The notes beneath the pieces are model-generated. The model saw only the letters and a program-made list of their open reading frames with translations, made no database searches and was not told where the DNA came from. The position numbers and the translations under genes were made by a program. 64,000 nt of DNA from Sphingomonas sp. S2-65 (GTDB taxonomy: Bacteria; Pseudomonadota; Alphaproteobacteria; Sphingomonadales; Sphingomonadaceae), in the NCBI RefSeq assembly GCF_021513175.1, contig NZ_CP090953.1:2290501-2354500 (forward strand), in the 5' to 3' direction. Shown in pieces: positions 1 through 64,000 of this stretch (within the stretch, counting starts at the first letter, position 1; every line of letters starts with the position of its first letter).

Positions 1-129
1 GGGCGTGTGACGACCGGCGAGGAGAATGTGCGCCTGCTCGAGCTGGTCAATGTCGAGGCCTGGTGCACCGCCTGGTCATCGCCGTGGCGTGGCGGCGAGT
101 CCGCCGCAGGCTCGGGCGCAACCGAATGA
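1..129 (+). CDS. C-terminal end of an upstream gene, possibly the lasso cyclase
   Basis: The first 42 codons form an open frame that enters from outside the window and ends in TGA at 127-129. The tail contains ENVRLLELVNVEAWCTAW, a Leu/Val/Trp-rich helix like the C-terminus of asparagine-synthetase-like proteins. The next genes are lasso precursors, so the lasso cyclase (which activates the ring Asp/Glu with ATP) is a reasonable guess, but 42 residues are too few to prove it. The stop overlaps an in-frame ATG (126-128) of the first precursor frame, which suggests one transcript and possible translational coupling. It could instead be the end of another maturation gene. Confidence 0.4.
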   Translation, partial: GRVTTGEENVRLLELVNVEAWCTAWSSPWRGGESAAGSGATE

Positions 130-149
130 TGCTCAAGAGGAGAACCGAA

Positions 150-275
150 ATGCGTACCGAAGACATGACTGTGATCGAGCTTGGAACGGCAAGCGTTGCG
201 ACGCGCGGCAGCGTGATGGGTATCGCCGACGGCGAATCGGGCAAGATGCTGCGATCCGGCCTGCGCGACGACTGA
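150..275 (+). CDS. Lasso peptide precursor 1
   Basis: A 41-residue peptide. The leader (residues 1-19) carries VIELGTASVATR, matching the LG-x-x-S-x-x-T-(K/R) end of sphingomonad and caulobacter lasso leaders, with the essential Thr at position -2. The predicted core starts at Gly20 (GSVMGIADGES...) and is 22 residues long. Gly1 of the core and Asp8 would make an 8-residue macrolactam ring, leaving a 14-residue tail ending RDD. The start at 150 is preceded by AGGAG at a good distance; in-frame ATGs at 126 and 129 are alternatives. The neighbouring lasso isopeptidase and TonB receptor support the call. Ring size is inferred from the acid position. Confidence 0.82.
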   Translation: MRTEDMTVIELGTASVATRGSVMGIADGESGKMLRSGLRDD

Positions 276-281
276 AACGAC

Positions 282-309
282 GCGAGCGGGTGCCAAGGCA
301 CCCGCTCGC
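282..309 (+). terminator. Strong hairpin between the two lasso precursors
   Basis: A perfect 13-bp stem (282-294 pairing with 297-309) with a 2-base AA loop, starting 6 bases after the stop codon of precursor 1. There is no T-run after it, so it is more likely a partial terminator or a 3' stabiliser of the precursor mRNA than a complete intrinsic terminator. It would let precursor 1 be made in excess over what follows. Confidence 0.6.
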
Positions 310-368
310 CATACGTCGGGTTGCGAACGGCGCGCCACCGCACGCCCCGTCAAGACCGGAGAAGATCG

Positions 369-494
369 ATGCGTTGCAAAGACGGTAAGGTGACCGAGCT
401 CGGGACGATCAGCACCAGCACGCGCGGATCCGCTGTCGGCATTGCAGAAAATGAAAGCGGCAGAATGCCTGGACCTGGGCGCAGTGGCGACTGA
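369..494 (+). CDS. Lasso peptide precursor 2
   Basis: A 41-residue paralogue of precursor 1 with the same layout. The leader ends TELGTISTSTR, again with Thr at -2 and Arg at -1. The core begins GSAVGIAENESG at Gly20 and is 22 residues long. Glu8 of the core is the likely ring acceptor in place of Asp8 of precursor 1. The two cores share the pattern GS-x-x-GIA-(D/E)-x-ESG-(K/R)-M but differ in their tails; this one has GPGRSGD with an extra Pro pair. A GGAGAAG ribosome site precedes the ATG. The stop lies 22 bases from the convergent isopeptidase stop. Confidence 0.8.
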   Translation: MRCKDGKVTELGTISTSTRGSAVGIAENESGRMPGPGRSGD

Positions 495-516
495 TGCGGT
501 TTGCGGTCTGAGGCGC

Positions 517-2631
517 TCAAGGCGCGGCGGGCGCTGGAGCAGAAGCTTTTAGAGTGACAGATAGCGCTTGGCGCATCGCCTCCCATCGCCCGACTTCGCC
601 GGGGCGATCGGCCGCCTTCATGCCGTTTAGCCAATAGTCGAACCAATCGATCGAGCGGGCATATACCGCGAGGCGATGCGCAGGCTGCCACTTCACGTGA
701 TGCTCGCCTGGAAAAACATAGAGGTCGATCGGGCGGCCCAGCTCACGAAGCGCCGTAAAGCTCTGGAGGGAGCTCCAATGCTCATCGTCCGCCACCTGCG
801 CCAGGATCGGCGCATGGATATCCCTGGCATTTGGCGAAATGGCGATCTGGCGCCAGAGTGCCCTCGCTGACTCGCTGTCGTCGATAGTCTTGGGATAGCC
901 CATGAAATAGAAATGCTGCGCCGCACCGGGACCGACCCGCACCGGCAGGCCGGTGTCCCAGCAGCAGCTGCTCATTGCGAATGCGGAAAACAATTTGCTG
1001 TGGAGCAGCGCGAAGCCCGCAGTGGAGGCACCATCGCTCAGGCCGGTGATGCCGATGCGGGCTGGATCCGCGATGCCGCGTTCGATCGCGATGCGCACGG
1101 CCGCCTCCAATGACTCGAGCACGCTGCGGCGATCGGCGAAGTCCTTGAGGTTGATCCTGTCGGCCTCGAGGAAGTCTGTCGTGGAACGAAGCCCCACCGA
1201 GTCGGGCCTGTCGAAGCTCAGCACGGCGAAGCTGCGGTTGGCGAATGCCTGGATTGGATAGTCGTCCCCAGTCCCGCCCCGCAGAAAGCCGCGCGAAGTA
1301 TATTGCACGACCACCAGTGGATACCGCTTACCGGGTTCGTACCCCACAGGCAGGACGAGGTCAGCAAAGGACTCGAGACCGAAGCTGTTGCGGGATCGCA
1401 GACGCTCGACGCGACCGAGCCGGAGATTTGCAAACTCCGGATTCGGATCGAACATTATTTCCCGGCGGCCGCTCGCAGGATCGAGGCGTTCGAGCCGGCG
1501 CGGCTGAAGCGCCCCCTCGCGAAGGCAGGTAAGCGCCTCTCCGGTCGGCACGCACCCGAGGAACAGGTCGTCGGTAACGTAGAGGCGCGATGGGCTGCGT
1601 GCACCGGGCTTCCACTCGTAGATGGCGGTAGCGCTGTTTCCCCACCCTTCCCGTCGCATGAAACGAACCTTGCCGCCCGCCCACCAGGGGTAGCTCGCAT
1701 CCGCGCATTCCGGCGCATTGCAAAGCTCCGTTCGGCCGCCCGCCGTGACGCCAAGCCGTCCTCGTGATGCATAGAGCGTCCTGGCTGGCGGCTGCACCCA
1801 AGCCCTTGCTCCCGAAGTCGTTGCCGCCTCGGTCCAGCTGCCCTCCCGCATAGACGATTTGTCGAGCAGCGCGGCCTCGTCGGGCGTGGCTGCGCGCGTC
1901 GTCATGCTTGCCAGGTCGAGGGCCCAGGTTGCCCAGTCGATGGGTCCGGGCGGGAACGGCCGGTTGCTCGAGGCCGGGGAGAAGCGGCCGTCGTATCGGA
2001 ACCCCGAGAGCCCTTCCTGGTCGATGTCGGCAAGCGCGGTGCGCAGCCCGGGCCTGGTTGCGTAAATGATGCGCCGCCCATCGGCGCTGATCCGGAAATC
2101 GTCGATGTCGTCGTCGCTGCTGGTGATGGCCTTGCTCGCGCTGCCGTCCGCCTGGGCCCGCCAGAGCTGGACGGCTCCCCGGTCGCGGCGGCGATAGACG
2201 ATGAAGCTGCCATCGGGAGACCATCGCGGCGTGATCGGATCGGCAACACCGGCCGGGAAATTGGCCATGCCGCGGAAATCCAGGGTCGGCCGGATGAAGT
2301 CGCCGCCTCGGTCGACCACGACCGCCTCACCGCCCGGTCGAAGGACAACCACCACCATCGCGAGGCAATAGCCATTGGCGGCGGGATCGCCGCGCCGCAG
2401 TTGGAAGGCTGCATGCGTGCCATCCGGCGACACCGAAAATAGCCCGGCATACTGCTGGGTGGGGTCCGCTGGCCCAATGTCGCGCAGCTGCACCAGGTCC
2501 GTCGGGGTCAGGGGGCGACGGGCTTGGGGCGCCGCAGTGGTTGCGGGCAAGAGGGCGGCGCAGTCGGGAGCTGCCCAGGCCGCCGCAGGCACGATAAGCA
2601 GCGTGGCGGCGATTGCGATCCGGATCACCAT
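517..2631 (-). CDS. atxE2: Lasso peptide isopeptidase (AtxE2-like, S9 family)
   Basis: A 704-residue secreted serine hydrolase with a signal peptide (about 1-20, cleaved after AWA), a beta-propeller-like region (about 50-400) and a C-terminal alpha/beta-hydrolase domain (about 410-690). The nucleophile is Ser532 in GLSDGAS; Asp615 or Asp616 (VADDEHW) and His644 or His645 (GEHHVKW) would complete the triad. Enzymes of this family cleave the isopeptide bond that closes the lasso ring, linearising the peptide in the periplasm. The gene overlaps the end of the TonB receptor gene by 7 bases and converges on the two lasso precursors, the arrangement of astexin-type loci. Ordinary prolyl oligopeptidase activity cannot be excluded, but the context makes the isopeptidase role likely. 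Confidence 0.85.
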   Translation of the reverse strand: MVIRIAIAATLLIVPAAAWAAPDCAALLPATTAAPQARRPLTPTDLVQLRDIGPADPTQQYAGLFSVSPDGTHAAFQLRRGDPAANGYCLAMVVVVLRPGGEAVVVDRGGDFIRPTLDFRGMANFPAGVADPITPRWSPDGSFIVYRRRDRGAVQLWRAQADGSASKAITSSDDDIDDFRISADGRRIIYATRPGLRTALADIDQEGLSGFRYDGRFSPASSNRPFPPGPIDWATWALDLASMTTRAATPDEAALLDKSSMREGSWTEAATTSGARAWVQPPARTLYASRGRLGVTAGGRTELCNAPECADASYPWWAGGKVRFMRREGWGNSATAIYEWKPGARSPSRLYVTDDLFLGCVPTGEALTCLREGALQPRRLERLDPASGRREIMFDPNPEFANLRLGRVERLRSRNSFGLESFADLVLPVGYEPGKRYPLVVVQYTSRGFLRGGTGDDYPIQAFANRSFAVLSFDRPDSVGLRSTTDFLEADRINLKDFADRRSVLESLEAAVRIAIERGIADPARIGITGLSDGASTAGFALLHSKLFSAFAMSSCCWDTGLPVRVGPGAAQHFYFMGYPKTIDDSESARALWRQIAISPNARDIHAPILAQVADDEHWSSLQSFTALRELGRPIDLYVFPGEHHVKWQPAHRLAVYARSIDWFDYWLNGMKAADRPGEVGRWEAMRQALSVTLKASAPAPAAP

Positions 2632-5222
2632 TGCTTGGTCACCGAGAAGCTGACGAACCGGCCGATCGGCGATTGGTTGGTCGAGTCAAAGGGAATGGAC
2701 GAGGGGTCCGAATTCCGGATCGGGTCGGGCTCCTCGTTTAGCAGGTTCTGCAGGTTCAGCCGAAGCTCGAGGTTGCTCAGCATGCCGTGCCCGCCAGTCG
2801 GGCGGAAAGCCCCGCTCAGATCCAGCGTCGTGAAGCCACCGATCCGGGCCGTCGTGGGAAGGCGGTTGTCGAGCGTGCCCTCGGCATAATTGAGCGCTGC
2901 CGAGAGTTGCACCGCCGAGGTCGCCCAGCTCGCCGAGCCGCGGGCGCGAAACTTGGGCGGCGTGAAAATCAGGCCGGACCTGCGTTCGTAGGGGAGGTCG
3001 GCGGCCGGCTGTCGCGCGGCGTCGAGATAGCTGGCCGACCCGGAAAGCTGGAGGCGGCTATCCGCTCCGAGGTCTGCGCTATAGTCGATGCCGAGGTCGA
3101 CGCCGCGGATATGTTCGCGCGCCGTGTTGCGCAGGCTGGAATCGACAATGGCCGCGACCTGCGCCGGGTCGTACGGTTGTCCACTTTGGTTATCCAGACC
3201 GAGCGCCGCCGTCGCAATCATCGCCTCCAGCTGGCTCGCGCTGGGAGAATGCAGCACGAAGTCTGAGGCCACGGGGTTGGTCAGCGCGGAAAGTATGTCG
3301 CTGATCGGCGAGGCGATCCGGCCGCGATAGTCGATGTCGAAATAGCTCGCCTCGATGCGGAGCCCGTCGACGAAGCTGGGCTTGTACTCGATCGAAAGAG
3401 TCGAGCTGGTCGCACGCTCGGAGCGAAGGTCGGGATTGCCGCCGCCGACCAGCAGCACGGTCGATCCTGCAGGAAGGGGTGGAGCGGGTTGCGGCTCGAA
3501 CAGGTCGGCGCTGAGCAGGACGGCTTCCCGGGTCTGGTTGACCTGTTGCAGCGTCGGGATCTTGAACGATCGGCCCCAGCTATACTTGAGGATGATGTCG
3601 GGATGCGGCGCATAGACCAAGCCAAGCTTGGGCGTCGCGACCGCGTCGATTCCGGCATAGCTCTCGTAGCGGACGGCGGCGCTCAAGCGCAGCACCTCGA
3701 CCAGCGGCATGCGATTGGGAGCGCCGACCAGGGGCACCGACAGCTCACCATAACCGAACACGCTTTCCCGCCGCTCCACCGCGTCGCGAGTGACCCGCGT
3801 GACACCGCCGCTCGTCGAGCGGACATTGAAGGCAAGCCGGAAGCGCCGGTAGCCGCCGCCTAAGGCAAGGCGCGCATCGCCGCCGGGCAGGCGGAGGAGC
3901 GGGCCTTCGGCGCTTGCCTCGAAGTTGGTGAGGTAATCGTCATAGGCCGAGCGACCGATCATCACCGCTCCGTTCGTGTAGCGCTTGGCGGTGCTGACGG
4001 TGGAGCTCTCTCCATGAGTGGCCTCGACTGTCGCCTCCCAGCCGCTGCCGGGGCGCAGATGAAGCGAGGGCGTGACAGCGTAGGAGCGCACCACGGGCAG
4101 GCTCAGCTGTCCGAAGTAGGTGACGGGCGCGGTCACCGAGAAGGCGTTAGCCTTGCGCGAGCGGCGGTCGGCAAGCTGCGCGTCCAGCTCCAACGAGGCC
4201 CAGCTGGCGAGGTCCTGATGGCCGGCGAGCACACCGCTCACCTGCCGGCTCCCGGTGGCGATCATCTGCGTAGGGTGGAGGCTGCGCGAATAGGACCGCT
4301 CGTCGGCGTATATGGGCGTCGCCTTGCTGTAGTCGAGCGCGGCCATGAAGCCGCCGCCGGCCCAGCGCGCGCCCCCGACCCCTGAATATTGCTGCTGGAC
4401 GTTGCCGCCTTCAGTGGAGGCGCCGACGCGGGCGCCGGTCTGGAGGCCGTCATAGTCGCGGCGAAGGATGACGTTGGCGACGCCGCCGACGGCGTCCGAG
4501 CCGTAAAGCGCGGATGCTCCGTCGGTGATCACCTCGATGCGCTCCAGGGCTGCCAAGGGGATGGTGGAGATGTCGACGCCCTGATTGACGGCGTCGTAAG
4601 GAAGGCGGTGACCATTGATGAGCGTCAACGTTGCGTCCGAGCCCAACCCCCTGAGGTTGAGCGTCGTCGAGTTATTGATGTTATTGTATCCGCCCTGGTC
4701 ACCGCCCCCCGCGACCCCGGGGTTTTGCCCTCCGGTGTAATTCTGCGGGATGATCCGCGAAACGCTTGCAAGGTCCGGAACGCCTTGCTCCTCCAGCCCC
4801 CGCCGCGTCATCACGATGACCGGCGAGGGGCTGGCGGCACCGCGAATGCGCGTGCCGGTTACGGTGATCGCCGCTTCCTCGGCGCTGTCCTGCGGTGTTC
4901 GGGGGCGCACCCGTATGAACAGAGCCCCAGCCTGCTCCTCGACGACCAGGCCGCTGTCACCGATAGCGAGGCGTACTGCCTGCTCGACCGTAAAGCTGCC
5001 CCGGACGGCGGGCGACCGCCTGCCGCGCACATCCTCGTCCGCGAACAGGATCTCGCGGCGACCCGCGCGGGCGATCTCGCGCAGCGTCGTCGCAAGCCCC
5101 TGCGCAGGCAGATCGAAGGTCACGGTGGCTTCCTGCGCGTGGGCGGGCGAGACGACCATGCCTGCAGCGGATGCAGTCGCAGCCAGCAGCGCTGCACAAA
5201 GTGCCTTTCTCGAGATCGTCAT
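2625..5222 (-). CDS. TonB-dependent receptor with STN domain, lasso-locus type
   Basis: An 865-residue outer-membrane receptor. The start at 5222 is chosen because GGGAGG precedes it and a clean signal peptide follows (MTISRKALCAALLAATASA, ending AHA); the open frame runs further upstream without a ribosome site. After the signal come an STN (secretin/TonB short N-terminal) domain (about 30-105), a plug domain (VPDLASVSRIIPQNYTGG, then RIEVITDGASALYGSDAVGG) and a 22-stranded-type barrel ending in FVSFSVTKQW with the terminal aromatic residue. STN domains usually signal to an anti-sigma factor, but no FecI/FecR pair is seen here. Its operon with the isopeptidase suggests uptake of the lasso peptide or its linear product. 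Confidence 0.88.
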   Translation of the reverse strand: MTISRKALCAALLAATASAAGMVVSPAHAQEATVTFDLPAQGLATTLREIARAGRREILFADEDVRGRRSPAVRGSFTVEQAVRLAIGDSGLVVEEQAGALFIRVRPRTPQDSAEEAAITVTGTRIRGAASPSPVIVMTRRGLEEQGVPDLASVSRIIPQNYTGGQNPGVAGGGDQGGYNNINNSTTLNLRGLGSDATLTLINGHRLPYDAVNQGVDISTIPLAALERIEVITDGASALYGSDAVGGVANVILRRDYDGLQTGARVGASTEGGNVQQQYSGVGGARWAGGGFMAALDYSKATPIYADERSYSRSLHPTQMIATGSRQVSGVLAGHQDLASWASLELDAQLADRRSRKANAFSVTAPVTYFGQLSLPVVRSYAVTPSLHLRPGSGWEATVEATHGESSTVSTAKRYTNGAVMIGRSAYDDYLTNFEASAEGPLLRLPGGDARLALGGGYRRFRLAFNVRSTSGGVTRVTRDAVERRESVFGYGELSVPLVGAPNRMPLVEVLRLSAAVRYESYAGIDAVATPKLGLVYAPHPDIILKYSWGRSFKIPTLQQVNQTREAVLLSADLFEPQPAPPLPAGSTVLLVGGGNPDLRSERATSSTLSIEYKPSFVDGLRIEASYFDIDYRGRIASPISDILSALTNPVASDFVLHSPSASQLEAMIATAALGLDNQSGQPYDPAQVAAIVDSSLRNTAREHIRGVDLGIDYSADLGADSRLQLSGSASYLDAARQPAADLPYERRSGLIFTPPKFRARGSASWATSAVQLSAALNYAEGTLDNRLPTTARIGGFTTLDLSGAFRPTGGHGMLSNLELRLNLQNLLNEEPDPIRNSDPSSIPFDSTNQSPIGRFVSFSVTKQW

Positions 5223-5433
5223 TCTTTCCCTCCCATCGCCCGTTGCTCGGGCGTTGAGGGGTTGACGCGGCACATCGCGGACTACGGGGCCGCACGCGAA
5301 AATATTTTTCGAAGGCACCGCCAGCAGGCCGCCCACGGCGATCCCGCTCCCACGGGAGATGCTGCAACGGCCTGGACTTCCTCGACTCACCCGCCGCCAG
5401 CCGGCCGCCTGCTTGACGACCACAAGTAACTCG

Positions 5434-5448
5434 GAACAAACAAGGAAC
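5434..5448 (+). promoter_or_regulatory. LexA box upstream of imuA
   Basis: GAAC, seven bases, GAAC: the reverse complement of the direct repeat GTTC-N7-GTTC recognised by alphaproteobacterial LexA. It lies 31-45 bases upstream of the imuA start. imuA-imuB-dnaE2 is a known LexA regulon in this class, so the box is very likely the operator that keeps the operon off without DNA damage. Confidence 0.85.
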
Positions 5449-5478
5449 GAATCACGTCACTCCGAGTCTTGAAACCCC

Positions 5479-6210
5479 ATGAGGCAGCCCGCTGTCATTG
5501 CCGACCTGCGTTCCCGCATCGCCGCCATCGAAGGCGTCGGACGGACTCGCGAAGCCGCGCCCTTCGGCGTCCCGGCGATCGACCGGCACTTGCCCGGAGG
5601 CGGCCTCGTGGCGGGCGCGCTTCACGAAGTCACCGGCAGCCCCGAGCTTTGCGACGACGCGGCAGCAACGATCTTCCTCGCCGGCATCCTCGCCCGGGTC
5701 GAGGGGCCGGTCTTCTGGTGCCTGAGATGGCGCGACCTGTTCGCGCCGGCGCTGGACCTGGCCGGACTGCACCCCGACCGGGTTATCCATGTCGAGGCAG
5801 GCAGCGACACCAACGTATTGCTGGCGATGGAGGAGTGCCTGCGCCATCCCGGCCTTGCCGGGGTCGTCGGCGAGGTCGCCAGGCTTTCGACCACCGCCTC
5901 CAAGCGGCTCCAGCTCGCGGCCGAAAGCTCGGGGAGCACCGCCTTCGTGTTCCGCCGCGCAGCGCCTATCGATGGGCAGGGCGAGGGCACCGCCGCCGTC
6001 ACGCGCTGGCGGGTCCTCGCCGCGCCCAGCATTCCCCTGGGCATTCCCAGCCTCGGCCGGCCGCGCTGGGAAGTGCAGCTCGAGCGCGTCCGCGGTGGCG
6101 AGCCGAAATCCTGGATCGTGGAGGCCTGCGATGCGCAGGGTCGTCTCGCTCTACCTGCCCAATTGGTCGACCGACCGGCTGCGGCGGAAGAGCGGCGCCT
6201 CGCGAGCTGA
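5479..6210 (+). CDS. imuA: ImuA, RecA-like SOS mutagenesis protein
   Basis: A 243-residue protein of the ImuA/SulA-like group. It has a degenerate RecA-type fold (HLPGGGLVAGALHEVTG near 40-55 replaces a Walker A; FWCLRWRDLF and GVVGEVARLSTTASKRLQLAAE follow). In the ImuA-ImuB-DnaE2 mutasome, ImuA supports error-prone translesion synthesis with ImuB and the C-family polymerase. It is the first gene after a LexA box, and its end overlaps the imuB start by 80 bases. Length and order match the typical alphaproteobacterial cassette. Confidence 0.92.
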   Translation: MRQPAVIADLRSRIAAIEGVGRTREAAPFGVPAIDRHLPGGGLVAGALHEVTGSPELCDDAAATIFLAGILARVEGPVFWCLRWRDLFAPALDLAGLHPDRVIHVEAGSDTNVLLAMEECLRHPGLAGVVGEVARLSTTASKRLQLAAESSGSTAFVFRRAAPIDGQGEGTAAVTRWRVLAAPSIPLGIPSLGRPRWEVQLERVRGGEPKSWIVEACDAQGRLALPAQLVDRPAAAEERRLAS

Positions 6211-7675
6211 GGACCTCCCAGCTCCCGACGAGCCGCTCGTCACCGCACTGCCGGACCATGGCCGCAGGATCCTCGCCGCGGTGGATGCGCCGGCGCGCGC
6301 GCTCGGGCTGCATCCCGGCATGACCGTCACCAAAGCGCGGAGCCTCGCGCCCGGGCTGACCGTGATCGATGCCGATCCCGAGGCCGACCTCGCCGCGCTC
6401 CGGCGCCTGGCGCTGTGGTGCGGGCGCTACTCGCCCTTCGCCGCCCCCGATCCGCCCAACGGCATCTGGATCGACGTGACCGGCTGCGCGCGATTGTTCG
6501 GCAGCGAGCGGGCACTGCTCAAGGATCTGCACCGCCGCGTCGCCGCCGCGGGCTATGCCCTCCAGATCGCCGCCGCCGACACGCCTGGCTGCGCGCATGC
6601 GGTCGCGCGTCATGTCCCCGCGGGCCGGCCGGTGACGATCAATCCGGGCGACCAGCGCAAGGCGATGACGCTGCTGCCGATCGCCGCGCTCCGGCTCGAA
6701 CCGAGCATCGTCGAGAGCCTGCGCAAGCTCGGGTTCGACAGGATCGAACAGCTGATCGAGACGCCGCGCGGCCCGCTGGCGCGCCGGTTCGGCCGCATCC
6801 TCCATCAACGGCTCGACCAGGCGCTGGGCTTCGCTCCCGAGGCGATCGAGCCGGTCTTTCCGCAGCACGTGCCGCACTCCCGGCTAGGGCTGGTCGAGCC
6901 GATCGCCACCCCCGAAGCTTTCGCCCGGGTGATCGGCGACCTTGTTGCGGATCTCGGTGCCCAGCTCGTCCGGATGGGCCATGGCGCCCGTCGGCTCGAT
7001 TGCTATTTCCACCGCGTCGACGGGCACGCGCAGGCAATCCGCATCGGCACCGCGGCCCCGAGCCGCGACGTCGCGCACCTGGCCAAGCTGCTGGCCGCCA
7101 GGATCGAACAGGTCGAACCGGGCCTCGGCGTCGAGGCGATGACGCTGGTCGCGCCACTGACCGAGGCGCTCGGATCCAGCCAGAGCGATCTCGCCCGGGC
7201 CGCCAGATCCGAAGCCGATCTCGGCGGGCTTATCGACGCGCTCGCCAATCGGTTCGGACAGGCCAGCCTGCATCGCGCCGCACCCCAGCCCGGTATGCCT
7301 GAACGTTCCGTGGCGGTGGTGCCGCCGCTCACGCACGCGGTGGGCAGGCGCTGGCCCGACGACCTGCCCCGCCCGGCCCGGCTCCTCGACCCACCCCAGG
7401 AAATCCAGGTCACCGCGATGCTGCCCGACCATCCGCCGGCGATGTTCGTGTGGCGACGCAAGCGCTACCGCGTAACCCAGGCCGATGGCCCCGAGCGCCT
7501 TCACGGCGAATGGTGGCGCGAGGCGGGACACGAGGCGCGCACGCCCTATGCGGTGCGCGACTATTTCCAGGTCGAGGTCGAGGGCGGCGGCCGATACTGG
7601 CTGTTCCGCCTCGGCGACGGCGAGCGCATGGCGACTGGCCCGATGCGCTGGTTCATACATGGCGCATTTGCGTGA
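6131..7675 (+). CDS. imuB: ImuB, catalytically inactive Y-family polymerase-like protein
   Basis: 514 residues beginning MRRVVSLYLPNWSTDRLRR, the usual ImuB start, which is why 6131 was chosen over the longer open frame. It has a Y-family polymerase fold (palm region GIWIDVTGCARLFG, helix-hairpin-helix around LRKLGFDRIEQL). The acidic SIDEA motif of active Y-family enzymes is missing, as is normal for ImuB. ImuB acts as the hub of the mutasome, linking ImuA, DnaE2 and the beta clamp. The gene overlaps imuA and is damage-inducible through the upstream LexA box. Confidence 0.92.
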   Translation: MRRVVSLYLPNWSTDRLRRKSGASRAEDLPAPDEPLVTALPDHGRRILAAVDAPARALGLHPGMTVTKARSLAPGLTVIDADPEADLAALRRLALWCGRYSPFAAPDPPNGIWIDVTGCARLFGSERALLKDLHRRVAAAGYALQIAAADTPGCAHAVARHVPAGRPVTINPGDQRKAMTLLPIAALRLEPSIVESLRKLGFDRIEQLIETPRGPLARRFGRILHQRLDQALGFAPEAIEPVFPQHVPHSRLGLVEPIATPEAFARVIGDLVADLGAQLVRMGHGARRLDCYFHRVDGHAQAIRIGTAAPSRDVAHLAKLLAARIEQVEPGLGVEAMTLVAPLTEALGSSQSDLARAARSEADLGGLIDALANRFGQASLHRAAPQPGMPERSVAVVPPLTHAVGRRWPDDLPRPARLLDPPQEIQVTAMLPDHPPAMFVWRRKRYRVTQADGPERLHGEWWREAGHEARTPYAVRDYFQVEVEGGGRYWLFRLGDGERMATGPMRWFIHGAFA

Positions 7676-7899
7676 GAGGAGCATCGCCGCCGATTATCTC
7701 GATCGGCGTGGCGCCGCCGGTCGGCCGGAATGCGCCCCGCATCTTACTCTGGGCGCAAGGTTGATCAGCGGTTTATGGCAGGCAGGCTACAAAGCGTGGA
7801 ACGTAACCTTCTGGATATACGCCTGACCGCATCGCTGATCACCGAACGAACGGCTACAGCGACCGAGAAACTTTACGCTCGCGCCGCGAACGAAGCGCC

Positions 7900-8112
7900 A
7901 TGCCGGCAGACCGGATCGTCTCGATCGCCCTGCTCACGCAGCGCGAAGCCGATCGGTTGGCGGGAACGCTCCAGCATTGCTACCCCGTCTCCGACGGGCA
8001 CAGCTTCGAGCACCTCCTCGCGCAACTGGACCAGATCGAGATCGAGCCGTCGCGAGATAGCGTGGTAATTCGGGTGCCGGCCGGTCCACCGAGTGAGGAC
8101 GAGCGGGGCTAG
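7900..8112 (+). CDS. Small hypothetical protein in the SOS cassette
   Basis: A 70-residue acidic protein (MPADRIVSIALLTQREADRL...) with no recognised domain, signal or membrane segment. It lies between imuB and the LexA-boxed gene at 8166, on the same strand. The ribosome site is weak (ACGAAG). The sequence reads like a real soluble protein, with alternating helix-like stretches, but similarity evidence is lacking. The 224 bases before it (7676-7899) show no other gene. Confidence 0.5.
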   Translation: MPADRIVSIALLTQREADRLAGTLQHCYPVSDGHSFEHLLAQLDQIEIEPSRDSVVIRVPAGPPSEDERG

Positions 8113-8124
8113 GCGTCTCACATG

Positions 8125-8139
8125 GTTCCCTTTATGTTC
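8125..8139 (+). promoter_or_regulatory. Second LexA box, before the gene at 8166
   Basis: A perfect GTTC-CCTTTAT-GTTC direct repeat with 7-base spacing, 27 bases upstream of the start at 8166. It has the same half-sites and spacing as the alphaproteobacterial LexA operator. It may control the small gene and, by readthrough, dnaE2. Confidence 0.82.
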
Positions 8140-8165
8140 TTCTTTTGCGACTCGGAGAACTGGAA

Positions 8166-8540
8166 ATGTCCATCACGCTCACCCCTTCGGCGGACGCCGC
8201 CAGCCTGCGTGTAAGCGGGGACATCGAGGCCAAGCTGACCATCCCCGCTGATCCGTCGTTCGAGTTCGGCGGTGAGAGCTACATGCATGCTTATTATATC
8301 GCCTTGTCCGATGGCTCGCTGATCAAGGCCGTGCGCCATGACGATCCCAATTGGGAAGTGATCATCGAGGGCGCCGCGACGATCGAGCCCGGTGCCGACG
8401 GCGAGACTCTCACCGTGCAATGGGGTATCGAGTGGCTTACGCTCGCGACCAATTGCAACGCCAGCGCGGTCGCGCAGAAGTCGACCCGCAACCTGCCGCT
8501 GTTTCATCCGGAACTCGGAAATTTCAGCGCGATCGTCTGA
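8166..8540 (+). CDS. Conserved-looking hypothetical protein, probably SOS-controlled
   Basis: A 124-residue protein (MSITLTPSADAASLRVSGDIEAKL...). It is rich in short beta-strand-like segments and has a central ESYMHAYYIALSDGSLIKAV and a repeated WEVIIEG / VQWGIEWLTL pattern. No signal peptide or transmembrane helix. The start at 8166 is set by GGAG ten bases upstream; an in-frame upstream start would add seven residues. Its own LexA box and its place just before dnaE2 suggest a damage-response role, but the function is unknown. Confidence 0.75.
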   Translation: MSITLTPSADAASLRVSGDIEAKLTIPADPSFEFGGESYMHAYYIALSDGSLIKAVRHDDPNWEVIIEGAATIEPGADGETLTVQWGIEWLTLATNCNASAVAQKSTRNLPLFHPELGNFSAIV

Positions 8541-8600
8541 TCCCGAGCCCGCGTCACCATCGATATCGTCGGTTGATGGACGGCTCTCCGGGGCAGACAA

Positions 8601-11600
8601 ATGGGCTGGCGCAACTGGCCACATTCCATGGTTGAGCATAACGCGACTTATGCCGAGCTGCAGGTCACGACGCATTTCAGCTTTCTGCGCGGCGCTTCCT
8701 CGCCCGAGGAGCTGTTCGCCGCCGCCGCACTGCTCGGGCTCCCCGCGCTAGGGGTCGTCGATCGCAACTCGGTCGCCGGCATCGTACGCGCCTGGGACGC
8801 GCAAAAGGCCACCGGCGTGCGGGCGATCACCGGCTCGCGTCTCGACCTCGTCGACGGAACCGCCCTGCTCGTCTATCCGACCGACCGCGCGGCTTATGGC
8901 CGGCTTTGCCGGCTGCTGTCGGTGGGCAAGGCCCGCGCCGGCAAGGGCGCCTGCCATCTCGACTGGAACGATGTCGAGGAATGGAATGACGGGCTGATCG
9001 GCATATTGGTACCCGACCGGGCCGATGCCGTCGTGCAATCGGCGCTTGCTCGCACCGGCCGTATCTTCGGCGACCGCTCCTATCTCGCGCTGTCGCTGCG
9101 CCGCCGTCCGCGCGATGCCGTCCGGCTGCGCGACCTGGCCGCGATGGCCGCCGCAGCGCGGGTCGCAACGGTCGCGACCGGGGACGTGCTCTACCATGCT
9201 CCCGACCGAAGGCTGCTGCAGGACGTGGTCACCTGCATCCGCCAGAAATGCACGATCGACGAACTCGGCGAACGCCGCGAGCAGGTCGCGGACCGGCACC
9301 TGAAGTCGGCTGCGGAGATGGAGCGGCTGTTCCGGCGCAATCTCGGCGACACCCGGCCGGTCGCGCGCAGCCTCGAGATCGCGCAGCGCTGCAGCTTCGA
9401 TCTCGAGCAGCTCAAATATCAATATCCCGACGAGATCCGGGATGCCGCCCGCACGCCGCAACAGGAGCTTGAGCGACTGACCTGGGAAAGAGCGCCCGAG
9501 CGTTATCCGGATGGGGTCACGGCCAAGGTCCGCGCCCAGATCGAGCACGAGCTCCGGCTTATCAGTCAACTCGACTACGCCCCCTACTTCCTGACGGTCT
9601 ATTCAATCGTGAACTTCGCCCGCTCCAAGGACATCCTCTGTCAGGGCCGCGGCTCGGCCGCCAACTCGGCGGTCTGCTTCTGCCTAGGCGTCACCTCGAT
9701 CGACCCGGTGCGCTCGGAGCTATTGTTCGAGCGCTTCGTCTCGGCGGAGCGGCGCGAGCCCCCCGACATCGACGTCGATTTCGAGCATGAGCGGCGCGAG
9801 GAGGTGATCCAGTGGATCTACGAAACCTATGGCCGGACCCGCTCCGCGCTGACCGCAGTCGTGACCCGCTACCGCGCGCGCGGCGCGGTCCGCGAGGTAG
9901 GCAAGGCATTGGGCGTCAGCGAAGACATGACCGCGGGCCTCTCCAGCCAGGTCTGGGGCTGGAGCCGGGAGGGCGTCGAGGAACGCCATGCGGAGGAGCT
10001 CAACCTCGACATGGGTGATCGCCGGCTCGCGCTGACGCTCGAGCTCGCGCGCCTGCTGATCAACACGCCGCGGCACCTCTCCCAGCATCCCGGCGGCTTC
10101 GTCCTTACCCGCGACCGGCTCGACGAGCTCGTGCCAGTCGAGCCGGCGGCGATGGACGACCGGCAGGTTATCGAATGGGACAAGGACGATATCGACGCTT
10201 TGGGCTTCATGAAGGTGGATGTGCTGGGGCTGGGGATGCTCAGCTGCATGCGGCGTGGCTTCGAGTTCCTCGCCGCCGACAAGGGCGTGAAAGTCGACCT
10301 GGCCACGATCCCGGCCGAGGATCCCGCCACCTATGCGATGATCCGCAAGGCCGACACGCTCGGCGTCTTTCAGATCGAGAGCCGGGCCCAGATGGCGATG
10401 CTGCCGAGGATCAACCCTCGGACCTTCTACGACCTGGTGATCCAGGTCGCGATCGTGCGGCCCGGCCCGATCCAGGGCGACATGGTCCATCCCTATCTAC
10501 GGCGCCGCGAAGGCAGGGAGGCGGTCACCTATCCCAAGGAGGAGTTGCGCCGGGTGCTCGAGAAGACGCTCGGCGTGCCGCTCTTCCAGGAGCAGGCAAT
10601 GCGCGTTGCGATCGAGTGCGCCGGGTTCACCGCGTCCGAGGCCGACCTGCTTCGCCGCGCCATGGCGACCTTCAAGCTCACCGGCGGGGTCAGCCATTTC
10701 CGCGACAAGCTGATCGGCGGCATGGTCGCGCGCGGCTACGCGCATGCCTTTGCCGAGAAGACCTTCAAGCAGATCGAGGGCTTCGGAAGCTATGGCTTTC
10801 CCGAGAGCCATGCCGCCAGCTTCGCGCTGATCGCCTATGCGTCGAGCTGGATGAAATGCCATCATCCCGATGCGTTCTGCGCCGCATTGCTCAACGCCCA
10901 GCCCATGGGCTTCTATGCGCCCGCGCAGATCGTCCGCGACGCGCGCGAGCACGGCGTCGAGGTCCGTCCCGTCGACGTCAACGCGAGCCGCTGGGACTGT
11001 ACGCTCGAAGACACGACCGGCCGCTACAAGGCGGTGCGTCTGGGCCTTCGGATGGTGCGCGACCTGTCCAATGCCGATGCCGCCGCAATCGTCGGTGCGC
11101 GCGCGGACCAGCCCTACCGTAGCGTCGAGGAGATCCAGCGGCGTGCCGAGATCGGAGCCGGCGCGCTCAACCGTATTGGCGAGGCCGACGGGTTCGGGTC
11201 GCTGGAGCAGACCCGCCGCACGGGGCTTTGGCAGGTCAAGGGGCTGGCGGACACGCCCTTGCCGCTGTTCGCCGCGGCCGACCGGCGCGACCAAGCGTGG
11301 CGCGACGAAGCGGACGAGCCTGAGGTCACGCTCGTGCCGATGGGTGAAGGCCAGGAAGTGGTCGAGGACTATCGCGCAACCTCCTTGTCGCTGCGGGCGC
11401 ATCCGCTCGCCTTCCTCCGCGACGAGTTGTCCGCCCGCAAGATCCGGCCATGCTCGGAGACGCGCACGATGAAGGACGGGCGCTGGATCAACCTGGCCGG
11501 TCTCGTGCTGGTTCGCCAGAAGCCCGGCTCGGCCAAGGGCGTGATGTTCATCACCATCGAGGATGAGACCGACATTGCCAACCTGGTGGTGTGGACCAAC

Positions 11601-11945
11601 GTCTTCGAGAAGCACCGGCGCGTTGTGCTCGGTGCGTCCATGCTCGGCGTGCGAGGCAAGGTGCAGCGCGAGGGTGAAGTCATCCACGTCGTCGTCGAGC
11701 GGCTCGACGATCTCTCGCCGCTGCTCGCGAGCGTCGGTTCGCGCCAGGATGTCGCCGATGTCTACCGCGTCGCCCGCGCCGATATCGTCAAGCACGGCAT
11801 GGGCCCCGATCCACGTGTCCCGGCCGAGCGGTCGCTGGGCAAGGTGCCGCGCGACATCTACATTCCCGATCTCAGGCTTGGCTCGGGCATTGTCCCCGGG
11901 CAGCCGACCGAAGGCATCAAGATCAAGCCTCGGGACTTCCGATGA
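8601..11945 (+). CDS. dnaE2: Error-prone DNA polymerase DnaE2
   Basis: 1114 residues, the normal DnaE2 length. An N-terminal PHP domain ([23 protein letters not shown]) is followed by the C-family palm, with the catalytic Asp motif [14 protein letters not shown] (near 390) and the second Asp region around [19 protein letters not shown]. Helix-hairpin-helix and OB-fold segments follow ([27 protein letters not shown]). It copies past lesions as the polymerase of the ImuA-ImuB-DnaE2 mutasome and raises mutation after DNA damage. Start 8601 is taken; an ATG at 8628 ([12 protein letters not shown]) is an alternative. It has no LexA box of its own, so it is probably expressed from the boxes upstream. 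Confidence 0.95.
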
Positions 11946-12337
11946 AGCGTTCGTAAGTCGCGCGCCGGCCGCGGGATCCAGGCCGGTCACGGTGATCGAA
12001 GGTGACGCACTGTTCGACGGGCCCGAACGATACCGTTCACACGTTCTCGCGATGCGGGCGCATCCGCGCTTCCCGCCAGATGCGGAACGAAGAGGGGTTT
12101 GGCCGCGAAAGCCCAGCTTCTCACCGGGGGAAAGACACGCGCCGGGCGCCGCACACTCCCGAGTTTTACCGCTACGCACACGACGCCGCGCGTCGGCGAC
12201 CTGTATTTTTTTGAACAGAATGCTCAGGATTTGGACAGGCGCAAGGCGATACAGCGCGTACCGCTCGCATCGTGGCCAACCGCGCTCCTTGCCTGCCTAG
12301 GACTGCAGATTGCGGTCGATGTACGAGGAGATTTGAG
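11946..12337. other. Intergenic stretch without a supported gene
   Basis: 392 bases between dnaE2 and the next small gene. No frame here gives a convincing protein, and no RNA or clear repeat is seen. A T-rich patch near 12206-12214 could belong to a promoter for the following gene, but no good -35/-10 pair is evident. Confidence 0.4.
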
Positions 12338-12710
12338 ATGAAAAAGATTACCGTCGCTCTCCGGTCTCGGCATGCTCGCCGCTGCGCTTCCAGCCAGCGC
12401 AATCGCCACCACCTCCGCGCCGGGAATAGTTAACCCGCAGGGCGGAGTCTGCCAGAACATCAATGCCCGCCAGAATCGAAACGAAGTCCGCATCAACCAG
12501 GGCATCCGCTCTGGCGCGCTCACTCGCCGCGAAGCAGTCCGTCTGCGCACGCAGTTCCGCGCCATCGAGCGTCTCGAGGCTCGCTATCGACTAGCACGCC
12601 CCGGCCTGACTTTGGCCAAGCGCCGCGATCTGGACCGTCGGTTCGACTCACTCGAGCGCAGCATCCGCATCCAGAAGCACGATCGCGATCATCGCGGCCG
12701 CCGCTGGTAA
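12338..12710 (+). pseudogene. Small secreted protein, broken by a one-base frameshift in its signal peptide
   Basis: ATG at 12338 begins MKKITVAL, a typical signal-peptide start with GAGGAG before it, but the frame then runs into nonsense. From about 12360 a different frame reads LSGLGMLAAALPASAIA and goes on for about 110 residues to TAA at 12708-12710. The mature part is basic and helical (INQGIRSGALTRREAVRLRTQFRAIERLEARY), like small periplasmic proteins common in sphingomonads. Adding one base near 12359 would join the two parts. It is either a true frameshift, a sequencing error, or a gene that now starts at the internal ATG (12372). Confidence 0.65.
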
Positions 12711-12779
12711 TTGCTCCCGAGCGGAATAAGGACGAGCTCCGCCTTTGTGGGGGGCTGGTTCACTTTGGCTTGGGGCTGC

Positions 12780-13355
12780 TCAGCCATTCGGCTGATGATC
12801 GAGCGTCAGCGGCCTATGGTGCGCCGCAGAGTCAGCGCCCTGAAATCGGCGCTTGCCGATCAACCCGCCGAGCGGCAGCGCAAGCGGCGCGTCGCGCAGC
12901 GCCTCTGCCAGCGCACGATGCTCGTCGCGATCGCAGCCATAATCGTACAGCAGGTGCCCTGACCCGGCCCCACCGGTCCACCTTACATCGACGGAAGGAA
13001 GATCGGTCGCATATGTCCTGCAAGAATCCGGGCCGGTCAGCAGCAGCTCGCCCGTGGGCAGATAGGGTTGCAGACGATTGAAGAACTTGGCGGCTTGGGC
13101 CGGCGCCGCCCTGAAGCGGCGCTCGCCGATCACCGCGGTGTTGCTGGTGCCGGTGAACAGGCTCGCGCCATCGGCGCTTACGGCTACGGTATAGACCGGG
13201 CAAAATCCGTGGCAGACGGTCGTGGCGTAGGTCATGCTTCGGATTTGCGGCTGCGGTGTGGCCGCCGCTTGCGGCCGGGGGACCTCCCCGGTGGTGGTGG
13301 TGCATCCACCGAGCGCCAGCGCTGCGCCCAATGTCCATCCGATCAACCGCATCAT
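12780..13355 (-). CDS. DUF6438-type lipoprotein
   Basis: About 191 residues. The start at 13355 (or 13352, the next codon) gives MMRLIGWTLGAALALGGC, a lipoprotein signal with lipobox LGGC, with GAGGA upstream; the open frame extends further without support. After a Pro/Ala linker comes the domain ITYATTVCHGFCPVYTV-like (here MTYATTVCHGFCPVYTV), characteristic of DUF6438, with two close Cys residues. Anchoring in the outer membrane or periplasm is likely. Function is unknown. It is divergent from the lipoprotein gene at 13492 with about 136 bases between. Confidence 0.75.
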   Translation of the reverse strand: MMRLIGWTLGAALALGGCTTTTGEVPRPQAAATPQPQIRSMTYATTVCHGFCPVYTVAVSADGASLFTGTSNTAVIGERRFRAAPAQAAKFFNRLQPYLPTGELLLTGPDSCRTYATDLPSVDVRWTGGAGSGHLLYDYGCDRDEHRALAEALRDAPLALPLGGLIGKRRFQGADSAAHHRPLTLDHQPNG

Positions 13356-13491
13356 CAAGTTCCTCGTCGCTGTGCTCGCCACCCGTAGATCGGGCGATGC
13401 CATCACCCTCGGCTTCGCGCCGGCCGACCTATCCTGGCCCGAACACGGCAGCACGACGAAACCCTCTGCTCGCCGCTGACGTTCCTCCGTC

Positions 13492-14127
13492 ATGAAACAC
13501 CTTCCTGCTTATGCTGCGCCCGCTGTTGCCTTGATCTTTGCCCTCGCTGCCTGTTCCTCCCGGTCGGACGACACAAACGTCACTGCGCCTACAGCTGATG
13601 TGGTGGCGGAGAGCGCGGCCCCCCGCCCTTCTGTTTCCTCTCGGATGACCGAAGATGCACCGCGCGAAGCAGCGGCGTCGCCGACACCTGTCTCGGCAAC
13701 GGTGCTCCGCCTCGAAGGGCTCGGCGATTTGCGGATCGGCCGGCCGGTGCCGAAAAGCGGCGCATGGGCCGAGCGCGGCGCGCAGACAGGCGGCGCGTGC
13801 CGAACAGTAAGCTCGCCCGATCATCCCGGCGTCTACGCCATTGTCTCCGAGGGCAAGGTGCGGCGTATCACAGTCGGCCAGCGCTCCGACGTGAAGCTCG
13901 CCGAGGGCCTGGGCGTGGGTTCGAGCGAGAAGGACGTTAAGAAGTGGTTTGGCGGCTTCCGCGAGGAGCCGCATAAGTACGAAGACGGCCCTGCCAAATA
14001 CCTGACTGCACCCAACGCCGCGAGTGGCGACCCCGCCTTGCGCTTCGAAATTGGGCGTGACGGCAAGGTGAGCCTAATGCACGTCGGCACCATGCCGGTG
14101 CTCGGTTACGTGGAAGGGTGTGCGTGA
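13492..14127 (+). CDS. Hypothetical lipoprotein
   Basis: 211 residues: lipoprotein signal (lipobox ALAAC, Cys21), a long Ser/Thr/Ala/Pro linker (about 25-70) and a compact globular part. The globular part contains LRLEGLGDLRIGRPVPKSG, GGACRTVSSPDHPGVYAI and VGSSEKDVKKWFGGF. The pattern of a short strand-rich domain with one disulphide-capable Cys pair is seen in many alphaproteobacterial envelope lipoproteins of unknown role. No operon partner is evident. Confidence 0.75.
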   Translation: MKHLPAYAAPAVALIFALAACSSRSDDTNVTAPTADVVAESAAPRPSVSSRMTEDAPREAAASPTPVSATVLRLEGLGDLRIGRPVPKSGAWAERGAQTGGACRTVSSPDHPGVYAIVSEGKVRRITVGQRSDVKLAEGLGVGSSEKDVKKWFGGFREEPHKYEDGPAKYLTAPNAASGDPALRFEIGRDGKVSLMHVGTMPVLGYVEGCA

Positions 14128-14530
14128 TCTGTCCTGGGTTCCCCAAGAACCGAGGCCATCAAGGAAACATGCGCTCAGCGGTATTGGGATGGCGGCTTTG
14201 CTATGGCCTGCGGGACATCTCGGTCGAACAAGGAAGCAGGCACGAACCGAAAGGGGTGACCGCCCCATTTGAGACCAAGCGGTGCGCGAGCAGATCCACC
14301 TGCTGCAGCGTTGGCAGTTGCGCCCAATGAAAGGCTGCGACGCCGCCCGCGATCCTGCCGACTTTGCTTTGTGGACTTTGTTGCTTAGCGCTTGGGTACG
14401 GGCTTGCTGGTGTGGACCCTGTGGGAGACTCGCGCGAACGCTCGACGCGAGTTGAGAGCTTACGTCTCCGTCAGGATTGGCTTCGCCTCGTTCATGGGTC
14501 AGAGTGCTGACTTTCGGCAGGGAGGAAGAA
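14128..14530. other. Intergenic stretch without a supported gene
   Basis: 403 bases. A small inverted repeat (GGTTC-CCCAA-GAACC near 14151-14165) just after the lipoprotein gene may help end its transcript. Frames on both strands give only low-complexity or unrecognised translations. Confidence 0.35.
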
Positions 14531-14788
14531 ATGGACGTTGAACGTTCAACTGAGCTGGCAACCGCCCGGATGGACAGCATGGCGGTAGGCACTGTGGCTG
14601 TCGCTGGGGTAGCAGCGCTCTGCAATGAGCTCGCAGCTGGAGGGCTGCTAGATGACGAGCAACTCAACCGCATTCGAGTCTTCATGCTGATCTCGATTGA
14701 GCGATCAGTCGGCTCGGTAAAGCTTCAGTCTGCCATGAACGAGGCGATTGGTCATCACTTCGAGCAGCTACGACATCGAATGAGCTAA
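14531..14788 (+). CDS. Small hypothetical protein
   Basis: An 85-residue helical protein (MDVERSTELATARMDSMAVG...). Start 14531 follows a very good ribosome site (GGGAGGAAG), which makes this a likely real gene in spite of its size. The sequence has alternating Ala/Leu-rich and charged stretches (IRVFMLISIERSVGSVKLQSAMNEAIG) but no recognised domain. Confidence 0.6.
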   Translation: MDVERSTELATARMDSMAVGTVAVAGVAALCNELAAGGLLDDEQLNRIRVFMLISIERSVGSVKLQSAMNEAIGHHFEQLRHRMS

Positions 14789-15024
14789 GCCGCGACTTTA
14801 ATCATTAACCTAAACCCAAGTAACTTTCGGGACTTCGCTGCATCTCTTGCTCGTGCATTATGACCTAGGAAGGCTGCTCAAGCAGGGTGCCACTGATGCA
14901 CTGTGGCATCTGACAGAGAAATTGGAACCTGCCTCGCCGAACCTCGGTTAATCCGTAGCTTGAAGCCTCTTCCCTTTCGGGGGGAAGGGTCGAGCGCTCG
15001 CGACGCCCTATCGATCTATAGATC
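14789..15024. other. Intergenic stretch with a near-perfect palindrome
   Basis: No gene is supported. The segment ends with a 30-base near-palindrome at 15004-15033 (see the repeat entry) and contains a short GC hairpin near 14970-14990. Confidence 0.35.
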
Positions 15025-15033
15025 GGTAGGGCG
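15004..15033. repeat. 30-bp near-perfect palindrome
   Basis: CGCCCTA(T/C)CGATCTATAGATC-type inverted repeat, symmetrical around TATA with a single mismatched pair. It could be an operator, a recombination site or a transcript hairpin. It overlaps the start of the SH3-like remnant at 15022. Confidence 0.5.
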
Positions 15034-15153
15034 ATCGTCCGCAGTGGCCGAATATTCTGGATTGGAGAGAAGGCAGGAGAGTGGTTCGACGCTCGCCTGG
15101 ACACAGGGGACGTCGGCTACGTCCACAGCAACTTCGTTGAAAAGCTGAAATAA
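15022..15153 (+). pseudogene. C-terminal remnant of an SH3-like domain protein
   Basis: A 43-codon open stretch after a stop codon and without a start. Its translation GEKAGEWFDARLDTGDVGYV followed by HSNFVEKLK matches the end of bacterial SH3 (SH3b) domains (W-x-x-V-R-x-x-x-G-x-x-G-Y-V-H). The first half of the domain is missing, so it is read as a fragment of a lost cell-wall-binding protein. Confidence 0.45.
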
Positions 15154-15504
15154 ACGCCTGTGACCGAGCAGGGATCGAAGCTTTTTTCGGCAGCCTTCGG
15201 ACTTCGCCCTGAGCGGGTGATGCTGCGTTGGTGGCGAGGGCAGCGTAAGGCGGTCCCTTTAACTCGCAGAAGCTTCATGCGACCGTACTCATACAGAACT
15301 GTCCGCTGCGCAATCCATACATGCGTGGGCCGCTGATCAACTGGACGCGGGCATACGAACGGTATTCGGAAGTGCAGGCTGAGGTGCTCGCCTATCAGCC
15401 CAACGTGATCGCGCCGGCGGACGACAGGTACCACGCGGACCACGACAAGTGGCCGAGACACTTCGACTTCTCGACTGACCCAGCGGCTGCGGCAGAGCTC
15501 GCCG
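15154..15504. other. Stretch without a supported gene
   Basis: About 350 bases between two gene remnants. A plus-strand frame from 15321 gives a translation with protein-like composition (INWTRAYERYSEVQAEVLAY) but lacks a ribosome site, runs into antisense of other genes and is not recognised. It may be another remnant. Confidence 0.3.
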
Positions 15505-15640
15505 CCACGCTTCGAGGAGCGTGCGAAACAGCTTGCGGCAGAATCAGGAAGATTGGCGTCGGCATCAGCGACAGCAGCGCGCTCACCAGGCTGAGCGCCA
15601 CGAAGGACCAGCCCAGCGCCAGCAGCCCACGCGCGACCAT
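15505..15640 (-). pseudogene. DUF454 (YbaN-like) membrane protein fragment
   Basis: The frame from 15640 reads MVARGLLALGWSFVALSLVS and ALLSLMPTPIFLIL, the first membrane segment and MPTxxFLIL signature of DUF454 inner-membrane proteins. Near 15535 the expected next motif, ACFARSSKR, appears one base out of frame, after which similarity stops. The gene is thus both frameshifted and truncated. It starts 4 bases after the end of the SRAP gene and was probably co-transcribed with it. Confidence 0.5.
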
Positions 15641-15819
15641 CGATTATTCAAGCGCAAGCGTCGGCTGGGCCGCCACTGCAGGCGGCGGCGACACCTGCGC
15701 CACCGAGAGGCTGCCTTTCGGGAGCGGTGCAAGCAGATTGGCGGCCGGTACGCTCGGATCGAGCCAATCCGCCCAATGGTCGCGCCGCAACGCGATGATC
15801 TGGCGGCTATGATACGGCG
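15631..15819. repeat. SRAP tail repeat, copy 1
   Basis: 189 bases covering the last part of the SRAP gene, similar at most positions to 18911-19098, where the same orientation is kept. This is the intact copy. Confidence 0.7.
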
Positions 15820-16276
15820 CTGTGTCCTCGCCGGCATCGGTGGTCAGCATCGTGAAGGCTTCGCCGATATCGGGATGGCTGCGCCAGATCCCTGCGATGC
15901 AGAGCCAGCGGTGATCGTTGAGCGTGAACAGCCACTTGTCCTGGCGCTTCTGCTTCGGGTCTTCGGGCTTGGTGAACTCGTAATAGCCATCGGCGAGGAT
16001 CAGGCATCGCTTCGAGGTGAACTCGCGTCCTTCGGACCGGAAGTTGAACACCGGAGCCCCTTTGGGCCCTGGCCAGCTCCATCGGCGATTCACCAGCTCG
16101 CCCGCGCCGCGCTGGTCCTCGATCTCGCGGACGATCGGTCCGATATCGGTAATCTGGACGTCCGAGCGGGCGGCTACGTTCGGCGTTCCCTCGGGCGTGG
16201 TGATCTTGATCTTGAGGTCGTCAAAGTCCTTCAGGATCGAAGCGACGTCGACCTCGAGGCGATAGTCATTGCACAT
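15644..16276 (-). CDS. SRAP (HMCES/YedK) family DNA-protein crosslink protein
   Basis: 210 residues with all key residues of the SOS-response-associated peptidase family: Cys2 (forms a thiazolidine crosslink with abasic sites once Met1 is removed), Asn78 in VFNFRSEG, Glu100 in ADGYYEF and His156 in PYHSRQ. These proteins shield abasic sites in single-stranded DNA. The start at 16276 places Cys next to the initiator Met, as required. A LexA box lies 39-53 bases upstream, shared with the divergent SRAP-like gene. Confidence 0.9.
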   Translation of the reverse strand: MCNDYRLEVDVASILKDFDDLKIKITTPEGTPNVAARSDVQITDIGPIVREIEDQRGAGELVNRRWSWPGPKGAPVFNFRSEGREFTSKRCLILADGYYEFTKPEDPKQKRQDKWLFTLNDHRWLCIAGIWRSHPDIGEAFTMLTTDAGEDTAPYHSRQIIALRRDHWADWLDPSVPAANLLAPLPKGSLSVAQVSPPPAVAAQPTLALE

Positions 16277-16314
16277 GTCAGCCTCCGTTTTGTCGCGACT
16301 TGCGACTCAAGCGC

Positions 16315-16329
16315 GTTCCCAATATGTTC
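16315..16329 (+). promoter_or_regulatory. LexA box between the divergent SRAP genes
   Basis: A perfect GTTC-CCAATAT-GTTC, 7-base spacing. It overlaps the ATG at 16324, one possible start of the plus-strand SRAP-like gene, so that gene more probably starts at ATG 16336, just after the box. It can repress both divergent genes. Confidence 0.82.
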
Positions 16330-16335
16330 TCGGTC

Positions 16336-16857
16336 ATGGCCGCGACTCCAACCCCCTTCGACTCCGAAGCACCGCTGGGAGCACGCCGCGCCATCATCCG
16401 GTGCAACCCAGACAATCCACAAGAGATGGAGATGATCGAGGCGGTCTGGGGTTCCAATCCGCGGTTCAGCGACGGCGTCGCCTTTCGATTCGTCCGCTCT
16501 GAAGGAAAGACCTTCCCGAGCCGTCGTTGCCTGATCCCGGCATCGGAATTTCAGCTGGCGGTCGGCAAGCGCCGGTACCGTGTGACGCTCGACGGCGGCA
16601 ACTTCTTCTACCTCGCCGGCGTGTGGGAGCCGGCGATGGGCGATTGGCCGCTCTATTACCGGATCGTCACGGTTGAGGCGAACCCCGAAGTCGCCCTTCA
16701 TCAGGAGCGGCACGGCGCGATCATTCATCGGCGCCAGGTGAAGCAGTGGTTAGGTCATGAGGTCCCCGAAACCGACCTGTTGATGACTCCACCAGCGCGC
16801 ACATTCGTAGTCGAGGAGATCGACGCGAAGCCGGTACAGACCGCATTGGCATTCTGA
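16336..16857 (+). CDS. Divergent SRAP-like protein lacking the crosslinking Cys
   Basis: 173 residues from ATG 16336 (177 from ATG 16324, which lies inside the LexA box). The SRAP fold is visible: FRFVRSEGKTFPSRRCLIPASEF with the active-site Glu, YLAGVWEP, and LHQERHGAII with the active-site His, then a C-terminal VEEIDAKPVQ. The N-terminal Cys2 is absent, and the Asn of the FNFRSEG motif is replaced (FRFVRSEG), so it probably cannot form the usual DNA-protein crosslink. It is divergent from a canonical SRAP gene with a shared LexA box. It may be a regulator or a DNA-binding paralogue. Confidence 0.8.
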   Translation: MAATPTPFDSEAPLGARRAIIRCNPDNPQEMEMIEAVWGSNPRFSDGVAFRFVRSEGKTFPSRRCLIPASEFQLAVGKRRYRVTLDGGNFFYLAGVWEPAMGDWPLYYRIVTVEANPEVALHQERHGAIIHRRQVKQWLGHEVPETDLLMTPPARTFVVEEIDAKPVQTALAF

Positions 16858-16870
16858 CGCGAGGCCGAGG

Positions 16871-17044
16871 ATGTTTTCCCAACGCACTACGCCATCCAGC
16901 ACTACAGGCGATATCGATCCTCTGCTCTGCTCTGCTCTGCTCGCTGCCACGGCGAATTTCCCTCTCGGCAGTCTGTCGAGCGGCATCGGCTTCGAACCCG
17001 CTGGCTTCCGGGTGACGATCCTGTTCATCGAGGAACTGCCCTAG
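16871..17044 (+). CDS. Short ORF carrying a pentanucleotide repeat
   Basis: A 57-codon ORF (MFSQRTTPSSTTGDIDPLL...). Its ribosome site is weak, GAGG directly before the ATG. It is not recognised, but its end (GIGFEPAGFRVTILFIEELP) reads like a folded protein. The repeat TCTGC x4 at 16921-16940 sits inside it, and a change of copy number would shift the frame. It may be a real small gene, or the end of a decayed one. Confidence 0.3.
   Translation: MFSQRTTPSSTTGDIDPLLCSALLAATANFPLGSLSSGIGFEPAGFRVTILFIEELP
16921..16940. repeat. TCTGC x4 tandem repeat
   Basis: Four exact copies of a 5-base unit, with partial units on both sides (16917 to 16942). Units not divisible by three inside coding DNA can cause slippage-dependent frame switching. 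Confidence 0.8.
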
Positions 17045-17063
17045 TGACGGGGATCCCAGGTTG

Positions 17064-17388
17064 ATGCGGCGTGCCCTTGCCGGGAGCGCGCTCGCCATTG
17101 GACTCGCCTGGGCGCCGGGGGCGAGCGCCGATCCTTGCGAAGGCGGGTTGCCGACCCAGGGCACTCGCGTCGTGCGGTATGTCGGCGACGGCGACAGCCT
17201 CTGCGTCAGCGCTCAGGACCGCCCCGATCAGTGGATCGAGGTGCCACGCTCGCCTGCCGGGCGGCCGGCAGAGCTATGACCGCGTCATGGACGATTGCAC
17301 GCTGAACGGCCGTCCGCTCGGGAGCTTGCTGCGGACCGATGGTGAAGCCGAGGACGGAAGAGGCTGGCGGCGGCAGCAGCGGCGCTGA
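17064..17388 (+). pseudogene. Secreted thermonuclease-like (SNase) protein, broken
   Basis: Starts with a signal peptide (MRRALAGSALAIGLAWAPGA) and then RVVRYVGDGDSLCV, the DGD motif of staphylococcal-nuclease-like domains, in one frame up to DQWIEV. The end of such a domain, QSYDRVMDDCTLNGRPLGSL, lies in another frame (stop at 17386-17388). The middle part with the active-site Arg and Glu is missing, so there has been a deletion of roughly 100 bases plus a frameshift. It is not likely to be functional. Confidence 0.6.
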
Positions 17389-17562
17389 TCGGCACTAGAC
17401 CGCTACGGCCTCAGATTGTGATCGGAGTCCTTGCGAGCTTTCAGAACAACTTGGGGACCTCTCGTCAGGCGCCCTTGAGGTGGGAGGATGAATTCGAAGG
17501 ATCACGTCGGAGCTGCCCGGACCTATCGTTCGTTGCGTCTCGAAAGCAAGGACCAGGATGAT

Positions 17563-18393
17563 ATGCGCATCATAGATCTCCCCGGTGGCGAACGGGTGCC
17601 TTGTCTAGGGCAGGGCACTTGGATGATGGGTGATCGCCGGGAGCGTCGTGCCGAGGAAATCGCGGCGCTTCGCGTTGGTATCGAGCTCGGCATGACGCTG
17701 ATCGACACCGCCGAAATGTACGGCGAGGGAGCCAGCGAGACACTGATTGGCGAGGCGATCACAGGCATACGCGATCAACTCTTCCTGGTCAGCAAGGCCT
17801 ATCCGCAAAATGCCGCGCGCGAACGCTTGGCCGGGTCGTGCGAGGCGAGCCTGAAGCGGCTCGGCACTGATCGCCTCGATCTCTATCTTCTCCATTGGCG
17901 TGGCAACGTGCCCTTGGCCGAGACCGTCGAGGCAATGGGGAGGCTCCAGCGCGAGGGCAAAATCCGCCATTGGGGTGTAAGCAACCTGGATACAGACGAC
18001 ATGGAGGAACTCGTGGCCGCCGGTGGCGGCACCTGCGCGACCGACCAGATCCTCTACAATCTTTCCCGTCGCGGGCCGGAGCATGGCCTCCTGCCATGGC
18101 TTGCCGATCGCGGCGTGTCGGCGATGGCCTATAGCCCGGTTGAGCAGGGGCGACTTCTCGGCAATCCCAAGCTTGCGGCGATCGCGTCTGAAATCGACGC
18201 GACACCATCGCAGCTCGCACTCGCCTGGGTTTTGCGTCGGCCAGGCGTGATCGCGATCCCGAAGGCCGCAAGCGTCGAGCATGTCCGCGAGAACTGCGCG
18301 GCGGCTGATCTCGTGCTGGACGCGAAGATACTGGCCAAGCTCGACGTGCTATTCCCCCGACCGCGCGAACCGCAGCCCCTCGAGATGCTCTAG
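17563..18393 (+). CDS. Aldo/keto reductase
   Basis: 276 residues from MRIIDLPGGERVP, the usual family start; an upstream in-frame ATG at 17488 with GGAGG close by would add 25 residues. The AKR catalytic tetrad is complete: Asp48 and Tyr53 (IDTAEMYGEG), Lys78 (LVSKAYP), His111 (LLHW). IPKAAS near the C-terminus fits the NADPH-binding signature. It is likely a cytoplasmic NADPH-dependent carbonyl reductase; the substrate cannot be told. It stands alone between remnants. Confidence 0.9.
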   Translation: MRIIDLPGGERVPCLGQGTWMMGDRRERRAEEIAALRVGIELGMTLIDTAEMYGEGASETLIGEAITGIRDQLFLVSKAYPQNAARERLAGSCEASLKRLGTDRLDLYLLHWRGNVPLAETVEAMGRLQREGKIRHWGVSNLDTDDMEELVAAGGGTCATDQILYNLSRRGPEHGLLPWLADRGVSAMAYSPVEQGRLLGNPKLAAIASEIDATPSQLALAWVLRRPGVIAIPKAASVEHVRENCAAADLVLDAKILAKLDVLFPRPREPQPLEML

Positions 18394-18416
18394 CAGCGGC
18401 CGACAGAGGGCCGCGC

Positions 18417-18581
18417 TCAACGAGTCAGCAAGCGCGCTATCGCTCCGTCGAGCTTTTGCCGGCTCCAGCTTTGTCGCCCACCCAGCACGACGGGGTTGGG
18501 CAGCGTCCCTCGATACACTTCGCGGATGAACGCGGACTCACGCAGGTCGAGGTATGCCGCAGCCGTTCGCTGCCGCATCAT
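18417..18581 (-). CDS. Small AlpA-like helix-turn-helix (excisionase-type) protein
   Basis: A 54-residue ORF: MMRQRTAAAYLDLRESAFIR, then EVYRGTLPNPVVLGGRQSWS and RQKLDGAIARLLTR. This is the compact winged HTH layout of AlpA/excisionase proteins (recognition helix AAAYLDLRESAFIREV, wing LPNPVVLGGRQSW, closing helix). These bind DNA to control phage or island excision or to activate an integrase. CCGGAG precedes the start. No integrase is nearby, but the surrounding remnants fit a former integration site. Confidence 0.6.
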   Translation of the reverse strand: MMRQRTAAAYLDLRESAFIREVYRGTLPNPVVLGGRQSWSRQKLDGAIARLLTR

Positions 18582-18627
18582 CTCCGGCCAGTCCGGGAAA
18601 CGAAGGGCGACATTGATCGTCCGTCGC

Positions 18628-18875
18628 GCCGTTTAGCGGCGCCTGGAAGCTCGACTGGCGGTCGGCGTTGAGCACCATCGCTTCTTCATCGATTAGCGCC
18701 GACTCGACCTTGAGCTTCGCGACGTTCCCGAGGATTGACGCGAAGCGATCCGAGCATTCGAATCCGGATCGTGTATAGCCTAGCGCCGTACCGCCTCCTA
18801 CCGCAGCCAGCGTGCGCTATCCGTCATGCTTCATCTCGTGCAGCCAGCAACGAGCGGTAGCGTCCACGGCAAGGA
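18628..18875 (-). pseudogene. ATP-dependent DNA ligase (LigD-type) fragment with a stop codon
   Basis: The translation WLHEMKHDG contains motif I of ATP-dependent ligases (E-x-K-x-D-G, the Lys that takes AMP). It is followed by a TAG at 18817-18819 where Tyr of KHDGYR would be. Then come RTLAAVGGGTALGYTRSGFE and KLKVESALIDEEAMVLNAD, the region of motif III. Similarity ends near 18628. Both ends of the ligase gene are missing. Confidence 0.6.
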
Positions 18876-18910
18876 TCATGAAGACCGTCGTCGGCGCCAG
18901 TGGCAGCTCC

Positions 18911-19098
18911 GCGCGACCATCGGTTATTCACCCGCAAGCGTCGGCCGGACCGCCCCCGCGGGCGGCGGCGATACCTGCGTCACCAAGAGGCTGCCTTTGG
19001 GGAGCAGTGCAAGCAGATTGGCGGCCGGTACGCTCCAATCGAGCCAATCCGCTCACTGGTCTTGCCGTAATGCGAGATCGGGCGGCTATGATACGGCG
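18911..19098 (-). pseudogene. SRAP gene tail fragment, copy 2
   Basis: 188 bases aligning end to end with 15631-15819 (the last part of the SRAP gene), in the same orientation, with scattered substitutions and a one-base deletion near 19072. Sequences on both sides differ from those of copy 1. It is a leftover of a second SRAP gene or of a duplication. Confidence 0.65.
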
Positions 19099-19160
19099 AG
19101 CTCGACGTGCTGGCAGAGCGGCTGCGCGGCTGGAGGACGGCTATTCAGCCTTTCGCCCCA

Positions 19161-19691
19161 TCAGTCCGCTACCTCTACTTCATAGGGTTCGCCAGTTTCG
19201 TCGATTGGAATTAGTGACGCAGAGGATTCGCCGGAGACATACAGGAGCTTGCCGTCGCGCACGCTGCCCACGAACGATCGACCGTAGGAGTCGAGCTTGG
19301 TCCAGGCGCCTAGCTCCTCCAGCTTGGCGCGTCCGATCATCGCCGCATCGACCTTGGCGCAGGATTCGCGCTCCCACAGGAACTGCTGCTGCTTGGTCCC
19401 GGCATAAGCGAAGGTGATCAGGCACGACGTTCCGCCATTGGCCATGGCGGTGTCCTGCTTCGCCAGCACCTTCGAAACGGACGATTGCGCCGGATTGTGC
19501 GCGGCTGAAGTGGGAGCGGCTGCCGGTGGCAGATCCGCAGCTTTAGTACTCGGAGCGGCAGGCGCGGTGCCGTTTCCCCCACCAGCGGGTGCCGCGTCGG
19601 AGCAGGAAGCAGCGGTCAGCGACAGCGCAGCGAGCAGCAGGCGCGCGCCAAACCGGTTCTGCATCCGAAGATAATATGGAAGATCGATCAT
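19161..19691 (-). CDS. Lipoprotein, possible immunity protein (paralogue 2)
   Basis: 176 residues; the start at 19691 is set by AGGAG seven bases upstream. Signal with lipobox TAASC, then a Pro/Ala-rich linker, then a globular domain. The domain shares most of its pattern with the preceding gene product: SKVLAKQD, a Cys-containing strand (TSCLITFAYAGTKQQQFLW), ESCAKVDAAMIGRAKLEELGAW, and a C-terminal PYEVEVAD. Two conserved Cys residues could form a disulphide. It is the last gene of an operon headed by a peptidoglycan hydrolase lacking a signal peptide. That suggests, but does not prove, protection of the periplasm against that enzyme. Confidence 0.8.
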   Translation of the reverse strand: MIDLPYYLRMQNRFGARLLLAALSLTAASCSDAAPAGGGNGTAPAAPSTKAADLPPAAAPTSAAHNPAQSSVSKVLAKQDTAMANGGTSCLITFAYAGTKQQQFLWERESCAKVDAAMIGRAKLEELGAWTKLDSYGRSFVGSVRDGKLLYVSGESSASLIPIDETGEPYEVEVAD

Positions 19692-19711
19692 GCCCATTCT
19701 CCTGGCAACGC

Positions 19712-20272
19712 TCAGTCGGCCACTTCGATTTCGGCGGCAGTCCCGGTCTCGTCCTCGGGATAGATCGCTGCGGAGAATTCACCCTCGACGAACAGCGTCT
19801 GGCCGCCCGGCGTCTTCTCAACATAGCCGCGTTGAAACTCGTCGAGCTTTTCCCACCAGCCCAGCTCTTCCATCTTGGCGCGCCCGATCATGCCTGCGGT
19901 CACCTTGGCGCAGGGCTCGTCCCACACCGTCTGCTGGGGCTCCTCGCCCGCATAGACGAAGTCGATATAGCAGGCGATCTTGCCGCTGACCATTTTCTGG
20001 TCCTTCTTGCCCATCACCTTGGACACGGCGAACTTGTCCGAGCTCTTGGGAGCGGGAGCCGGTGCGCCGGTGGGATGAACGTCCTGTGCCGCCTCCACAG
20101 CCGTGTTGCCCGCCGGCGTCGAAGCGACGTCAGTCTGGGTGGCAGCAGTGGTGTCGTTGCGCTCCGGAACTGTCGCGGACCCGGAACAGGCCGCGGTCGC
20201 CAGCGCCAACGCAGCGAGCGTCAGCCCGGTTTGACGGCCGGAGCGGCGCTCAGTGCGGGTCATATTCGACAT
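19712..20272 (-). CDS. Lipoprotein, possible immunity protein (paralogue 1)
   Basis: 186 residues with a lipoprotein signal (lipobox ATAAC) and a linker, then SKVMGKKDQKM, IACYIDFVYAGEEPQQTVWD, EPCAKVTAGMIGRAKMEELG and a C-terminal AAEIEVAD: a clear paralogue of the next gene product. The start overlaps the end of the hydrolase gene by 23 bases (an alternative ATG at 20263 overlaps by 14), so translation is probably coupled. Location would be the periplasmic face of a membrane, where the hydrolase would act. Confidence 0.8.
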   Translation of the reverse strand: MSNMTRTERRSGRQTGLTLAALALATAACSGSATVPERNDTTAATQTDVASTPAGNTAVEAAQDVHPTGAPAPAPKSSDKFAVSKVMGKKDQKMVSGKIACYIDFVYAGEEPQQTVWDEPCAKVTAGMIGRAKMEELGWWEKLDEFQRGYVEKTPGGQTLFVEGEFSAAIYPEDETGTAAEIEVAD

Positions 20273-21374
20273 GGAGGTGGTTGTTGCTGGCATTGTTGAA
20301 GGTCTCGAAGATGACGTCATAGCGGTTTCCCAGCGATTGGCGCACGGCATCGCGCAGTGCGCGGCCCTCCGCGATCGAGATGTTGTTGCCGCGGAAATCG
20401 AGCGCCCTATCCGAATAATGGAGCGACTGCCTGCCGTGCCGGCTGTCGTTACCCGACGTAATGACGGGCGTGGGAAGCTGAAGCTGGCGCGCCGCACTGG
20501 CAACCGCGCGGATCACTGCGTCCATCTCGGGAGCGAGATGGCCGATCTTCACGCTTGCGGCCTTCACCTGCACGCCGCTGGCCGCTGCCACGGTGTTGCC
20601 GTTGACGCGCAATCCGGCAGGCGGCAGGCCCGGCGCTCGCGTCGGTGAGACGGGGGCGGGCGCCTGCTGCGCGGCGGCTGCGGTGGGCAGCACGAGCGTG
20701 AACGGGGCGGGGCGGCGGCGCTGAAGGCCAGCGGTGGTGCCATGGCGATGGATCGACTTGCCATGGCCGAATACCGGTCCATCCAGCGCGTTGATCCAGG
20801 CCAGGTTCTTCTTGTCGGAATAATTGGGATTGGCGTAATTCAGATGGGTGCCCACCGACGAAGCTCGACCGCCTGCGCGCTCGGCGAGGTAGGCATCCAC
20901 CACCTGGTTGACACGGCGGCTGACGGTGCTGACCGCCAGATCCTCGACCGAGTCGCGCTTGTCGCGCCAGGCGATCGGGCCGTTTATGTCCGAGAACTGG
21001 CTCTTGGCATTGACTACGCCTGACACGGTGCTGCCCCACACGCCCGACGCGACGCGGTTCAGGATCGTGTCGATGATGCCGTGCGCCTGGTCCACGCCCG
21101 AGCTCTGCACCCATTCGGTCTGTAGCGTCTTCTTGATGTTGAGCACATCGGTGGCGGTAAGCGTCAGCTTTCCGCCCGCCAGCCGCGTCGCGCCACCGCT
21201 GGCACCGGCGCTCGGGGAAACCCCGGGAAGGATTAGCCGCTGCCCGACATGGATCACGTTGACGTTCTGGATGCCGTTGCTGTGAGCAAGCGCGCGCATG
21301 CCGACGCCGGAACGTCGGGCGATCGCCGACAAGGTGTCGCCTGGCCGGACGACATAGGTGCGATCGGCGGGCAT
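20250..21374 (-). CDS. LysM / SleB-like / M15-like peptidoglycan hydrolase without signal peptide
   Basis: 374 residues, three domains. LysM at 5-50 (YVVRPGDTLSAIARRSGV, NVIHVGQRLILPG) binds glycan. A SleB-like cell-wall hydrolase (Hydrolase_2) spans about 75-205, with Glu87 (LQTEWVQ) and IIDTILNRVASGVWGSTVSG. A Pro/Ala linker is followed by an M15-type metallopeptidase at 275-374, with His319 and Asp326 in SLHYSDRALDF and His368 in HLHVEYD as zinc ligands. There is no signal peptide, so it needs lysis or a dedicated secretion system to reach the wall. Two lipoprotein genes follow with overlap. A phage-endolysin origin or a type VI effector are both possible. Confidence 0.82.
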   Translation of the reverse strand: MPADRTYVVRPGDTLSAIARRSGVGMRALAHSNGIQNVNVIHVGQRLILPGVSPSAGASGGATRLAGGKLTLTATDVLNIKKTLQTEWVQSSGVDQAHGIIDTILNRVASGVWGSTVSGVVNAKSQFSDINGPIAWRDKRDSVEDLAVSTVSRRVNQVVDAYLAERAGGRASSVGTHLNYANPNYSDKKNLAWINALDGPVFGHGKSIHRHGTTAGLQRRRPAPFTLVLPTAAAAQQAPAPVSPTRAPGLPPAGLRVNGNTVAAASGVQVKAASVKIGHLAPEMDAVIRAVASAARQLQLPTPVITSGNDSRHGRQSLHYSDRALDFRGNNISIAEGRALRDAVRQSLGNRYDVIFETFNNASNNHLHVEYDPH

Positions 21375-21911
21375 CAGGACTGCCGATCCCGGTTCTTACG
21401 AAGCATCATGCCATTCATTCGCTCGCGCTCCTGTACGTGGCTTCATGATCCATTTTAACGGCCCCGCCGGTGCGGTCAAACGATCGTTCCAGCTTTGCGA
21501 TCCATTCGCGCGCCGAGCGTGTGGCACTGGTTGGACGGGGAAGGACGGCTTGGATGAACGCCCCTTGCTAAACGCAGTATCTTCGCGCAGTGGAATGGAC
21601 GGGGCGGGCCGTACAGGGAGGCTCGAATTGAAGCAGTATGGGCGTGCCTTGATCCTAGGGGCGCGGCGGAATTCCGCCGGCACCTGGACAGGCATTTCGC
21701 GGGCACCTGGCGGCGGTGGGCGCACTGCAAGCCCCATGGTGCTACCCGATCCGGCCACGTGCCTCACCACTTCACCGCCGACAGTTCCGGTAAAGCGCGT
21801 GGTAACTTCGAACCGTACCGAAATGTCCAGCACGGCGCGACAAGCAACGCGACGGGTGCAATGATGACGTCGTATTCATAGCGTTCAAGGCGTTCAAAGG
21901 GGAAGCGCAAC
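21375..21911. other. Divergent promoter region without a supported gene
   Basis: 537 bases between two divergent operons. ORFs on both strands (about 145-168 codons) lack ribosome sites and recognised motifs. A short direct repeat (GCGTTCAA, 21885-21900) precedes tpsB; its spacing is wrong for LexA. Confidence 0.4.
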
Positions 21912-23654
21912 GTGCATCAATTGACGCGGTTCTATCGTAGTGGTAGCGTGGCTGGACTACTGGCGGGATTGCTGTGGAGCGGCGGCGCCGATGCGCAGAA
22001 CGTGCCGCAGAGCCTTCCTTCGCCCGAACAGGTCACCCCGCCGACTCCGGAGCTTCGCGGACCGTCGCGTGTCGATGTGGATTCGCGTTCGGCTTTCCAG
22101 GCAGAGCGCTGCCCGTTCGATGATTCGGCACTGCGGCTCGACCTTCGCCGCGTTGAGTTCACCCGCGCCGACGGTTCGCCGCTCCAGCCCGAGATCCAGG
22201 CAGTGGTGGCGCGCCTGAAACTGCCCGCCGGCGACCAATCGATCCGGGTGGTGTGCGACCTCCGGGACGAGGTGAACGAGGCCCTGCGCCGCGCTGGCTG
22301 GATCGCATCGGTCCAGATCCCCGCGCAGGAGATCAACGACGGCACGCTGCGGTTGCAGATCGTGACCGCGCGCATGGTCGAAACGCGGGTACGCGGCAAT
22401 CCGGGGCCCTATGAGAAGCTGTTGCGCGAACGGCTGGCCCAGCTCCAATCCTATGATCCGCTGAACGAGCGCACGGTGGAACGGCTGCTGCTGCTGGCCG
22501 GGGACGTGCCCGGGCTCGACATCCAGCTCGCGCTGCGCCCGGCGGGCCGCGAGCAGGGCGAGGTGATCGGCGAAGTTACGATCAACTATCGCCGCTTCAC
22601 CGTGCTCGCCAATGCGCAGAACTACAATTCGCGGGTGCTGGGGCGCGAGACCGGCTATGTCCGCGCCGAATATTACGGGCTAACGGGTCTCAGCGACGTT
22701 ACCTATGTCGGACTTTCCAGCACCGCCGACTTCCAGGAGCAGAAGATCGTCCAGGGCGGCCACATCTTCGGGCTGGACGGCAAGGGATCGACCTTTGGCG
22801 GGCGGCTCAGCTACGCTTGGTCGCGCCCCGATTTGGGCGTGCTCGACTATCGCACCGACACGCTGATCGCCGGGTTCGACTATGCCCGCCCGCTGGTGCG
22901 CTCGCTCAACACCAACGTGACCGTCGGGCTCGGCTTCGATTACATCAACCAGATCACCGACATCTATTCCGGCGACACGAAGCTCCCGCTAACGCGCGAC
23001 CGGATGCGCATCGCTTATGCCAGCCTCTCCGGCGACACCCGCAACGTGCGCGGCGACGGCAGCCTGGTCTGGTCGCTGCGCACCGCGCTGGAGTTGCGTA
23101 AGGGTTTCGACATCCTCGACGCGTCGCAGCAGGGCGTGCGCGGCGGCGAGATCCAGTCGCGCGTCGACGGGCATGCCGACGCCTTCCTGCTGCGCGGCAG
23201 CGTGGAGGCAGTGGCCGGGATCACGCCGGGCTTCCGGTTGATCGGGCGAGGCCAGGCGCAGTGGACCAACGTGTCGCTGCTCAATTACGAGGAATTCTCA
23301 CTCGGCAACCTGACCATAGGGCGCGGATACGATCCGGGCGCGAACAGCGGCGATCGAGCGGTGGGGCTCAGCGGCGGGGCCGAACTCGACCTGCCGCCAG
23401 TGGCACACGTGACGCCGCAGGTGTTCGGCTTCTACGATTTCGTCTATCTCGATAATCTCGACCGCGGTGCGACCGAGCGCAATCGCAGGCTCTCCAGCTT
23501 CGGCGGCGGTGTGCGGCTGGGGCTGCCGGGGCTGGCGCTGCTGGAAGTGACGTACGCCCATCCCAAGGACAAGGCGCTGATCATCGACGAGCGCCGTCCT
23601 TCGGACCGAGTTCTGGTTTCCTTGTCGCTGCGGTTCAGCGACTCCGCGCGGTAA
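21912..23654 (+). CDS. TpsB transporter (ShlB/FhaC family)
   Basis: 580 residues, starting at GTG 21912 with AAGGGGAAG before it. Signal peptide (about 1-28, ending ADA), a POTRA-containing periplasmic part (about 75-210: LDLRRVEFTRADGSPL; LRLQIVTARMVETRVRGNPG) and a beta-barrel (about 215-580). The barrel has GRGYDPG near 468 in the place of the VRGY motif of loop L6. It ends VSLSLRF. These Omp85-like proteins recognise the N-terminal TPS domain of a partner and move it across the outer membrane. The partner is the next gene, 27 bases downstream. Confidence 0.92.
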   Translation: MHQLTRFYRSGSVAGLLAGLLWSGGADAQNVPQSLPSPEQVTPPTPELRGPSRVDVDSRSAFQAERCPFDDSALRLDLRRVEFTRADGSPLQPEIQAVVARLKLPAGDQSIRVVCDLRDEVNEALRRAGWIASVQIPAQEINDGTLRLQIVTARMVETRVRGNPGPYEKLLRERLAQLQSYDPLNERTVERLLLLAGDVPGLDIQLALRPAGREQGEVIGEVTINYRRFTVLANAQNYNSRVLGRETGYVRAEYYGLTGLSDVTYVGLSSTADFQEQKIVQGGHIFGLDGKGSTFGGRLSYAWSRPDLGVLDYRTDTLIAGFDYARPLVRSLNTNVTVGLGFDYINQITDIYSGDTKLPLTRDRMRIAYASLSGDTRNVRGDGSLVWSLRTALELRKGFDILDASQQGVRGGEIQSRVDGHADAFLLRGSVEAVAGITPGFRLIGRGQAQWTNVSLLNYEEFSLGNLTIGRGYDPGANSGDRAVGLSGGAELDLPPVAHVTPQVFGFYDFVYLDNLDRGATERNRRLSSFGGGVRLGLPGLALLEVTYAHPKDKALIIDERRPSDRVLVSLSLRFSDSAR

Positions 23655-23681
23655 TTTAATGCGGCGATTGAGGAGCGTATC

Positions 23682-26600
23682 ATGCTGACGAACCACCTGC
23701 CGACCCGGGCTTCGCACGCCGCGCTCCTGCGCAAGCTGGCGCTGTCCAGCGCGCTGGCGGGCAGTCTGGCACTGCCGTCGATCGCATGCGCGCAGAACAC
23801 CACGCCGGGCGGGCAGACGGTGGGGCCGGTGACGGGCGGCAGCGCGCCGACCTTCAATGGAAGTACGGGAACGCTCACCGGCAACCAGGCGAACCTGGAC
23901 GTGGACCTGCGTGCGCAAAGCACGATCATCAACTGGGACCGGTTCAACATCGCCCAGGGCAGCAGGGTCGATTTCGGAACGGGCTTGACCGGCCCCGTCG
24001 CGGTGCTCAACCGGGTGACCGGCGGGGGGGCGACCAACATTCGGGGCGCTCTCACCTCCGACGCCAATGTCAACGTGTTCCTGGTCAATCCCAATGGGAT
24101 CATGATCACCGGCAGGGGCAGCGTGTCGACGGGATCGTTCGTCGGCAGCACGCTCGATATCCGGGACAGCGACTTCACCGCGGGCAATTATGTCTTCAAT
24201 GGCAGGTCCGCGCTCAGCGACAATTCCGACGCCAAGGCAGTAACTGTCGGGCCAGACGCCAGCATCCAGACCAATGGAACGGGCTTGGGCCTGATCCTGC
24301 TCGGGCGGCAGGTGACCAGCGCGGGAAGCCTGCAGGCCGGCGTCAACCAGGACGTGGCGCTCGTCGCGGCGGAGAATGTGACGCTCAGCTATACCGCAGG
24401 AAGCCCACTCGGCATCGAGATCACCCGAGGCACGACCCTCGACCCGAACGCCCTGCAGATCGTCGGGGGTTCGATCCAGGGCCGCAACGTCTATTTCGCG
24501 ATGGCGACCCGAGGCTCGGTGACGAACGCGCTGCTGCAGGTCGACGGCAACGTCACGGCCGTGAACGGCACCAAAGGCATCGTCATCCTCGCCGGCAAGG
24601 CAGCGATCGATCCGGATATCCGCGCCACCGGCCTCACCACCGGCAATGACGACGCGGTCAGCGTCAAGGGCGCCTTGAGATATACCGGCACCGGCGGGGG
24701 CGTCCGGATCGGCGCCAGCGATACTGTCACCGTCGGCGGGGCGATCACCAGCGGCGGCGACTATACCGTGCGCGGCGACAGCGTGACTCTGGGCGCGACG
24801 AACACCGCCGTCCGCCAGCAGGCGGATGGCGCGGTGTCGATCGCTGCCACCGGTGGCGACCTGCGCGGACTTGGAACCCTCCAGCTCGCTGCCGATTTCG
24901 ACGGCAGCGGCGGTCAGGCGCTGCGGCTCGAGGCCGACCGAAATGTGGATTTTGGCCAGGCAACGCTGCTCGAAAGCGGCGGCACGGGGCTGGCCTCGGC
25001 AGTCAACATCTTTTCGAGCAGCCGCAACGGTAACGTCCTGCTGGGCGACGTGCGCGCGCTGACGCTAGATGGTGGACTGAGCAGCGGCAGCGCGGCGCTG
25101 GAGGGACGCCTGGACCGCGCGGCGAGCGGTGGCAATGGTGGCGAGGTGCGGGCCCGCACCGTCCAGCTCGGCGGCACCGCGGTGATCGACGCGTCGACGC
25201 TGACGCTCGGTTCGCTCACCGCCGCCGGCGATGTGGCGCTGACCGCCGACGCCATGCGGGTGGGCAGCGTGACCTCCACCGGCGGCACCGCAACGCTGAC
25301 CGCCACGTCGCTGCACGGTCTGACAACGACGGCGCGTACGGACGTGAGCGCTGCGGGCGCGGTGTCGATCGACGTCGATAACAGCGCGCTGCTCGGCACG
25401 GTCTCGTCGGGTGGCGCCGTTGCGCTGACGGCCGGCAGCTTCGACGCGAGCAACGTCACCGCGCAAACGGGCGCCACGCTGCAGGCACGGTCCGGCAATG
25501 CCACGCTTGCGGAGGCGACGGTGGTCGCCGGCTCCGCCAGCCTCACCGCTGCGGGCGACGCCTCCGTGCGCGGCCCCGTCTCGATCGGCGGGGACTACAG
25601 CGTCACCGGGAATGTCGTGCAATTGAGCGGCATCCAGTCGGCGACGGGGGCGGTGACCGTCGCTGCGCGAACGGGGGCGGTCGGCAGCACGAATTCGCTT
25701 GTCCTGACCGCGAACAGCGATGCGGTGGGCGCCGAGGCCCTGACACTGCGCGGCCGAGTGAACCTGTCGGCGGACAGCACCTTGAACGGCGGCCCGGCGC
25801 GCGAATCGGGGGTGGTGATCGACACCTTGCTGACCAATGGCGTCACGCTCGGCAACGTGAACGCGGCGACGCTGACGATCGCCGGCGGCGTGCCGCTGCT
25901 TGGCGACATACGCCTGGGCACAGTGACGACCACCGGTGACCTGTCGCTGCAATCGGCGGGGGCAATCGACGCGGTCGGCTTGCAATCGACCGCCGGGCTG
26001 GTCAGCGCGCGCGCCGCGACAATCGATATCGGCGGGGTCACGGCGGCCACCAGCGCTACGCTGAGCGGGCGCACCGTCGAATTCAACACGATCAACGCAG
26101 CCAGCGCCGACGTGGCGACCACCGGCCTGACGGGCACGCGCTTCATTCAGGGCGGCACGATCACCACGGCGGGTGCCGCCACGGTGACCGGCAGCGGCGG
26201 CGTGATCGATCTCGATGGCGTCACGGCGGGCGGCGCCCTTTCGGTCTCCTCCGCAGGCGCGGTGGATCTCGGCACGCTTCGGATCGGCGGGGACGCGACG
26301 ATCACCACGACCGGGGCTGCCAGCGACATCACCATCGCGGCGCTCGACGCCGCCGGCGCGGCGTTGGTCAGCGGATCGCGGGACATCACGGCCGGACCGC
26401 TCGCAAGCACCGCCGGCGGGCTCACCGTCACTGCGACTCGCAGTGTCGCGGGACTCGGCACCAGCGGGCGTCTGGCGCTCACCGCTGCAACCGACCTGGT
26501 GCTCACGGCCGGTGGCAACGCCCGGCTGGGCGCGGTGTCGGGCAACACGCTCGCCCTGCGCGCCGGCACGCTCGACAGCTTGGCGCTGCGCGGTGACGCG

Positions 26601-29600
26601 GGCATCGAAGTTTCGGCCACCGCCGGCGACCTGACCGTGCGCGGGCTCACCACGACCATGGGCAACGCAGCGGTGTCCGCAACCGGTACGGCCGGGGTGA
26701 TCGGCCCGGTGACGGTGGTGGGCAACTATAGCGTCGCCGGCGGCGGCGTGTCGCTGGCCGGCGCACAGGGGGCGACTGGGGCCGTGGACGTGACCGCGCG
26801 TTCGGGCAGCATCGGCAGCGATCCCGGCAGTGTGCTCACCGCCAATTCCGACGGAGTAGGCGCAGAGGCGCTTACGCTGCACGGAAGCACCGAACTGGCG
26901 GTCGACAGCCTCCTGCGCGGCGGGCCCGACCGCCAGTCGCAGGTGGTGCTCGATGCGCCCGCCAACGTCCCCGTCCGGTTGGGCAATGTCGATGCGAGTA
27001 GCCTCGTGATCGCCGGGGGCGCCGCTCTGGGCGGCAACCTCACCTTCGGCAAGGTGGTCACGACCGGCCCGATCACGCTGCAGGTCGCCGGCGGCATCGG
27101 CGGTGGCGAGCTCACCAGCCTGAACGGTGCCGTGACGTTGCGCGGTGCGGGCGGCGCAACGGTGACTACGCTGGGCGGCGCCGAGATTGACGTGGCGATG
27201 GAGGGCGCGGTGGATGTCCGTCGCGCGGCCGCCTCGACCGGCGGCGTGCGGCTGGCCTCGACGGGCAGCAGCGTCGCCCTGGGGTCGGCGAGCGCCGCTC
27301 TGGATGTGGCGGTCGAGGCTCTCGGCGCAGCCTCGGTCGCCGATGCAGTCACTGCCGGCCGCGACTACCGGGTTCGTGGCGGATCGGCGACGCTGGGCGA
27401 CGATGCGAATGCGGAGCTGCAATCAGCGGTGAGGGCAGTCGATATCAGCGCGACCAGCGGCGCTATCACCGGTGGCGCCGGCCTGACGCTGCAAAGCGGC
27501 ACCGGCGCGCTGATCCTCGACGGCGCGGGCGGCATCGACCTGCGCGCGGGCGTGCTCCAGCTTGGGGCTAACGGCGCAGGCGTGCTGGGCTTGCGCGCCG
27601 GCGACGGTCAGACGATCGACTTAGGCAACAGCGTCAAGGTGGGCACCATCGGCTCGGTCACTGCCGCGCACGACGCAGTGGGCACGGTGCTGACGCACGC
27701 CGGCGCGCTGCGCTTCGGCACGCTCGATGCGGCGAACGCAATCGATATTCGGCTGACTGGCGGTGGCGCGCTGACCGGCTTGGCGCTGAACGGCGCAGGC
27801 ACCGTGGCGATCGACACCGGCAACGGCACCGTTGACGTCCGCACCATCGACGCCGGCTGGCTGACCGTCACCGGCGGGGGCATCCTTGGGGACACCTATC
27901 GCGCTGCCGGAGACATCGCGCTGAACGGCGCCACGGTCGCGCTGGGCACCCTCGACAGCACCGCCGGCTCGGCGACCGCAACTGCCGGTGCCGGCACGCT
28001 GTCGATCGACCGCGCGCATGCCGCGGTGGACCTGACGCTCACCACGACAGGGACGGGCAACGTCTCGGTCGGCGACGCGAACGCCGGCGGCAATGTGTCG
28101 CTGATCGCCCGGAGCGGCGACATCCTGAACGACAGCGCCACTGCCGGCGCCACGCTGAGGCTGAGCGCGAGCGGCGACATCACCGGCCGCAGCACCGCCA
28201 GCCCCGACCTGTCCGGCCGCGACGTGGCGCTTACGGTAGGCCGCAACATCACCACCGGCACCATCACCTCGCCCGGCGGTCTCAGCATCACGGCTGCCTC
28301 GATCACGGTCGGGCGCGCCAGCGCAGGCCGCGCGCTCAGCCTGAATGCGTCGAACGGCGACTTGCTGGTGGGGTCCGCGAGCGCGGGCGGCGCCCTCGCC
28401 TTTAGCGCGACTCAGGACGTGAGCGTGGGAACCCTGGCCAGCGGCGCGGGCGTGTCGCTGGTGGCTGGTCGCGATCTGCGCGTGCGTGACATGACGGCGC
28501 CGGGCACGGCGACGGCGCGCGCGGGTAGGCGGGCCACGCTGGACAGCGCGACGGTCGCCGGGCTCGATGCCGAAGCGGGGAGCATCGATGCCGGCGTGCT
28601 CACCGTCGGCGGCACGACGCGACTGATTGGCACCAGCGGAGCGGTCGCGGTCGACCTGCTCGATAGTGACGGCGCGGCTACCATCGGCGCGGACACCGAC
28701 GTGGCGCTCGATGCATGGCGGGTGGCTGCAGGGCTGACGGTCACTGCAGCCGGCCATGCCGAGTTCGGCACCGGCACCGCGGGCACGCTGACGCTCGATG
28801 CAGGCAGCATCTCCATTGCAGACGCGACGGTGGCGGGGGCAACCACGCTCGATGCAACGGGCACCGTCTATGTCGGCGCGCTGCGCGGCGGCGACGCCAC
28901 GCTGGCGACCGATGGCGCACTGACGGTCGGGCTGCTGGAGGCAGAGGCGGCGGTGTTGCGCGGCGGGGCAACGCAGCTCGGCACCACCACCGCCGACACC
29001 CTGCGGATCACCGGCGGATCGGCAACGCTGATAGACACAAACGTGAAGGGTGCCGCTTCGATCGACGTGAACGGCACGGTGACGCTAAGCCGGCTGCGCG
29101 GGGGTGACGTCACGCTGCGGGGGTCGAGCATCGCTGCTGAGGCCCTGACCGCGACGAGCACGGCGACGCTGACCAGCACCGAGGGTGCCGTCGATCTAGG
29201 CCAGCTGACTGGTGGTGGCGTGACCATCAATGCGGCGGGCAACGCCGCAGTCGATGGCTGGACCACGAGCGCATTATCGATCGAGGCAAAGGCCGACGTG
29301 ACGCTCGGCACCGGGACCAGTGCCACCCTTGCCGCAACCGGCGGCAGCATCGGCATCACCGACGCGACGGTGAGCGGGGGCGCAAACCTGAACGCCACCG
29401 GAGCCCTGACGGCAGGAACGCTGACCAGCAGCGAGACCCGCGCCACTGCGGGCGGTGCGCTCGCTATCAACCGGCTAAAGACCGGCGCCGCAGTGCTGCA
29501 GGGGGGATCGACTCGGCTCGGCACGGCCGACGTGAACACGCTACGGATCACCGGCGGTTCGGCGACGCTGGCCGACGTCGCTGCGGCAGGCGCGGTATCA

Positions 29601-31349
29601 GTGGACGTGACCGGGGTGGTGGAAGCGGCCAAGCTGAATGGGAGCGACGTGACGTTGCGCGGGGGCAGCGTCGCTGCGGAGGCATTGACCGCCACCGGCA
29701 CGGCGACGCTGACCAGCACCGCGGGTGCTGTCGATCTAGGCCAGCTGACTGGTGGTGGCGTGACCATCGATGCGGCGGGCAACGCCGCGGTGGATGGCTG
29801 GACCACGGGCGCCTTGTCGATCACGGCAACGGGCGACGTGACGCTCGGCACCGGGGCCAGTGCCACGCTGGCGGCGACCGGCGGCAGCATCGGCATCACA
29901 GACGCGACAGTGACCGGCGCGGCAAACCTGAACGGTACCAGAGCGCTAACGGTCGGAACGCTGACCGCCAGCGAGACTCGCGCCACTGCGGGCGGTGCGC
30001 TTGCCATCGACCGGCTGAAGACCGGCGCCGCAGTGCTCAAGGCCGACTCCGTGCGGCTGGGCACGCTGAACGCGGCCACGCTGACGGTCACCGGCGGGTC
30101 GGCGAGCCTAACCGACGGCCTGGTGGCCGGCGCGACTTCGATCGACACCACCGGCACTGCGAACTTGACCCGGTTAAGTGGCGGCGAGCTGTCGTTGCGG
30201 GCCGGCGGGCTGGCGACACTCGGCACCGTCACCACGACCGGCACCGCGACGGTGCGCGCCGGCGACGTGGCGCTGGACGGGCAGCTGCGCGCATCGACCG
30301 TGACGATCGGCAGCCGCACGGCGGACGCAGGGTTGCGGCTGGGCGCCGCGGCCAATGTGCAAGGTAGCGGCGTGGGCCTGAGCGAGGGCGAGATCGGCCG
30401 CATCGACACCGACCGGGTTGTCTTGGACGGCGGCGCCGGCACGGTGACGATTGGCACGCTCGCTTTTGGGGCGGGCACGGGGCGCTCTCGCGTCGACGTG
30501 CTGACCAGCGGCGACGTGCTGGTGAACGGCGTGATGAGCGGCGGCGGGGCAGCGCGGGTATTCCGGATCGGCGGCACCGGCGCCGCAGACAGCGATCTTG
30601 CCTCGACGATCCGCATCGTGGCGACGGAGGATGCCGGTGGACGGCTGCTGTTCGGCGATGCGGATGTCGAATTGCGCGGCGCGCGCATCGGATTGGGCCT
30701 GAACGGCCTGACGGATGCGCTGTTCGCCGGCGGCGGGAACTCGGCAGAGCAAGCCGGGCTCTATATCGGCAATGCCAATTCGCCGCTCTACAGCGCACTC
30801 GCAGGCGGATCCGCCTATGTGCCGGGCAACGAAACCACTCTGAGCGCGGGCCGGCTGACACTGCGCTTCGACGATTTCGCGCTATTCCAGAACACCGGTA
30901 CCCGCGGGTTCAACACCGGCGCGGTGCTGTCCGGCAGCCCGGCGGGCGGGCCGACGCTAAACCTGATCGGCCCCGGTGAGGGGCGGCCTACCGCGTTCGC
31001 GATCTTCGGCACGATCAACGGCGTCAGCGGCACCTCGACCTCGGTGCTCGGCCAGACCGCCATCACCACCACAGGCATCGATTTCACGGCGGCGCGCGTT
31101 AATGGCTGCGTGCTGGGGACAGGCGCGGGGTGCCTGACCACCACGATCTCGCAGCCGACGCTGAACGTGTTCGATCCCGGGCGGCTGGTGGTGTTCCGCG
31201 CGGAGGCGGACTTCACCCTGCCCTTCGACCCGTTGATCGGCAGCAACAACGAGGCGCTGTTCGCCGGCATGGGCGCGGTGGCGGAACCCGCACCGCCCTG
31301 CCCGCCTGGACCGGATGAATGCGGCGCAGCCCCCCAGAACCAGGAGTGA
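23682..31349 (+). CDS. TpsA filamentous haemagglutinin-like exoprotein
   Basis: 2555 residues with a signal peptide (about 1-38, ending ACA). A TPS secretion domain spans about 45-290, with NPNGI at 136-140 and the usual start pattern TVNGGSAPTFNG-like (here GGSAPTFNGSTGTLTGNQ). A very long Ala/Gly/Thr-rich beta-helix built of imperfect repeats follows. Around 28960-30040 there is a nearly exact 540-bp (180-residue) duplication. The last 200 residues differ from the repeats (RLTLRFDDFALFQNTGTRGF ...) and end with CPPGPDECGA. It would be exported by the adjacent TpsB as a large adhesin or fibre. No toxin domain is recognised at the C-terminus. GAGGAG precedes the start. Confidence 0.9.
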   Translation: MLTNHLPTRASHAALLRKLALSSALAGSLALPSIACAQNTTPGGQTVGPVTGGSAPTFNGSTGTLTGNQANLDVDLRAQSTIINWDRFNIAQGSRVDFGTGLTGPVAVLNRVTGGGATNIRGALTSDANVNVFLVNPNGIMITGRGSVSTGSFVGSTLDIRDSDFTAGNYVFNGRSALSDNSDAKAVTVGPDASIQTNGTGLGLILLGRQVTSAGSLQAGVNQDVALVAAENVTLSYTAGSPLGIEITRGTTLDPNALQIVGGSIQGRNVYFAMATRGSVTNALLQVDGNVTAVNGTKGIVILAGKAAIDPDIRATGLTTGNDDAVSVKGALRYTGTGGGVRIGASDTVTVGGAITSGGDYTVRGDSVTLGATNTAVRQQADGAVSIAATGGDLRGLGTLQLAADFDGSGGQALRLEADRNVDFGQATLLESGGTGLASAVNIFSSSRNGNVLLGDVRALTLDGGLSSGSAALEGRLDRAASGGNGGEVRARTVQLGGTAVIDASTLTLGSLTAAGDVALTADAMRVGSVTSTGGTATLTATSLHGLTTTARTDVSAAGAVSIDVDNSALLGTVSSGGAVALTAGSFDASNVTAQTGATLQARSGNATLAEATVVAGSASLTAAGDASVRGPVSIGGDYSVTGNVVQLSGIQSATGAVTVAARTGAVGSTNSLVLTANSDAVGAEALTLRGRVNLSADSTLNGGPARESGVVIDTLLTNGVTLGNVNAATLTIAGGVPLLGDIRLGTVTTTGDLSLQSAGAIDAVGLQSTAGLVSARAATIDIGGVTAATSATLSGRTVEFNTINAASADVATTGLTGTRFIQGGTITTAGAATVTGSGGVIDLDGVTAGGALSVSSAGAVDLGTLRIGGDATITTTGAASDITIAALDAAGAALVSGSRDITAGPLASTAGGLTVTATRSVAGLGTSGRLALTAATDLVLTAGGNARLGAVSGNTLALRAGTLDSLALRGDAGIEVSATAGDLTVRGLTTTMGNAAVSATGTAGVIGPVTVVGNYSVAGGGVSLAGAQGATGAVDVTARSGSIGSDPGSVLTANSDGVGAEALTLHGSTELAVDSLLRGGPDRQSQVVLDAPANVPVRLGNVDASSLVIAGGAALGGNLTFGKVVTTGPITLQVAGGIGGGELTSLNGAVTLRGAGGATVTTLGGAEIDVAMEGAVDVRRAAASTGGVRLASTGSSVALGSASAALDVAVEALGAASVADAVTAGRDYRVRGGSATLGDDANAELQSAVRAVDISATSGAITGGAGLTLQSGTGALILDGAGGIDLRAGVLQLGANGAGVLGLRAGDGQTIDLGNSVKVGTIGSVTAAHDAVGTVLTHAGALRFGTLDAANAIDIRLTGGGALTGLALNGAGTVAIDTGNGTVDVRTIDAGWLTVTGGGILGDTYRAAGDIALNGATVALGTLDSTAGSATATAGAGTLSIDRAHAAVDLTLTTTGTGNVSVGDANAGGNVSLIARSGDILNDSATAGATLRLSASGDITGRSTASPDLSGRDVALTVGRNITTGTITSPGGLSITAASITVGRASAGRALSLNASNGDLLVGSASAGGALAFSATQDVSVGTLASGAGVSLVAGRDLRVRDMTAPGTATARAGRRATLDSATVAGLDAEAGSIDAGVLTVGGTTRLIGTSGAVAVDLLDSDGAATIGADTDVALDAWRVAAGLTVTAAGHAEFGTGTAGTLTLDAGSISIADATVAGATTLDATGTVYVGALRGGDATLATDGALTVGLLEAEAAVLRGGATQLGTTTADTLRITGGSATLIDTNVKGAASIDVNGTVTLSRLRGGDVTLRGSSIAAEALTATSTATLTSTEGAVDLGQLTGGGVTINAAGNAAVDGWTTSALSIEAKADVTLGTGTSATLAATGGSIGITDATVSGGANLNATGALTAGTLTSSETRATAGGALAINRLKTGAAVLQGGSTRLGTADVNTLRITGGSATLADVAAAGAVSVDVTGVVEAAKLNGSDVTLRGGSVAAEALTATGTATLTSTAGAVDLGQLTGGGVTIDAAGNAAVDGWTTGALSITATGDVTLGTGASATLAATGGSIGITDATVTGAANLNGTRALTVGTLTASETRATAGGALAIDRLKTGAAVLKADSVRLGTLNAATLTVTGGSASLTDGLVAGATSIDTTGTANLTRLSGGELSLRAGGLATLGTVTTTGTATVRAGDVALDGQLRASTVTIGSRTADAGLRLGAAANVQGSGVGLSEGEIGRIDTDRVVLDGGAGTVTIGTLAFGAGTGRSRVDVLTSGDVLVNGVMSGGGAARVFRIGGTGAADSDLASTIRIVATEDAGGRLLFGDADVELRGARIGLGLNGLTDALFAGGGNSAEQAGLYIGNANSPLYSALAGGSAYVPGNETTLSAGRLTLRFDDFALFQNTGTRGFNTGAVLSGSPAGGPTLNLIGPGEGRPTAFAIFGTINGVSGTSTSVLGQTAITTTGIDFTAARVNGCVLGTGAGCLTTTISQPTLNVFDPGRLVVFRAEADFTLPFDPLIGSNNEALFAGMGAVAEPAPPCPPGPDECGAAPQNQE
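28960..30039. repeat. 540-bp tandem repeat in tpsA
   Basis: Two adjacent copies of 540 bases, in frame. The most alike part, about 29150-29470 and 29690-30010, is nearly identical at DNA level (for example 29161-29220 against 29701-29760). A diverged third copy precedes it (from about 28420). Such in-frame repeats let the fibre length vary by recombination. Confidence 0.8.
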
Positions 31350-31351
31350 AG

Positions 31352-34300
31352 ATGCGCAGTTCCGATGGCCGCATGCGGCCCCTGATCGCGGCGACTGCGA
31401 TGGCCGCGGCGCTTGCCGGCTGCTCCAGCGGCACCCGGCCGCGCGCCCAGCTCGACACGGTAAGCCTGGGCCGCAATGCTGCAGACGAGGCGTGCGTCGC
31501 CAGCCGCACGTGGCGCGATGCCGGCGTGCGCGACATGTTCGACAGCGCCTACCTGATCACCTGCCGCAACGTAACTGCCAGCCGTCCACTGGGCGCGGTG
31601 CGCGTGGTGGCGGAGACGCCGGAGGCGATCGCGCCAGTGGAGGCGCTATTCGCTTGCGGGACCGAGAGCACCGTTACCGTGGCTGGCGCGCCGGCACGCG
31701 TTCGTCGCTGCACCGACAAGACGCTGCAGCTCGACACCGTCCGGATCGACATGGCGGCCGGAGACAAGCGCGTGATCGCCAATGCGACGCCGGCGCTGCT
31801 CGCGCAGCTGGAGGAAGCCGCGGCGGTGCTCGCCGGGCGCCGCAAGGCAGATGCCGATCCCCGCCGCGAACTCCGCGCGACGATCGACTTGACCGCACTC
31901 CCCGCCGGGCCGAGTGGAACAACGGTGGTGGCGGTGGACGAGAACGCCGGCGCGGCGTTCGATCCCGCGCTGGCGCTGCGCCAAGGCACCCAGCTCAACC
32001 ATAATGGCCGGCATGCCGAGGCGTCGCGCCTGCTGAACGACGCTATCAGCCGACTACCCGCCAACTTTGCCGCCGACGCACGCGCCGAGCTGCTGCTCGA
32101 GGCCGGGCTGGCGGATTCCAACATCTCGTTTAGCGACAGCGCCCAGCAGCGCTTCGCCCAGGCTGACGCGCTGATCGGCCAAGCAGGCGTGCAGCGCGCA
32201 GCGTTCCTGCAGCGCAAGCGCGACGCCTATGTCTCGCTCGACCTGCTCAATCGGCGCGAGTTCGCCGCAGCGCTGCAGGCGCTGGACCGGCTGGTTTCGG
32301 CTGAGGCCAAGGCCGATCAGCCGCTAATGGACGTCTCGACGATCCGCCAGCTCAACCAAACGCGGCCGGAGCGCCTGAACAACGCCGTCGCGGTTCCCGA
32401 CACGCGCCAGCTGTCGCAGCTGGTGATCGACGCCCAAGCGAATTGGGCGCGCAGCGTGGCGCTGCTGGCGCTCGGCCAGGAAGCGCGGGCCAATGCGGCG
32501 CTGGATGCGTCATCGCGCGCCTATCGCGCGTTGCTGGGCGAGCCCATCGATCCTACTCAATCGCTGTGGCTGGGTGCGCGTATCGAACGTCAGCGCGGGC
32601 GGCTGGCGGCGCAGCGGGGCGACTGGTCGACGGCATTGAACGCGTTCGACCGCGCGCTCCAATATCTCCAGCGCAGCGCCGTGGGCTCGCTGGGCACCGG
32701 CAGCGAGCCGGCGATCGCCGAGGCACAGCTGGAGCGAGCCGGAGTGCTCGCGCGCAGCGGTGCGCCGGCGGCGCAGATCCGCCACGAATATGCGGCCGCA
32801 GTCGATGCTCTGGTCGCGTCCAACGGCACTGGATCGATCCTGCCGACGGGCTTGGAGAATTATCTCGACCTGCTCGTAGCGGAATCGCGCGGCAAGGCGC
32901 AGGCGGACACCTATGAACTGTTCTTCCGCGCGGTGCAGGCCGGCGGCCAGCCGGGCGTCGCGCGCCAGCTGAACCAGCTACAGAACATCGTCTCCGCCGA
33001 CCCCGAGCTCGCCAATCTCGTGCGCAGCCGGGCCACGCTGGAGCGCGAAGTCACGCGGCTGCGCTATGCTATTGCCGACAAGGCGGAAACTCCCGGCGAG
33101 TCGATCGGCGATCTGGAAGGGCAGCGCCGCCGCGCCGAGGAGCAGCTGATCGCGGTCAATGACCAGTTGGCGCGGAACCAGCGCTTCCGATCCGTCGACG
33201 ACAGCCCTGCCACGCTGGCGGCGGTGCGCGCGGCGCTGGGCCCCGACGAAGGCTATCTGAAGCTCTATCAGCTGAGCAACCGCGCATACGGCATCTATGT
33301 CACGCGGAACCGCACGTTCATCTATCCGGTGGTGAGCAGCGCCAAGCAGCTCGCCGAGTTGGACGGGCTCGCCAACTCGGTGCGGCGCTCGGTGGACGGG
33401 CGGTTGGGCGAGGGCCAGCTCGTTCCCTATGACGCCGGCGGTGCACACGTGCTGTTCCGTCTGATCGCCGGACCCGCGCGCGAGGAGATGCTGAAGACCG
33501 CGTCGCTGGTAGTCGATCCGGCCGGGCCGCTGACGCTGGTGCCGATCGGCGCGTTGGTGACCGAATACGCCCCCAAGGCTGTAGGCGAGGACCCGTTCGA
33601 TTTCTCGCAGGTCTCGTTTCTGGCTGCGCGGACGACCGTATCGACGGCGCTGTCGCCGCGCTCATTCCTGGTCTCGCGCGCGCTGGCCGGCTCAAAGGCG
33701 CCGCACGCGCTGCTCGGCTTCGGTGCGCACCTACCGCCGGTGGGGGATGCGCTCGCCGATCGCATGGTGGACGTCGGCTTCGCCTGCACTGTGCCATACC
33801 GCGAGCTGGCCGCAATCTCGCGGGCGTTCGCGCCGATCGACCGGCGCGAGCTCGATATAGCGGCGGAGGCGCTAGGCGATCCGCAGGCGCCGCTGATCAC
33901 CGCCGCGGGTTTTACTGACACCGCCATCGAGCAGCGCAGCGATCTGGACGAATATCAGGTCATCCACTTCGCCACGCACGGCCTGCAAGAGGGGCAATGG
34001 GGCTGCGCCAAATCGCCCCCGGCGTTGGTCACGTCGTTTGGCGGTGCGCAATCGGACGGCTTGCTCAGCTTCTCCGAGATCGCGCAACTGCGGCTGAACG
34101 CCAATCTGGTGGTGCTGTCGGCCTGCGACACGATCGCCGGGGTGCGCAACCAGGCGCTGGCGCGGGCATCGGGCCAGGAGGAATCGGGGGCCACGCTGGA
34201 GGGATTGGTTCGCGCATTTCTGGCGGCGAACGCGCGCTCGGTGCTGGCGACCTATTGGCAGGTTTCGGCGGAGGCGGAATCGCAAAACCTGATCCGCGCA

Positions 34301-34480
34301 TTCTATGGCGCCGCGCGCACCCAGACGATCGGGCGTGCGTTGCAAACCGCGCAGCGCACGCTGATGGAACAGCCGAAATTCTCGCACCCCTTCTACTGGG
34401 CGCCATATTTCCTGGTAGGCGACAGCACCAAAACGATGCTGTCGAACCCGCCGGGTCCGGCCACGGTCGCGCAGCGCTGA
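31352..34480 (+). CDS. Lipoprotein CHAT-domain protease
   Basis: 1042 residues. Start 31352 is chosen for AGGAG just upstream and a lipoprotein signal (lipobox ALAGC); its ribosome site overlaps the tpsA stop. A helical repeat (TPR-like) region spans about 190-560, then a coiled segment (LEREVTRLRYAIADK), then the C-terminal CHAT caspase-like domain (about 600-1025). His876 in HFATHG and Cys925 in LSACDT form the dyad. The end HPFYWAPYFLVGD is also typical. CHAT proteases beside two-partner secretion genes are known; here it is likely anchored at the outer membrane and could process the exported TpsA. That link is inference. Confidence 0.9.
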   Translation: MRSSDGRMRPLIAATAMAAALAGCSSGTRPRAQLDTVSLGRNAADEACVASRTWRDAGVRDMFDSAYLITCRNVTASRPLGAVRVVAETPEAIAPVEALFACGTESTVTVAGAPARVRRCTDKTLQLDTVRIDMAAGDKRVIANATPALLAQLEEAAAVLAGRRKADADPRRELRATIDLTALPAGPSGTTVVAVDENAGAAFDPALALRQGTQLNHNGRHAEASRLLNDAISRLPANFAADARAELLLEAGLADSNISFSDSAQQRFAQADALIGQAGVQRAAFLQRKRDAYVSLDLLNRREFAAALQALDRLVSAEAKADQPLMDVSTIRQLNQTRPERLNNAVAVPDTRQLSQLVIDAQANWARSVALLALGQEARANAALDASSRAYRALLGEPIDPTQSLWLGARIERQRGRLAAQRGDWSTALNAFDRALQYLQRSAVGSLGTGSEPAIAEAQLERAGVLARSGAPAAQIRHEYAAAVDALVASNGTGSILPTGLENYLDLLVAESRGKAQADTYELFFRAVQAGGQPGVARQLNQLQNIVSADPELANLVRSRATLEREVTRLRYAIADKAETPGESIGDLEGQRRRAEEQLIAVNDQLARNQRFRSVDDSPATLAAVRAALGPDEGYLKLYQLSNRAYGIYVTRNRTFIYPVVSSAKQLAELDGLANSVRRSVDGRLGEGQLVPYDAGGAHVLFRLIAGPAREEMLKTASLVVDPAGPLTLVPIGALVTEYAPKAVGEDPFDFSQVSFLAARTTVSTALSPRSFLVSRALAGSKAPHALLGFGAHLPPVGDALADRMVDVGFACTVPYRELAAISRAFAPIDRRELDIAAEALGDPQAPLITAAGFTDTAIEQRSDLDEYQVIHFATHGLQEGQWGCAKSPPALVTSFGGAQSDGLLSFSEIAQLRLNANLVVLSACDTIAGVRNQALARASGQEESGATLEGLVRAFLAANARSVLATYWQVSAEAESQNLIRAFYGAARTQTIGRALQTAQRTLMEQPKFSHPFYWAPYFLVGDSTKTMLSNPPGPATVAQR

Positions 34481-34502
34481 TGCCTATTGCCGCGATACGC
34501 GC

Positions 34503-35321
34503 ATGAAGGAGCAGGCCGCAGCCGGAGTGTCGCTGGCGGCGGCATCGGGCGCGATGGCCGCGATCCTGCTGGCGGGCCCTGGGCTCGTAACGGCACTGGT
34601 GCCGACGGACGCGTCGGAAGCGGTGCAGGAGGCGGCGTTCGTGCTGCCGCTTTTCGGCGCGATGATTGTGGTCGCGTTGGCCGGCGGGCTGGTCCTGCGG
34701 CGCAAGGTCACGACACTAGGTGCGCTGCCGGCGCGCAATGCCGCGATCGGCTTCGCGCTCGGGCTGCTCGGCATCGGCCTGGCAGCCGGTTATGCGGCGA
34801 TCGCCGGCGTGGCGCAGCTGGGTGCGGGGGGCAACGGGGGCGCGCGGCTGCTCGCCGGCATGGCGCTTGTGCTGTTCCAGGCAGCGGCCGAGGAGCTGTA
34901 TTTCCGCGGATGGCTGCAGCCGGTGCTGGTCCGCGCCTGGGGCGTGGTGCCGGGGATCGCCGTTACTGCGCTTGCCTTTGCGGCGCTGCACATGCTGGGC
35001 GCGGCGTTCGCGCCGTTGTCCTTCGTCAACCTACTGCTCGGTGGATTGCTGTTCGGGACACTGGCAGCGCGGGCCGGCGGCATCGCGGGTGCGCTCGCCG
35101 CGCATTTCGCCTGGAATTCCACTGAGCAGCTGGTGCTGGGGCTCGATCCTAATCCCGGCGTGGGCAGTTTCGGCGCGTTGTTCGACCTTGATCTCGCCGG
35201 AGCCGCAGCCTGGGGAGGGTCAGGCGAGGGCCTTAATGCCAGCGTGGCGATGACTGTGGCGCTGCTGGTGCTGGTGGTGCCCCTGGCGATCCTGGCGCAT
35301 GGCGCCAGGGACCGCGCTTAG
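34503..35321 (+). CDS. CPBP-family intramembrane metalloprotease
   Basis: 272 residues with about seven membrane segments and the CPBP (CaaX protease/Abi) motifs: EE-x-x-x-R at Glu130-Glu131 (AAAEELYFRGW), His163 (AALHMLG), and His201 with Asn205 (HFAWNS). These are the likely metal and catalytic residues. Family members cleave membrane substrates, mature prenylated or signal peptides, or give immunity to bacteriocins. It follows the CHAT gene at 22 bases and probably shares its transcript. Its stop overlaps by four bases the stop of the convergent M23 gene. Confidence 0.88.
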   Translation: MKEQAAAGVSLAAASGAMAAILLAGPGLVTALVPTDASEAVQEAAFVLPLFGAMIVVALAGGLVLRRKVTTLGALPARNAAIGFALGLLGIGLAAGYAAIAGVAQLGAGGNGGARLLAGMALVLFQAAAEELYFRGWLQPVLVRAWGVVPGIAVTALAFAALHMLGAAFAPLSFVNLLLGGLLFGTLAARAGGIAGALAAHFAWNSTEQLVLGLDPNPGVGSFGALFDLDLAGAAAWGGSGEGLNASVAMTVALLVLVVPLAILAHGARDRA

Positions 35322-36745
35322 TCCGCGGTAGCGGCGCGTTGTCGATCCACTCTGTCCCGTTCCTTGCGGAAGACGGCGAGGCCCTTTCCGGTCAGCGACT
35401 GGCCGGTACCCGTCTCGATGGTGAGCGGATCGACCGCCTGGCCCTCGATATGGACTTCGTAGTGGAGGTGCGGCCCGGTCGAACGCCCGGTCGTGCCGAT
35501 CTCGCCGATCTGCTGCCCCTGCGCGACGTGCGCGCCGACCACGATCTCGGGCAGGATGCGGTTCATGTGGAGGTAGAGCGTCTGCCAGCCATTGTCGTGG
35601 CGCAGCCGGACGAAGTTGCCGTTGGGGCCCTTGGCACCCGAAAACTCGACGGTGGCGCTGCCGGCGGCGAAGATCGGCGTACCGGTAGGCGCGGCGAAAT
35701 CGGTACCGCGATGCAGCTTCTGATAGCCAAGGATCGGATGCGTCCGGTAGCCAAATTGCGAGCTGATCCGTGCGGAATCCACAGGCGTGCGCATCAGCGC
35801 GCGCACGGTGCTGAAGCCGTTGCCGTCGAACCACCCCGCCTCGCGCTCCCCGGGCGGGGTAAAGCGATACAAGGCGCGCGACTTGGCGGCGGTGCGCAGC
35901 GAGACATAGACGAGGCGCGGCACGCCCACTGCCTCACCCGAGGGATTATGGGCCTGTTCGAACGCAGCCTCGAAGATGTCGCCGGGGGAGACTTCGCGCT
36001 GCATGTCGAAATCATAGCTGAAGGCATTGGCGAAGTCACCGATCAGGCTGTCGGTCACCCCCGCAGAGACGGCCGAGCTGTAGAAGCTGTTAGCATCAAT
36101 TTCGCCGCGCACCACGGTCAGCCGGGTCTTGAGCGCTGCCGACAGCCGCTTCGCGTCGAAGCCGCCATCCCCCTTGCGGCGCAGGACCAGGCCCGCACCG
36201 TCACTGCGCGTCACCTCCAGCGAATCCAGCGACGCGGTGCCGGGGGTGCCGTGCAGGTCGAAGATCAACCGTATCTCCCCCGCGCCATCGCCCAACTCGG
36301 CATGTGCGCGAGCAGCGGCGGCGGCGGCCTCGCCCGCGGCGATGCCGCCGGAGCGGAACGTGTCTTCCAGCTCGTCGATGCCCGCGAGCACCAGCGTACG
36401 GCGGCTGGACGTAGGGGCCGGCTCTGCCGCCAGAGCCGCCTCGCTCCGGCGCTCGGTCACCACCGGCTGGGCGTCGCGGCTGGCATAAGCTGCGACCGCG
36501 CCAGCGAACGCCACCGCGGCGGCGGTGCCGAACGCCAGCATGCGGGTGCGGGTCTCCGGAGCGAGCGGTTGCCGGGCGGGTGGCTGCGGCTTGGACCGTG
36601 CGGGAGCGGCTGGCGGCGGTGTTGCACCCTTGCCCCAGGCGCGAATGTCGAACGAAGGCTCGCCGGAGTCGGGTTCGCGGCTGCGGGCCGGGTTGCCGCC
36701 TCCCCAGGTGCGCGGGTCGAACGATGGCGGGTCACGATCCTGCAT
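35318..36745 (-). CDS. Membrane-anchored M23 peptidase next to the T6SS
   Basis: 475 residues from ATG 36745. A Pro-rich cytoplasmic N-terminus with two related boxes (SFDPRTWGG, SFDIRAWGK), one membrane helix (about 69-88), a periplasmic stem, and a C-terminal LytM/M23 domain. Zinc ligands are His345 and Asp349 (HRGTD) and His428 (GPHLHYE); His393 (LYLHM) completes the site. It would cut peptide crosslinks in the wall. It is divergent from tssK with 118 bases between, so it could open the wall for T6SS assembly, as TagX does in Acinetobacter, or be an ordinary wall-remodelling enzyme. Confidence 0.88.
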   Translation of the reverse strand: MQDRDPPSFDPRTWGGGNPARSREPDSGEPSFDIRAWGKGATPPPAAPARSKPQPPARQPLAPETRTRMLAFGTAAAVAFAGAVAAYASRDAQPVVTERRSEAALAAEPAPTSSRRTLVLAGIDELEDTFRSGGIAAGEAAAAAARAHAELGDGAGEIRLIFDLHGTPGTASLDSLEVTRSDGAGLVLRRKGDGGFDAKRLSAALKTRLTVVRGEIDANSFYSSAVSAGVTDSLIGDFANAFSYDFDMQREVSPGDIFEAAFEQAHNPSGEAVGVPRLVYVSLRTAAKSRALYRFTPPGEREAGWFDGNGFSTVRALMRTPVDSARISSQFGYRTHPILGYQKLHRGTDFAAPTGTPIFAAGSATVEFSGAKGPNGNFVRLRHDNGWQTLYLHMNRILPEIVVGAHVAQGQQIGEIGTTGRSTGPHLHYEVHIEGQAVDPLTIETGTGQSLTGKGLAVFRKERDRVDRQRAATAD

Positions 36746-36863
36746 ACACGCGGCCCCCAAAACCGCGCCCGGGCAGGGGTGCCCAAGCACGCCTGCAATA
36801 ACCTTGCTTTATGGAAATCGGAAGCTGTGCTTAAAGATCGCCGCGTGGTCGGGAGAGTGGGTA

Positions 36864-38204
36864 ATGGCCGGTAATAATCGCGTCGCGTGGCGCGAGGGCA
36901 TGTTCTTGCGGCCGCAGCATTTTCAGGCGCAGGATCGGTATATCGACGCGCTGGTGCGCGCGCGGGTGAACAGCGTGAGCCCCTGGCCTTGGGGGTTCAC
37001 CGAGCTTGTGGTGGACGAGGACCTGGCCAGCCTGGGCAAGTTCGGGCTGGTACGCGCGACCGGCGTGTTGCCCGACGGCACGCCCTTCGCGATCCCCGAC
37101 GACATGCCGCCGCCCGAGCCACTGGACGTGCCGGCCGAGGCGCGTGACGTCGTGGTGTACCTGACGCTCCCGGCGCACCAAGGCGGTGTCACCGAGTTCC
37201 GCGACGCCGAGAGCAACGCGCTCGATGCTCGCTTCCTGGTCGACGAGCACGAGACCGCCGACGCCTTTTCCGACGACCGGACGACGGAGGGCATCGACTT
37301 CGGCCGGCCGAATCTGCGGTACGGCATCCTGCGCGATCAAATCTATGGGCGCATCACGCTGGGGATCGCGCGAGTCCGCGAGGTGCACAACAAGCGGGTG
37401 ATGTTCGACGACCGCTTCATCCCGCCGACGTTGGACAAGAATGCGGCCACACGCCTGCGCGGCGCAGTGACCGACATTCTGGGGCGTGCCGAGCAGCGCG
37501 CCGAGGAACTGGCGGTGCGGGCGGTGGAAGCTACCGAGGGCGGTGCCGAGACCTTCGGCAGTTTCCTGCTGCTCCAGGCGCTAAATCGCTGGGTGCCGGT
37601 GCTCCAGCATGCCGAGCGGCTGCCGATGATGCACCCCGAGCGGCTGTACGAGACGCTGGTGGCGATGGCGGGCGAGATCGCGACGATGATCCGACCCGAG
37701 CGCAAGGCGCCGCCGTTGCCGCGCTACGACCACGAGCATCCGCAGACCTGCTTCGATCCGGTGCTCGACCTGCTCCAGTCGATGCTGGCGGCGGTGTTCG
37801 ATCGCTCGGCCATCCAGCTCCCGCTCGAGAATGCCGGGCCGGGTGCGTACGTGTCGAAAATCACCGACCACAATCTTTTCCAGAACGGCTATTTCTACCT
37901 CGCGGTTGCTGCCGCCTCGCCGGTGGAGGAAATCCGGGGGCTGTTCCCGTCGGTCGCCAAGATCGGCGCGATCCAGAAGATGCGGCAGATCGTCGATAGC
38001 GCGCTGCCCGGCGTGCCGCTGCGGCACACCCCCACGCCGCCGCCGCAGATCCGCGTGCTGCCCGGCTTCGTCTATTTCGAGCTCGACCGCGGCGCCGCCG
38101 ACTGGCGCGACTTCGCCTCGGCCCCAGCGCTGGGGCTACATGTCGCGGGCGATTGGCCGCAGCTCAAGCTTGAACTGTGGTGCGTGAAGAGGGCGGGTCG
38201 ATGA
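36864..38204 (+). CDS. tssK: TssK, T6SS baseplate
   Basis: 446 residues, the usual TssK length. The start at 36864 follows GGAGAG and gives MAGNNRVAWREGMFLRPQHF, the conserved family opening. TssK links the baseplate to the TssL-TssM membrane complex. The stop overlaps the tssL start (ATGA). First gene of the plus-strand block tssK-tssL-tssM-tagF-pppA-ppkA. Confidence 0.95.
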   Translation: MAGNNRVAWREGMFLRPQHFQAQDRYIDALVRARVNSVSPWPWGFTELVVDEDLASLGKFGLVRATGVLPDGTPFAIPDDMPPPEPLDVPAEARDVVVYLTLPAHQGGVTEFRDAESNALDARFLVDEHETADAFSDDRTTEGIDFGRPNLRYGILRDQIYGRITLGIARVREVHNKRVMFDDRFIPPTLDKNAATRLRGAVTDILGRAEQRAEELAVRAVEATEGGAETFGSFLLLQALNRWVPVLQHAERLPMMHPERLYETLVAMAGEIATMIRPERKAPPLPRYDHEHPQTCFDPVLDLLQSMLAAVFDRSAIQLPLENAGPGAYVSKITDHNLFQNGYFYLAVAAASPVEEIRGLFPSVAKIGAIQKMRQIVDSALPGVPLRHTPTPPPQIRVLPGFVYFELDRGAADWRDFASAPALGLHVAGDWPQLKLELWCVKRAGR

Positions 38205-39670
38205 GCAACGGCGACGGCGGCAACGACGGCAACCGCACGGTCTTCCGCCCGTCGCCCCTGCAGGGGCTGCGTGGCGGCCAGCAGCCGCAGCCCGGCGGCA
38301 ATGCCGATTGGGCGGCGCCACCTTCACCCGCTGGCTTCGGCAGTCCGCCGCCAGCCGATCCTTTCGCCAGCGCCGGAGGCAGTAGCGGCGGATATGATGC
38401 GCCTCCGCCGCTATCTCGGACCGGGCAGGGGCAGCAGGCCGTACGGTTAGATCCCTCCCGGCTGGCCGAGGATGACGTGCCGCGTCCGGCCAAGCAGCGC
38501 GAGGTGCGCAATGTCATGCTCACCGAGGCGGCACCGGTGCTGGCGCTGGCCGCCGGGATCCGGTCGGGGCGGGTGCGCGCGCCATTGCCGCAGTTCCACC
38601 GCGAGGCGACGCAGTTGATCGCGTCCTTCGACCGCGCCATCGCGCCGCACTACCGCGAGGAAGTGCGCCAGCGCGCCAAATACGCGGTGTGTGCGACGAT
38701 CGACGACATCGCCCAGAACCTGCCCAATATCGGTACCGACGGCGCCGAATGGGCCCGCCGCTCGATGGTGGTGCAGTTCTTCCAGGAAAATATCGGCGGC
38801 GACCGTTTCTGGCAGCTGACCGACGACATGCTGCGGGCGCCGTCGGACAATCTCGACATCATCGAGCTGTACCATGCCTGCCTGGCCGCCGGGTTCGAGG
38901 GCCGTTTCCGCGTGATGCCCGACGGCAAGCGCCGGCTGCACGAGATCATGGCCCGACTGCAGGGCGCGCTGGACCATGTCCGCGCGCTTTCTCCCACGGA
39001 ACTTTCGCGTCAGTGGAAGGGTGAGGCCGCGCCGCTCCGGCGGATGGGACTGTGGAACCTGCTCGCGCTGGCCGCGGCCGGGGCGGCGGCGTTGTTGCTC
39101 CTCGTCTATATCGTTCTGCGGCTGCTGCTGATGACCAGCGCCGAGCCGCCTGCGACCGCGCTGGCTGGGATCGCGCCGGGCGAGCCGCTGACCCTGTCGC
39201 GCCCCGCCGCAGCGCTGCCCGCGGGGGACAGCGCTCAGGCGTCCAAGCTCAAGAAGTTCCTGGAACCTGAGATTCGCGAAGGGCTGGTGACCGTGGAGGA
39301 GGATGCGCAGACCGTGCGCGTGCGCACCACTGTGGGCCAGCTGTTCCAGTCTGGCTCCGACGCGCTGGAGGAAGGCCGCGAGCCGCTGTTCCGGCGGATC
39401 GGGGCAGCGATCGAGGAAGAACAGGGCAGCGTACTGATCGAGGGACATGCCGACAGTGATCGCGTGGCCTCGCTGACCTTCCCCGACAACATGGCGCTTT
39501 CCGAAGCGCGCGCGGAGACGGTGGGCAAGATCATCCGCGCGACGCTGAGCGATGCGAGCCGCGTGACCACCAAGGGCATGGGCGAAACGGTGCCGCTGGC
39601 GTCGAACGACACTGCGGCAGGCAAATCCAAGAACCGGCGGGTCGAAATCATCGTGCCGCGGCGGTATTGA
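38201..39670 (+). CDS. tssL: TssL (DotU) with C-terminal OmpA domain
   Basis: 489 residues. A Gly/Pro-rich head (about 1-95), the cytoplasmic DotU domain (about 100-270; REEVRQRAKYAVCATIDDIA), one membrane helix (about 288-312, LLALAAAGAAALLLLVYIVL) and a periplasmic OmpA-like domain (about 370-485; VLIEGHADSDR). This is the evolved TssL form, in which the OmpA part anchors the membrane complex to peptidoglycan. Start 38201 overlaps the tssK stop. Confidence 0.95.
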   Translation: MSNGDGGNDGNRTVFRPSPLQGLRGGQQPQPGGNADWAAPPSPAGFGSPPPADPFASAGGSSGGYDAPPPLSRTGQGQQAVRLDPSRLAEDDVPRPAKQREVRNVMLTEAAPVLALAAGIRSGRVRAPLPQFHREATQLIASFDRAIAPHYREEVRQRAKYAVCATIDDIAQNLPNIGTDGAEWARRSMVVQFFQENIGGDRFWQLTDDMLRAPSDNLDIIELYHACLAAGFEGRFRVMPDGKRRLHEIMARLQGALDHVRALSPTELSRQWKGEAAPLRRMGLWNLLALAAAGAAALLLLVYIVLRLLLMTSAEPPATALAGIAPGEPLTLSRPAAALPAGDSAQASKLKKFLEPEIREGLVTVEEDAQTVRVRTTVGQLFQSGSDALEEGREPLFRRIGAAIEEEQGSVLIEGHADSDRVASLTFPDNMALSEARAETVGKIIRATLSDASRVTTKGMGETVPLASNDTAAGKSKNRRVEIIVPRRY

Positions 39671-39684
39671 GCGGAAGGCGGGGC

Positions 39685-42600
39685 ATGCGTTTGCTGAAGA
39701 ACTGGTGGTTCGTCACGATCACCTGTGCGCTGCTGGTAGCGCTGCTGCTCGCATTGGGGCTGCCGCTGTTCGTCGCCTGGATGCGGCCCTTGTGGATTCG
39801 CATCCTGTTCGTCGCTGTGGTCGCGGCGATATGGGGGCTGTTCATTTTCCTGCGCTGGCGCAAGGCCAAGAAGGCTGCGGACGCGATCGCCGCCGAGTTT
39901 GCCGCGCCCGATCCGGCGGGCGAGGAGAGCAAGGCGCTGGGCCAGCGCATGCGCGAAGCCGTGACGCAACTGAAGTCCGCGTCGGGCAAGCAGCGCAACT
40001 ATCTCTACACGCGGCCCTGGTACGTCATCATCGGCCCGCCGGGCGCGGGCAAGACCACCGCACTGCTCAACTCAGGGCTGCGCTTCCCGTTCGGCGACAC
40101 CGCGATGAAGGGAGTGGGCGGCACTCGCAACCTCGACTTCTGGTTCGCCGACGAAGCGGTGATGGTCGATACCGCCGGGCGCTACACCACGCAGGACTCG
40201 GATTATCAGGTCGATAGCCGCGGCTGGACCTCGTTCCTGTCGCTGCTGAAGAAGCATCGCCCGCTCCAGCCGGTGAACGGCATCATCGTGGCCATCGGTG
40301 TGGACGAACTGTTGGCAGCCGATTGCGCCAAGATCGACGCGCACGCAGCGGCGGTGCGCCGGCGGCTGGTCGAGGTGCGCAAGACGCTGGAAGTTGCGGC
40401 GCCCATCTATGTGCTGCTCAGCAAGGCCGATTTGCTCGCGGGCTTCACCGAATATTTCGACGATCTGGACGTCGAGGGGCGCCGCGCGGTGCTCGGCCAT
40501 ACTTTCGCGCATGCGAACGGCCGCGCGCGCGCGGACGACGTTGCGGGAGCGTTCGACACCGTCGCGCAGGCGGTGAGCGACCGCCAGGCGAAGCGGCTGT
40601 TCGACGAAGTCGATCCTCTGCGCCGGGCGCTGCTGCTCGGCTTCCCCTCGCAGCTCCAGTCGCTGCGGTCCCGCGTAGCGCGCTTCCTGGAAGGCGCGTT
40701 CACCAGCGGCGACGAGCCGACGGGGAGCCTGCGCGGCTTCTATTTCACCAGCGGCGTCCAGCAGGGTGCCCCGCTGGACCGTATCCTGGCGGGCATGGCC
40801 GACATTTACGACCGGGCGCCCCAGGCGGCACCGGGCGGTGCAGCGTCGGGTCGGGCCTATTTCCTCAATCGCCTGCTCAGCGACGTGATGTTCAGCGAAT
40901 CCGGGCTGGTAACGATGGACCCGAAGGCACGGGTGCGTCAGCGCGCTCGGCTGGTGGCGGGGCTGGCGGCGATCGCGGCGGCGGTACTGCTCACCTTCAC
41001 GCTATGGGGTATCAGTTATGCCAACAACCGCGCGTTCCAGAGCGACCTGCTCGCACGGACTGAACAGGCGCGCAGCCAGTTCCGCGAGGGCGGCATCGAT
41101 CTGAAGCAGGTCCGCGAAAGCGACGGCGACCTGCGCGCGGCGCTGCCGGGGCTCAACACGCTGCGCGCGCTGCCGCGCGGCTATGCTCAGCGCAAGCAGG
41201 GCGGGCCGGGCCTGATGTCGACCTTTGGCTTGTACCAGGGCGGATTGAGCCAACGGGCCGAGGAAAGCTATCGCGAAGCACTGCGCCGCGTGATGCTGCC
41301 GCGGCTGCTGCTGCGGCTGGAGCAATATATGCGCGGGCACGGCGGCGACGCGATGGCGCTGTACGAGCCACTCAAGGTCTATCTGATGCTGGGGCAGCAG
41401 GGGCCGATGGATGCCAAGGCGGTGCACCGCTGGATCACCGCGGACTGGGCGACCGAGGTGTTTCCCGGCTCCGACAGCGGCGCCGAGCGCGGCCAGTTGG
41501 CGCAGCATCTGGGCGCGCTGCTGGAGGACAAGAACCTTGCGGGTGTGTGGGCCAGCCGCAAGCCGCCGCTGGATGGGCAGCTGGTCACGAGCGCACGCGC
41601 CGCGATCGGGACGCTCTCGCTCGCCGACCGAGCTTATGCGGTCATGAAGCAGAAGGCGGCCACGGCCGGCGCCGATTGGGAGGCGGCCAACATCCTGTCG
41701 CAGGGCGACGCGGTGGCCTTCGCCAACCGCGATCAGGTGCTGTCGGTGCGGGTGCCGTATTTCTTTACCCGCGAAGGCTTCGAGAAGAGCTACACCCTCG
41801 GCCTCGCCACGGCGCAGGAAGACCTGAAACGCGACCTGTGGGTGCTTGGCGGCGACGCGCAAACCGGCGGCGTGCGCGAGGAAATGAGCAACATCCGCCC
41901 GGGCGTCGCCGGGCTCTACGCTAAGGACTATATCGCCGCCTGGGAGGGCGTGATCGCGGCGATGAAGCCGGGCGATTATTTCCGCGATCCTGCCGCGTTC
42001 GGCGCGGTGACCAAGAGCCCGTCGCCGATCAAGCGGGTGCTGATGGAGCTGCGCAAGAATACGATCTTCGCAGGCGGCGCTCGCGCGGTGGGCGATCGCA
42101 TGATCCGCGACCGGATCACCCGCTCGCGTCTGGGTCGCTATGCCGGGGATGCCACCTCCGGGCGGGCGTCGGGGCTCGATGCGGGCAGCGAAATTAGCAA
42201 CGCCTTCCAGTCGATCCACGACTATGTCGGCGACGGCAAGACTCCCGCACCGATCGACGAGTTCGTCGCTGCGCTTAAGGAAGCGGGGCAGGCGGTGATC
42301 GCCGCACGCTCGGTGGGCGGCGGCGGCGGGTCGGATACGACCCAAGCGCAGATGGCGACCGCCATGGCGTCGGTAAAGGCGGCGGCGGCCGGCGCGCCGC
42401 CGCAATTGCAGGGCTTCGTCAACTCGGCGGCGGGCGGCGGATCGGCGGCACAGATCAGCGCTGCGAAGGGTGCGGTGTCCGAGGCCTATGCCCAGGTGGT
42501 GCTGCCGGCGTGCCAGGGGGTTGCCAAGGAGCGCTTCCCTTTTTTCGGAGCGGCCGAGGCGGATGCCCCGGCAGTGGATATGCTGCGCGTGTTCGGGATG

Positions 42601-43152
42601 GGCGGGACGCTTGACGGCTTCGTCCAGCAGCGGCTGATGCCGCTGATCGACACCGGCGGCCCGGTGTGGCGCTGGAAGTCGGACGATCCGATCGCCCAGA
42701 CGCTCGACCCCGGCAGCCCCGAACAGTTCGCCAAGGCCGCGCAGATCCGCGACCTGCTTGCCGGCGGCCTGCCGATCAAGGTGTCGGTGGCGAGCCTTGG
42801 CAGCGGGGTGACCGCAGTGGAGGTCTCCAGCGGCGGATCGACCTACAAGTTCGATCCCGCGAACAACCAGCCCAGGCCGCTGCTCTGGTCGGTGTCTGGA
42901 GGGCTCCCGCAGGCGGCGGTGGTGCTGTACCAAGCCGATGGCAAGGAATTGCGCAGATTCGAGGCGGAAGGGCCTTGGGCGCTGTTCCGGCTGATGGGGA
43001 AGGCGCAAAAGGAGAATGCCGGCGCGCAAACGATCCGCGCCACCTTTGGCGAAGGCGCAGCCAGCGCGACGCTGGCGATCCGCCTGCCCTCGCAGCGCGA
43101 CCCGTTCAGCCGCGGCGACCTGTGGTCGTTTCGATGTCCGGCGGCGCTGTGA
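39685..43152 (+). CDS. tssM: TssM (IcmF) membrane complex protein
   Basis: 1155 residues. Two N-terminal membrane helices (about 8-32 and 36-56), a cytoplasmic NTPase-like domain with an intact Walker A GPPGAGKT at 117-124 and an Asp-containing Walker B-like VDTAGRY, a third helix (about 430-450) and a long periplasmic part (IcmF-related and VasK domains). It makes the ring through the inner membrane with TssL. GGAAGG precedes the start. The stop and the tagF start overlap (TGATG). Confidence 0.95.
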   Translation: MRLLKNWWFVTITCALLVALLLALGLPLFVAWMRPLWIRILFVAVVAAIWGLFIFLRWRKAKKAADAIAAEFAAPDPAGEESKALGQRMREAVTQLKSASGKQRNYLYTRPWYVIIGPPGAGKTTALLNSGLRFPFGDTAMKGVGGTRNLDFWFADEAVMVDTAGRYTTQDSDYQVDSRGWTSFLSLLKKHRPLQPVNGIIVAIGVDELLAADCAKIDAHAAAVRRRLVEVRKTLEVAAPIYVLLSKADLLAGFTEYFDDLDVEGRRAVLGHTFAHANGRARADDVAGAFDTVAQAVSDRQAKRLFDEVDPLRRALLLGFPSQLQSLRSRVARFLEGAFTSGDEPTGSLRGFYFTSGVQQGAPLDRILAGMADIYDRAPQAAPGGAASGRAYFLNRLLSDVMFSESGLVTMDPKARVRQRARLVAGLAAIAAAVLLTFTLWGISYANNRAFQSDLLARTEQARSQFREGGIDLKQVRESDGDLRAALPGLNTLRALPRGYAQRKQGGPGLMSTFGLYQGGLSQRAEESYREALRRVMLPRLLLRLEQYMRGHGGDAMALYEPLKVYLMLGQQGPMDAKAVHRWITADWATEVFPGSDSGAERGQLAQHLGALLEDKNLAGVWASRKPPLDGQLVTSARAAIGTLSLADRAYAVMKQKAATAGADWEAANILSQGDAVAFANRDQVLSVRVPYFFTREGFEKSYTLGLATAQEDLKRDLWVLGGDAQTGGVREEMSNIRPGVAGLYAKDYIAAWEGVIAAMKPGDYFRDPAAFGAVTKSPSPIKRVLMELRKNTIFAGGARAVGDRMIRDRITRSRLGRYAGDATSGRASGLDAGSEISNAFQSIHDYVGDGKTPAPIDEFVAALKEAGQAVIAARSVGGGGGSDTTQAQMATAMASVKAAAAGAPPQLQGFVNSAAGGGSAAQISAAKGAVSEAYAQVVLPACQGVAKERFPFFGAAEADAPAVDMLRVFGMGGTLDGFVQQRLMPLIDTGGPVWRWKSDDPIAQTLDPGSPEQFAKAAQIRDLLAGGLPIKVSVASLGSGVTAVEVSSGGSTYKFDPANNQPRPLLWSVSGGLPQAAVVLYQADGKELRRFEAEGPWALFRLMGKAQKENAGAQTIRATFGEGAASATLAIRLPSQRDPFSRGDLWSFRCPAAL

Positions 43153-43649
43153 TGCGGGTGAGGCTGTTCGGCAAGCTGCCGGCGCATGGCGACTTCGTCG
43201 CGCGCGGGTTGGCGGCGGAGGAGCGCGATACGCTCGATCGGTGGTTGTCTGACGGCATGACACAGGCACGCGCGCGGTTGGGCGCGAAATTCGAGGAGCG
43301 CTGGGATCGCGCGCCGCCTTGGCGCTTTGCGGGCTCCGATATGGCCGGCGTGCTGGCGCCGTCGGTGGATGCGGCGGGTCGGCGGTATCCCATCTACCTG
43401 GCGCTGGCTGAAGGCGTGGCGGGCACCGCGGAGCGCTGCGAAGAACTGATCTACGCTGCGTTCGCCCAGAGGTGGGATGCCGACCGGCTTGCGGAGGCAG
43501 CGGCGGAACTGCCTGCCGCTGGCGAGGAAGCGATGGCCGAACCAGCGTGGTGGACGATTGGCGGCGAGGGATTTGCGCCGGCTACGTGCCCAGGCGCGCG
43601 GCCGGCGGACCTGCTCGCCAAGATGCTCATGTCGGAGGAAGGCGCATGA
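43152..43649 (+). CDS. tagF: TagF, T6SS post-translational repressor
   Basis: 165 residues of the TagF family, opening MRVRLFGKLPAHGDFVARG; an earlier in-frame ATG (43134) would add six residues. Conserved features include the Gly-Asp-Phe start, WDRAPPWRFA and the closing PADLLAKM. TagF holds the T6SS off without phosphorylation of the FHA protein, often by binding Fha. Here it is coupled with pppA (ATGA overlap) as a separate gene, unlike the PppA-TagF fusions of some alphaproteobacteria. Confidence 0.92.
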   Translation: MRVRLFGKLPAHGDFVARGLAAEERDTLDRWLSDGMTQARARLGAKFEERWDRAPPWRFAGSDMAGVLAPSVDAAGRRYPIYLALAEGVAGTAERCEELIYAAFAQRWDADRLAEAAAELPAAGEEAMAEPAWWTIGGEGFAPATCPGARPADLLAKMLMSEEGA

Positions 43650-44410
43650 AGGCCGGGCTACGTCTCGACAGCGTGGGCGCGACTCATGTCGGCCGGGTGC
43701 GAACCAACAACGAGGACAGCTATTGCCTGTCTCCCGAACGCTGCCTGTGGCTGGTCGCCGACGGCATGGGGGGACACGAGAAAGGCGAATGGGCCTCGAG
43801 CGCGATCGTGCAGGCGGCCGAGGCGCTGCGGCTGCCAGGCACGTTCGAGGCGGCGTGCACCGCGATTGCCGACATGATCCACGCCAGCAACGCGCGCATC
43901 CACCGCGAGGCCGAGCAGCGCGGCATTCAAATGGGCAGCACTATCGTCGGCCTCCACCTGAGCGGCGCCAAGTTCGGGCTGTTTTGGGTGGGCGACAGCC
44001 GCGCCTATGTGCTGCGCGCCGGAGCACTTCACCAACTCACCCGCGATCACAGCCAGGTGCAGGCCATGGTGGACCGTGGCTTGATCCGGCCCGAGGAGGC
44101 GGTCGGGCATCCGATGTCGCACGTGCTGGCGCGCGCGGTGGGCGTTCAGCCGGTGATCGAAGTCGATGCGATCGTCGACGAAGCGCAGCCGGGCGATGTC
44201 TTCCTCCTGTGCAGCGACGGGCTCACCAACCGCGTCTCCAATGCCGAGATCGCGACGATGCTAGAGGGATATGCCCATCAGGAAGCGCTGGACCGGCTGA
44301 TCTGCCTGACGCTGGAGCGCGGCGCGCCCGACAATGTCACGGCCATCATCGTGGGCGTGCACGAGACTACGCAGCTTTCGCTGGCGCCGGCCGGGGCGAT
44401 GCAGCCATGA
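43646..44410 (+). CDS. pppA: PppA, PP2C-type Ser/Thr phosphatase
   Basis: 254 residues with the PP2C motifs: RTNNEDSY, the metal-binding DGMGGHEKGE, GSTIVGLHL, WVGDSRAYVLR, LTRDHSQV, LLCSDGLTN and PDNVTAIIV. It opposes the PpkA kinase, resetting the phospho-switch that activates the T6SS. Overlaps tagF and ppkA by four bases each. Confidence 0.95.
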   Translation: MKAGLRLDSVGATHVGRVRTNNEDSYCLSPERCLWLVADGMGGHEKGEWASSAIVQAAEALRLPGTFEAACTAIADMIHASNARIHREAEQRGIQMGSTIVGLHLSGAKFGLFWVGDSRAYVLRAGALHQLTRDHSQVQAMVDRGLIRPEEAVGHPMSHVLARAVGVQPVIEVDAIVDEAQPGDVFLLCSDGLTNRVSNAEIATMLEGYAHQEALDRLICLTLERGAPDNVTAIIVGVHETTQLSLAPAGAMQP

Positions 44411-46302
44411 GCGACGACAACAAACCCCCCGAGGAGCCGAAGACGGTGTTCGCGCCCGGTGCGGAACCCGAGACCGAGTTCCAGCCCGGTGGCGGTACCG
44501 CGATTGGCGCCGCTGCGGGCGCTACCACCGGCCTAACCGGCTTCGCGCCGCGCCAAGGCACGACCATCCAGGTCGGCGACGTCCTGAACCACATCTTCGA
44601 AGTGAAGCGCTTCATCGCTCGCGGCGGGATGGGCGAAGTGTTCGAAGGGGTGAACGTAAACACCGACGAGCGCGTGGCGATCAAGGTGATGCTGCCGGCG
44701 CTTGCCGCGGACGAGAACGTCATCTCGATGTTCCGCAAGGAAGCCCGTACGCTCACTCGACTGCGCCACGACGCGCTGGTGCATTACCGGGTGCTCGCCC
44801 AGGAGCCGCAACTGGGCGTGCTCTACATCGTCACCGAATTTATCGACGGGCTGGGCCTTTCGACACAGCTCGGCAAGGTTCAGCCCAGCCAGGGCGAATT
44901 GCTGGCGCTGCTCCGGCGACTGGCAGCGGGACTCGATACCGCGCACAAGCTGGGAGCGATCCACCGCGACATCGCGCCCGACAACATCCTGCTCGAAGAC
45001 GGCGCGCTGGCGCGGGCCAAGATCATCGACTTCGGCATCGCCAAGGAGATGGACCCGGGATCGGCGACGATCGTGGGCGACGGGTTCGCGGGCAAGCTGG
45101 GCTATGTCGCGCCCGAACAGCTCGGCGACTTCGGACGGGCGATCGGCCCGTGGACCGACGTGTACAGCCTGGCGCTGGTGATCCTGGCGCTGGCGCAAGG
45201 CCGTGACGTGAACATGGGCGGATCGCTGGTTGATGCGGTGGACAAGCGCCGCGCCGGCCCCGATCTGGGCACCGTGGAGGAACCACTGCGCGGCCTCCTG
45301 ACGGGCATGCTGCGCCCGGACCCCGCCGAGCGGCTGCAATCCATGGAGGCAGTGCTGGCTGAACTCGCCGCCGCCGAGGCACCGGTTGCGCAGGCCAACG
45401 GTGGGCTGGGCGCGGCGAAGCGACGGTGGCTGATCGGCGGTGGCGTTGCCGCGGCCGCGGCGCTGGCGGCCGCGGGAGTGTTCTTGGTGCCGCGTGCATC
45501 GGAGACGGTGACCAAGACGGACCCCGTGGCAGGCGCGCCGGGCGGCGATCCGGTGCAGCAGGCGCGAAGTGCGATCGATGCGGCACTCCCCTCGGTCGGC
45601 TGCACCTGGCTGCGGATCGTCGAGGTGACTCCAGGTAAGCCGGGGCTGCTTGTGAAGCTGACGGGCGTTGCCGGCAACCCTTCGGCCGCCCAGAACGAAG
45701 TTTCGCAGGTGCTGGCGCAGCGCCATATCCAGGGTGCGAGCATTGACTTCAGCGAGGTCGCTCAAATCACGCAGTCCGGCTGCGCCGCGCTCGATACCTA
45801 CCGGCAGGTGCGCGCGCCCGATCTGCGCCAACTTAGCGTGCCGCAGCGCAAGTTCGAGATGCGCATGCAGCCGAACGATCCCGCGATGAGCGGCTATCCA
45901 GGCGAGAATGCCGCAAACGTGGTGCTGCAGATCGCCATCGCCGATCCCCAGAACGATTTTGCTGTTATCGGTCTCGAGCCCTCCGGCGTCATCGATCCCG
46001 AATTCTCGGGGCCTGGTACCGGCGTGCTCGGGCGCGAAGGGCTCAAGACGCTCGCCAAGCAGACGCGGATGGTCACAGATCGCGGCAATGACAATTACCA
46101 GATGCAGCTGGACGTGAACCATCCAGGGTGGTCGGGCGTGCTGCTGATCACCGGCAAGGGGCCGTTCGACAAGACGCTGATCGCACCGCCGCTGGGCGGG
46201 CGCGGGCCGGAATGGACGAACCGCTTCGTGTCCGAAGCAGCGGCCAAGGGCTGGCAGACGCAGATGGTGTGGTTCAAGGTGGTCGACGACCTGCGGGAAT
46301 AG
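44407..46302 (+). CDS. ppkA: PpkA, membrane Ser/Thr kinase of the T6SS
   Basis: 631 residues. The kinase domain (about 60-320) has the Gly loop RGGMGEVFEG, Lys93 (VAIKVML), the catalytic loop HRD 186-188 and DFG 208-210. One membrane helix (341-361) is followed by a periplasmic region of about 270 residues. The catalytic loop reads HRDIAPDN, lacking the usual Lys two after the Asp; such loops occur in active bacterial kinases, but activity should not be assumed. Phosphorylation of the FHA protein would switch on the T6SS. Ends at the convergent hairpin (46338-46360). Confidence 0.92.
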   Translation: MSDDNKPPEEPKTVFAPGAEPETEFQPGGGTAIGAAAGATTGLTGFAPRQGTTIQVGDVLNHIFEVKRFIARGGMGEVFEGVNVNTDERVAIKVMLPALAADENVISMFRKEARTLTRLRHDALVHYRVLAQEPQLGVLYIVTEFIDGLGLSTQLGKVQPSQGELLALLRRLAAGLDTAHKLGAIHRDIAPDNILLEDGALARAKIIDFGIAKEMDPGSATIVGDGFAGKLGYVAPEQLGDFGRAIGPWTDVYSLALVILALAQGRDVNMGGSLVDAVDKRRAGPDLGTVEEPLRGLLTGMLRPDPAERLQSMEAVLAELAAAEAPVAQANGGLGAAKRRWLIGGGVAAAAALAAAGVFLVPRASETVTKTDPVAGAPGGDPVQQARSAIDAALPSVGCTWLRIVEVTPGKPGLLVKLTGVAGNPSAAQNEVSQVLAQRHIQGASIDFSEVAQITQSGCAALDTYRQVRAPDLRQLSVPQRKFEMRMQPNDPAMSGYPGENAANVVLQIAIADPQNDFAVIGLEPSGVIDPEFSGPGTGVLGREGLKTLAKQTRMVTDRGNDNYQMQLDVNHPGWSGVLLITGKGPFDKTLIAPPLGGRGPEWTNRFVSEAAAKGWQTQMVWFKVVDDLRE

Positions 46303-46337
46303 GCTGGGGCCGGGCTGCGCCTAGGCTTAAGCTGGCC

Positions 46338-46360
46338 TTCCCGATCAGAAGGATCGGGAA
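46338..46360. terminator. Hairpin between convergent ppkA and tagH
   Basis: A perfect 9-bp stem (TTCCCGATC / GATCGGGAA) with a 5-base loop in the gap of 58 bases between two convergent stop codons. It probably ends transcription from both sides, though no clear T-run follows on either strand. Confidence 0.65.
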
Positions 46361-47944
46361 TCAGCGCCGGGGCGGCTGGGGGTGCGACTGCTCTTCATAG
46401 GCGCGGCGGAATTCCTTGGCGAACACGTCCATGAACGCTTCGTCCGAGCCTTGGGCGACGCCACCGAATTCCCTTTCATAGGCTTGCCACAGCGCCGCGT
46501 CGCGCGCGCGCGGCAGGATCCGTGCGAGTAGGCCCTTGCTTTCGGCACGCTGGCGGATCGCGCCCGGCGAAAAGCGTTCGAGCGTGGCGCGCAACGCGCC
46601 TTGCATGGCCCGCAGCGTTGCGATCTGGTGCGATTGCAGGTCGAAATAGGCGCTTTCGATCGCCTGCCCTGCCTCCATGAACCCGCGCGCGGGCGGATTA
46701 AGCAGTGCGGCAATCGCCTCCTCAGGGGTGCGTGCGAACTTGATGGGATTGTTGCCGTCGATTTGGAAGGCCGTGGATTCGGCCCCCATCTGCGACTTGG
46801 CGCGGGCGCGCGCCTCGACCATCACGACCAGCCCGGCGACGAGCCGGTGGAACAGCTGCCCGGCCCGATCTAGCAAAGCCGGGCTGCGCTGCGCGACGCT
46901 GTCCTCCACCCCCGCAGCGCGCAGGAACGCGTCGATCAGCGCAAGATCGGACACCGGGGCTGGTGCGGGAGCGGCGAGTGGTGCCGAGGCGGGTGCTGGT
47001 GTCGCGGAGACCACCGGCGGCATGGCGAAATGCTGGTCGGCGACCGGCGCGCCGATTGGCGTGGGCGCGGGCACGTTGGCGTCGCCGAAGAGGCGAGCGG
47101 GCGCGACGCCCAGCGCCTGCTCCGTCCCGACCGGCCGGATGCCGAGGGGGTCGGGGTTTTCCTGGATCGGCTGGCCGAAACCGCCGCGTGCCCAGTCCAC
47201 CACGTTCCCCTCGGCCAAACGGCCCCAGATGTCGTCGGGCGAAGGGGGGGGCGGGCGGTCGGGCGCGGCGCTGGACCAGCCGGAGGGTGCCTGACTCGCG
47301 GGCGCCGGGGTGTTCCACGCCGATGTGACCGGGGCTTCGGATGCGGTAGGCGCCGGCGCCCAGCCCTGCGATGCCGGTGCCTCGGATCGGCTGGCGCCGC
47401 TCGGCCCCCAGGCATCGTTGCCGCCGGCGTTCGTCGGAACCGGCGGCGTTCCCCACCCCGGGGAAGAGGGCGGCGCGTCCCATCTACCGCCGGCGGAAGA
47501 CGGCGTCGACGCAGGGGACGCGCCCAGCCCGCTGCCGCCCTCGAGTGCACTTGGCTCGGGCGTATTCCAGCCGTCCCATTGCGACGCCGCCACCGGCGCC
47601 TGAGTCGATGCGCCGACGGCACTAGCCGACAACGTCACTCGCACCTCATAGGTGCCGATGGTGAGCAAGTCGCCGTCGACCAGCCGGTGCGGCTGCGTCA
47701 GCCGCTCGGGCCGGCCGTTCACGAACGTGCCGTTCATGCTGAGATCGGTGAGGTAATAATCGCCGTTCTGGAAGCGGATTTCGCAATGCCGCGACGAGAT
47801 GTGGTTGCGCGGGTCAGGCAGGCTCCAGTCGCAATTGGGCGAGCGGCCGATAAGCGCGCCGCGGTCCTGAAGCACCAGTTCGGCGGGCACGCCATTATCT
47901 AGCGTGGGGCGTCCCACATTGGCGATACGGAGCCTCAGGGTCAT
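46361..47944 (-). CDS. tagH: TagH, FHA-domain T6SS protein
   Basis: 527 residues. An N-terminal FHA domain (about 5-100) with the phosphothreonine-binding pattern GRSPNCDWSLPD, SSRHCEIR and NGTFVNG, then a long Pro/Ser/Ala-rich linker (about 110-310) and the C-terminal TagH region (about 330-520; FLRAAGVEDS, RIL, EFGGVAQGSDEAFMDVFAKEFRRAYEEQ). It is the expected substrate and reader of PpkA phosphorylation. First codon overlaps the stop of the upstream gene (ATGA). Confidence 0.93.
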   Translation of the reverse strand: MTLRLRIANVGRPTLDNGVPAELVLQDRGALIGRSPNCDWSLPDPRNHISSRHCEIRFQNGDYYLTDLSMNGTFVNGRPERLTQPHRLVDGDLLTIGTYEVRVTLSASAVGASTQAPVAASQWDGWNTPEPSALEGGSGLGASPASTPSSAGGRWDAPPSSPGWGTPPVPTNAGGNDAWGPSGASRSEAPASQGWAPAPTASEAPVTSAWNTPAPASQAPSGWSSAAPDRPPPPSPDDIWGRLAEGNVVDWARGGFGQPIQENPDPLGIRPVGTEQALGVAPARLFGDANVPAPTPIGAPVADQHFAMPPVVSATPAPASAPLAAPAPAPVSDLALIDAFLRAAGVEDSVAQRSPALLDRAGQLFHRLVAGLVVMVEARARAKSQMGAESTAFQIDGNNPIKFARTPEEAIAALLNPPARGFMEAGQAIESAYFDLQSHQIATLRAMQGALRATLERFSPGAIRQRAESKGLLARILPRARDAALWQAYEREFGGVAQGSDEAFMDVFAKEFRRAYEEQSHPQPPRR

Positions 47945-48495
47945 GTGCGTGCGGCGATTCCATGCTCGGCGATCGCCTCGGCGCGCCGGAGCGCCTCCGC
48001 GAAGAACGCCTGGGGGTCACCGCCACGATAGGCGGCTTCCACGATGGCGACTACTGCCAAGCGATTGGCGAGCGCCGGGGCCGGATGCACGGGGTTGAGG
48101 TTGGCCGGGGCAATCGATCCGCCGCTGTAGAACAGCGCAGTCGCCAGCGTGCGTTCCGGCGCGTGTAGGTCAGCCATTTGCGCAAGCGCATAAGCGTGCC
48201 GCCGGCGGTCGTCGCTGGGCTGATCGCACCAGGCGAGGACCTGATCCAGTGCGGCACGGTCTTCTTGGGCGCCGCTCGGCTGCGCCGCGACCAGCGCCGC
48301 GGCCCAGTGGATCGCCGCGGCACGGGGCAGCGCATGGCCGATGAAGCCGAGCGCCTGGCGGGAATCGGACGCGCGCAGCTGCTCGTAATGCGCATGCACC
48401 GGCACCTCCGGCGCGGCAAGCTCGGCATTGCGCAATTCCATAAGCTCGCCGACTTGGCGGGCGCGGGTGACATGCACGCTGCCCCACGGGTTCAT
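47941..48495 (-). CDS. T6SS-associated small protein (DUF6931-like)
   Basis: 184 residues, soluble, mostly helical (RASDSRQALGFIGHALPRAA, IHWAAALVAAQPSG). A protein of this kind between vgrG and the FHA gene is seen in other alphaproteobacterial T6SS clusters and is filed as DUF6931; that label is from memory, not a search. Role unknown. It starts 9 bases after the vgrG stop and overlaps tagH, so the three form one operon. Confidence 0.7.
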   Translation of the reverse strand: MNPWGSVHVTRARQVGELMELRNAELAAPEVPVHAHYEQLRASDSRQALGFIGHALPRAAAIHWAAALVAAQPSGAQEDRAALDQVLAWCDQPSDDRRRHAYALAQMADLHAPERTLATALFYSGGSIAPANLNPVHPAPALANRLAVVAIVEAAYRGGDPQAFFAEALRRAEAIAEHGIAART

Positions 48496-48504
48496 TCCCG
48501 ACTC

Positions 48505-50511
48505 CTAATTTATCTTCACCAGGCCGCCGGTCAGCGTGAGCGTTCCTCCGCCATTCGCCGACGTCTCCGGCGCGTTCATCGCGATCGAAGCCGTGCCATC
48601 CACCGTCACCTTGGGCGACTGGATCGAGATCGCGCTGGGCGTCATCTCGATCTTGGATTCACCGACCTGGAGCACGATGCTGTCATTCGCGGTCAGCTTG
48701 AAGGATTGGTGGACGTCCAGGATGTCGTCATGGCCGATCTTGCTATGCCGTTGCTCGACGACCGTCAGCGTCTGGTTACGGCCGATGGTGACACCTTCGT
48801 CGTTGACCACCGTTTCGTTGCGATCGTGCCCGATCTGGATCGTCTGGTCCTGCCCGACATGGTGCGTCTCGGCCAGGCGCACGCGCGTGTTCATGTCGCG
48901 CTCGGCATGAATGTAGAGCTCTTCGGCGCCCCCCTTGTCCTCGAAACGTATTTCGTTGGCGCCGGGCGCCCCGCTGTCGAGCGCCTGCGCGTTGGGATAG
49001 GCGCCGGTCTCGCCATAGCGCTTGGTGCGCCACAGCGCCCGCGTCTTGTTCTCGGGCAGGGGGTAGACCGGCATGTGGTCGGCGTTGAACACGCGGCCTA
49101 CCACCACCGGGCGATCAGGATCGCCGCCCAGGAAATCGACCAGTACCTCGTGTCCCACGCGTGGTAGGATGACATTGCCCAAGCCGCCGGTCTGCGACAC
49201 GCGGACCCAGCATGTCGCCGATTCGCCGGGCGTCGGCCCGCGGTCCCAATGGAAGCGCACCTTCACCCGGCCGTATTTGTCGGTGTAGATTTCCTCGCCG
49301 GCAGGCCCCGACACCACGGCGGTCTCCAGCCCCTGCACCATCGGGCGAGGCGTTGAGTGGATGGGGTGGAAGCGGGTATCGCCGGGAATCGCCTCGAACC
49401 GCACGTTGAACGCGTTTTCGCGCGCGCTCTGGCCGCTGCGATAGCTCTCCGCGACGATGCTGTGATAGGCCGAGACAATCAAATAGTCGCCGTTCATCCG
49501 GCCAACATGATGGTCGGCGACCCCGACCTTGAACCCGCAGGACAACCCCGCCGCCTGGGAGGCGCCGGTGAAGACGCGCCGCTGTGCGCGCATGGACGCG
49601 AGCATCGTCTCGCTGCGCTCGGCGCCGTGCGTCTCAACCTGGCCAGGATCGATCGACTCATGGTAGAAACGGCCAGGATAGACATACACTTCGCGGTCGT
49701 CACGCTCGTGCTGGCCCTCGCTCTCGAACTTGGCCTCCACGAAGCGGCTGGGCGCGCGAAAGTCCCAGTCGCGCATCGTCACTTTCGATCCGGCCTGGGT
49801 GCTCACGCGCTCGTGCCAGCTTTGCAGGTGGAACTTGCCCTGGCTGGCGCGCTCTACCGAATCCGCGGAGAAGACCGAGACCGAATTGGGGGCATAGGTC
49901 AGCGTTGGCGGGGTGCCGGTGCCGTGCGACGAGGGCGCGTTGCAGATCACCATGACATGGTTGTCGGCACCGTGGCGGAAGAAATAGTACCAGCCCTCCT
50001 CCTCCATCAGTCGCGCGGCGAAGGCGAAGTCGCTTTCCTGGTACTGCACGCAGTAACTGCGCGGACGCGGGCTGACGGACAGCTTGAACTCGAAGTCGGA
50101 GATCCCCGCTGCCTGGAACACCTGTTTGATGATGTCTTGCGCAGTGACGTCCTGGAAGATCGCCATCGAGCGGTTCTGGGCAAGAAAGAAGCTCCACGGC
50201 TTCAGTACCAGTCGATATCGGTGACCAGTAGGCGATTCGTCGATATACTCGCCTGAGACCACCAGACCGTGAAAGTGGCGGCGCAGTTCGCCGTCCTCCG
50301 ACACCTTCAGCCCGCACGGCTTTCCCAAATGCGGCTGCATGTCGATTTCCAGTGGCGAAAATACGTCAACCGTGATGGTAAACGGAGTACTAAGCGACTC
50401 CATGCAATCGATTCTTTCGAGTTCGACCTGCTCGTCGCCCAAATCGATCGACATTTCGGAAAGTCTCGACGTGCCCGACAACGCGGCCTCCGACCCTACT
50501 CTGTTGCGCAT
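48505..50511 (-). CDS. vgrG: VgrG (TssI) spike
   Basis: 668 residues with gp27-like and gp5-like parts: ERIDCMESLSTPFTITVDV, YCVQYQESDFAFAARLMEEE, the OB-fold region (GRVKVRFHWDRGP) and the beta-helix of short repeats (ESKIEMTPSAISIQSP) at the end. The end (LTLTGGLVKIN) lacks an added effector domain, so cargo must ride on separate proteins. Starts at 50511 or 50454 (MSIDLGDEQ); no clear ribosome site decides. No PAAR gene is seen beside it. Confidence 0.95.
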   Translation of the reverse strand: MRNRVGSEAALSGTSRLSEMSIDLGDEQVELERIDCMESLSTPFTITVDVFSPLEIDMQPHLGKPCGLKVSEDGELRRHFHGLVVSGEYIDESPTGHRYRLVLKPWSFFLAQNRSMAIFQDVTAQDIIKQVFQAAGISDFEFKLSVSPRPRSYCVQYQESDFAFAARLMEEEGWYYFFRHGADNHVMVICNAPSSHGTGTPPTLTYAPNSVSVFSADSVERASQGKFHLQSWHERVSTQAGSKVTMRDWDFRAPSRFVEAKFESEGQHERDDREVYVYPGRFYHESIDPGQVETHGAERSETMLASMRAQRRVFTGASQAAGLSCGFKVGVADHHVGRMNGDYLIVSAYHSIVAESYRSGQSARENAFNVRFEAIPGDTRFHPIHSTPRPMVQGLETAVVSGPAGEEIYTDKYGRVKVRFHWDRGPTPGESATCWVRVSQTGGLGNVILPRVGHEVLVDFLGGDPDRPVVVGRVFNADHMPVYPLPENKTRALWRTKRYGETGAYPNAQALDSGAPGANEIRFEDKGGAEELYIHAERDMNTRVRLAETHHVGQDQTIQIGHDRNETVVNDEGVTIGRNQTLTVVEQRHSKIGHDDILDVHQSFKLTANDSIVLQVGESKIEMTPSAISIQSPKVTVDGTASIAMNAPETSANGGGTLTLTGGLVKIN

Positions 50512-50643
50512 GCTCTTTCGCTTATAGTGCCGCCAGGTTCAAGCGGGCGTTTTCGACATTCCGGCCTTTCTGCCTTGTTATGCGGGTGAACCCCTTTTAT
50601 GATGATGGGCGTTCTGCGGGATTATAACGCCAGCGAGGACTTG

Positions 50644-51342
50644 ATGCGTATCGTATCTCTTTCGACGATCGCCGGAATGGTGGTCGTGCTCTGGACGGCG
50701 CCAGCGGCGGCGCAAAGCCAAAGTGAGCCCACGGTCGAGGGGTATCTTTGCACCTTCGCCGGCAAGTGCGGCGACACGCCGGAGGCCGAGCAGCCGACCC
50801 GTGAGGCACCTCCAACTAAAGGCTTCCGAATTGCGGTCAACCGCGGCCGGGCGCCTGCGGAAGAGGCGCGCCGGCCCGGGCGCGCGTCCGCCGCTCATTC
50901 CACGCGTGGCGCTGCTGGGTATGCCGCTCGTCCCTCGCGCCCGAGCGCTCCCGCGTCTGCCGGGCGTTCGCGCAGCGCCGTGGCGTCTGCGCTGCGCAGC
51001 AGCGAGGCACGCGCGGACCTGATGATCGGCTTCGATCTCAATTCCGCGCGGATCACGCCCGACGGTATGGCGAAGGCGCGGGTCTTCGCGCAGTCGCTGC
51101 TGATGCCGGAACTGCGTGCCAAGCGCTTCCTGATCGAGGGGCATACCGACTCGCTGGGCGGCGTGCCGTTCAATTTGGAACTGTCGCGCCGGCGCGCGGC
51201 TGCGGTCGCCGATTATCTCGCGCAGCAGGGCGTCGATCGTTCGCGTGTCGAGGTACGCGGCTTCGGCCCCAGCGATCCCCTGCCCGGCCGTCTTAAGAGC
51301 GACCCGAGCAACCGGCGAGTGGAGGCCAAGCTGATCTCCTGA
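50644..51342 (+). CDS. OmpA-family periplasmic protein
   Basis: 232 residues. The start 50644 follows GAGGA; the upstream frame has no site. Signal peptide (about 1-24, ending AAA), a low-complexity Pro/Ala/Arg linker (about 40-115) and an OmpA-like peptidoglycan-binding domain (about 125-230) with LIEGHTDSLGGVPFNLELSR, then RVEVRGFGPSDPL. Heads the second plus-strand T6SS block, so it may add peptidoglycan anchoring beyond TssL. Confidence 0.85.
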   Translation: MRIVSLSTIAGMVVVLWTAPAAAQSQSEPTVEGYLCTFAGKCGDTPEAEQPTREAPPTKGFRIAVNRGRAPAEEARRPGRASAAHSTRGAAGYAARPSRPSAPASAGRSRSAVASALRSSEARADLMIGFDLNSARITPDGMAKARVFAQSLLMPELRAKRFLIEGHTDSLGGVPFNLELSRRRAAAVADYLAQQGVDRSRVEVRGFGPSDPLPGRLKSDPSNRRVEAKLIS

Positions 51343-51404
51343 TCCGGTGTGGCCCCGGTGCATGGAGAGAACGGCATGAATGGTTCGGGAGCTTAAAGGT
51401 GTTG

Positions 51405-52376
51405 ATGCCGATCGGTGAATTGCTGGCTCCAGTGTCCGACGAAGCTCCGGGCGGCCAGGACCTGTATGACGATCCCGAGCGGCAGACGATCGAACAGGCA
51501 TTTGAGGAGGACCCATCCTCGGTCGACTGGCGCGAAGTCGTCGGCATGATCGAGGCGCAGAGCCAGCGCACCAAGGACGTCTGGCTAGCCATCTATCTCG
51601 CCCGCGCCGGCGCGCGGATGGGGCGGCTCGACGTGGTCGTGATGGGTTGCGAGATGCTGGCCGGGCTGCTCGAGACCTATTGGGACGTGCTCCATCCTTC
51701 GCTGGAGGAATATGGATTCCAAGGGCGCAAAGGGCCGTGCGAGTCGCTGACGCGGATCGGCACATTTCTGGGACCGCTGAAGCGCATCGTGCTGGTCGAG
51801 CATCCGCGCCTGGGCTCCTATGCAGCCGAGGATCTGGAGCGTTTCGAGGCGGAGGGCGACACCGCCGATGGCTTCGGCATGTTCCGCCACGCAGTGGGCG
51901 AGACGCCGGGGGAGGCGCTTGAGGAGGCGATGGCCTCGCTGCGCGCAATGCGCGGGGCGATCGGCCGCGCCGACGCGGTGCTAATGGCGCGGGCCGAGGA
52001 CGACACCGGCACCGATTTCAAGCCGACCTACCAGGCGATCGACAACATGATCCGCTGGCTCGCCCCCTATGCCGGGAGCGCCGAAGCCGAGGCGGCGCCG
52101 GAGGGGGATGACGCTACGGCAGCCCCATCCCACGACGTGCAGCGTGGCTCCGGCCGGATCGAATCGCGGGAGGATGTTGCCCGCGCGATCGACGCCATTG
52201 CCGAATATTATGCGCGCAGGGAACCGGCCAGCCCGATCCCCGTTGCGCTACGTCGAGTGCGGGGGTGGATTAACATGGATTTTCTTGCGATCCTCCGCGA
52301 CATTGCCCCAGGTGGCATGGTCGAGGCCGGGGCAGTTCTGCTTGCGCGCCCCGAAGAGGAAAGTTCGGAATACTGA
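51405..52376 (+). CDS. tssA: TssA, T6SS sheath/baseplate organiser
   Basis: 323 residues with the ImpA N-terminal domain (PIGELLAPVSDEAPGGQDLYD; WREVVGMIEAQSQRTKDVWL; LETYWDVLHP). The start is at ATG 51405 with AAAGG upstream, or six bases earlier at GTG. TssA primes sheath polymerisation and caps the growing tail. The C-terminal part is short, ending DFLAILRDIAPGGM. Confidence 0.93.
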   Translation: MPIGELLAPVSDEAPGGQDLYDDPERQTIEQAFEEDPSSVDWREVVGMIEAQSQRTKDVWLAIYLARAGARMGRLDVVVMGCEMLAGLLETYWDVLHPSLEEYGFQGRKGPCESLTRIGTFLGPLKRIVLVEHPRLGSYAAEDLERFEAEGDTADGFGMFRHAVGETPGEALEEAMASLRAMRGAIGRADAVLMARAEDDTGTDFKPTYQAIDNMIRWLAPYAGSAEAEAAPEGDDATAAPSHDVQRGSGRIESREDVARAIDAIAEYYARREPASPIPVALRRVRGWINMDFLAILRDIAPGGMVEAGAVLLARPEEESSEY

Positions 52377-52444
52377 TCTAGATCCATACACTCTCTGGTT
52401 TTCAGGCACGTAGCCCGGTTGGGGCGATCGAAAGGGCGGATCCC

Positions 52445-52984
52445 ATGGTTGCAAAGAGCGGACAGCGCTTCATCAAGGAAAACAGGGCGCCGCGCGTCCA
52501 CATTGAATATGAAGTCGAAACCTATGGGTCACGCCAGAAGATCGAGCTGCCCTTCGTGATGGGCGTGCTGTCGGATCTGTCGGGCAAGAGCCATGTCGAG
52601 AAAAAGGACCTGTCGAAGCGCGACTTCGTCGAGATCGACATGGACAATTTCGACGAGCGCATGGAGGCAATAGCGCCGCGCGCCGCCTTCACCGTGCAGA
52701 ACACGCTGAGCGGCGAAGGCAAGCTGGGCGTCGATCTGACGTTCAAAACGATCAACGACTTCACGCCGGGCGAGATCGTCAAGAACGTGCCGGCGCTCGC
52801 CCAGTTGCTGGAGGCGCGCCAGCAATTGCAGGACCTGCTGATCTACATGGACGGCAAGGAAGGTGCGCAGGAGCTGCTGGAGAAGGTGCTCAAGGACCCG
52901 GCGCTGCTGGCGGCGCTGTCCTCGGCCAAGGCGAACGACGAAGACGCGCCGGCAGCGGACACCGCTCCGGCCGAGCAGGCTTAA
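52445..52984 (+). CDS. tssB: TssB, contractile sheath small subunit
   Basis: 179 residues: RAPRVHIEYEVETYGSRQKI, LPFVMGVLSDLSGKS and RDFVEIDMDNFDERM are family hallmarks. With TssC it forms the contractile sheath disassembled by ClpV. Precedes tssC by 15 bases. Confidence 0.96.
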   Translation: MVAKSGQRFIKENRAPRVHIEYEVETYGSRQKIELPFVMGVLSDLSGKSHVEKKDLSKRDFVEIDMDNFDERMEAIAPRAAFTVQNTLSGEGKLGVDLTFKTINDFTPGEIVKNVPALAQLLEARQQLQDLLIYMDGKEGAQELLEKVLKDPALLAALSSAKANDEDAPAADTAPAEQA

Positions 52985-52999
52985 GGGAAGGGACGCGGT

Positions 53000-54487
53000 A
53001 TGGCGCAAGAGGCACTTCAGCAGACGCAGCCCCAGCAGGCCGAGGCTGCGCAGGTCGACGATTTCTCGGCGCTGCTCCAGAAGGAGTTCCGCCCCGCCGA
53101 CGACATCCGCAAAAACCGGATCGAGGAAGCCGTGCAGACGCTGGCGCAGCGTGCGCTGGCCGATGCGGCGACGATCGGCGACGACGTCTATTCCACCGTC
53201 GATGCGATGCGCGCCGAGCTCGACCGTAAGCTGACCGAGCAGGTCAACCAGATCATCCACAACGAGGAGTTCCAAGCGCTGGAGAGCGCGTGGCGCGGGC
53301 TCCACTACATGGTGATGAACACCTCTACCGGCAAAGACATGAAGATTCGCGTGATGAACATGTCGAAGGAGGAATGTCGCAAGATGTTCCGCCAGTACCG
53401 CGATGCCGCGTGGGATCAGAGCCCGCTGTTCAAGAAGGTGTACGAGTCCGAATTCGGCCAGCTGGGGGGCCAGCCTTATGGCGCGTTTGTGTGCGATTAC
53501 TATTTCGACCACACCGCCCCGAACCTGGAAGTGATGAAGGGCCTCGCCAAGATCGGCGCGGCGTCGCACGCGCCTTTCATCGCCGCGGCGGCACCGCCTC
53601 TGTTCGGCATGGAGAGCTGGACCGAGCTCGCCAACCCGCGCGACCTGGGCAAGCTGTTCGACGCGCAGGAGTACATGGCGTGGCGCTCGTTTCGCGCATC
53701 GGAGGACAGTCGCTATCTCGCGCTGACCATGCCGCGCTTCCTGGGCCGCCAGGTCTATGGCGCGAAGACCGAGCCGGTGGACGAGTTCGATTTCGAAGAA
53801 GAGACCGACGGCGCGCATGACCGGCATCTGTGGCTGAACGCTGCTTATGCAATGGGGTCACGGATCACCGACGCGTTCAACACCTATGGCTGGTGCACCC
53901 GCATCCGCGGCGTGGAATCGGGTGGCACGGTCGAGGACCTGCCGACCGCAACCTTCCCGACCGACGAGGGCGGGATTGACCAGAAATGCCCCACCGAGAT
54001 CGCGATCTCGGACCGGCGCGAGGCCGAGCTGTCTGCCGCGGGCATGCTGGCGCTCATCCACCGCAAGAACACCGACCAGGCGACGTTCATCGGCGCGCAG
54101 ACGCTGCACCGCCCGAAGAACTATGAGAATGTCGATGCCACCGCGAACGCCAACCTGTCGGCGCGGCTGCCCTACATCTTCGCCAGCTGCCGCTTCGCGC
54201 ATTATCTCAAGTGCATGGTGCGCGACTGGGTGGGCGGCAATCGGGAGGCCGATCAGCTGCAGCGCGACCTGCACAATTGGGTCCTGCAATATGTCGACGG
54301 TGCACCCTCCTCGTCCAGCGAGGAAACCAAGGCGCGTCTGCCGCTCAAGGACGCCAAGATCGAAGTGGTGCCGGATGAAGAAAATCCTGGTTACTACAAG
54401 GGTAAGTTCATGTTCGTTCCGCATTACCAGCTGGAAGGTATGGACATCGCGCTCAGCATGGTGTCGAGACTTCCTCGGACTGCCTGA
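53000..54487 (+). CDS. tssC: TssC, contractile sheath large subunit
   Basis: 495 residues, the normal TssC length. Clear motifs: EFQALESAWRGLHYMV, FGAFVCDYYFDH-like (here YGAFVCDYYFDH), LPRFLGRQVYGAKTEPVDEF-type region, and the C-terminal MFVPHYQLEGMDIALSMVSR. GGGAAGGGA lies before the start. Its N-terminus has the usual helical Gln-rich stretch. Confidence 0.96.
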   Translation: MAQEALQQTQPQQAEAAQVDDFSALLQKEFRPADDIRKNRIEEAVQTLAQRALADAATIGDDVYSTVDAMRAELDRKLTEQVNQIIHNEEFQALESAWRGLHYMVMNTSTGKDMKIRVMNMSKEECRKMFRQYRDAAWDQSPLFKKVYESEFGQLGGQPYGAFVCDYYFDHTAPNLEVMKGLAKIGAASHAPFIAAAAPPLFGMESWTELANPRDLGKLFDAQEYMAWRSFRASEDSRYLALTMPRFLGRQVYGAKTEPVDEFDFEEETDGAHDRHLWLNAAYAMGSRITDAFNTYGWCTRIRGVESGGTVEDLPTATFPTDEGGIDQKCPTEIAISDRREAELSAAGMLALIHRKNTDQATFIGAQTLHRPKNYENVDATANANLSARLPYIFASCRFAHYLKCMVRDWVGGNREADQLQRDLHNWVLQYVDGAPSSSSEETKARLPLKDAKIEVVPDEENPGYYKGKFMFVPHYQLEGMDIALSMVSRLPRTA

Positions 54488-54589
54488 ACTATGGCTCGGT
54501 TCGGCTCTACTTGGTTGAGCTGTCCCCATATTGTCATAGCGCAGGGTATCTTCGTCAGCGCGTAAGTCCGCGTATCAATGGAGGCAATG

Positions 54590-55084
54590 ATGGCAGTTGA
54601 CTTGTTCCTAAAGATCGATGGAATTGAAGGCGAGAGCCAGAAGAAGGGCCACGAGAAGGAGATCGACATCATCTCCTTCAACTTCGGTGCGGCGCAGCAC
54701 GGCTCGTTCCACACCGGCGGTGCCGGCGGCGGTTCGGGAAAAGCCGAAATTCGCGATATCTCCATCGTGAAGGAAGTCGATAAGTCCTCGCCGAAGCTGT
54801 TCAGCGCGTGCGCGTCGGGCAAGCACATCAAGGAAATCGTGATCTATTCGCAGAAGGCCGGCGATAACCAGCAGCCGCTGACCTACTACAAGATCAAGCT
54901 CGAGGACGTAATCGTCTCCTCGGTCGACAACCAGGGCGCGAGCCATGGTGACTCGATCATGGAATCGATCGTGTTCAACACCGCCAAGGTGACCTTCGAC
55001 TATCAGCCGCAGGGCAAGTCGGGCGCCAAGGAGGGCGGCGTGGTCACGGCCAGCTACGACATCCGGCAGAACGTCGCGGGCTAA
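54590..55084 (+). CDS. hcp: Hcp (TssD) inner tube
   Basis: 164 residues, opening MAVDLFLKIDGIEGESQKKG; the start at 54590 is decided by GGAGG 5 bases upstream over nearby ATGs at 54578 and 54587. Family patterns: EIDIISFNFGAAQ, ISIVKEVDKSSPKLF, ITSPQL-like strand region and the closing VTASYDIRQN. Hcp stacks into the tube and can chaperone small effectors. The 102-base gap before it may hold its own promoter. Confidence 0.96.
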   Translation: MAVDLFLKIDGIEGESQKKGHEKEIDIISFNFGAAQHGSFHTGGAGGGSGKAEIRDISIVKEVDKSSPKLFSACASGKHIKEIVIYSQKAGDNQQPLTYYKIKLEDVIVSSVDNQGASHGDSIMESIVFNTAKVTFDYQPQGKSGAKEGGVVTASYDIRQNVAG

Positions 55085-55099
55085 GCGACGGATCGGCGC

Positions 55100-55885
55100 A
55101 TGTCGGATGCCGACACGCTGCTTCGTTCCGGCGATCTCGACGGTGCGCGTTCCGTGCTCGTCGAGACCGTCCGGGCGGAGCCCGCGAACCAGCAGGCACG
55201 CATGTTCCTGTTCCAATTGCTCGCGGCGTCGGGCGAATGGGACAAGGCGCGTCGCCAGCTTCAAACCCTGGCACAGCTGTCGGGTGAGGCGCAGATGCTC
55301 GCCACCGCCTATGGCCAGGCGATCGATGCCGAGCGCGTGCGCGCTGAAGTTTTCACCGGCCGCCAACGCGCACGCCAGCACGTCGCCGTCGAATGGCTTG
55401 AGGGCGTTATCGATGCCCTCGAGCATTTCGCCTCGGGACGGGTCGACGAAGGCGATGCCGCGCGCGGCGCCGCGTTCGATGCCGCGCCCGATGTGCCCGG
55501 GCAGTTCAACGATGTGGCGTTTGATTGGATCGCCGACGCGGATTCGCGCTTCGGGCCTTGCTTCGAAGCGATCATTGGCGGGCGTTACGGCCTGCAGGCG
55601 TTTCAGGAAGTAGCTAGCATCACCAGCGAGGGACCGCAGGATCTGCGCGACCTGATCTGGTATCCGGTGCAGATCGCCTTCCGCTCCGGCCAGTCGGTGG
55701 CGGCGTTCCTGCCGGCACGATATCCTGGAACCGAGGGCGCCGCCGAGGGTGCGCAGCGGCTGGGCGGCACCACCGCCTGGATCGATGCGTCCTGGGGACA
55801 GGCGGGCTTCGGGCAGCGGCTCTGGACATTGTCCGATGGCGAGGACCAGGCGCTACTTTCGCTGCGCACGCTTCGTTTCACCTGA
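55100..55885 (+). CDS. tagJ: TagJ (ImpE-like) T6SS accessory protein
   Basis: 261 residues of the ImpE/TagJ family: a TPR-like N-terminus (LLRSGDLDGARSVLVETVRA ; QQARMFLFQLLAASGEWDKA) and a C-terminal domain (WYPVQIAFRSGQSVAAFLPA ; QALLSLRTLRF). TagJ binds the TssB sheath protein and can help ClpV recruitment. It follows hcp in 15 bases and precedes tssE by 3. Confidence 0.92.
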   Translation: MSDADTLLRSGDLDGARSVLVETVRAEPANQQARMFLFQLLAASGEWDKARRQLQTLAQLSGEAQMLATAYGQAIDAERVRAEVFTGRQRARQHVAVEWLEGVIDALEHFASGRVDEGDAARGAAFDAAPDVPGQFNDVAFDWIADADSRFGPCFEAIIGGRYGLQAFQEVASITSEGPQDLRDLIWYPVQIAFRSGQSVAAFLPARYPGTEGAAEGAQRLGGTTAWIDASWGQAGFGQRLWTLSDGEDQALLSLRTLRFT

Positions 55886-55888
55886 GCC

Positions 55889-56422
55889 ATGGCCGTACGC
55901 CAGCGTCTCACCCCGACATTGTTCGACAAGCTGGTCGCCGATATCGAGATATCGGGATTGCGCGACATCAATTCCGAAACTCCCGAGGTCTCGCGCGAAA
56001 AGTTCCGCCATTATGCGGTGCCCAAGCTTGACCGCTTCAACGAAGCAGCGCTGCGCGCCACGATCCGGCGTGAATTGGCCTGGCTGCTAAACACGACCAA
56101 TATCGAGGCGGTGTACGACCTTGAGCCTTATCCGCGTGTTCAGGATTCGGTTCTCAACTTCGGCTTGACCGATCTGGCCGGCAAGACGCTGACCCGACGG
56201 GCAGTGCTGCAACGCGCCCGTGAAATTCGCAAGGCGATCCGCCGGTTCGAGCCACGCCTGGCCGAGAAGTCATTGACGGTCGAGCCCACCGAGGATCCTG
56301 AGCGACCCAACTCCATCACGTTCATGATCCGGGGCGACATCACCGCGGCGGCGCATGCGATGCCGGTGAAGTTCCGCACTGAGCTCGATCCCGAGACCGT
56401 CGCCGTGGACGTACGGGAGTAG
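55889..56422 (+). CDS. tssE: TssE, gp25-like baseplate wedge
   Basis: 177 residues with the gp25-like domain: LRATIRRELAWLLNTTNIEA, YPRVQDSVLNFGLTDLAG and IRRFEPRL. The opening (RQRLTPTLFDKL) fits family starts. Four bases separate it from tssF. Confidence 0.95.
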   Translation: MAVRQRLTPTLFDKLVADIEISGLRDINSETPEVSREKFRHYAVPKLDRFNEAALRATIRRELAWLLNTTNIEAVYDLEPYPRVQDSVLNFGLTDLAGKTLTRRAVLQRAREIRKAIRRFEPRLAEKSLTVEPTEDPERPNSITFMIRGDITAAAHAMPVKFRTELDPETVAVDVRE

Positions 56423-56426
56423 TCCA

Positions 56427-58289
56427 ATGGATCCGCGGCTGCTGCGCTATTACAATGACGAGCTCGCGTATCTGCGCGAAGCGGCGCGCGAGTTCGGCGA
56501 CGAGCACGAGGCAGTGGCGGGGCGGCTTGGCCTCAAGACGCCGACTGACCCTGACCCTTATGTCGAGCGGCTGCTGGAAGGCGTGGCGTTCCTCGGCGCG
56601 CGCGTCCAGCTGAAGCTGGCGGACCAGTATCCCGAGTTCACCTCGCACCTGCTGCACGCGATCCAGCCGCACTATTTGGCGCCGATGCCATCGATCTGCG
56701 TCGCCGGCTTCGAGCCGAAGGAAGGCGACCAGATGCTGCTAAAGGGACACAAGGTCCCGCGCGGCACGACGCTGACGGCCACGGCGGCGGACCAGGACAA
56801 TGCGCCCGTCCTGTTTCGCACGGGGCACGATCTGACATTGTGGCCGGTGAAGCTGGTCGAGGCGGAATACCTCTCCACCCGCGCCGCGGTCGCCTCCTAT
56901 GCGGCCGCGGGGAACGTCCGCGCGGAGGCCGGGCTGCGGCTGCGATTCGTGGCGATGCCCGGCGCCGAGCTGCCCAAGGTGATGGCGAAGGAACTGCCGC
57001 TGTACCTGCACGGCACCGAGGCGGTACCCAACGAACTGTATCGCCAGTTGATCGGCGAAACGCTGTCGGTGCTGGCTCGTTCGGCCGATGCGCCACCGAA
57101 CGTGCCCTGGATGGCGCTGCCCAAGCCGGAGCAGGTGGGCTTCGAGGATGAAGAGGCGCTGCTGCCCGCGGACCAGCGTGCGTTCCGCGGGTACCGGCTG
57201 CTTTCGGAATATTTCGCCTGCCCCGAACGTTTCCTCTTTGCCAAGCTTAAGGGGCTGGACCGCGCGTTCAAGGCATCGCCCCAGGCATGCGACGTGGTAC
57301 TGCTGTTCGCGCGCTCTTCGCCCGTGCTGGCGCGTGCGGTGGAAGCGAGCAACTTCAAACTGTTCGCGACACCCGCGATCAATCTGTTCGAAAAGCAGCT
57401 CGACCGAGTGCAGGTGCGTGCGCACGATCACGAGCTCCACGTCGTGCCCGATCGCACCAAGCGGTACGATTTCGAAGTGTTTCGCCTCACGGAGGTCAAG
57501 GCGTACGCCCGCGACAATGTCGATGCGCGCACGGTGGCGCCGCTTTATGCGTTCGGAGCGCTGCTCTACGATTGGCGCGAGGCGCTGTTCTATTCGACCC
57601 AGCTGCGTCCCCGCCGCCTCTCCACCCGCGAGCAAAGGCTGCGTCGGCGCGGCGAATATGTCGGCACCGAGACGTGGATCAGCCTGACTTCACCGGGGGA
57701 CGCGTCACGGCTGGACGACGTCCACGAACTGGCGGTGCGCGCGCTAGTGACGAACCGCGAGCTGCCCGAGCTGCTGACGTTCCGCGGCGACCAGCATTTC
57801 ACCGTTTCCGGGGTGCCCGCGCGGGCAGTGTCGGTGCTGCGTGCGCCTACGCGGCCGCGTCCTCCCCTAGGACTGGGCGACGCCGCATGGCGAGTCATCG
57901 CGCACCTGACGCCCAATTACGTCACGCTGGCGCCCGAGGATCACGACGACCCTGCGGCACTGCGCGATCACCTCGCGCTATATGGCCGGCAGGACGATGC
58001 CGTGCTGCGCCGCCAGATCGACGGGGTGCTTGGCATCCGCTCCAGCAAGGTGATGCGCCGCGTTCCGGGGCTCGATCGCATGGCGCTGGCCCGCGGGCAC
58101 AAGATCCGCATCAAACTGGATGACGCCGCCTTCGACAAGGGAGGCATGTTCCTGTTCACCGCCGTGCTCGAGCGTTTTCTGGCCGAGTTCGCCAGCATCA
58201 ACGCATTTACCGAGTGCAGTTTTTTCAGCCCGAACGAAGGGGAAGTCGCGCAATGGCCGCCGAGGATGGGGCGCCAGCACAGCATCTGA
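56427..58289 (+). CDS. tssF: TssF baseplate wedge
   Basis: 620 residues; MDPRLLRYYNDELAYLREAA is the family opening. Other marks: HYLAPMPSICVAGFEPKEGD, LLSEYFACPERFLFAKLKGL and FALGAEL-like C-terminal segments, ending AEFASINAFTECSFF. TssF forms the wedge with TssG. The end overlaps tssG by 37 bases. Confidence 0.96.
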   Translation: MDPRLLRYYNDELAYLREAAREFGDEHEAVAGRLGLKTPTDPDPYVERLLEGVAFLGARVQLKLADQYPEFTSHLLHAIQPHYLAPMPSICVAGFEPKEGDQMLLKGHKVPRGTTLTATAADQDNAPVLFRTGHDLTLWPVKLVEAEYLSTRAAVASYAAAGNVRAEAGLRLRFVAMPGAELPKVMAKELPLYLHGTEAVPNELYRQLIGETLSVLARSADAPPNVPWMALPKPEQVGFEDEEALLPADQRAFRGYRLLSEYFACPERFLFAKLKGLDRAFKASPQACDVVLLFARSSPVLARAVEASNFKLFATPAINLFEKQLDRVQVRAHDHELHVVPDRTKRYDFEVFRLTEVKAYARDNVDARTVAPLYAFGALLYDWREALFYSTQLRPRRLSTREQRLRRRGEYVGTETWISLTSPGDASRLDDVHELAVRALVTNRELPELLTFRGDQHFTVSGVPARAVSVLRAPTRPRPPLGLGDAAWRVIAHLTPNYVTLAPEDHDDPAALRDHLALYGRQDDAVLRRQIDGVLGIRSSKVMRRVPGLDRMALARGHKIRIKLDDAAFDKGGMFLFTAVLERFLAEFASINAFTECSFFSPNEGEVAQWPPRMGRQHSI

Positions 58290-59287
58290 CCTTCCTGCGC
58301 CGGGTCGGCGAGCAGGCGAGGAAGTTCGGGATGTTCCCCGCGGTTCGCGGCGCGGAGGCGCGCGCGCCGCATCTGCCGCGCGTAGGGCGTGCGCGTCGGC
58401 CTAGCCAGAGCGTTGTCGACTTGGCGCAGGTGCCGGCGATGCACTTCCCCGCGCCGACGCTCCACTCGGCCGAGCTACGCGGCGAGCGCATCCAGCTGAA
58501 CGGCTATTGGCTGGGGCTGACCGGCCCCAATGGCCCGCTGCCGATGCACCTGACGGAATTCGCCACCTTCGAGCACCGCTATGCCAAGCAGCGGCCGTTC
58601 GGACGGTGGCTGGACGTGCTAGCCAATCGGATGCTGCAGTTGTTTTTCCGGGCATGGGCGGATTCGCAGCCGGTTTCGCACGCGGACCGGCCAGAGGACG
58701 ACCGCTTCGCCGGGTACCTAGCGGCGTTGTCCGGCGCCACGGAAGGCGTGTCTCCGCGCGCGCTGTTCCCCGCGCAGGCACGCGTGCACTATGCCGCGCT
58801 GTTCGCCTCGCGGCGCAGCGCGATCGGGATCGAGGACGCGCTCAGCCATGTGCTCGGCCAGCCCGTTAAGGTCATCGAATATCGCCCGCGCTGGCGCGAC
58901 ATTCCCGAGGAGGATCGCAGCCGTCTGGGCCGCAGCTTCGCCGGGCTGGGGCAGGATTTGGTACTGGGCAGCCGCATCCGCATGGCGTCGGACGCATTCA
59001 GCGTGGTGATCGGCGCGCGCTCCTTTGCCGAGTTCGAGAAGCTGCTGCCCTCTGGTCCGCGCTTTGGCATCGCATCCGAAGCGCTCGACGCCTTCGCGCC
59101 CAGCCATCTGGAATGGGATATACGGATCGAAATCGCCGAGCGGGACGTTCCAGCCGCGCGGCTGGACGGACGTACCCGGCTGGGCTGGTCGGGCTGGATG
59201 AGTCCTAAACAATGCGACCGCGTCCGGTCAGACGCGCACTTGCGGCGGCTCAGGCCCGCACACGCCGCCATGGGGGGATTGCAATGA
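58253..59287 (+). CDS. tssG: TssG baseplate wedge
   Basis: 344 residues from MAAEDGAPAQHLTFLRRVGE, with GAAGGGGAAG upstream. Conserved LTGPNGPLPMHLTEFA, RPFGRWLDVLANRMLQLFFR and the region LARYAALFASRRSA-like (here ARVHYAALFASRRSA). It completes the TssK-TssF-TssG wedge. Overlaps clpV by four bases (ATGA). Confidence 0.95.
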   Translation: MAAEDGAPAQHLTFLRRVGEQARKFGMFPAVRGAEARAPHLPRVGRARRPSQSVVDLAQVPAMHFPAPTLHSAELRGERIQLNGYWLGLTGPNGPLPMHLTEFATFEHRYAKQRPFGRWLDVLANRMLQLFFRAWADSQPVSHADRPEDDRFAGYLAALSGATEGVSPRALFPAQARVHYAALFASRRSAIGIEDALSHVLGQPVKVIEYRPRWRDIPEEDRSRLGRSFAGLGQDLVLGSRIRMASDAFSVVIGARSFAEFEKLLPSGPRFGIASEALDAFAPSHLEWDIRIEIAERDVPAARLDGRTRLGWSGWMSPKQCDRVRSDAHLRRLRPAHAAMGGLQ

Positions 59288-62022
59288 CGGAAATCAGTCG
59301 GACGGCCCTGTTCGGTCGCCTCAACGCCACCGCACTCAAGGCGGTGGAAACCGCCACCACCTTCTGCAAGATGCGCGGCAATCCCTATGTCGAGCTGGCG
59401 CATTGGGTGCACGTCCTCCTCCAAGACCCTCGCGGAGATCTCGCGGCGATCCGGACCGCATTCGGGCTGAACGACGCCAAGCTGGTGGAGGGCACCGTCG
59501 CCGCGCTCGATGCGCTGCCGCGCGGCGCCACCGCCATTTCCGACTTCTCGCCGCAGATCGAGGAGGCGATCGAGAAGGGCTGGCTCTACGCCTCGCTGCA
59601 GTTCAGCGCCGGGCGCGTGCGCACTGGCCACTTGCTATATGGCATGCTGAAGACGCCTACGCTGCGCAACGCGCTGTTCGCGCTCAGCGGCGAGTGGCGC
59701 AAGGTGCAGGCCGAAAAGCTGGGTAGCGACTTCGAGACGATCGTGGCGCAGTCCGCCGAAACCACGCAACGCGATACGCCAGCTCCCGCGGCGAGCGGCG
59801 AAGGCGAGGCACCTGCCGATACCCGCCTTGTGGCCGCGGGTGAGGCACTGGTCAAATTTTCCATCGATCTGACCGCCAAGGCGAAGTCGGGAGAAATCGA
59901 CAAGATCGTGGGCCGCGATGCCGAAATTCGCCAGGTCGTCGATATCCTGCTGCGCCGCCGCCAGAACAACCCGATCCTCGTCGGCGAGGCCGGTGTCGGC
60001 AAGACGGCGGTGGTCGAGGGTTTCGCGCGCCGAATCGCCGACGGCGACGTGCCCCCATCGCTTCAGGGGGTCACGCTACGTACGCTCGACATCGGGCTGA
60101 TGCAGGCTGGTGCCAGCATGAAGGGTGAGTTCGAGAAAAGGCTGCGCCAGGTCATCGACGAGGTCGAAAGCTCGCCGACCCCGATCATCCTGTTCATCGA
60201 CGAAGCGCATACGCTGATCGGCGCAGGCGGCCAGGCCGGCACCGGCGACGCCGCCAATTTGCTCAAGCCGGCGCTCGCACGCGGGCGACTACGCACCATC
60301 GCGGCGACGACCTATGCCGAGTACCGGCAGTATTTCGAGAAGGATCCGGCGCTCACCCGGCGCTTCCAGACGGTGGATGTCGGCGAGCCCGAGACCGACA
60401 AGGCAATCGACATGATCCGTTCGGTCGCACCGATGATGGAGAGCCATCACAACGTGGTGGTACTGGACGAAGCGGTAGCCGCGGCGGTGACGCTCTCGCA
60501 GCGCTACGTCCCCGCGCGGCAGCTGCCGGACAAGGCGGTCAGCCTGCTCGACACCGCCTGCGCGCGTGTCGCGGTATCGCAGCACGCGACACCCGCCGCG
60601 GTGGAGGACCGCCGCCGCAAGGTCGAACTGCTCAAGGTGGAGCGCGAGGTGGTCGCCCGCGAGAAGGGCGGCCAGTACCGCGCGGACGATCGGCTGGAGC
60701 GGATCGACGAGGAACTGGACGAAGCCCGCGCCGCACTGGACGCAGTGACCGCCAAGTGGGAGCGCGAGAAGGAAGCGCTGGAAACGGTCACCCAGGCGCG
60801 CACGACGCTGCGCGATGCCCGCGGCGAGGTCGACGGCGACGACGTGCCGAACGAAGCCGGATTGCGCGACGCGCTCGACGTCGCGATCGCCACCATGCGC
60901 GAGGCGCAGGAGGACACGCCGATGGTCTTCGGCGTGGTCGACCAGGACGCCGTCGCCGCAGTGGTGGGCGATTGGACCGGCATCCCGGTGGGGCGCATGG
61001 TCAAGGACGAGATCCAGAGCGTCCTGACCATCGCCGATCAGCTCAAGGCCCGCGTCGTCGGCCAAGACCATGCGATGGATGCCATCGCCAAGCGCATCCA
61101 GACCAGCCGCGCCAAGCTCGACAACCCGAACAAGCCGGTGGGCGTGTTCATGCTGTGCGGCCCCTCGGGCGTCGGCAAGACCGAGACGGCGCACGCGCTG
61201 GCCGAGTTGCTGTTCTCCGGCGACGATTCGCTGATCGTCATCAACATGAGCGAGTTCCAAGAAGCGCACACCGTCTCGACGCTCAAGGGCGCGCCCGCGG
61301 GCTATGTCGGGTATGGTCAGGGCGGCGTGCTGACCGAGGCGGTGCGGCGGCGCCCCTATTCGGTGGTACTGCTCGATGAAGTCGAGAAAGCGCACCCGGA
61401 CGTCCACGAGATGTTTTTCCAGGTGTTCGACAAGGGGTTCATGAACGACAGCGAAGGCCGGTTCATCGACTTCAAGAACACGATCATCCTGTTAACCTCC
61501 AACGCCGGCACCGACCTGGTGATGAGCCTGGCGGAGGATGAGGAGATGAAGCCCGAGCCCGAGGCGCTGGCATCGGCGCTGCGCCCCGAACTGCTCAAGG
61601 TGTTCCCGCCGGCGCTGCTCGGCCGCCTGCTAGTGTTGCCTTATTATCCGCTCAGCCCCGACATGCTGGCCGGCATCGTCCGCTTGCAGCTAAAGCGCAT
61701 CGCCCGGCGGATCGCGGACAATCACAAGATCGTGCTGACGTTCGCCGATTCGGTCGTCGACCTGATCGTGTCGCGCTGCAACGAAGTGGCATCGGGCGGG
61801 CGCGTCATCGACGCGATCCTGACCAACACGATGCTGCCTGAAATGTCGATCGCTCTGCTGGAGCGGCAGATGGGCGGCGAGGCTGTGGATTCGATCCAGG
61901 TTGACACCGCGCCCGACGGCTTCCGCTACAGCTTCGGCACCAAGGGGGAGCATGCCGCGGTCGCTGCGCCAGGCACCCCCGAGCGCGCGGAGCGCGTGGC
62001 GGAGGTGCAGGAGCATAGTTAA
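59284..62022 (+). CDS. clpV: ClpV (TssH) sheath-recycling ATPase
   Basis: 912 residues: a Clp N-domain (about 1-155), AAA+ module 1 with Walker A GEAGVGKT, a middle coiled region (about 420-530: [20 protein letters not shown]) and AAA+ module 2 with Walker A GPSGVGKT and [12 protein letters not shown]. ClpV disassembles contracted sheath for reuse. The N-domain and the gene context separate it from ClpB. Last T6SS core gene; the hydrolase gene at 62117 follows. Confidence 0.95.
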
Positions 62023-62116
62023 ACGCCCGCTCGGCACGTCCGGAGATTTCCAGGCGCCGTCGGCAAAGGTACATATTCAGGGCCCACACGTGCGGGCAGT
62101 GGCAAAGGAGCAGGCT

Positions 62117-63043
62117 ATGTCAGCGGGAATACAGGGTTCCGTCGGGCTGGACGGTGGCAATGCGCGCAGCGACACGATCGCGGTACAGACGCTGCTGACG
62201 CGCGCAGGCATGCAGCTGGGGCTGATCGATGGGCGCTGCGGTCCCAAGACGATCTCGGCCATCATCCATTATCAGCGCGGGTTCCTGCGCACCCCGGACG
62301 GACTGGTTGAGCCCGATGCCACGACGTGGCGCCACTTGACCGGGGGGGGCGGCGCGAGTGCGAGCGCCGCGCCCACACCCATCCGCAGAGTGACGCCGGT
62401 CCGTACCCCTACCCGGGTCGGCTTGGCACAGGCTGCGGCCGCGGCCGTGGCCGCGCCCCGAGTGCCTGCCCAGGCTGCCGCACCGACGCCGGCGCCGAAC
62501 AGTTCGAGCAGCTTCCTCACCAAGCTACCCCGGCCCCCGCGCACCTCGCTCAACAAGGGGCTGCATTCGCCGGGGAATACTCTGTTGCTGGGTAAATACG
62601 GTGCGCCCCGGCAGAACTACTCGCAGAACGACCAGCCGATCACCAACGAGAAGCTGAAGCGGATGATGACGACCGAGCATGTCGGTCCGTTCAAGGTAAC
62701 CGGCATGGCGCCCGCGGTGGCCAGTCTTCGTCAGGTGTTCGCGGATGTTCAGGCGCAGATGCCGACACTGTACAACGCGCTGGGCACGGCGGGCATGAAG
62801 TGCGTTCGGTATCAGCGCAACTCGACGACTAAGATCTCCAACCATAGCTGGGGTACGGCGATCGACCTGACGCTGAACGGCAAGCTGGATGGCCGCGGCG
62901 ACAACAAGGTCTATCACGGGCTCGTCCTCCTCGCACCGTTCTTCAACGCCCGCGGCTGGTATTGGGGGGCGGGGTTCAGCACCGAGGATGCCATGCATTT
63001 CGAATGCAGCACCTCGCTGATCGCGAGCTTCCCGTCGGCATGA
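62117..63043 (+). CDS. Peptidoglycan-binding M15 peptidase without signal peptide, candidate T6SS effector
   Basis: 308 residues; GGAG seven bases before ATG 62117 sets the start. An N-terminal peptidoglycan-binding domain (about 17-75: IAVQTLLTRAGMQLGLIDGR CGPKTI), a Pro/Ala-rich linker (about 76-140) and a C-terminal M15/VanY-type metallopeptidase (about 165-305). Zinc ligands are His243 and Asp250 in SNHSWGTAID and His294 in DAMHFE. It would cleave the D-Ala-D-Ala or a crosslink peptide. It has no signal peptide, lies 94 bases after clpV, and its stop overlaps the start of a lipoprotein gene (ATGA). That arrangement fits an effector delivered by the T6SS with its periplasmic immunity protein. 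An endolysin-like role is the main alternative. Confidence 0.85.
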   Translation: MSAGIQGSVGLDGGNARSDTIAVQTLLTRAGMQLGLIDGRCGPKTISAIIHYQRGFLRTPDGLVEPDATTWRHLTGGGGASASAAPTPIRRVTPVRTPTRVGLAQAAAAAVAAPRVPAQAAAPTPAPNSSSSFLTKLPRPPRTSLNKGLHSPGNTLLLGKYGAPRQNYSQNDQPITNEKLKRMMTTEHVGPFKVTGMAPAVASLRQVFADVQAQMPTLYNALGTAGMKCVRYQRNSTTKISNHSWGTAIDLTLNGKLDGRGDNKVYHGLVLLAPFFNARGWYWGAGFSTEDAMHFECSTSLIASFPSA

Positions 63044-63639
63044 GCGCGCGTCTTCTCCTCGCAGGGTTCGCCGCGGCCGCGCTGCTCGGCTGCAACTCGG
63101 TCGTCGCTTCGAACTCCGACGCGCCGGCCACCAGTGCAATTGCCGCGTCCGAACCCGTCACGGCGCCGACGCCCGCCGCTGCCCCGGCACCTGGCGCTGC
63201 AGCAGTGGCGGATGCACCGGCTGCGCAGGCAGGGCTGACCTGGTCGCAGGACCCGACGAGCAAATGCGGCTTCGTCGCGCCGCGCTCGCTGGGGACCGGC
63301 CCCACGTTCTGGACCGGCGACTGCCCCGGGGGCAAGGCCGACGGCCTGGGGATGCTCCGGCGGCGTGACGGCGGGCAGGCGGGCACGGTCTTCTATGGCG
63401 AGCTGCGTGCCGGCGTGCCGGTGATCGGTGCCATCGACGACGACGGCTATGTCGTCGGCAAGTTCGTCGGCGGTGATCTGGTCCAGGACAGCCTCGAGCC
63501 CCAGGTAGCGATCGATTCCTTCCGCACAGCGGCCAAGGCGGCGCGAAGCGTAAGCGCACGGTTCAAGGCGCAGAACAACGCTGGCTCCGCGCGCTATTAT
63601 GCCGAGACCGCCGAGCGGCTCGAGATGCAGATCGAATGA
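63040..63639 (+). CDS. Lipoprotein, candidate immunity partner of the M15 peptidase
   Basis: 199 residues. The start at 63040 overlaps the stop of the peptidase gene (ATGA). Lipoprotein signal with lipobox ALLGC (Cys18), an Ala/Pro/Thr linker (about 20-65), then a globular part with KCGFVAPRSLGTGPTFWTGD, CPGGKADGLGMLRR and GTVFYGELRAGVPVIGAIDD. The last two resemble MORN-like GxxxxxG-x-L-(R) repeats. A helical tail follows (AAKAARSVSARFKAQNN). Translational coupling and periplasmic anchoring suit an immunity protein; binding is not shown. Confidence 0.82.
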   Translation: MSARLLLAGFAAAALLGCNSVVASNSDAPATSAIAASEPVTAPTPAAAPAPGAAAVADAPAAQAGLTWSQDPTSKCGFVAPRSLGTGPTFWTGDCPGGKADGLGMLRRRDGGQAGTVFYGELRAGVPVIGAIDDDGYVVGKFVGGDLVQDSLEPQVAIDSFRTAAKAARSVSARFKAQNNAGSARYYAETAERLEMQIE

Positions 63640-63673
63640 AGCCGGCCACGCCGGCAGGGTTCCGCCCCTCTGT

Positions 63674-63691
63674 CCCCGGCCCGGGCCGGGG
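63674..63691. repeat. 18-bp GC palindrome after the lipoprotein gene
   Basis: A perfect self-complementary block CCCCGGCCCGGGCCGGGG in the 112-base gap before the last gene. It may act as a terminator stem or be a REP-like element; there is no T-run. Confidence 0.5.
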
Positions 63692-63751
63692 TCGTGCACT
63701 AGCGTCGCGGGACTACCATATGGTCATCCAGACCCCGGAAATGCGGATCGA

Positions 63752-64000
63752 ATGACCCCCAGCCTCCAGCCGTCCGAAGCCACAGACGCCGGCGGGCAGA
63801 CTGCGCCGACGGCCTATGACGAAGTCGCTTATCCCACGGCGATCTTCAGCCAGACAGCACCCGATCGAATGGCGACGATCGCGCGGCTCGCAGGGCTGTC
63901 TCCGCCACCTGTTGCCAATGCCCGCGTGCTGGAGATCGGCACGGGCGACGGCATGAACCTGCTCGCGCTCGCCGCGGCCTTCCCGCAGGCGCGGTTCACG
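63752..64000 (+). CDS. SAM-dependent methyltransferase, N-terminal part
   Basis: 83 codons to the window edge, MTPSLQPSEATDAGG..., with AYDEVAYPTAIFSQTAPDRM and then ARVLEIGTGDGMNLLALAAA, the SAM-binding motif I of class I methyltransferases. The opening YDEVxYPxxxFSQTxPDR is typical of a bacterial family that carries a regulatory domain after the catalytic one. Substrate unknown; the gene is cut by the window end. Confidence 0.8.
   Translation, partial: MTPSLQPSEATDAGGQTAPTAYDEVAYPTAIFSQTAPDRMATIARLAGLSPPPVANARVLEIGTGDGMNLLALAAAFPQARFT

Follow-up and report, generated by a model that had tools for sequence, protein, structure and literature searches.

A probable three-precursor lasso peptide cluster in Sphingomonas sp. 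S2-65 with two precursor genes after the cyclase gene

The window analysed here, a stretch of 64,000 nucleotides covering bases 2290501-2354500 of the 3.80-Mb genome of Sphingomonas sp. S2-65 in a single contig, carries near its first base two short open reading frames (ORFs) that an earlier note, made from the letters of the window, took to be a pair of unannotated lasso peptide precursors. Are these ORFs true precursors, and if so, to what kind of cluster do they belong? Both are present as described, each encoding 41 residues followed by a stop codon, and the leader end and core pattern attributed to them hold, with Thr at position -2 in both, Asp8 in the core GSVMGIADGESGKMLRSGLRDD of the first (A1) and Glu8 in the core GSAVGIAENESGRMPGPGRSGD of the second (A2). 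The isopeptidase and receptor operon that they were said to face was borne out at window positions 517-5222, where a gene (E) scoring 795 bits against the Atxe2-family isopeptidase model NF033523 (cut-off 400) adjoins a gene for a TonB-dependent receptor. The proposed search upstream of the window located the genes of both processing enzymes, B and C, directly 5' of the ORFs, and precursors lacking these enzymes were thereby ruled out. The description as a pair was right in taking both ORFs for precursors but wrong in number: they are part of a trio, the third precursor gene (A0) lying 5' of B.

Within a 17-kb stretch around the precursor ORFs (L002, in which a position minus 10501 gives the window position), the gene order is ECF-FecR-A0-B-C-A1-A2 on the forward strand, followed by E and the TonB receptor gene facing them on the reverse strand (Table 1). 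B is the sole PF13471 match in the genome, and a PDB search with B gave no useful match (best E 0.83). C is over the Pfam cut-off for PF00733 and lies beside B and the precursors; its matches to the NCBIfam cyclase models are far under their cut-offs. When E was aligned to the AtxE2 structure 5txc, the motifs GLSDGA and EHHVKWQ lined up. The listed receptor ORF extends to 5423, and we set its start at 5222, at an ATG common to relatives; its STN domain scores 25.5 bits, under the cut-off of 28.4. Since A1 begins 20 bases past C and A2 93 bases past A1, a single A0-B-C-A1-A2 transcript would be the simplest reading.

Table 1. Genes and elements of the lasso cluster; plain positions refer to the window.
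Feature	Position	Strand	Evidence
ECF sigma factor	L002 6079-6618, 5' of window	+	PF08281 45.5 bits
FecR-type anti-sigma factor	L002 6615-7694, 5' of window	+	PF04773 62.5 bits
A0, lasso precursor, core GVTPGTADLDFGRQIKSGLSDD, Asp8	L002 8018-8143, 5' of window	+	PF24178 42.6 bits
B, leader peptidase	L002 8202-8852, 5' of window	+	PF13471 87.4 bits; NF033537 (lasso B2 model) 85.6, cut-off 33
C, cyclase, asparagine-synthetase-like, 593 aa	L002 8849-10630; last 129 bases = window 1..129	+	PF00733 87.6 bits
A1, lasso precursor, core GSVMGIADGESGKMLRSGLRDD, ring acid Asp8	150..275	+	leave-out profile E 8.6e-12; PF24178 34.1 bits
12-bp hairpin directly 3' of A1	282..309	+	stretch z -3.5; in 8/8 subclade loci
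A2, lasso precursor, core GSAVGIAENESGRMPGPGRSGD, ring acid Glu8, perhaps decaying	369..494	+	leave-out profile E 7.2e-5
E, lasso peptide isopeptidase, 704 aa	517..2631	-	NF033523 795 bits; AtxE2 structure 5txc E 5e-138
TonB-dependent receptor	2625..5222 (about)	-	PF00593 127.2, PF07715 64.0 bits
ECF-type promoter-like element ATTT-N10-CCCCGTAG, 5' of receptor gene	5282..5303	-	conserved in aligned loci

A profile was built from 90 non-redundant precursors of other loci, leaving out the window's genome and the known precursors encoded after C (post-C precursors), and was searched against 1291 window fragments. It matched both A1 and A2 at the E-values given in Table 1; the third-best match in the window had an E-value of 0.7, and the best match in the reversed window one of 1.6. 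Against the Pfam subterisin model PF24178 (cut-off 27) A0 and A1 passed and A2 failed with 19.7, and all three were under the cut-off of 33 for the NCBIfam benenodin model NF033522 (A0 30.2, A1 28.4, A2 19.8), which one of four A1-type relatives passed (L036, 35.7). Each of the three precursors has Thr at -2, Gly1 and an acid at position 8. The window's A0 and A1 were included and A2 was absent among 60 listed related proteins, 38 of which were examined, and relatives of the A1 type from other genomes carry the database name 'hypothetical protein' (P0024, P0039). A search with A2 alone as query found no protein homologue, and the precursor profile matched no chain in the PDB. We regard both window ORFs as confirmed lasso precursors at the level of sequence, and we hold with good confidence that the whole locus is a three-precursor lasso cluster of the benenodin/subterisin type. 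The A1 gene very probably yields a lasso peptide, and for the A2 gene the chances of this appear about even. The two products had also been expected to differ in tail charge; this contrast was ruled out, as each core has a net charge of zero by K+R-D-E once the acid spent in the ring is left out, and of the proposed difference between the products the one between Asp8 and Glu8 is real.

Background on benenodins and isopeptidases was drawn from five papers (PMC9266682, PMC7549694, PMC11006600, PMC13352647, PMC12670498). The window cluster resembles the benenodin/subterisin type with an Atxe2-family isopeptidase in its leader end, its Gly1 and its acid at position 8, and in its set of B, C, isopeptidase, TonB receptor and sigma/anti-sigma pair. 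It differs in having three precursors, two of them after C, in carrying the sigma/anti-sigma pair 5' of A0 rather than beyond the receptor gene, and, relative to the benenodin family, in precursors that fall short of the NF033522 cut-off. As with caulosegnins I-III, the caulonodins and astexin-2/-3, a proteobacterial enzyme set here accompanies more than one precursor, and the cores differ from those of these peptides (PMC7549694). The sphingocin spg cluster of Sphingomonas BPH also has A, B and C adjoining genes for an isopeptidase and a TonB receptor, with a benenodin-family precursor whose 22-residue core ends in GLSDD; unlike the window cluster, spg as described has one precursor, with a different core (PMC11006600). 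A Tn5 insertion in the spg B gene abolished phenanthrene use (PMC11006600).

By analogy with such systems, we propose that a single set of B, C, isopeptidase and TonB receptor would serve the three precursors. B would remove each leader by cleavage behind Thr(-2)-Arg/Lys(-1). C would close an 8-residue ring by coupling Gly1 with the side-chain acid at position 8, which is Asp in both A0 and A1 and Glu in A2. The predicted products are 22-residue lassos, for which monoisotopic masses (core minus one water) of 2230.087 (A0), 2232.063 (A1) and 2081.955 (A2) were calculated; the ring size is that given for benenodin-1 (PMC13352647). The products would be exported and then taken back via the TonB receptor. 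By way of FecR and the ECF sigma factor, the reimported lassos would induce the operon of receptor and isopeptidase genes, and E would linearise them. A2 is a Glu8 sister of A1 and seems to be disappearing. For all three products we infer processing, ring closure, export, uptake and signalling.

Gene content, order, orthology, hairpins and sequence constraint could be observed directly across related loci. Of 101 genomes sampled from the genus, 26 had an isopeptidase match at E <= 1e-60. Loci were collected as 36 cluster regions from isopeptidase carriers, 79 regions found by scanning named genomes and nine additional stretches, of which four were new. In total 120 loci were compared and 18 without a usable C or E were dropped, which left 102; at least 8 genome clusters had been fetched twice. 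In every one of the 102 loci, among which some clusters are counted twice, C and E face each other. Outside the window's subclade (84 loci), the sigma/anti-sigma pair was found beyond E in 71 loci and was not located in the remaining 13; within the subclade (18 loci, 4 of which are repeats), it is upstream of A-B-C in 16 and was not located in 2. PMC9266682 places this pair downstream of the isopeptidase gene and a GntR-like regulator 5' of the precursor gene. The subclade departs from the downstream order; in the window cluster the pair is present but 5' of A0, and the gene directly 5' of A0 is FecR. The precursor list of the 102-locus set shows none in L178, L181, L182 and L183, whose precursors are found by a separate locus comparison.

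A post-C-type profile that includes the window's A1 and A2 was searched in 295 same-genus genomes and matched 33 of them at E <= 0.001, 8 with a match of at least 76 bits. The strong A1-type gene sits between C and E in 8/8 of these strong carriers. Of the relatives named below, G156 (locus L070) is taken as QA11 and G164 (locus L178) as S. qomolangmaensis; G023 is taken as S. pituitosa. Subclade clusters without a post-C precursor are those of G033, S. mali, S. leidyi and S. glacialis, and loci L181 and L182. In the phylogeny built from C, E and receptor, several deep nodes of which are weak (65 to 94), A1 carriers and non-carriers are intermixed, which suggests one gain of the post-C precursor and several losses. 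A0 and the post-C genes occupy separate parts of the precursor tree, a statement that leaves root-near support aside; support labels near the root may shift on re-rooting, and the groups relied on are the A2 trio and the QA11-G164 pair. We read A0 as a widespread gene and A1, located 3' of C, as encoding a probable second product in one Sphingomonas subclade.

Relics of the post-C genes were sought by blastn of the A1-A2 stretch against 10 C-E gaps. Clear matches in L069, L036, L037 and L178 corresponded to the A1 hairpin, and L178 additionally has an A2 remnant (E 0.001); the best match in L033 had E 0.053, none in L034, L035, L080 and L182 was better than 0.65, and L181 gave none. The C-E gap also holds insertions, namely HipA and HTH genes in L182 (6379-7985) and a Mrr-type restriction endonuclease gene in L178 (7071-8039). 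Outside the subclade, one post-C match fell in a Kordiimonas cluster (L134:12196-12282, reverse strand; E 2.4e-3), where an ORF of 28 aa between C and E has a lasso-like leader. It has Leu, not Gly, after Thr-Lys, and is perhaps an odd precursor, or chance.

A consensus GC hairpin of 10 or 11 pairs, beginning within about 10 bases of the stop codon, follows A0 in 14/14 and A1 in 8/8 subclade loci examined; when folded alone, the A0 hairpin is rearranged or imperfect in L178 and L181. Pairing is kept in 97.4% of cells for A1 and 98.5% for A0, against 34-47% and 25-71%, respectively, in slid controls. Covariation is thin, with two pairs in each hairpin changed on both sides, as many as shuffles reach in 129/500 (A1) and 56/500 (A0) cases. 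No such hairpin was found after any of the A2 copies, of which there are three (window z 0.09 and -0.57, QA11 z 0.39, G164 z -1.1). A table in PMC7549694 has an entry on hairpin removal in the astexin-1 cluster, so hairpins near lasso precursors are not new.

Constraint on the coding sequences was assessed from three comparisons picked from the computed pairs, all of very short genes and with rounded counts. For A1, 7/17 changes between QA11 and G164 were nonsynonymous (P 0.0025 against neutral counts), and 17/27 between the window and QA11 over the first 31 codons (P 0.07), the latter not clearly constrained. For A2, 18/32 changes between the window and QA11 over the first 31 codons were nonsynonymous (P 0.008). 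The ratio of nonsynonymous to synonymous differences ranged over 0.19-0.82 for A1 (21 pairs) as compared with 0.24-0.40 for C (10 pairs). We judge that A1 appears to be functional in at least some members of the subclade, and that A2 seems to have been constrained for a time.

The Asp8/Glu8 pairing of A1 and A2 was set against the other loci. Counted by regular expression over 98 parsed cores, Glu occupies ring position 8 in 9, and 5 of these 9 have no acidic residue at either 7 or 9; of the five, two look misparsed. Locus L100 has an Asp8 precursor beside one whose ring acid is ambiguous because it has Glu at both 8 and 9, and QA11 carries the same Asp8/Glu8 pair as the window, its Glu8 gene being broken. 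The apparent uniqueness of the pair is weakened by these cases, not disproved. A2-type genes were found in three clusters, with an open frame in the window, a frame broken within the core in QA11 and a frame broken within the leader in G164, where a Mrr-type endonuclease gene separates A1 from A2. The three group in the precursor tree (94.7 SH-aLRT, 85 bootstrap) and all have Glu8.

Several rival explanations were weighed. That A1 and A2 are chance reading frames next to a lasso operon is very improbable: the ORFs are short and A2 is under the family cut-offs, but both match the leave-out profile, which together with its reversed-window control led us to reject chance ORFs, and orthologues occupy the same position in other species, so that for A1 the idea is already refuted. 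For A2 another alternative is that it is a pseudogene in progress, its frame open and yet no lasso made from it, with A0 and A1 as the sole producers. A2 may be decaying, because both orthologues found are frame-broken. All three copies lack a hairpin of the A1 type, and A2 has a long branch in the precursor tree, falls below both the Pfam and the NCBIfam cut-offs, and deviates both at the conserved Ile preceding Glu-Leu-Gly and at the GL-x-D-D end. Against this, the window's A2 retains its open frame, a ribosome-site-like sequence upstream, Thr at -2, Gly1 and the acid at 8, and its nonsynonymous changes relative to QA11 are below the neutral expectation. We consider such a pseudogene a serious prospect, at slightly less than even chances.

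A further alternative concerns the role of the products rather than their existence, namely that the post-C precursors make a ligand different from that of A0, for example a receptor competitor or a signal to neighbours. The separate placement of A0 and post-C genes in the precursor tree speaks for it, as does the presence or absence of A1 across relatives while the remaining cluster genes persist. However, separate sequence lineages would also fit simple diversification or drift. In addition, isopeptidases are described in PMC9266682 as opening lassos solely when these are threaded and come from the isopeptidase's own cluster, guided mainly by the loop, and such specificity fits shared handling of all three products. 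We think this alternative unlikely. The fuller proposal is similarly doubtful: that the C-E slot is a subclade-specific second precursor site, where A1, capped by its hairpin, and its Glu8 sister A2 would form a second lasso lineage providing a different ligand, with receptor and isopeptidase common with A0 and the Glu8 product being lost.

With the locus read as a three-precursor cluster of known type, its novelty is a matter of cores and gene order. Multi-precursor clusters with an isopeptidase and a TonB receptor are already published. Literature searches, which were thin on subscription journals, found neither these cores nor precursors placed after C treated in any paper. The A1 and A2 core sequences are likely to be new, and precursors after C together with an upstream sigma pair appear to be features of the subclade, of which we found no description in the literature searched (few subscription journals). 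By itself, the cluster extends a known class by new cores and a variant gene order. Isopeptidase-type lasso peptides are made, apparently taken back and linearised. Three natural candidate ligands for one receptor and isopeptidase, together with relatives that lack one or two of them, form a natural test set for recognition by these two proteins and for whether Asp8 versus Glu8 matters.

Candidate control elements lie on both sides of the cluster. In 12 aligned loci, CCCCGTA occurs 5' of the receptor gene in 12 and CCCCGTAG in 11, and the full ATTT-N10-CCCCGTAG element has a single match in the genome, the one listed in Table 1. We take this element to resemble promoters of FecI-type sigma factors. 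On the 5' side of A0 (L002:7928-7945 and 7982-7995) there are two ATTATAA boxes with a spacing of 11 bases, together with a perfect palindrome, GTCATGGCCATGAC. The palindrome is present in 14/14 subclade loci and the two boxes in 11/14, and palindrome and double box each occur once in the genome. Further upstream, a 211-aa ORF on the reverse strand (L002:5431-6066, 5' of the window) has sigma region 4 only (PF08281, 38.2 bits) and no region 2. It runs opposite to the ECF gene, similar partial matches occur upstream in 8 relatives, and it is perhaps a partner of the ECF factor. At the other end, beside the receptor gene, window positions 5479-11945 (forward strand) hold an ORF without a Pfam match, an impB/mucB/samB polymerase gene and a gene for a second DNA polymerase III alpha subunit, which together are presumably an imuA-imuB-dnaE2 mutagenesis cassette.
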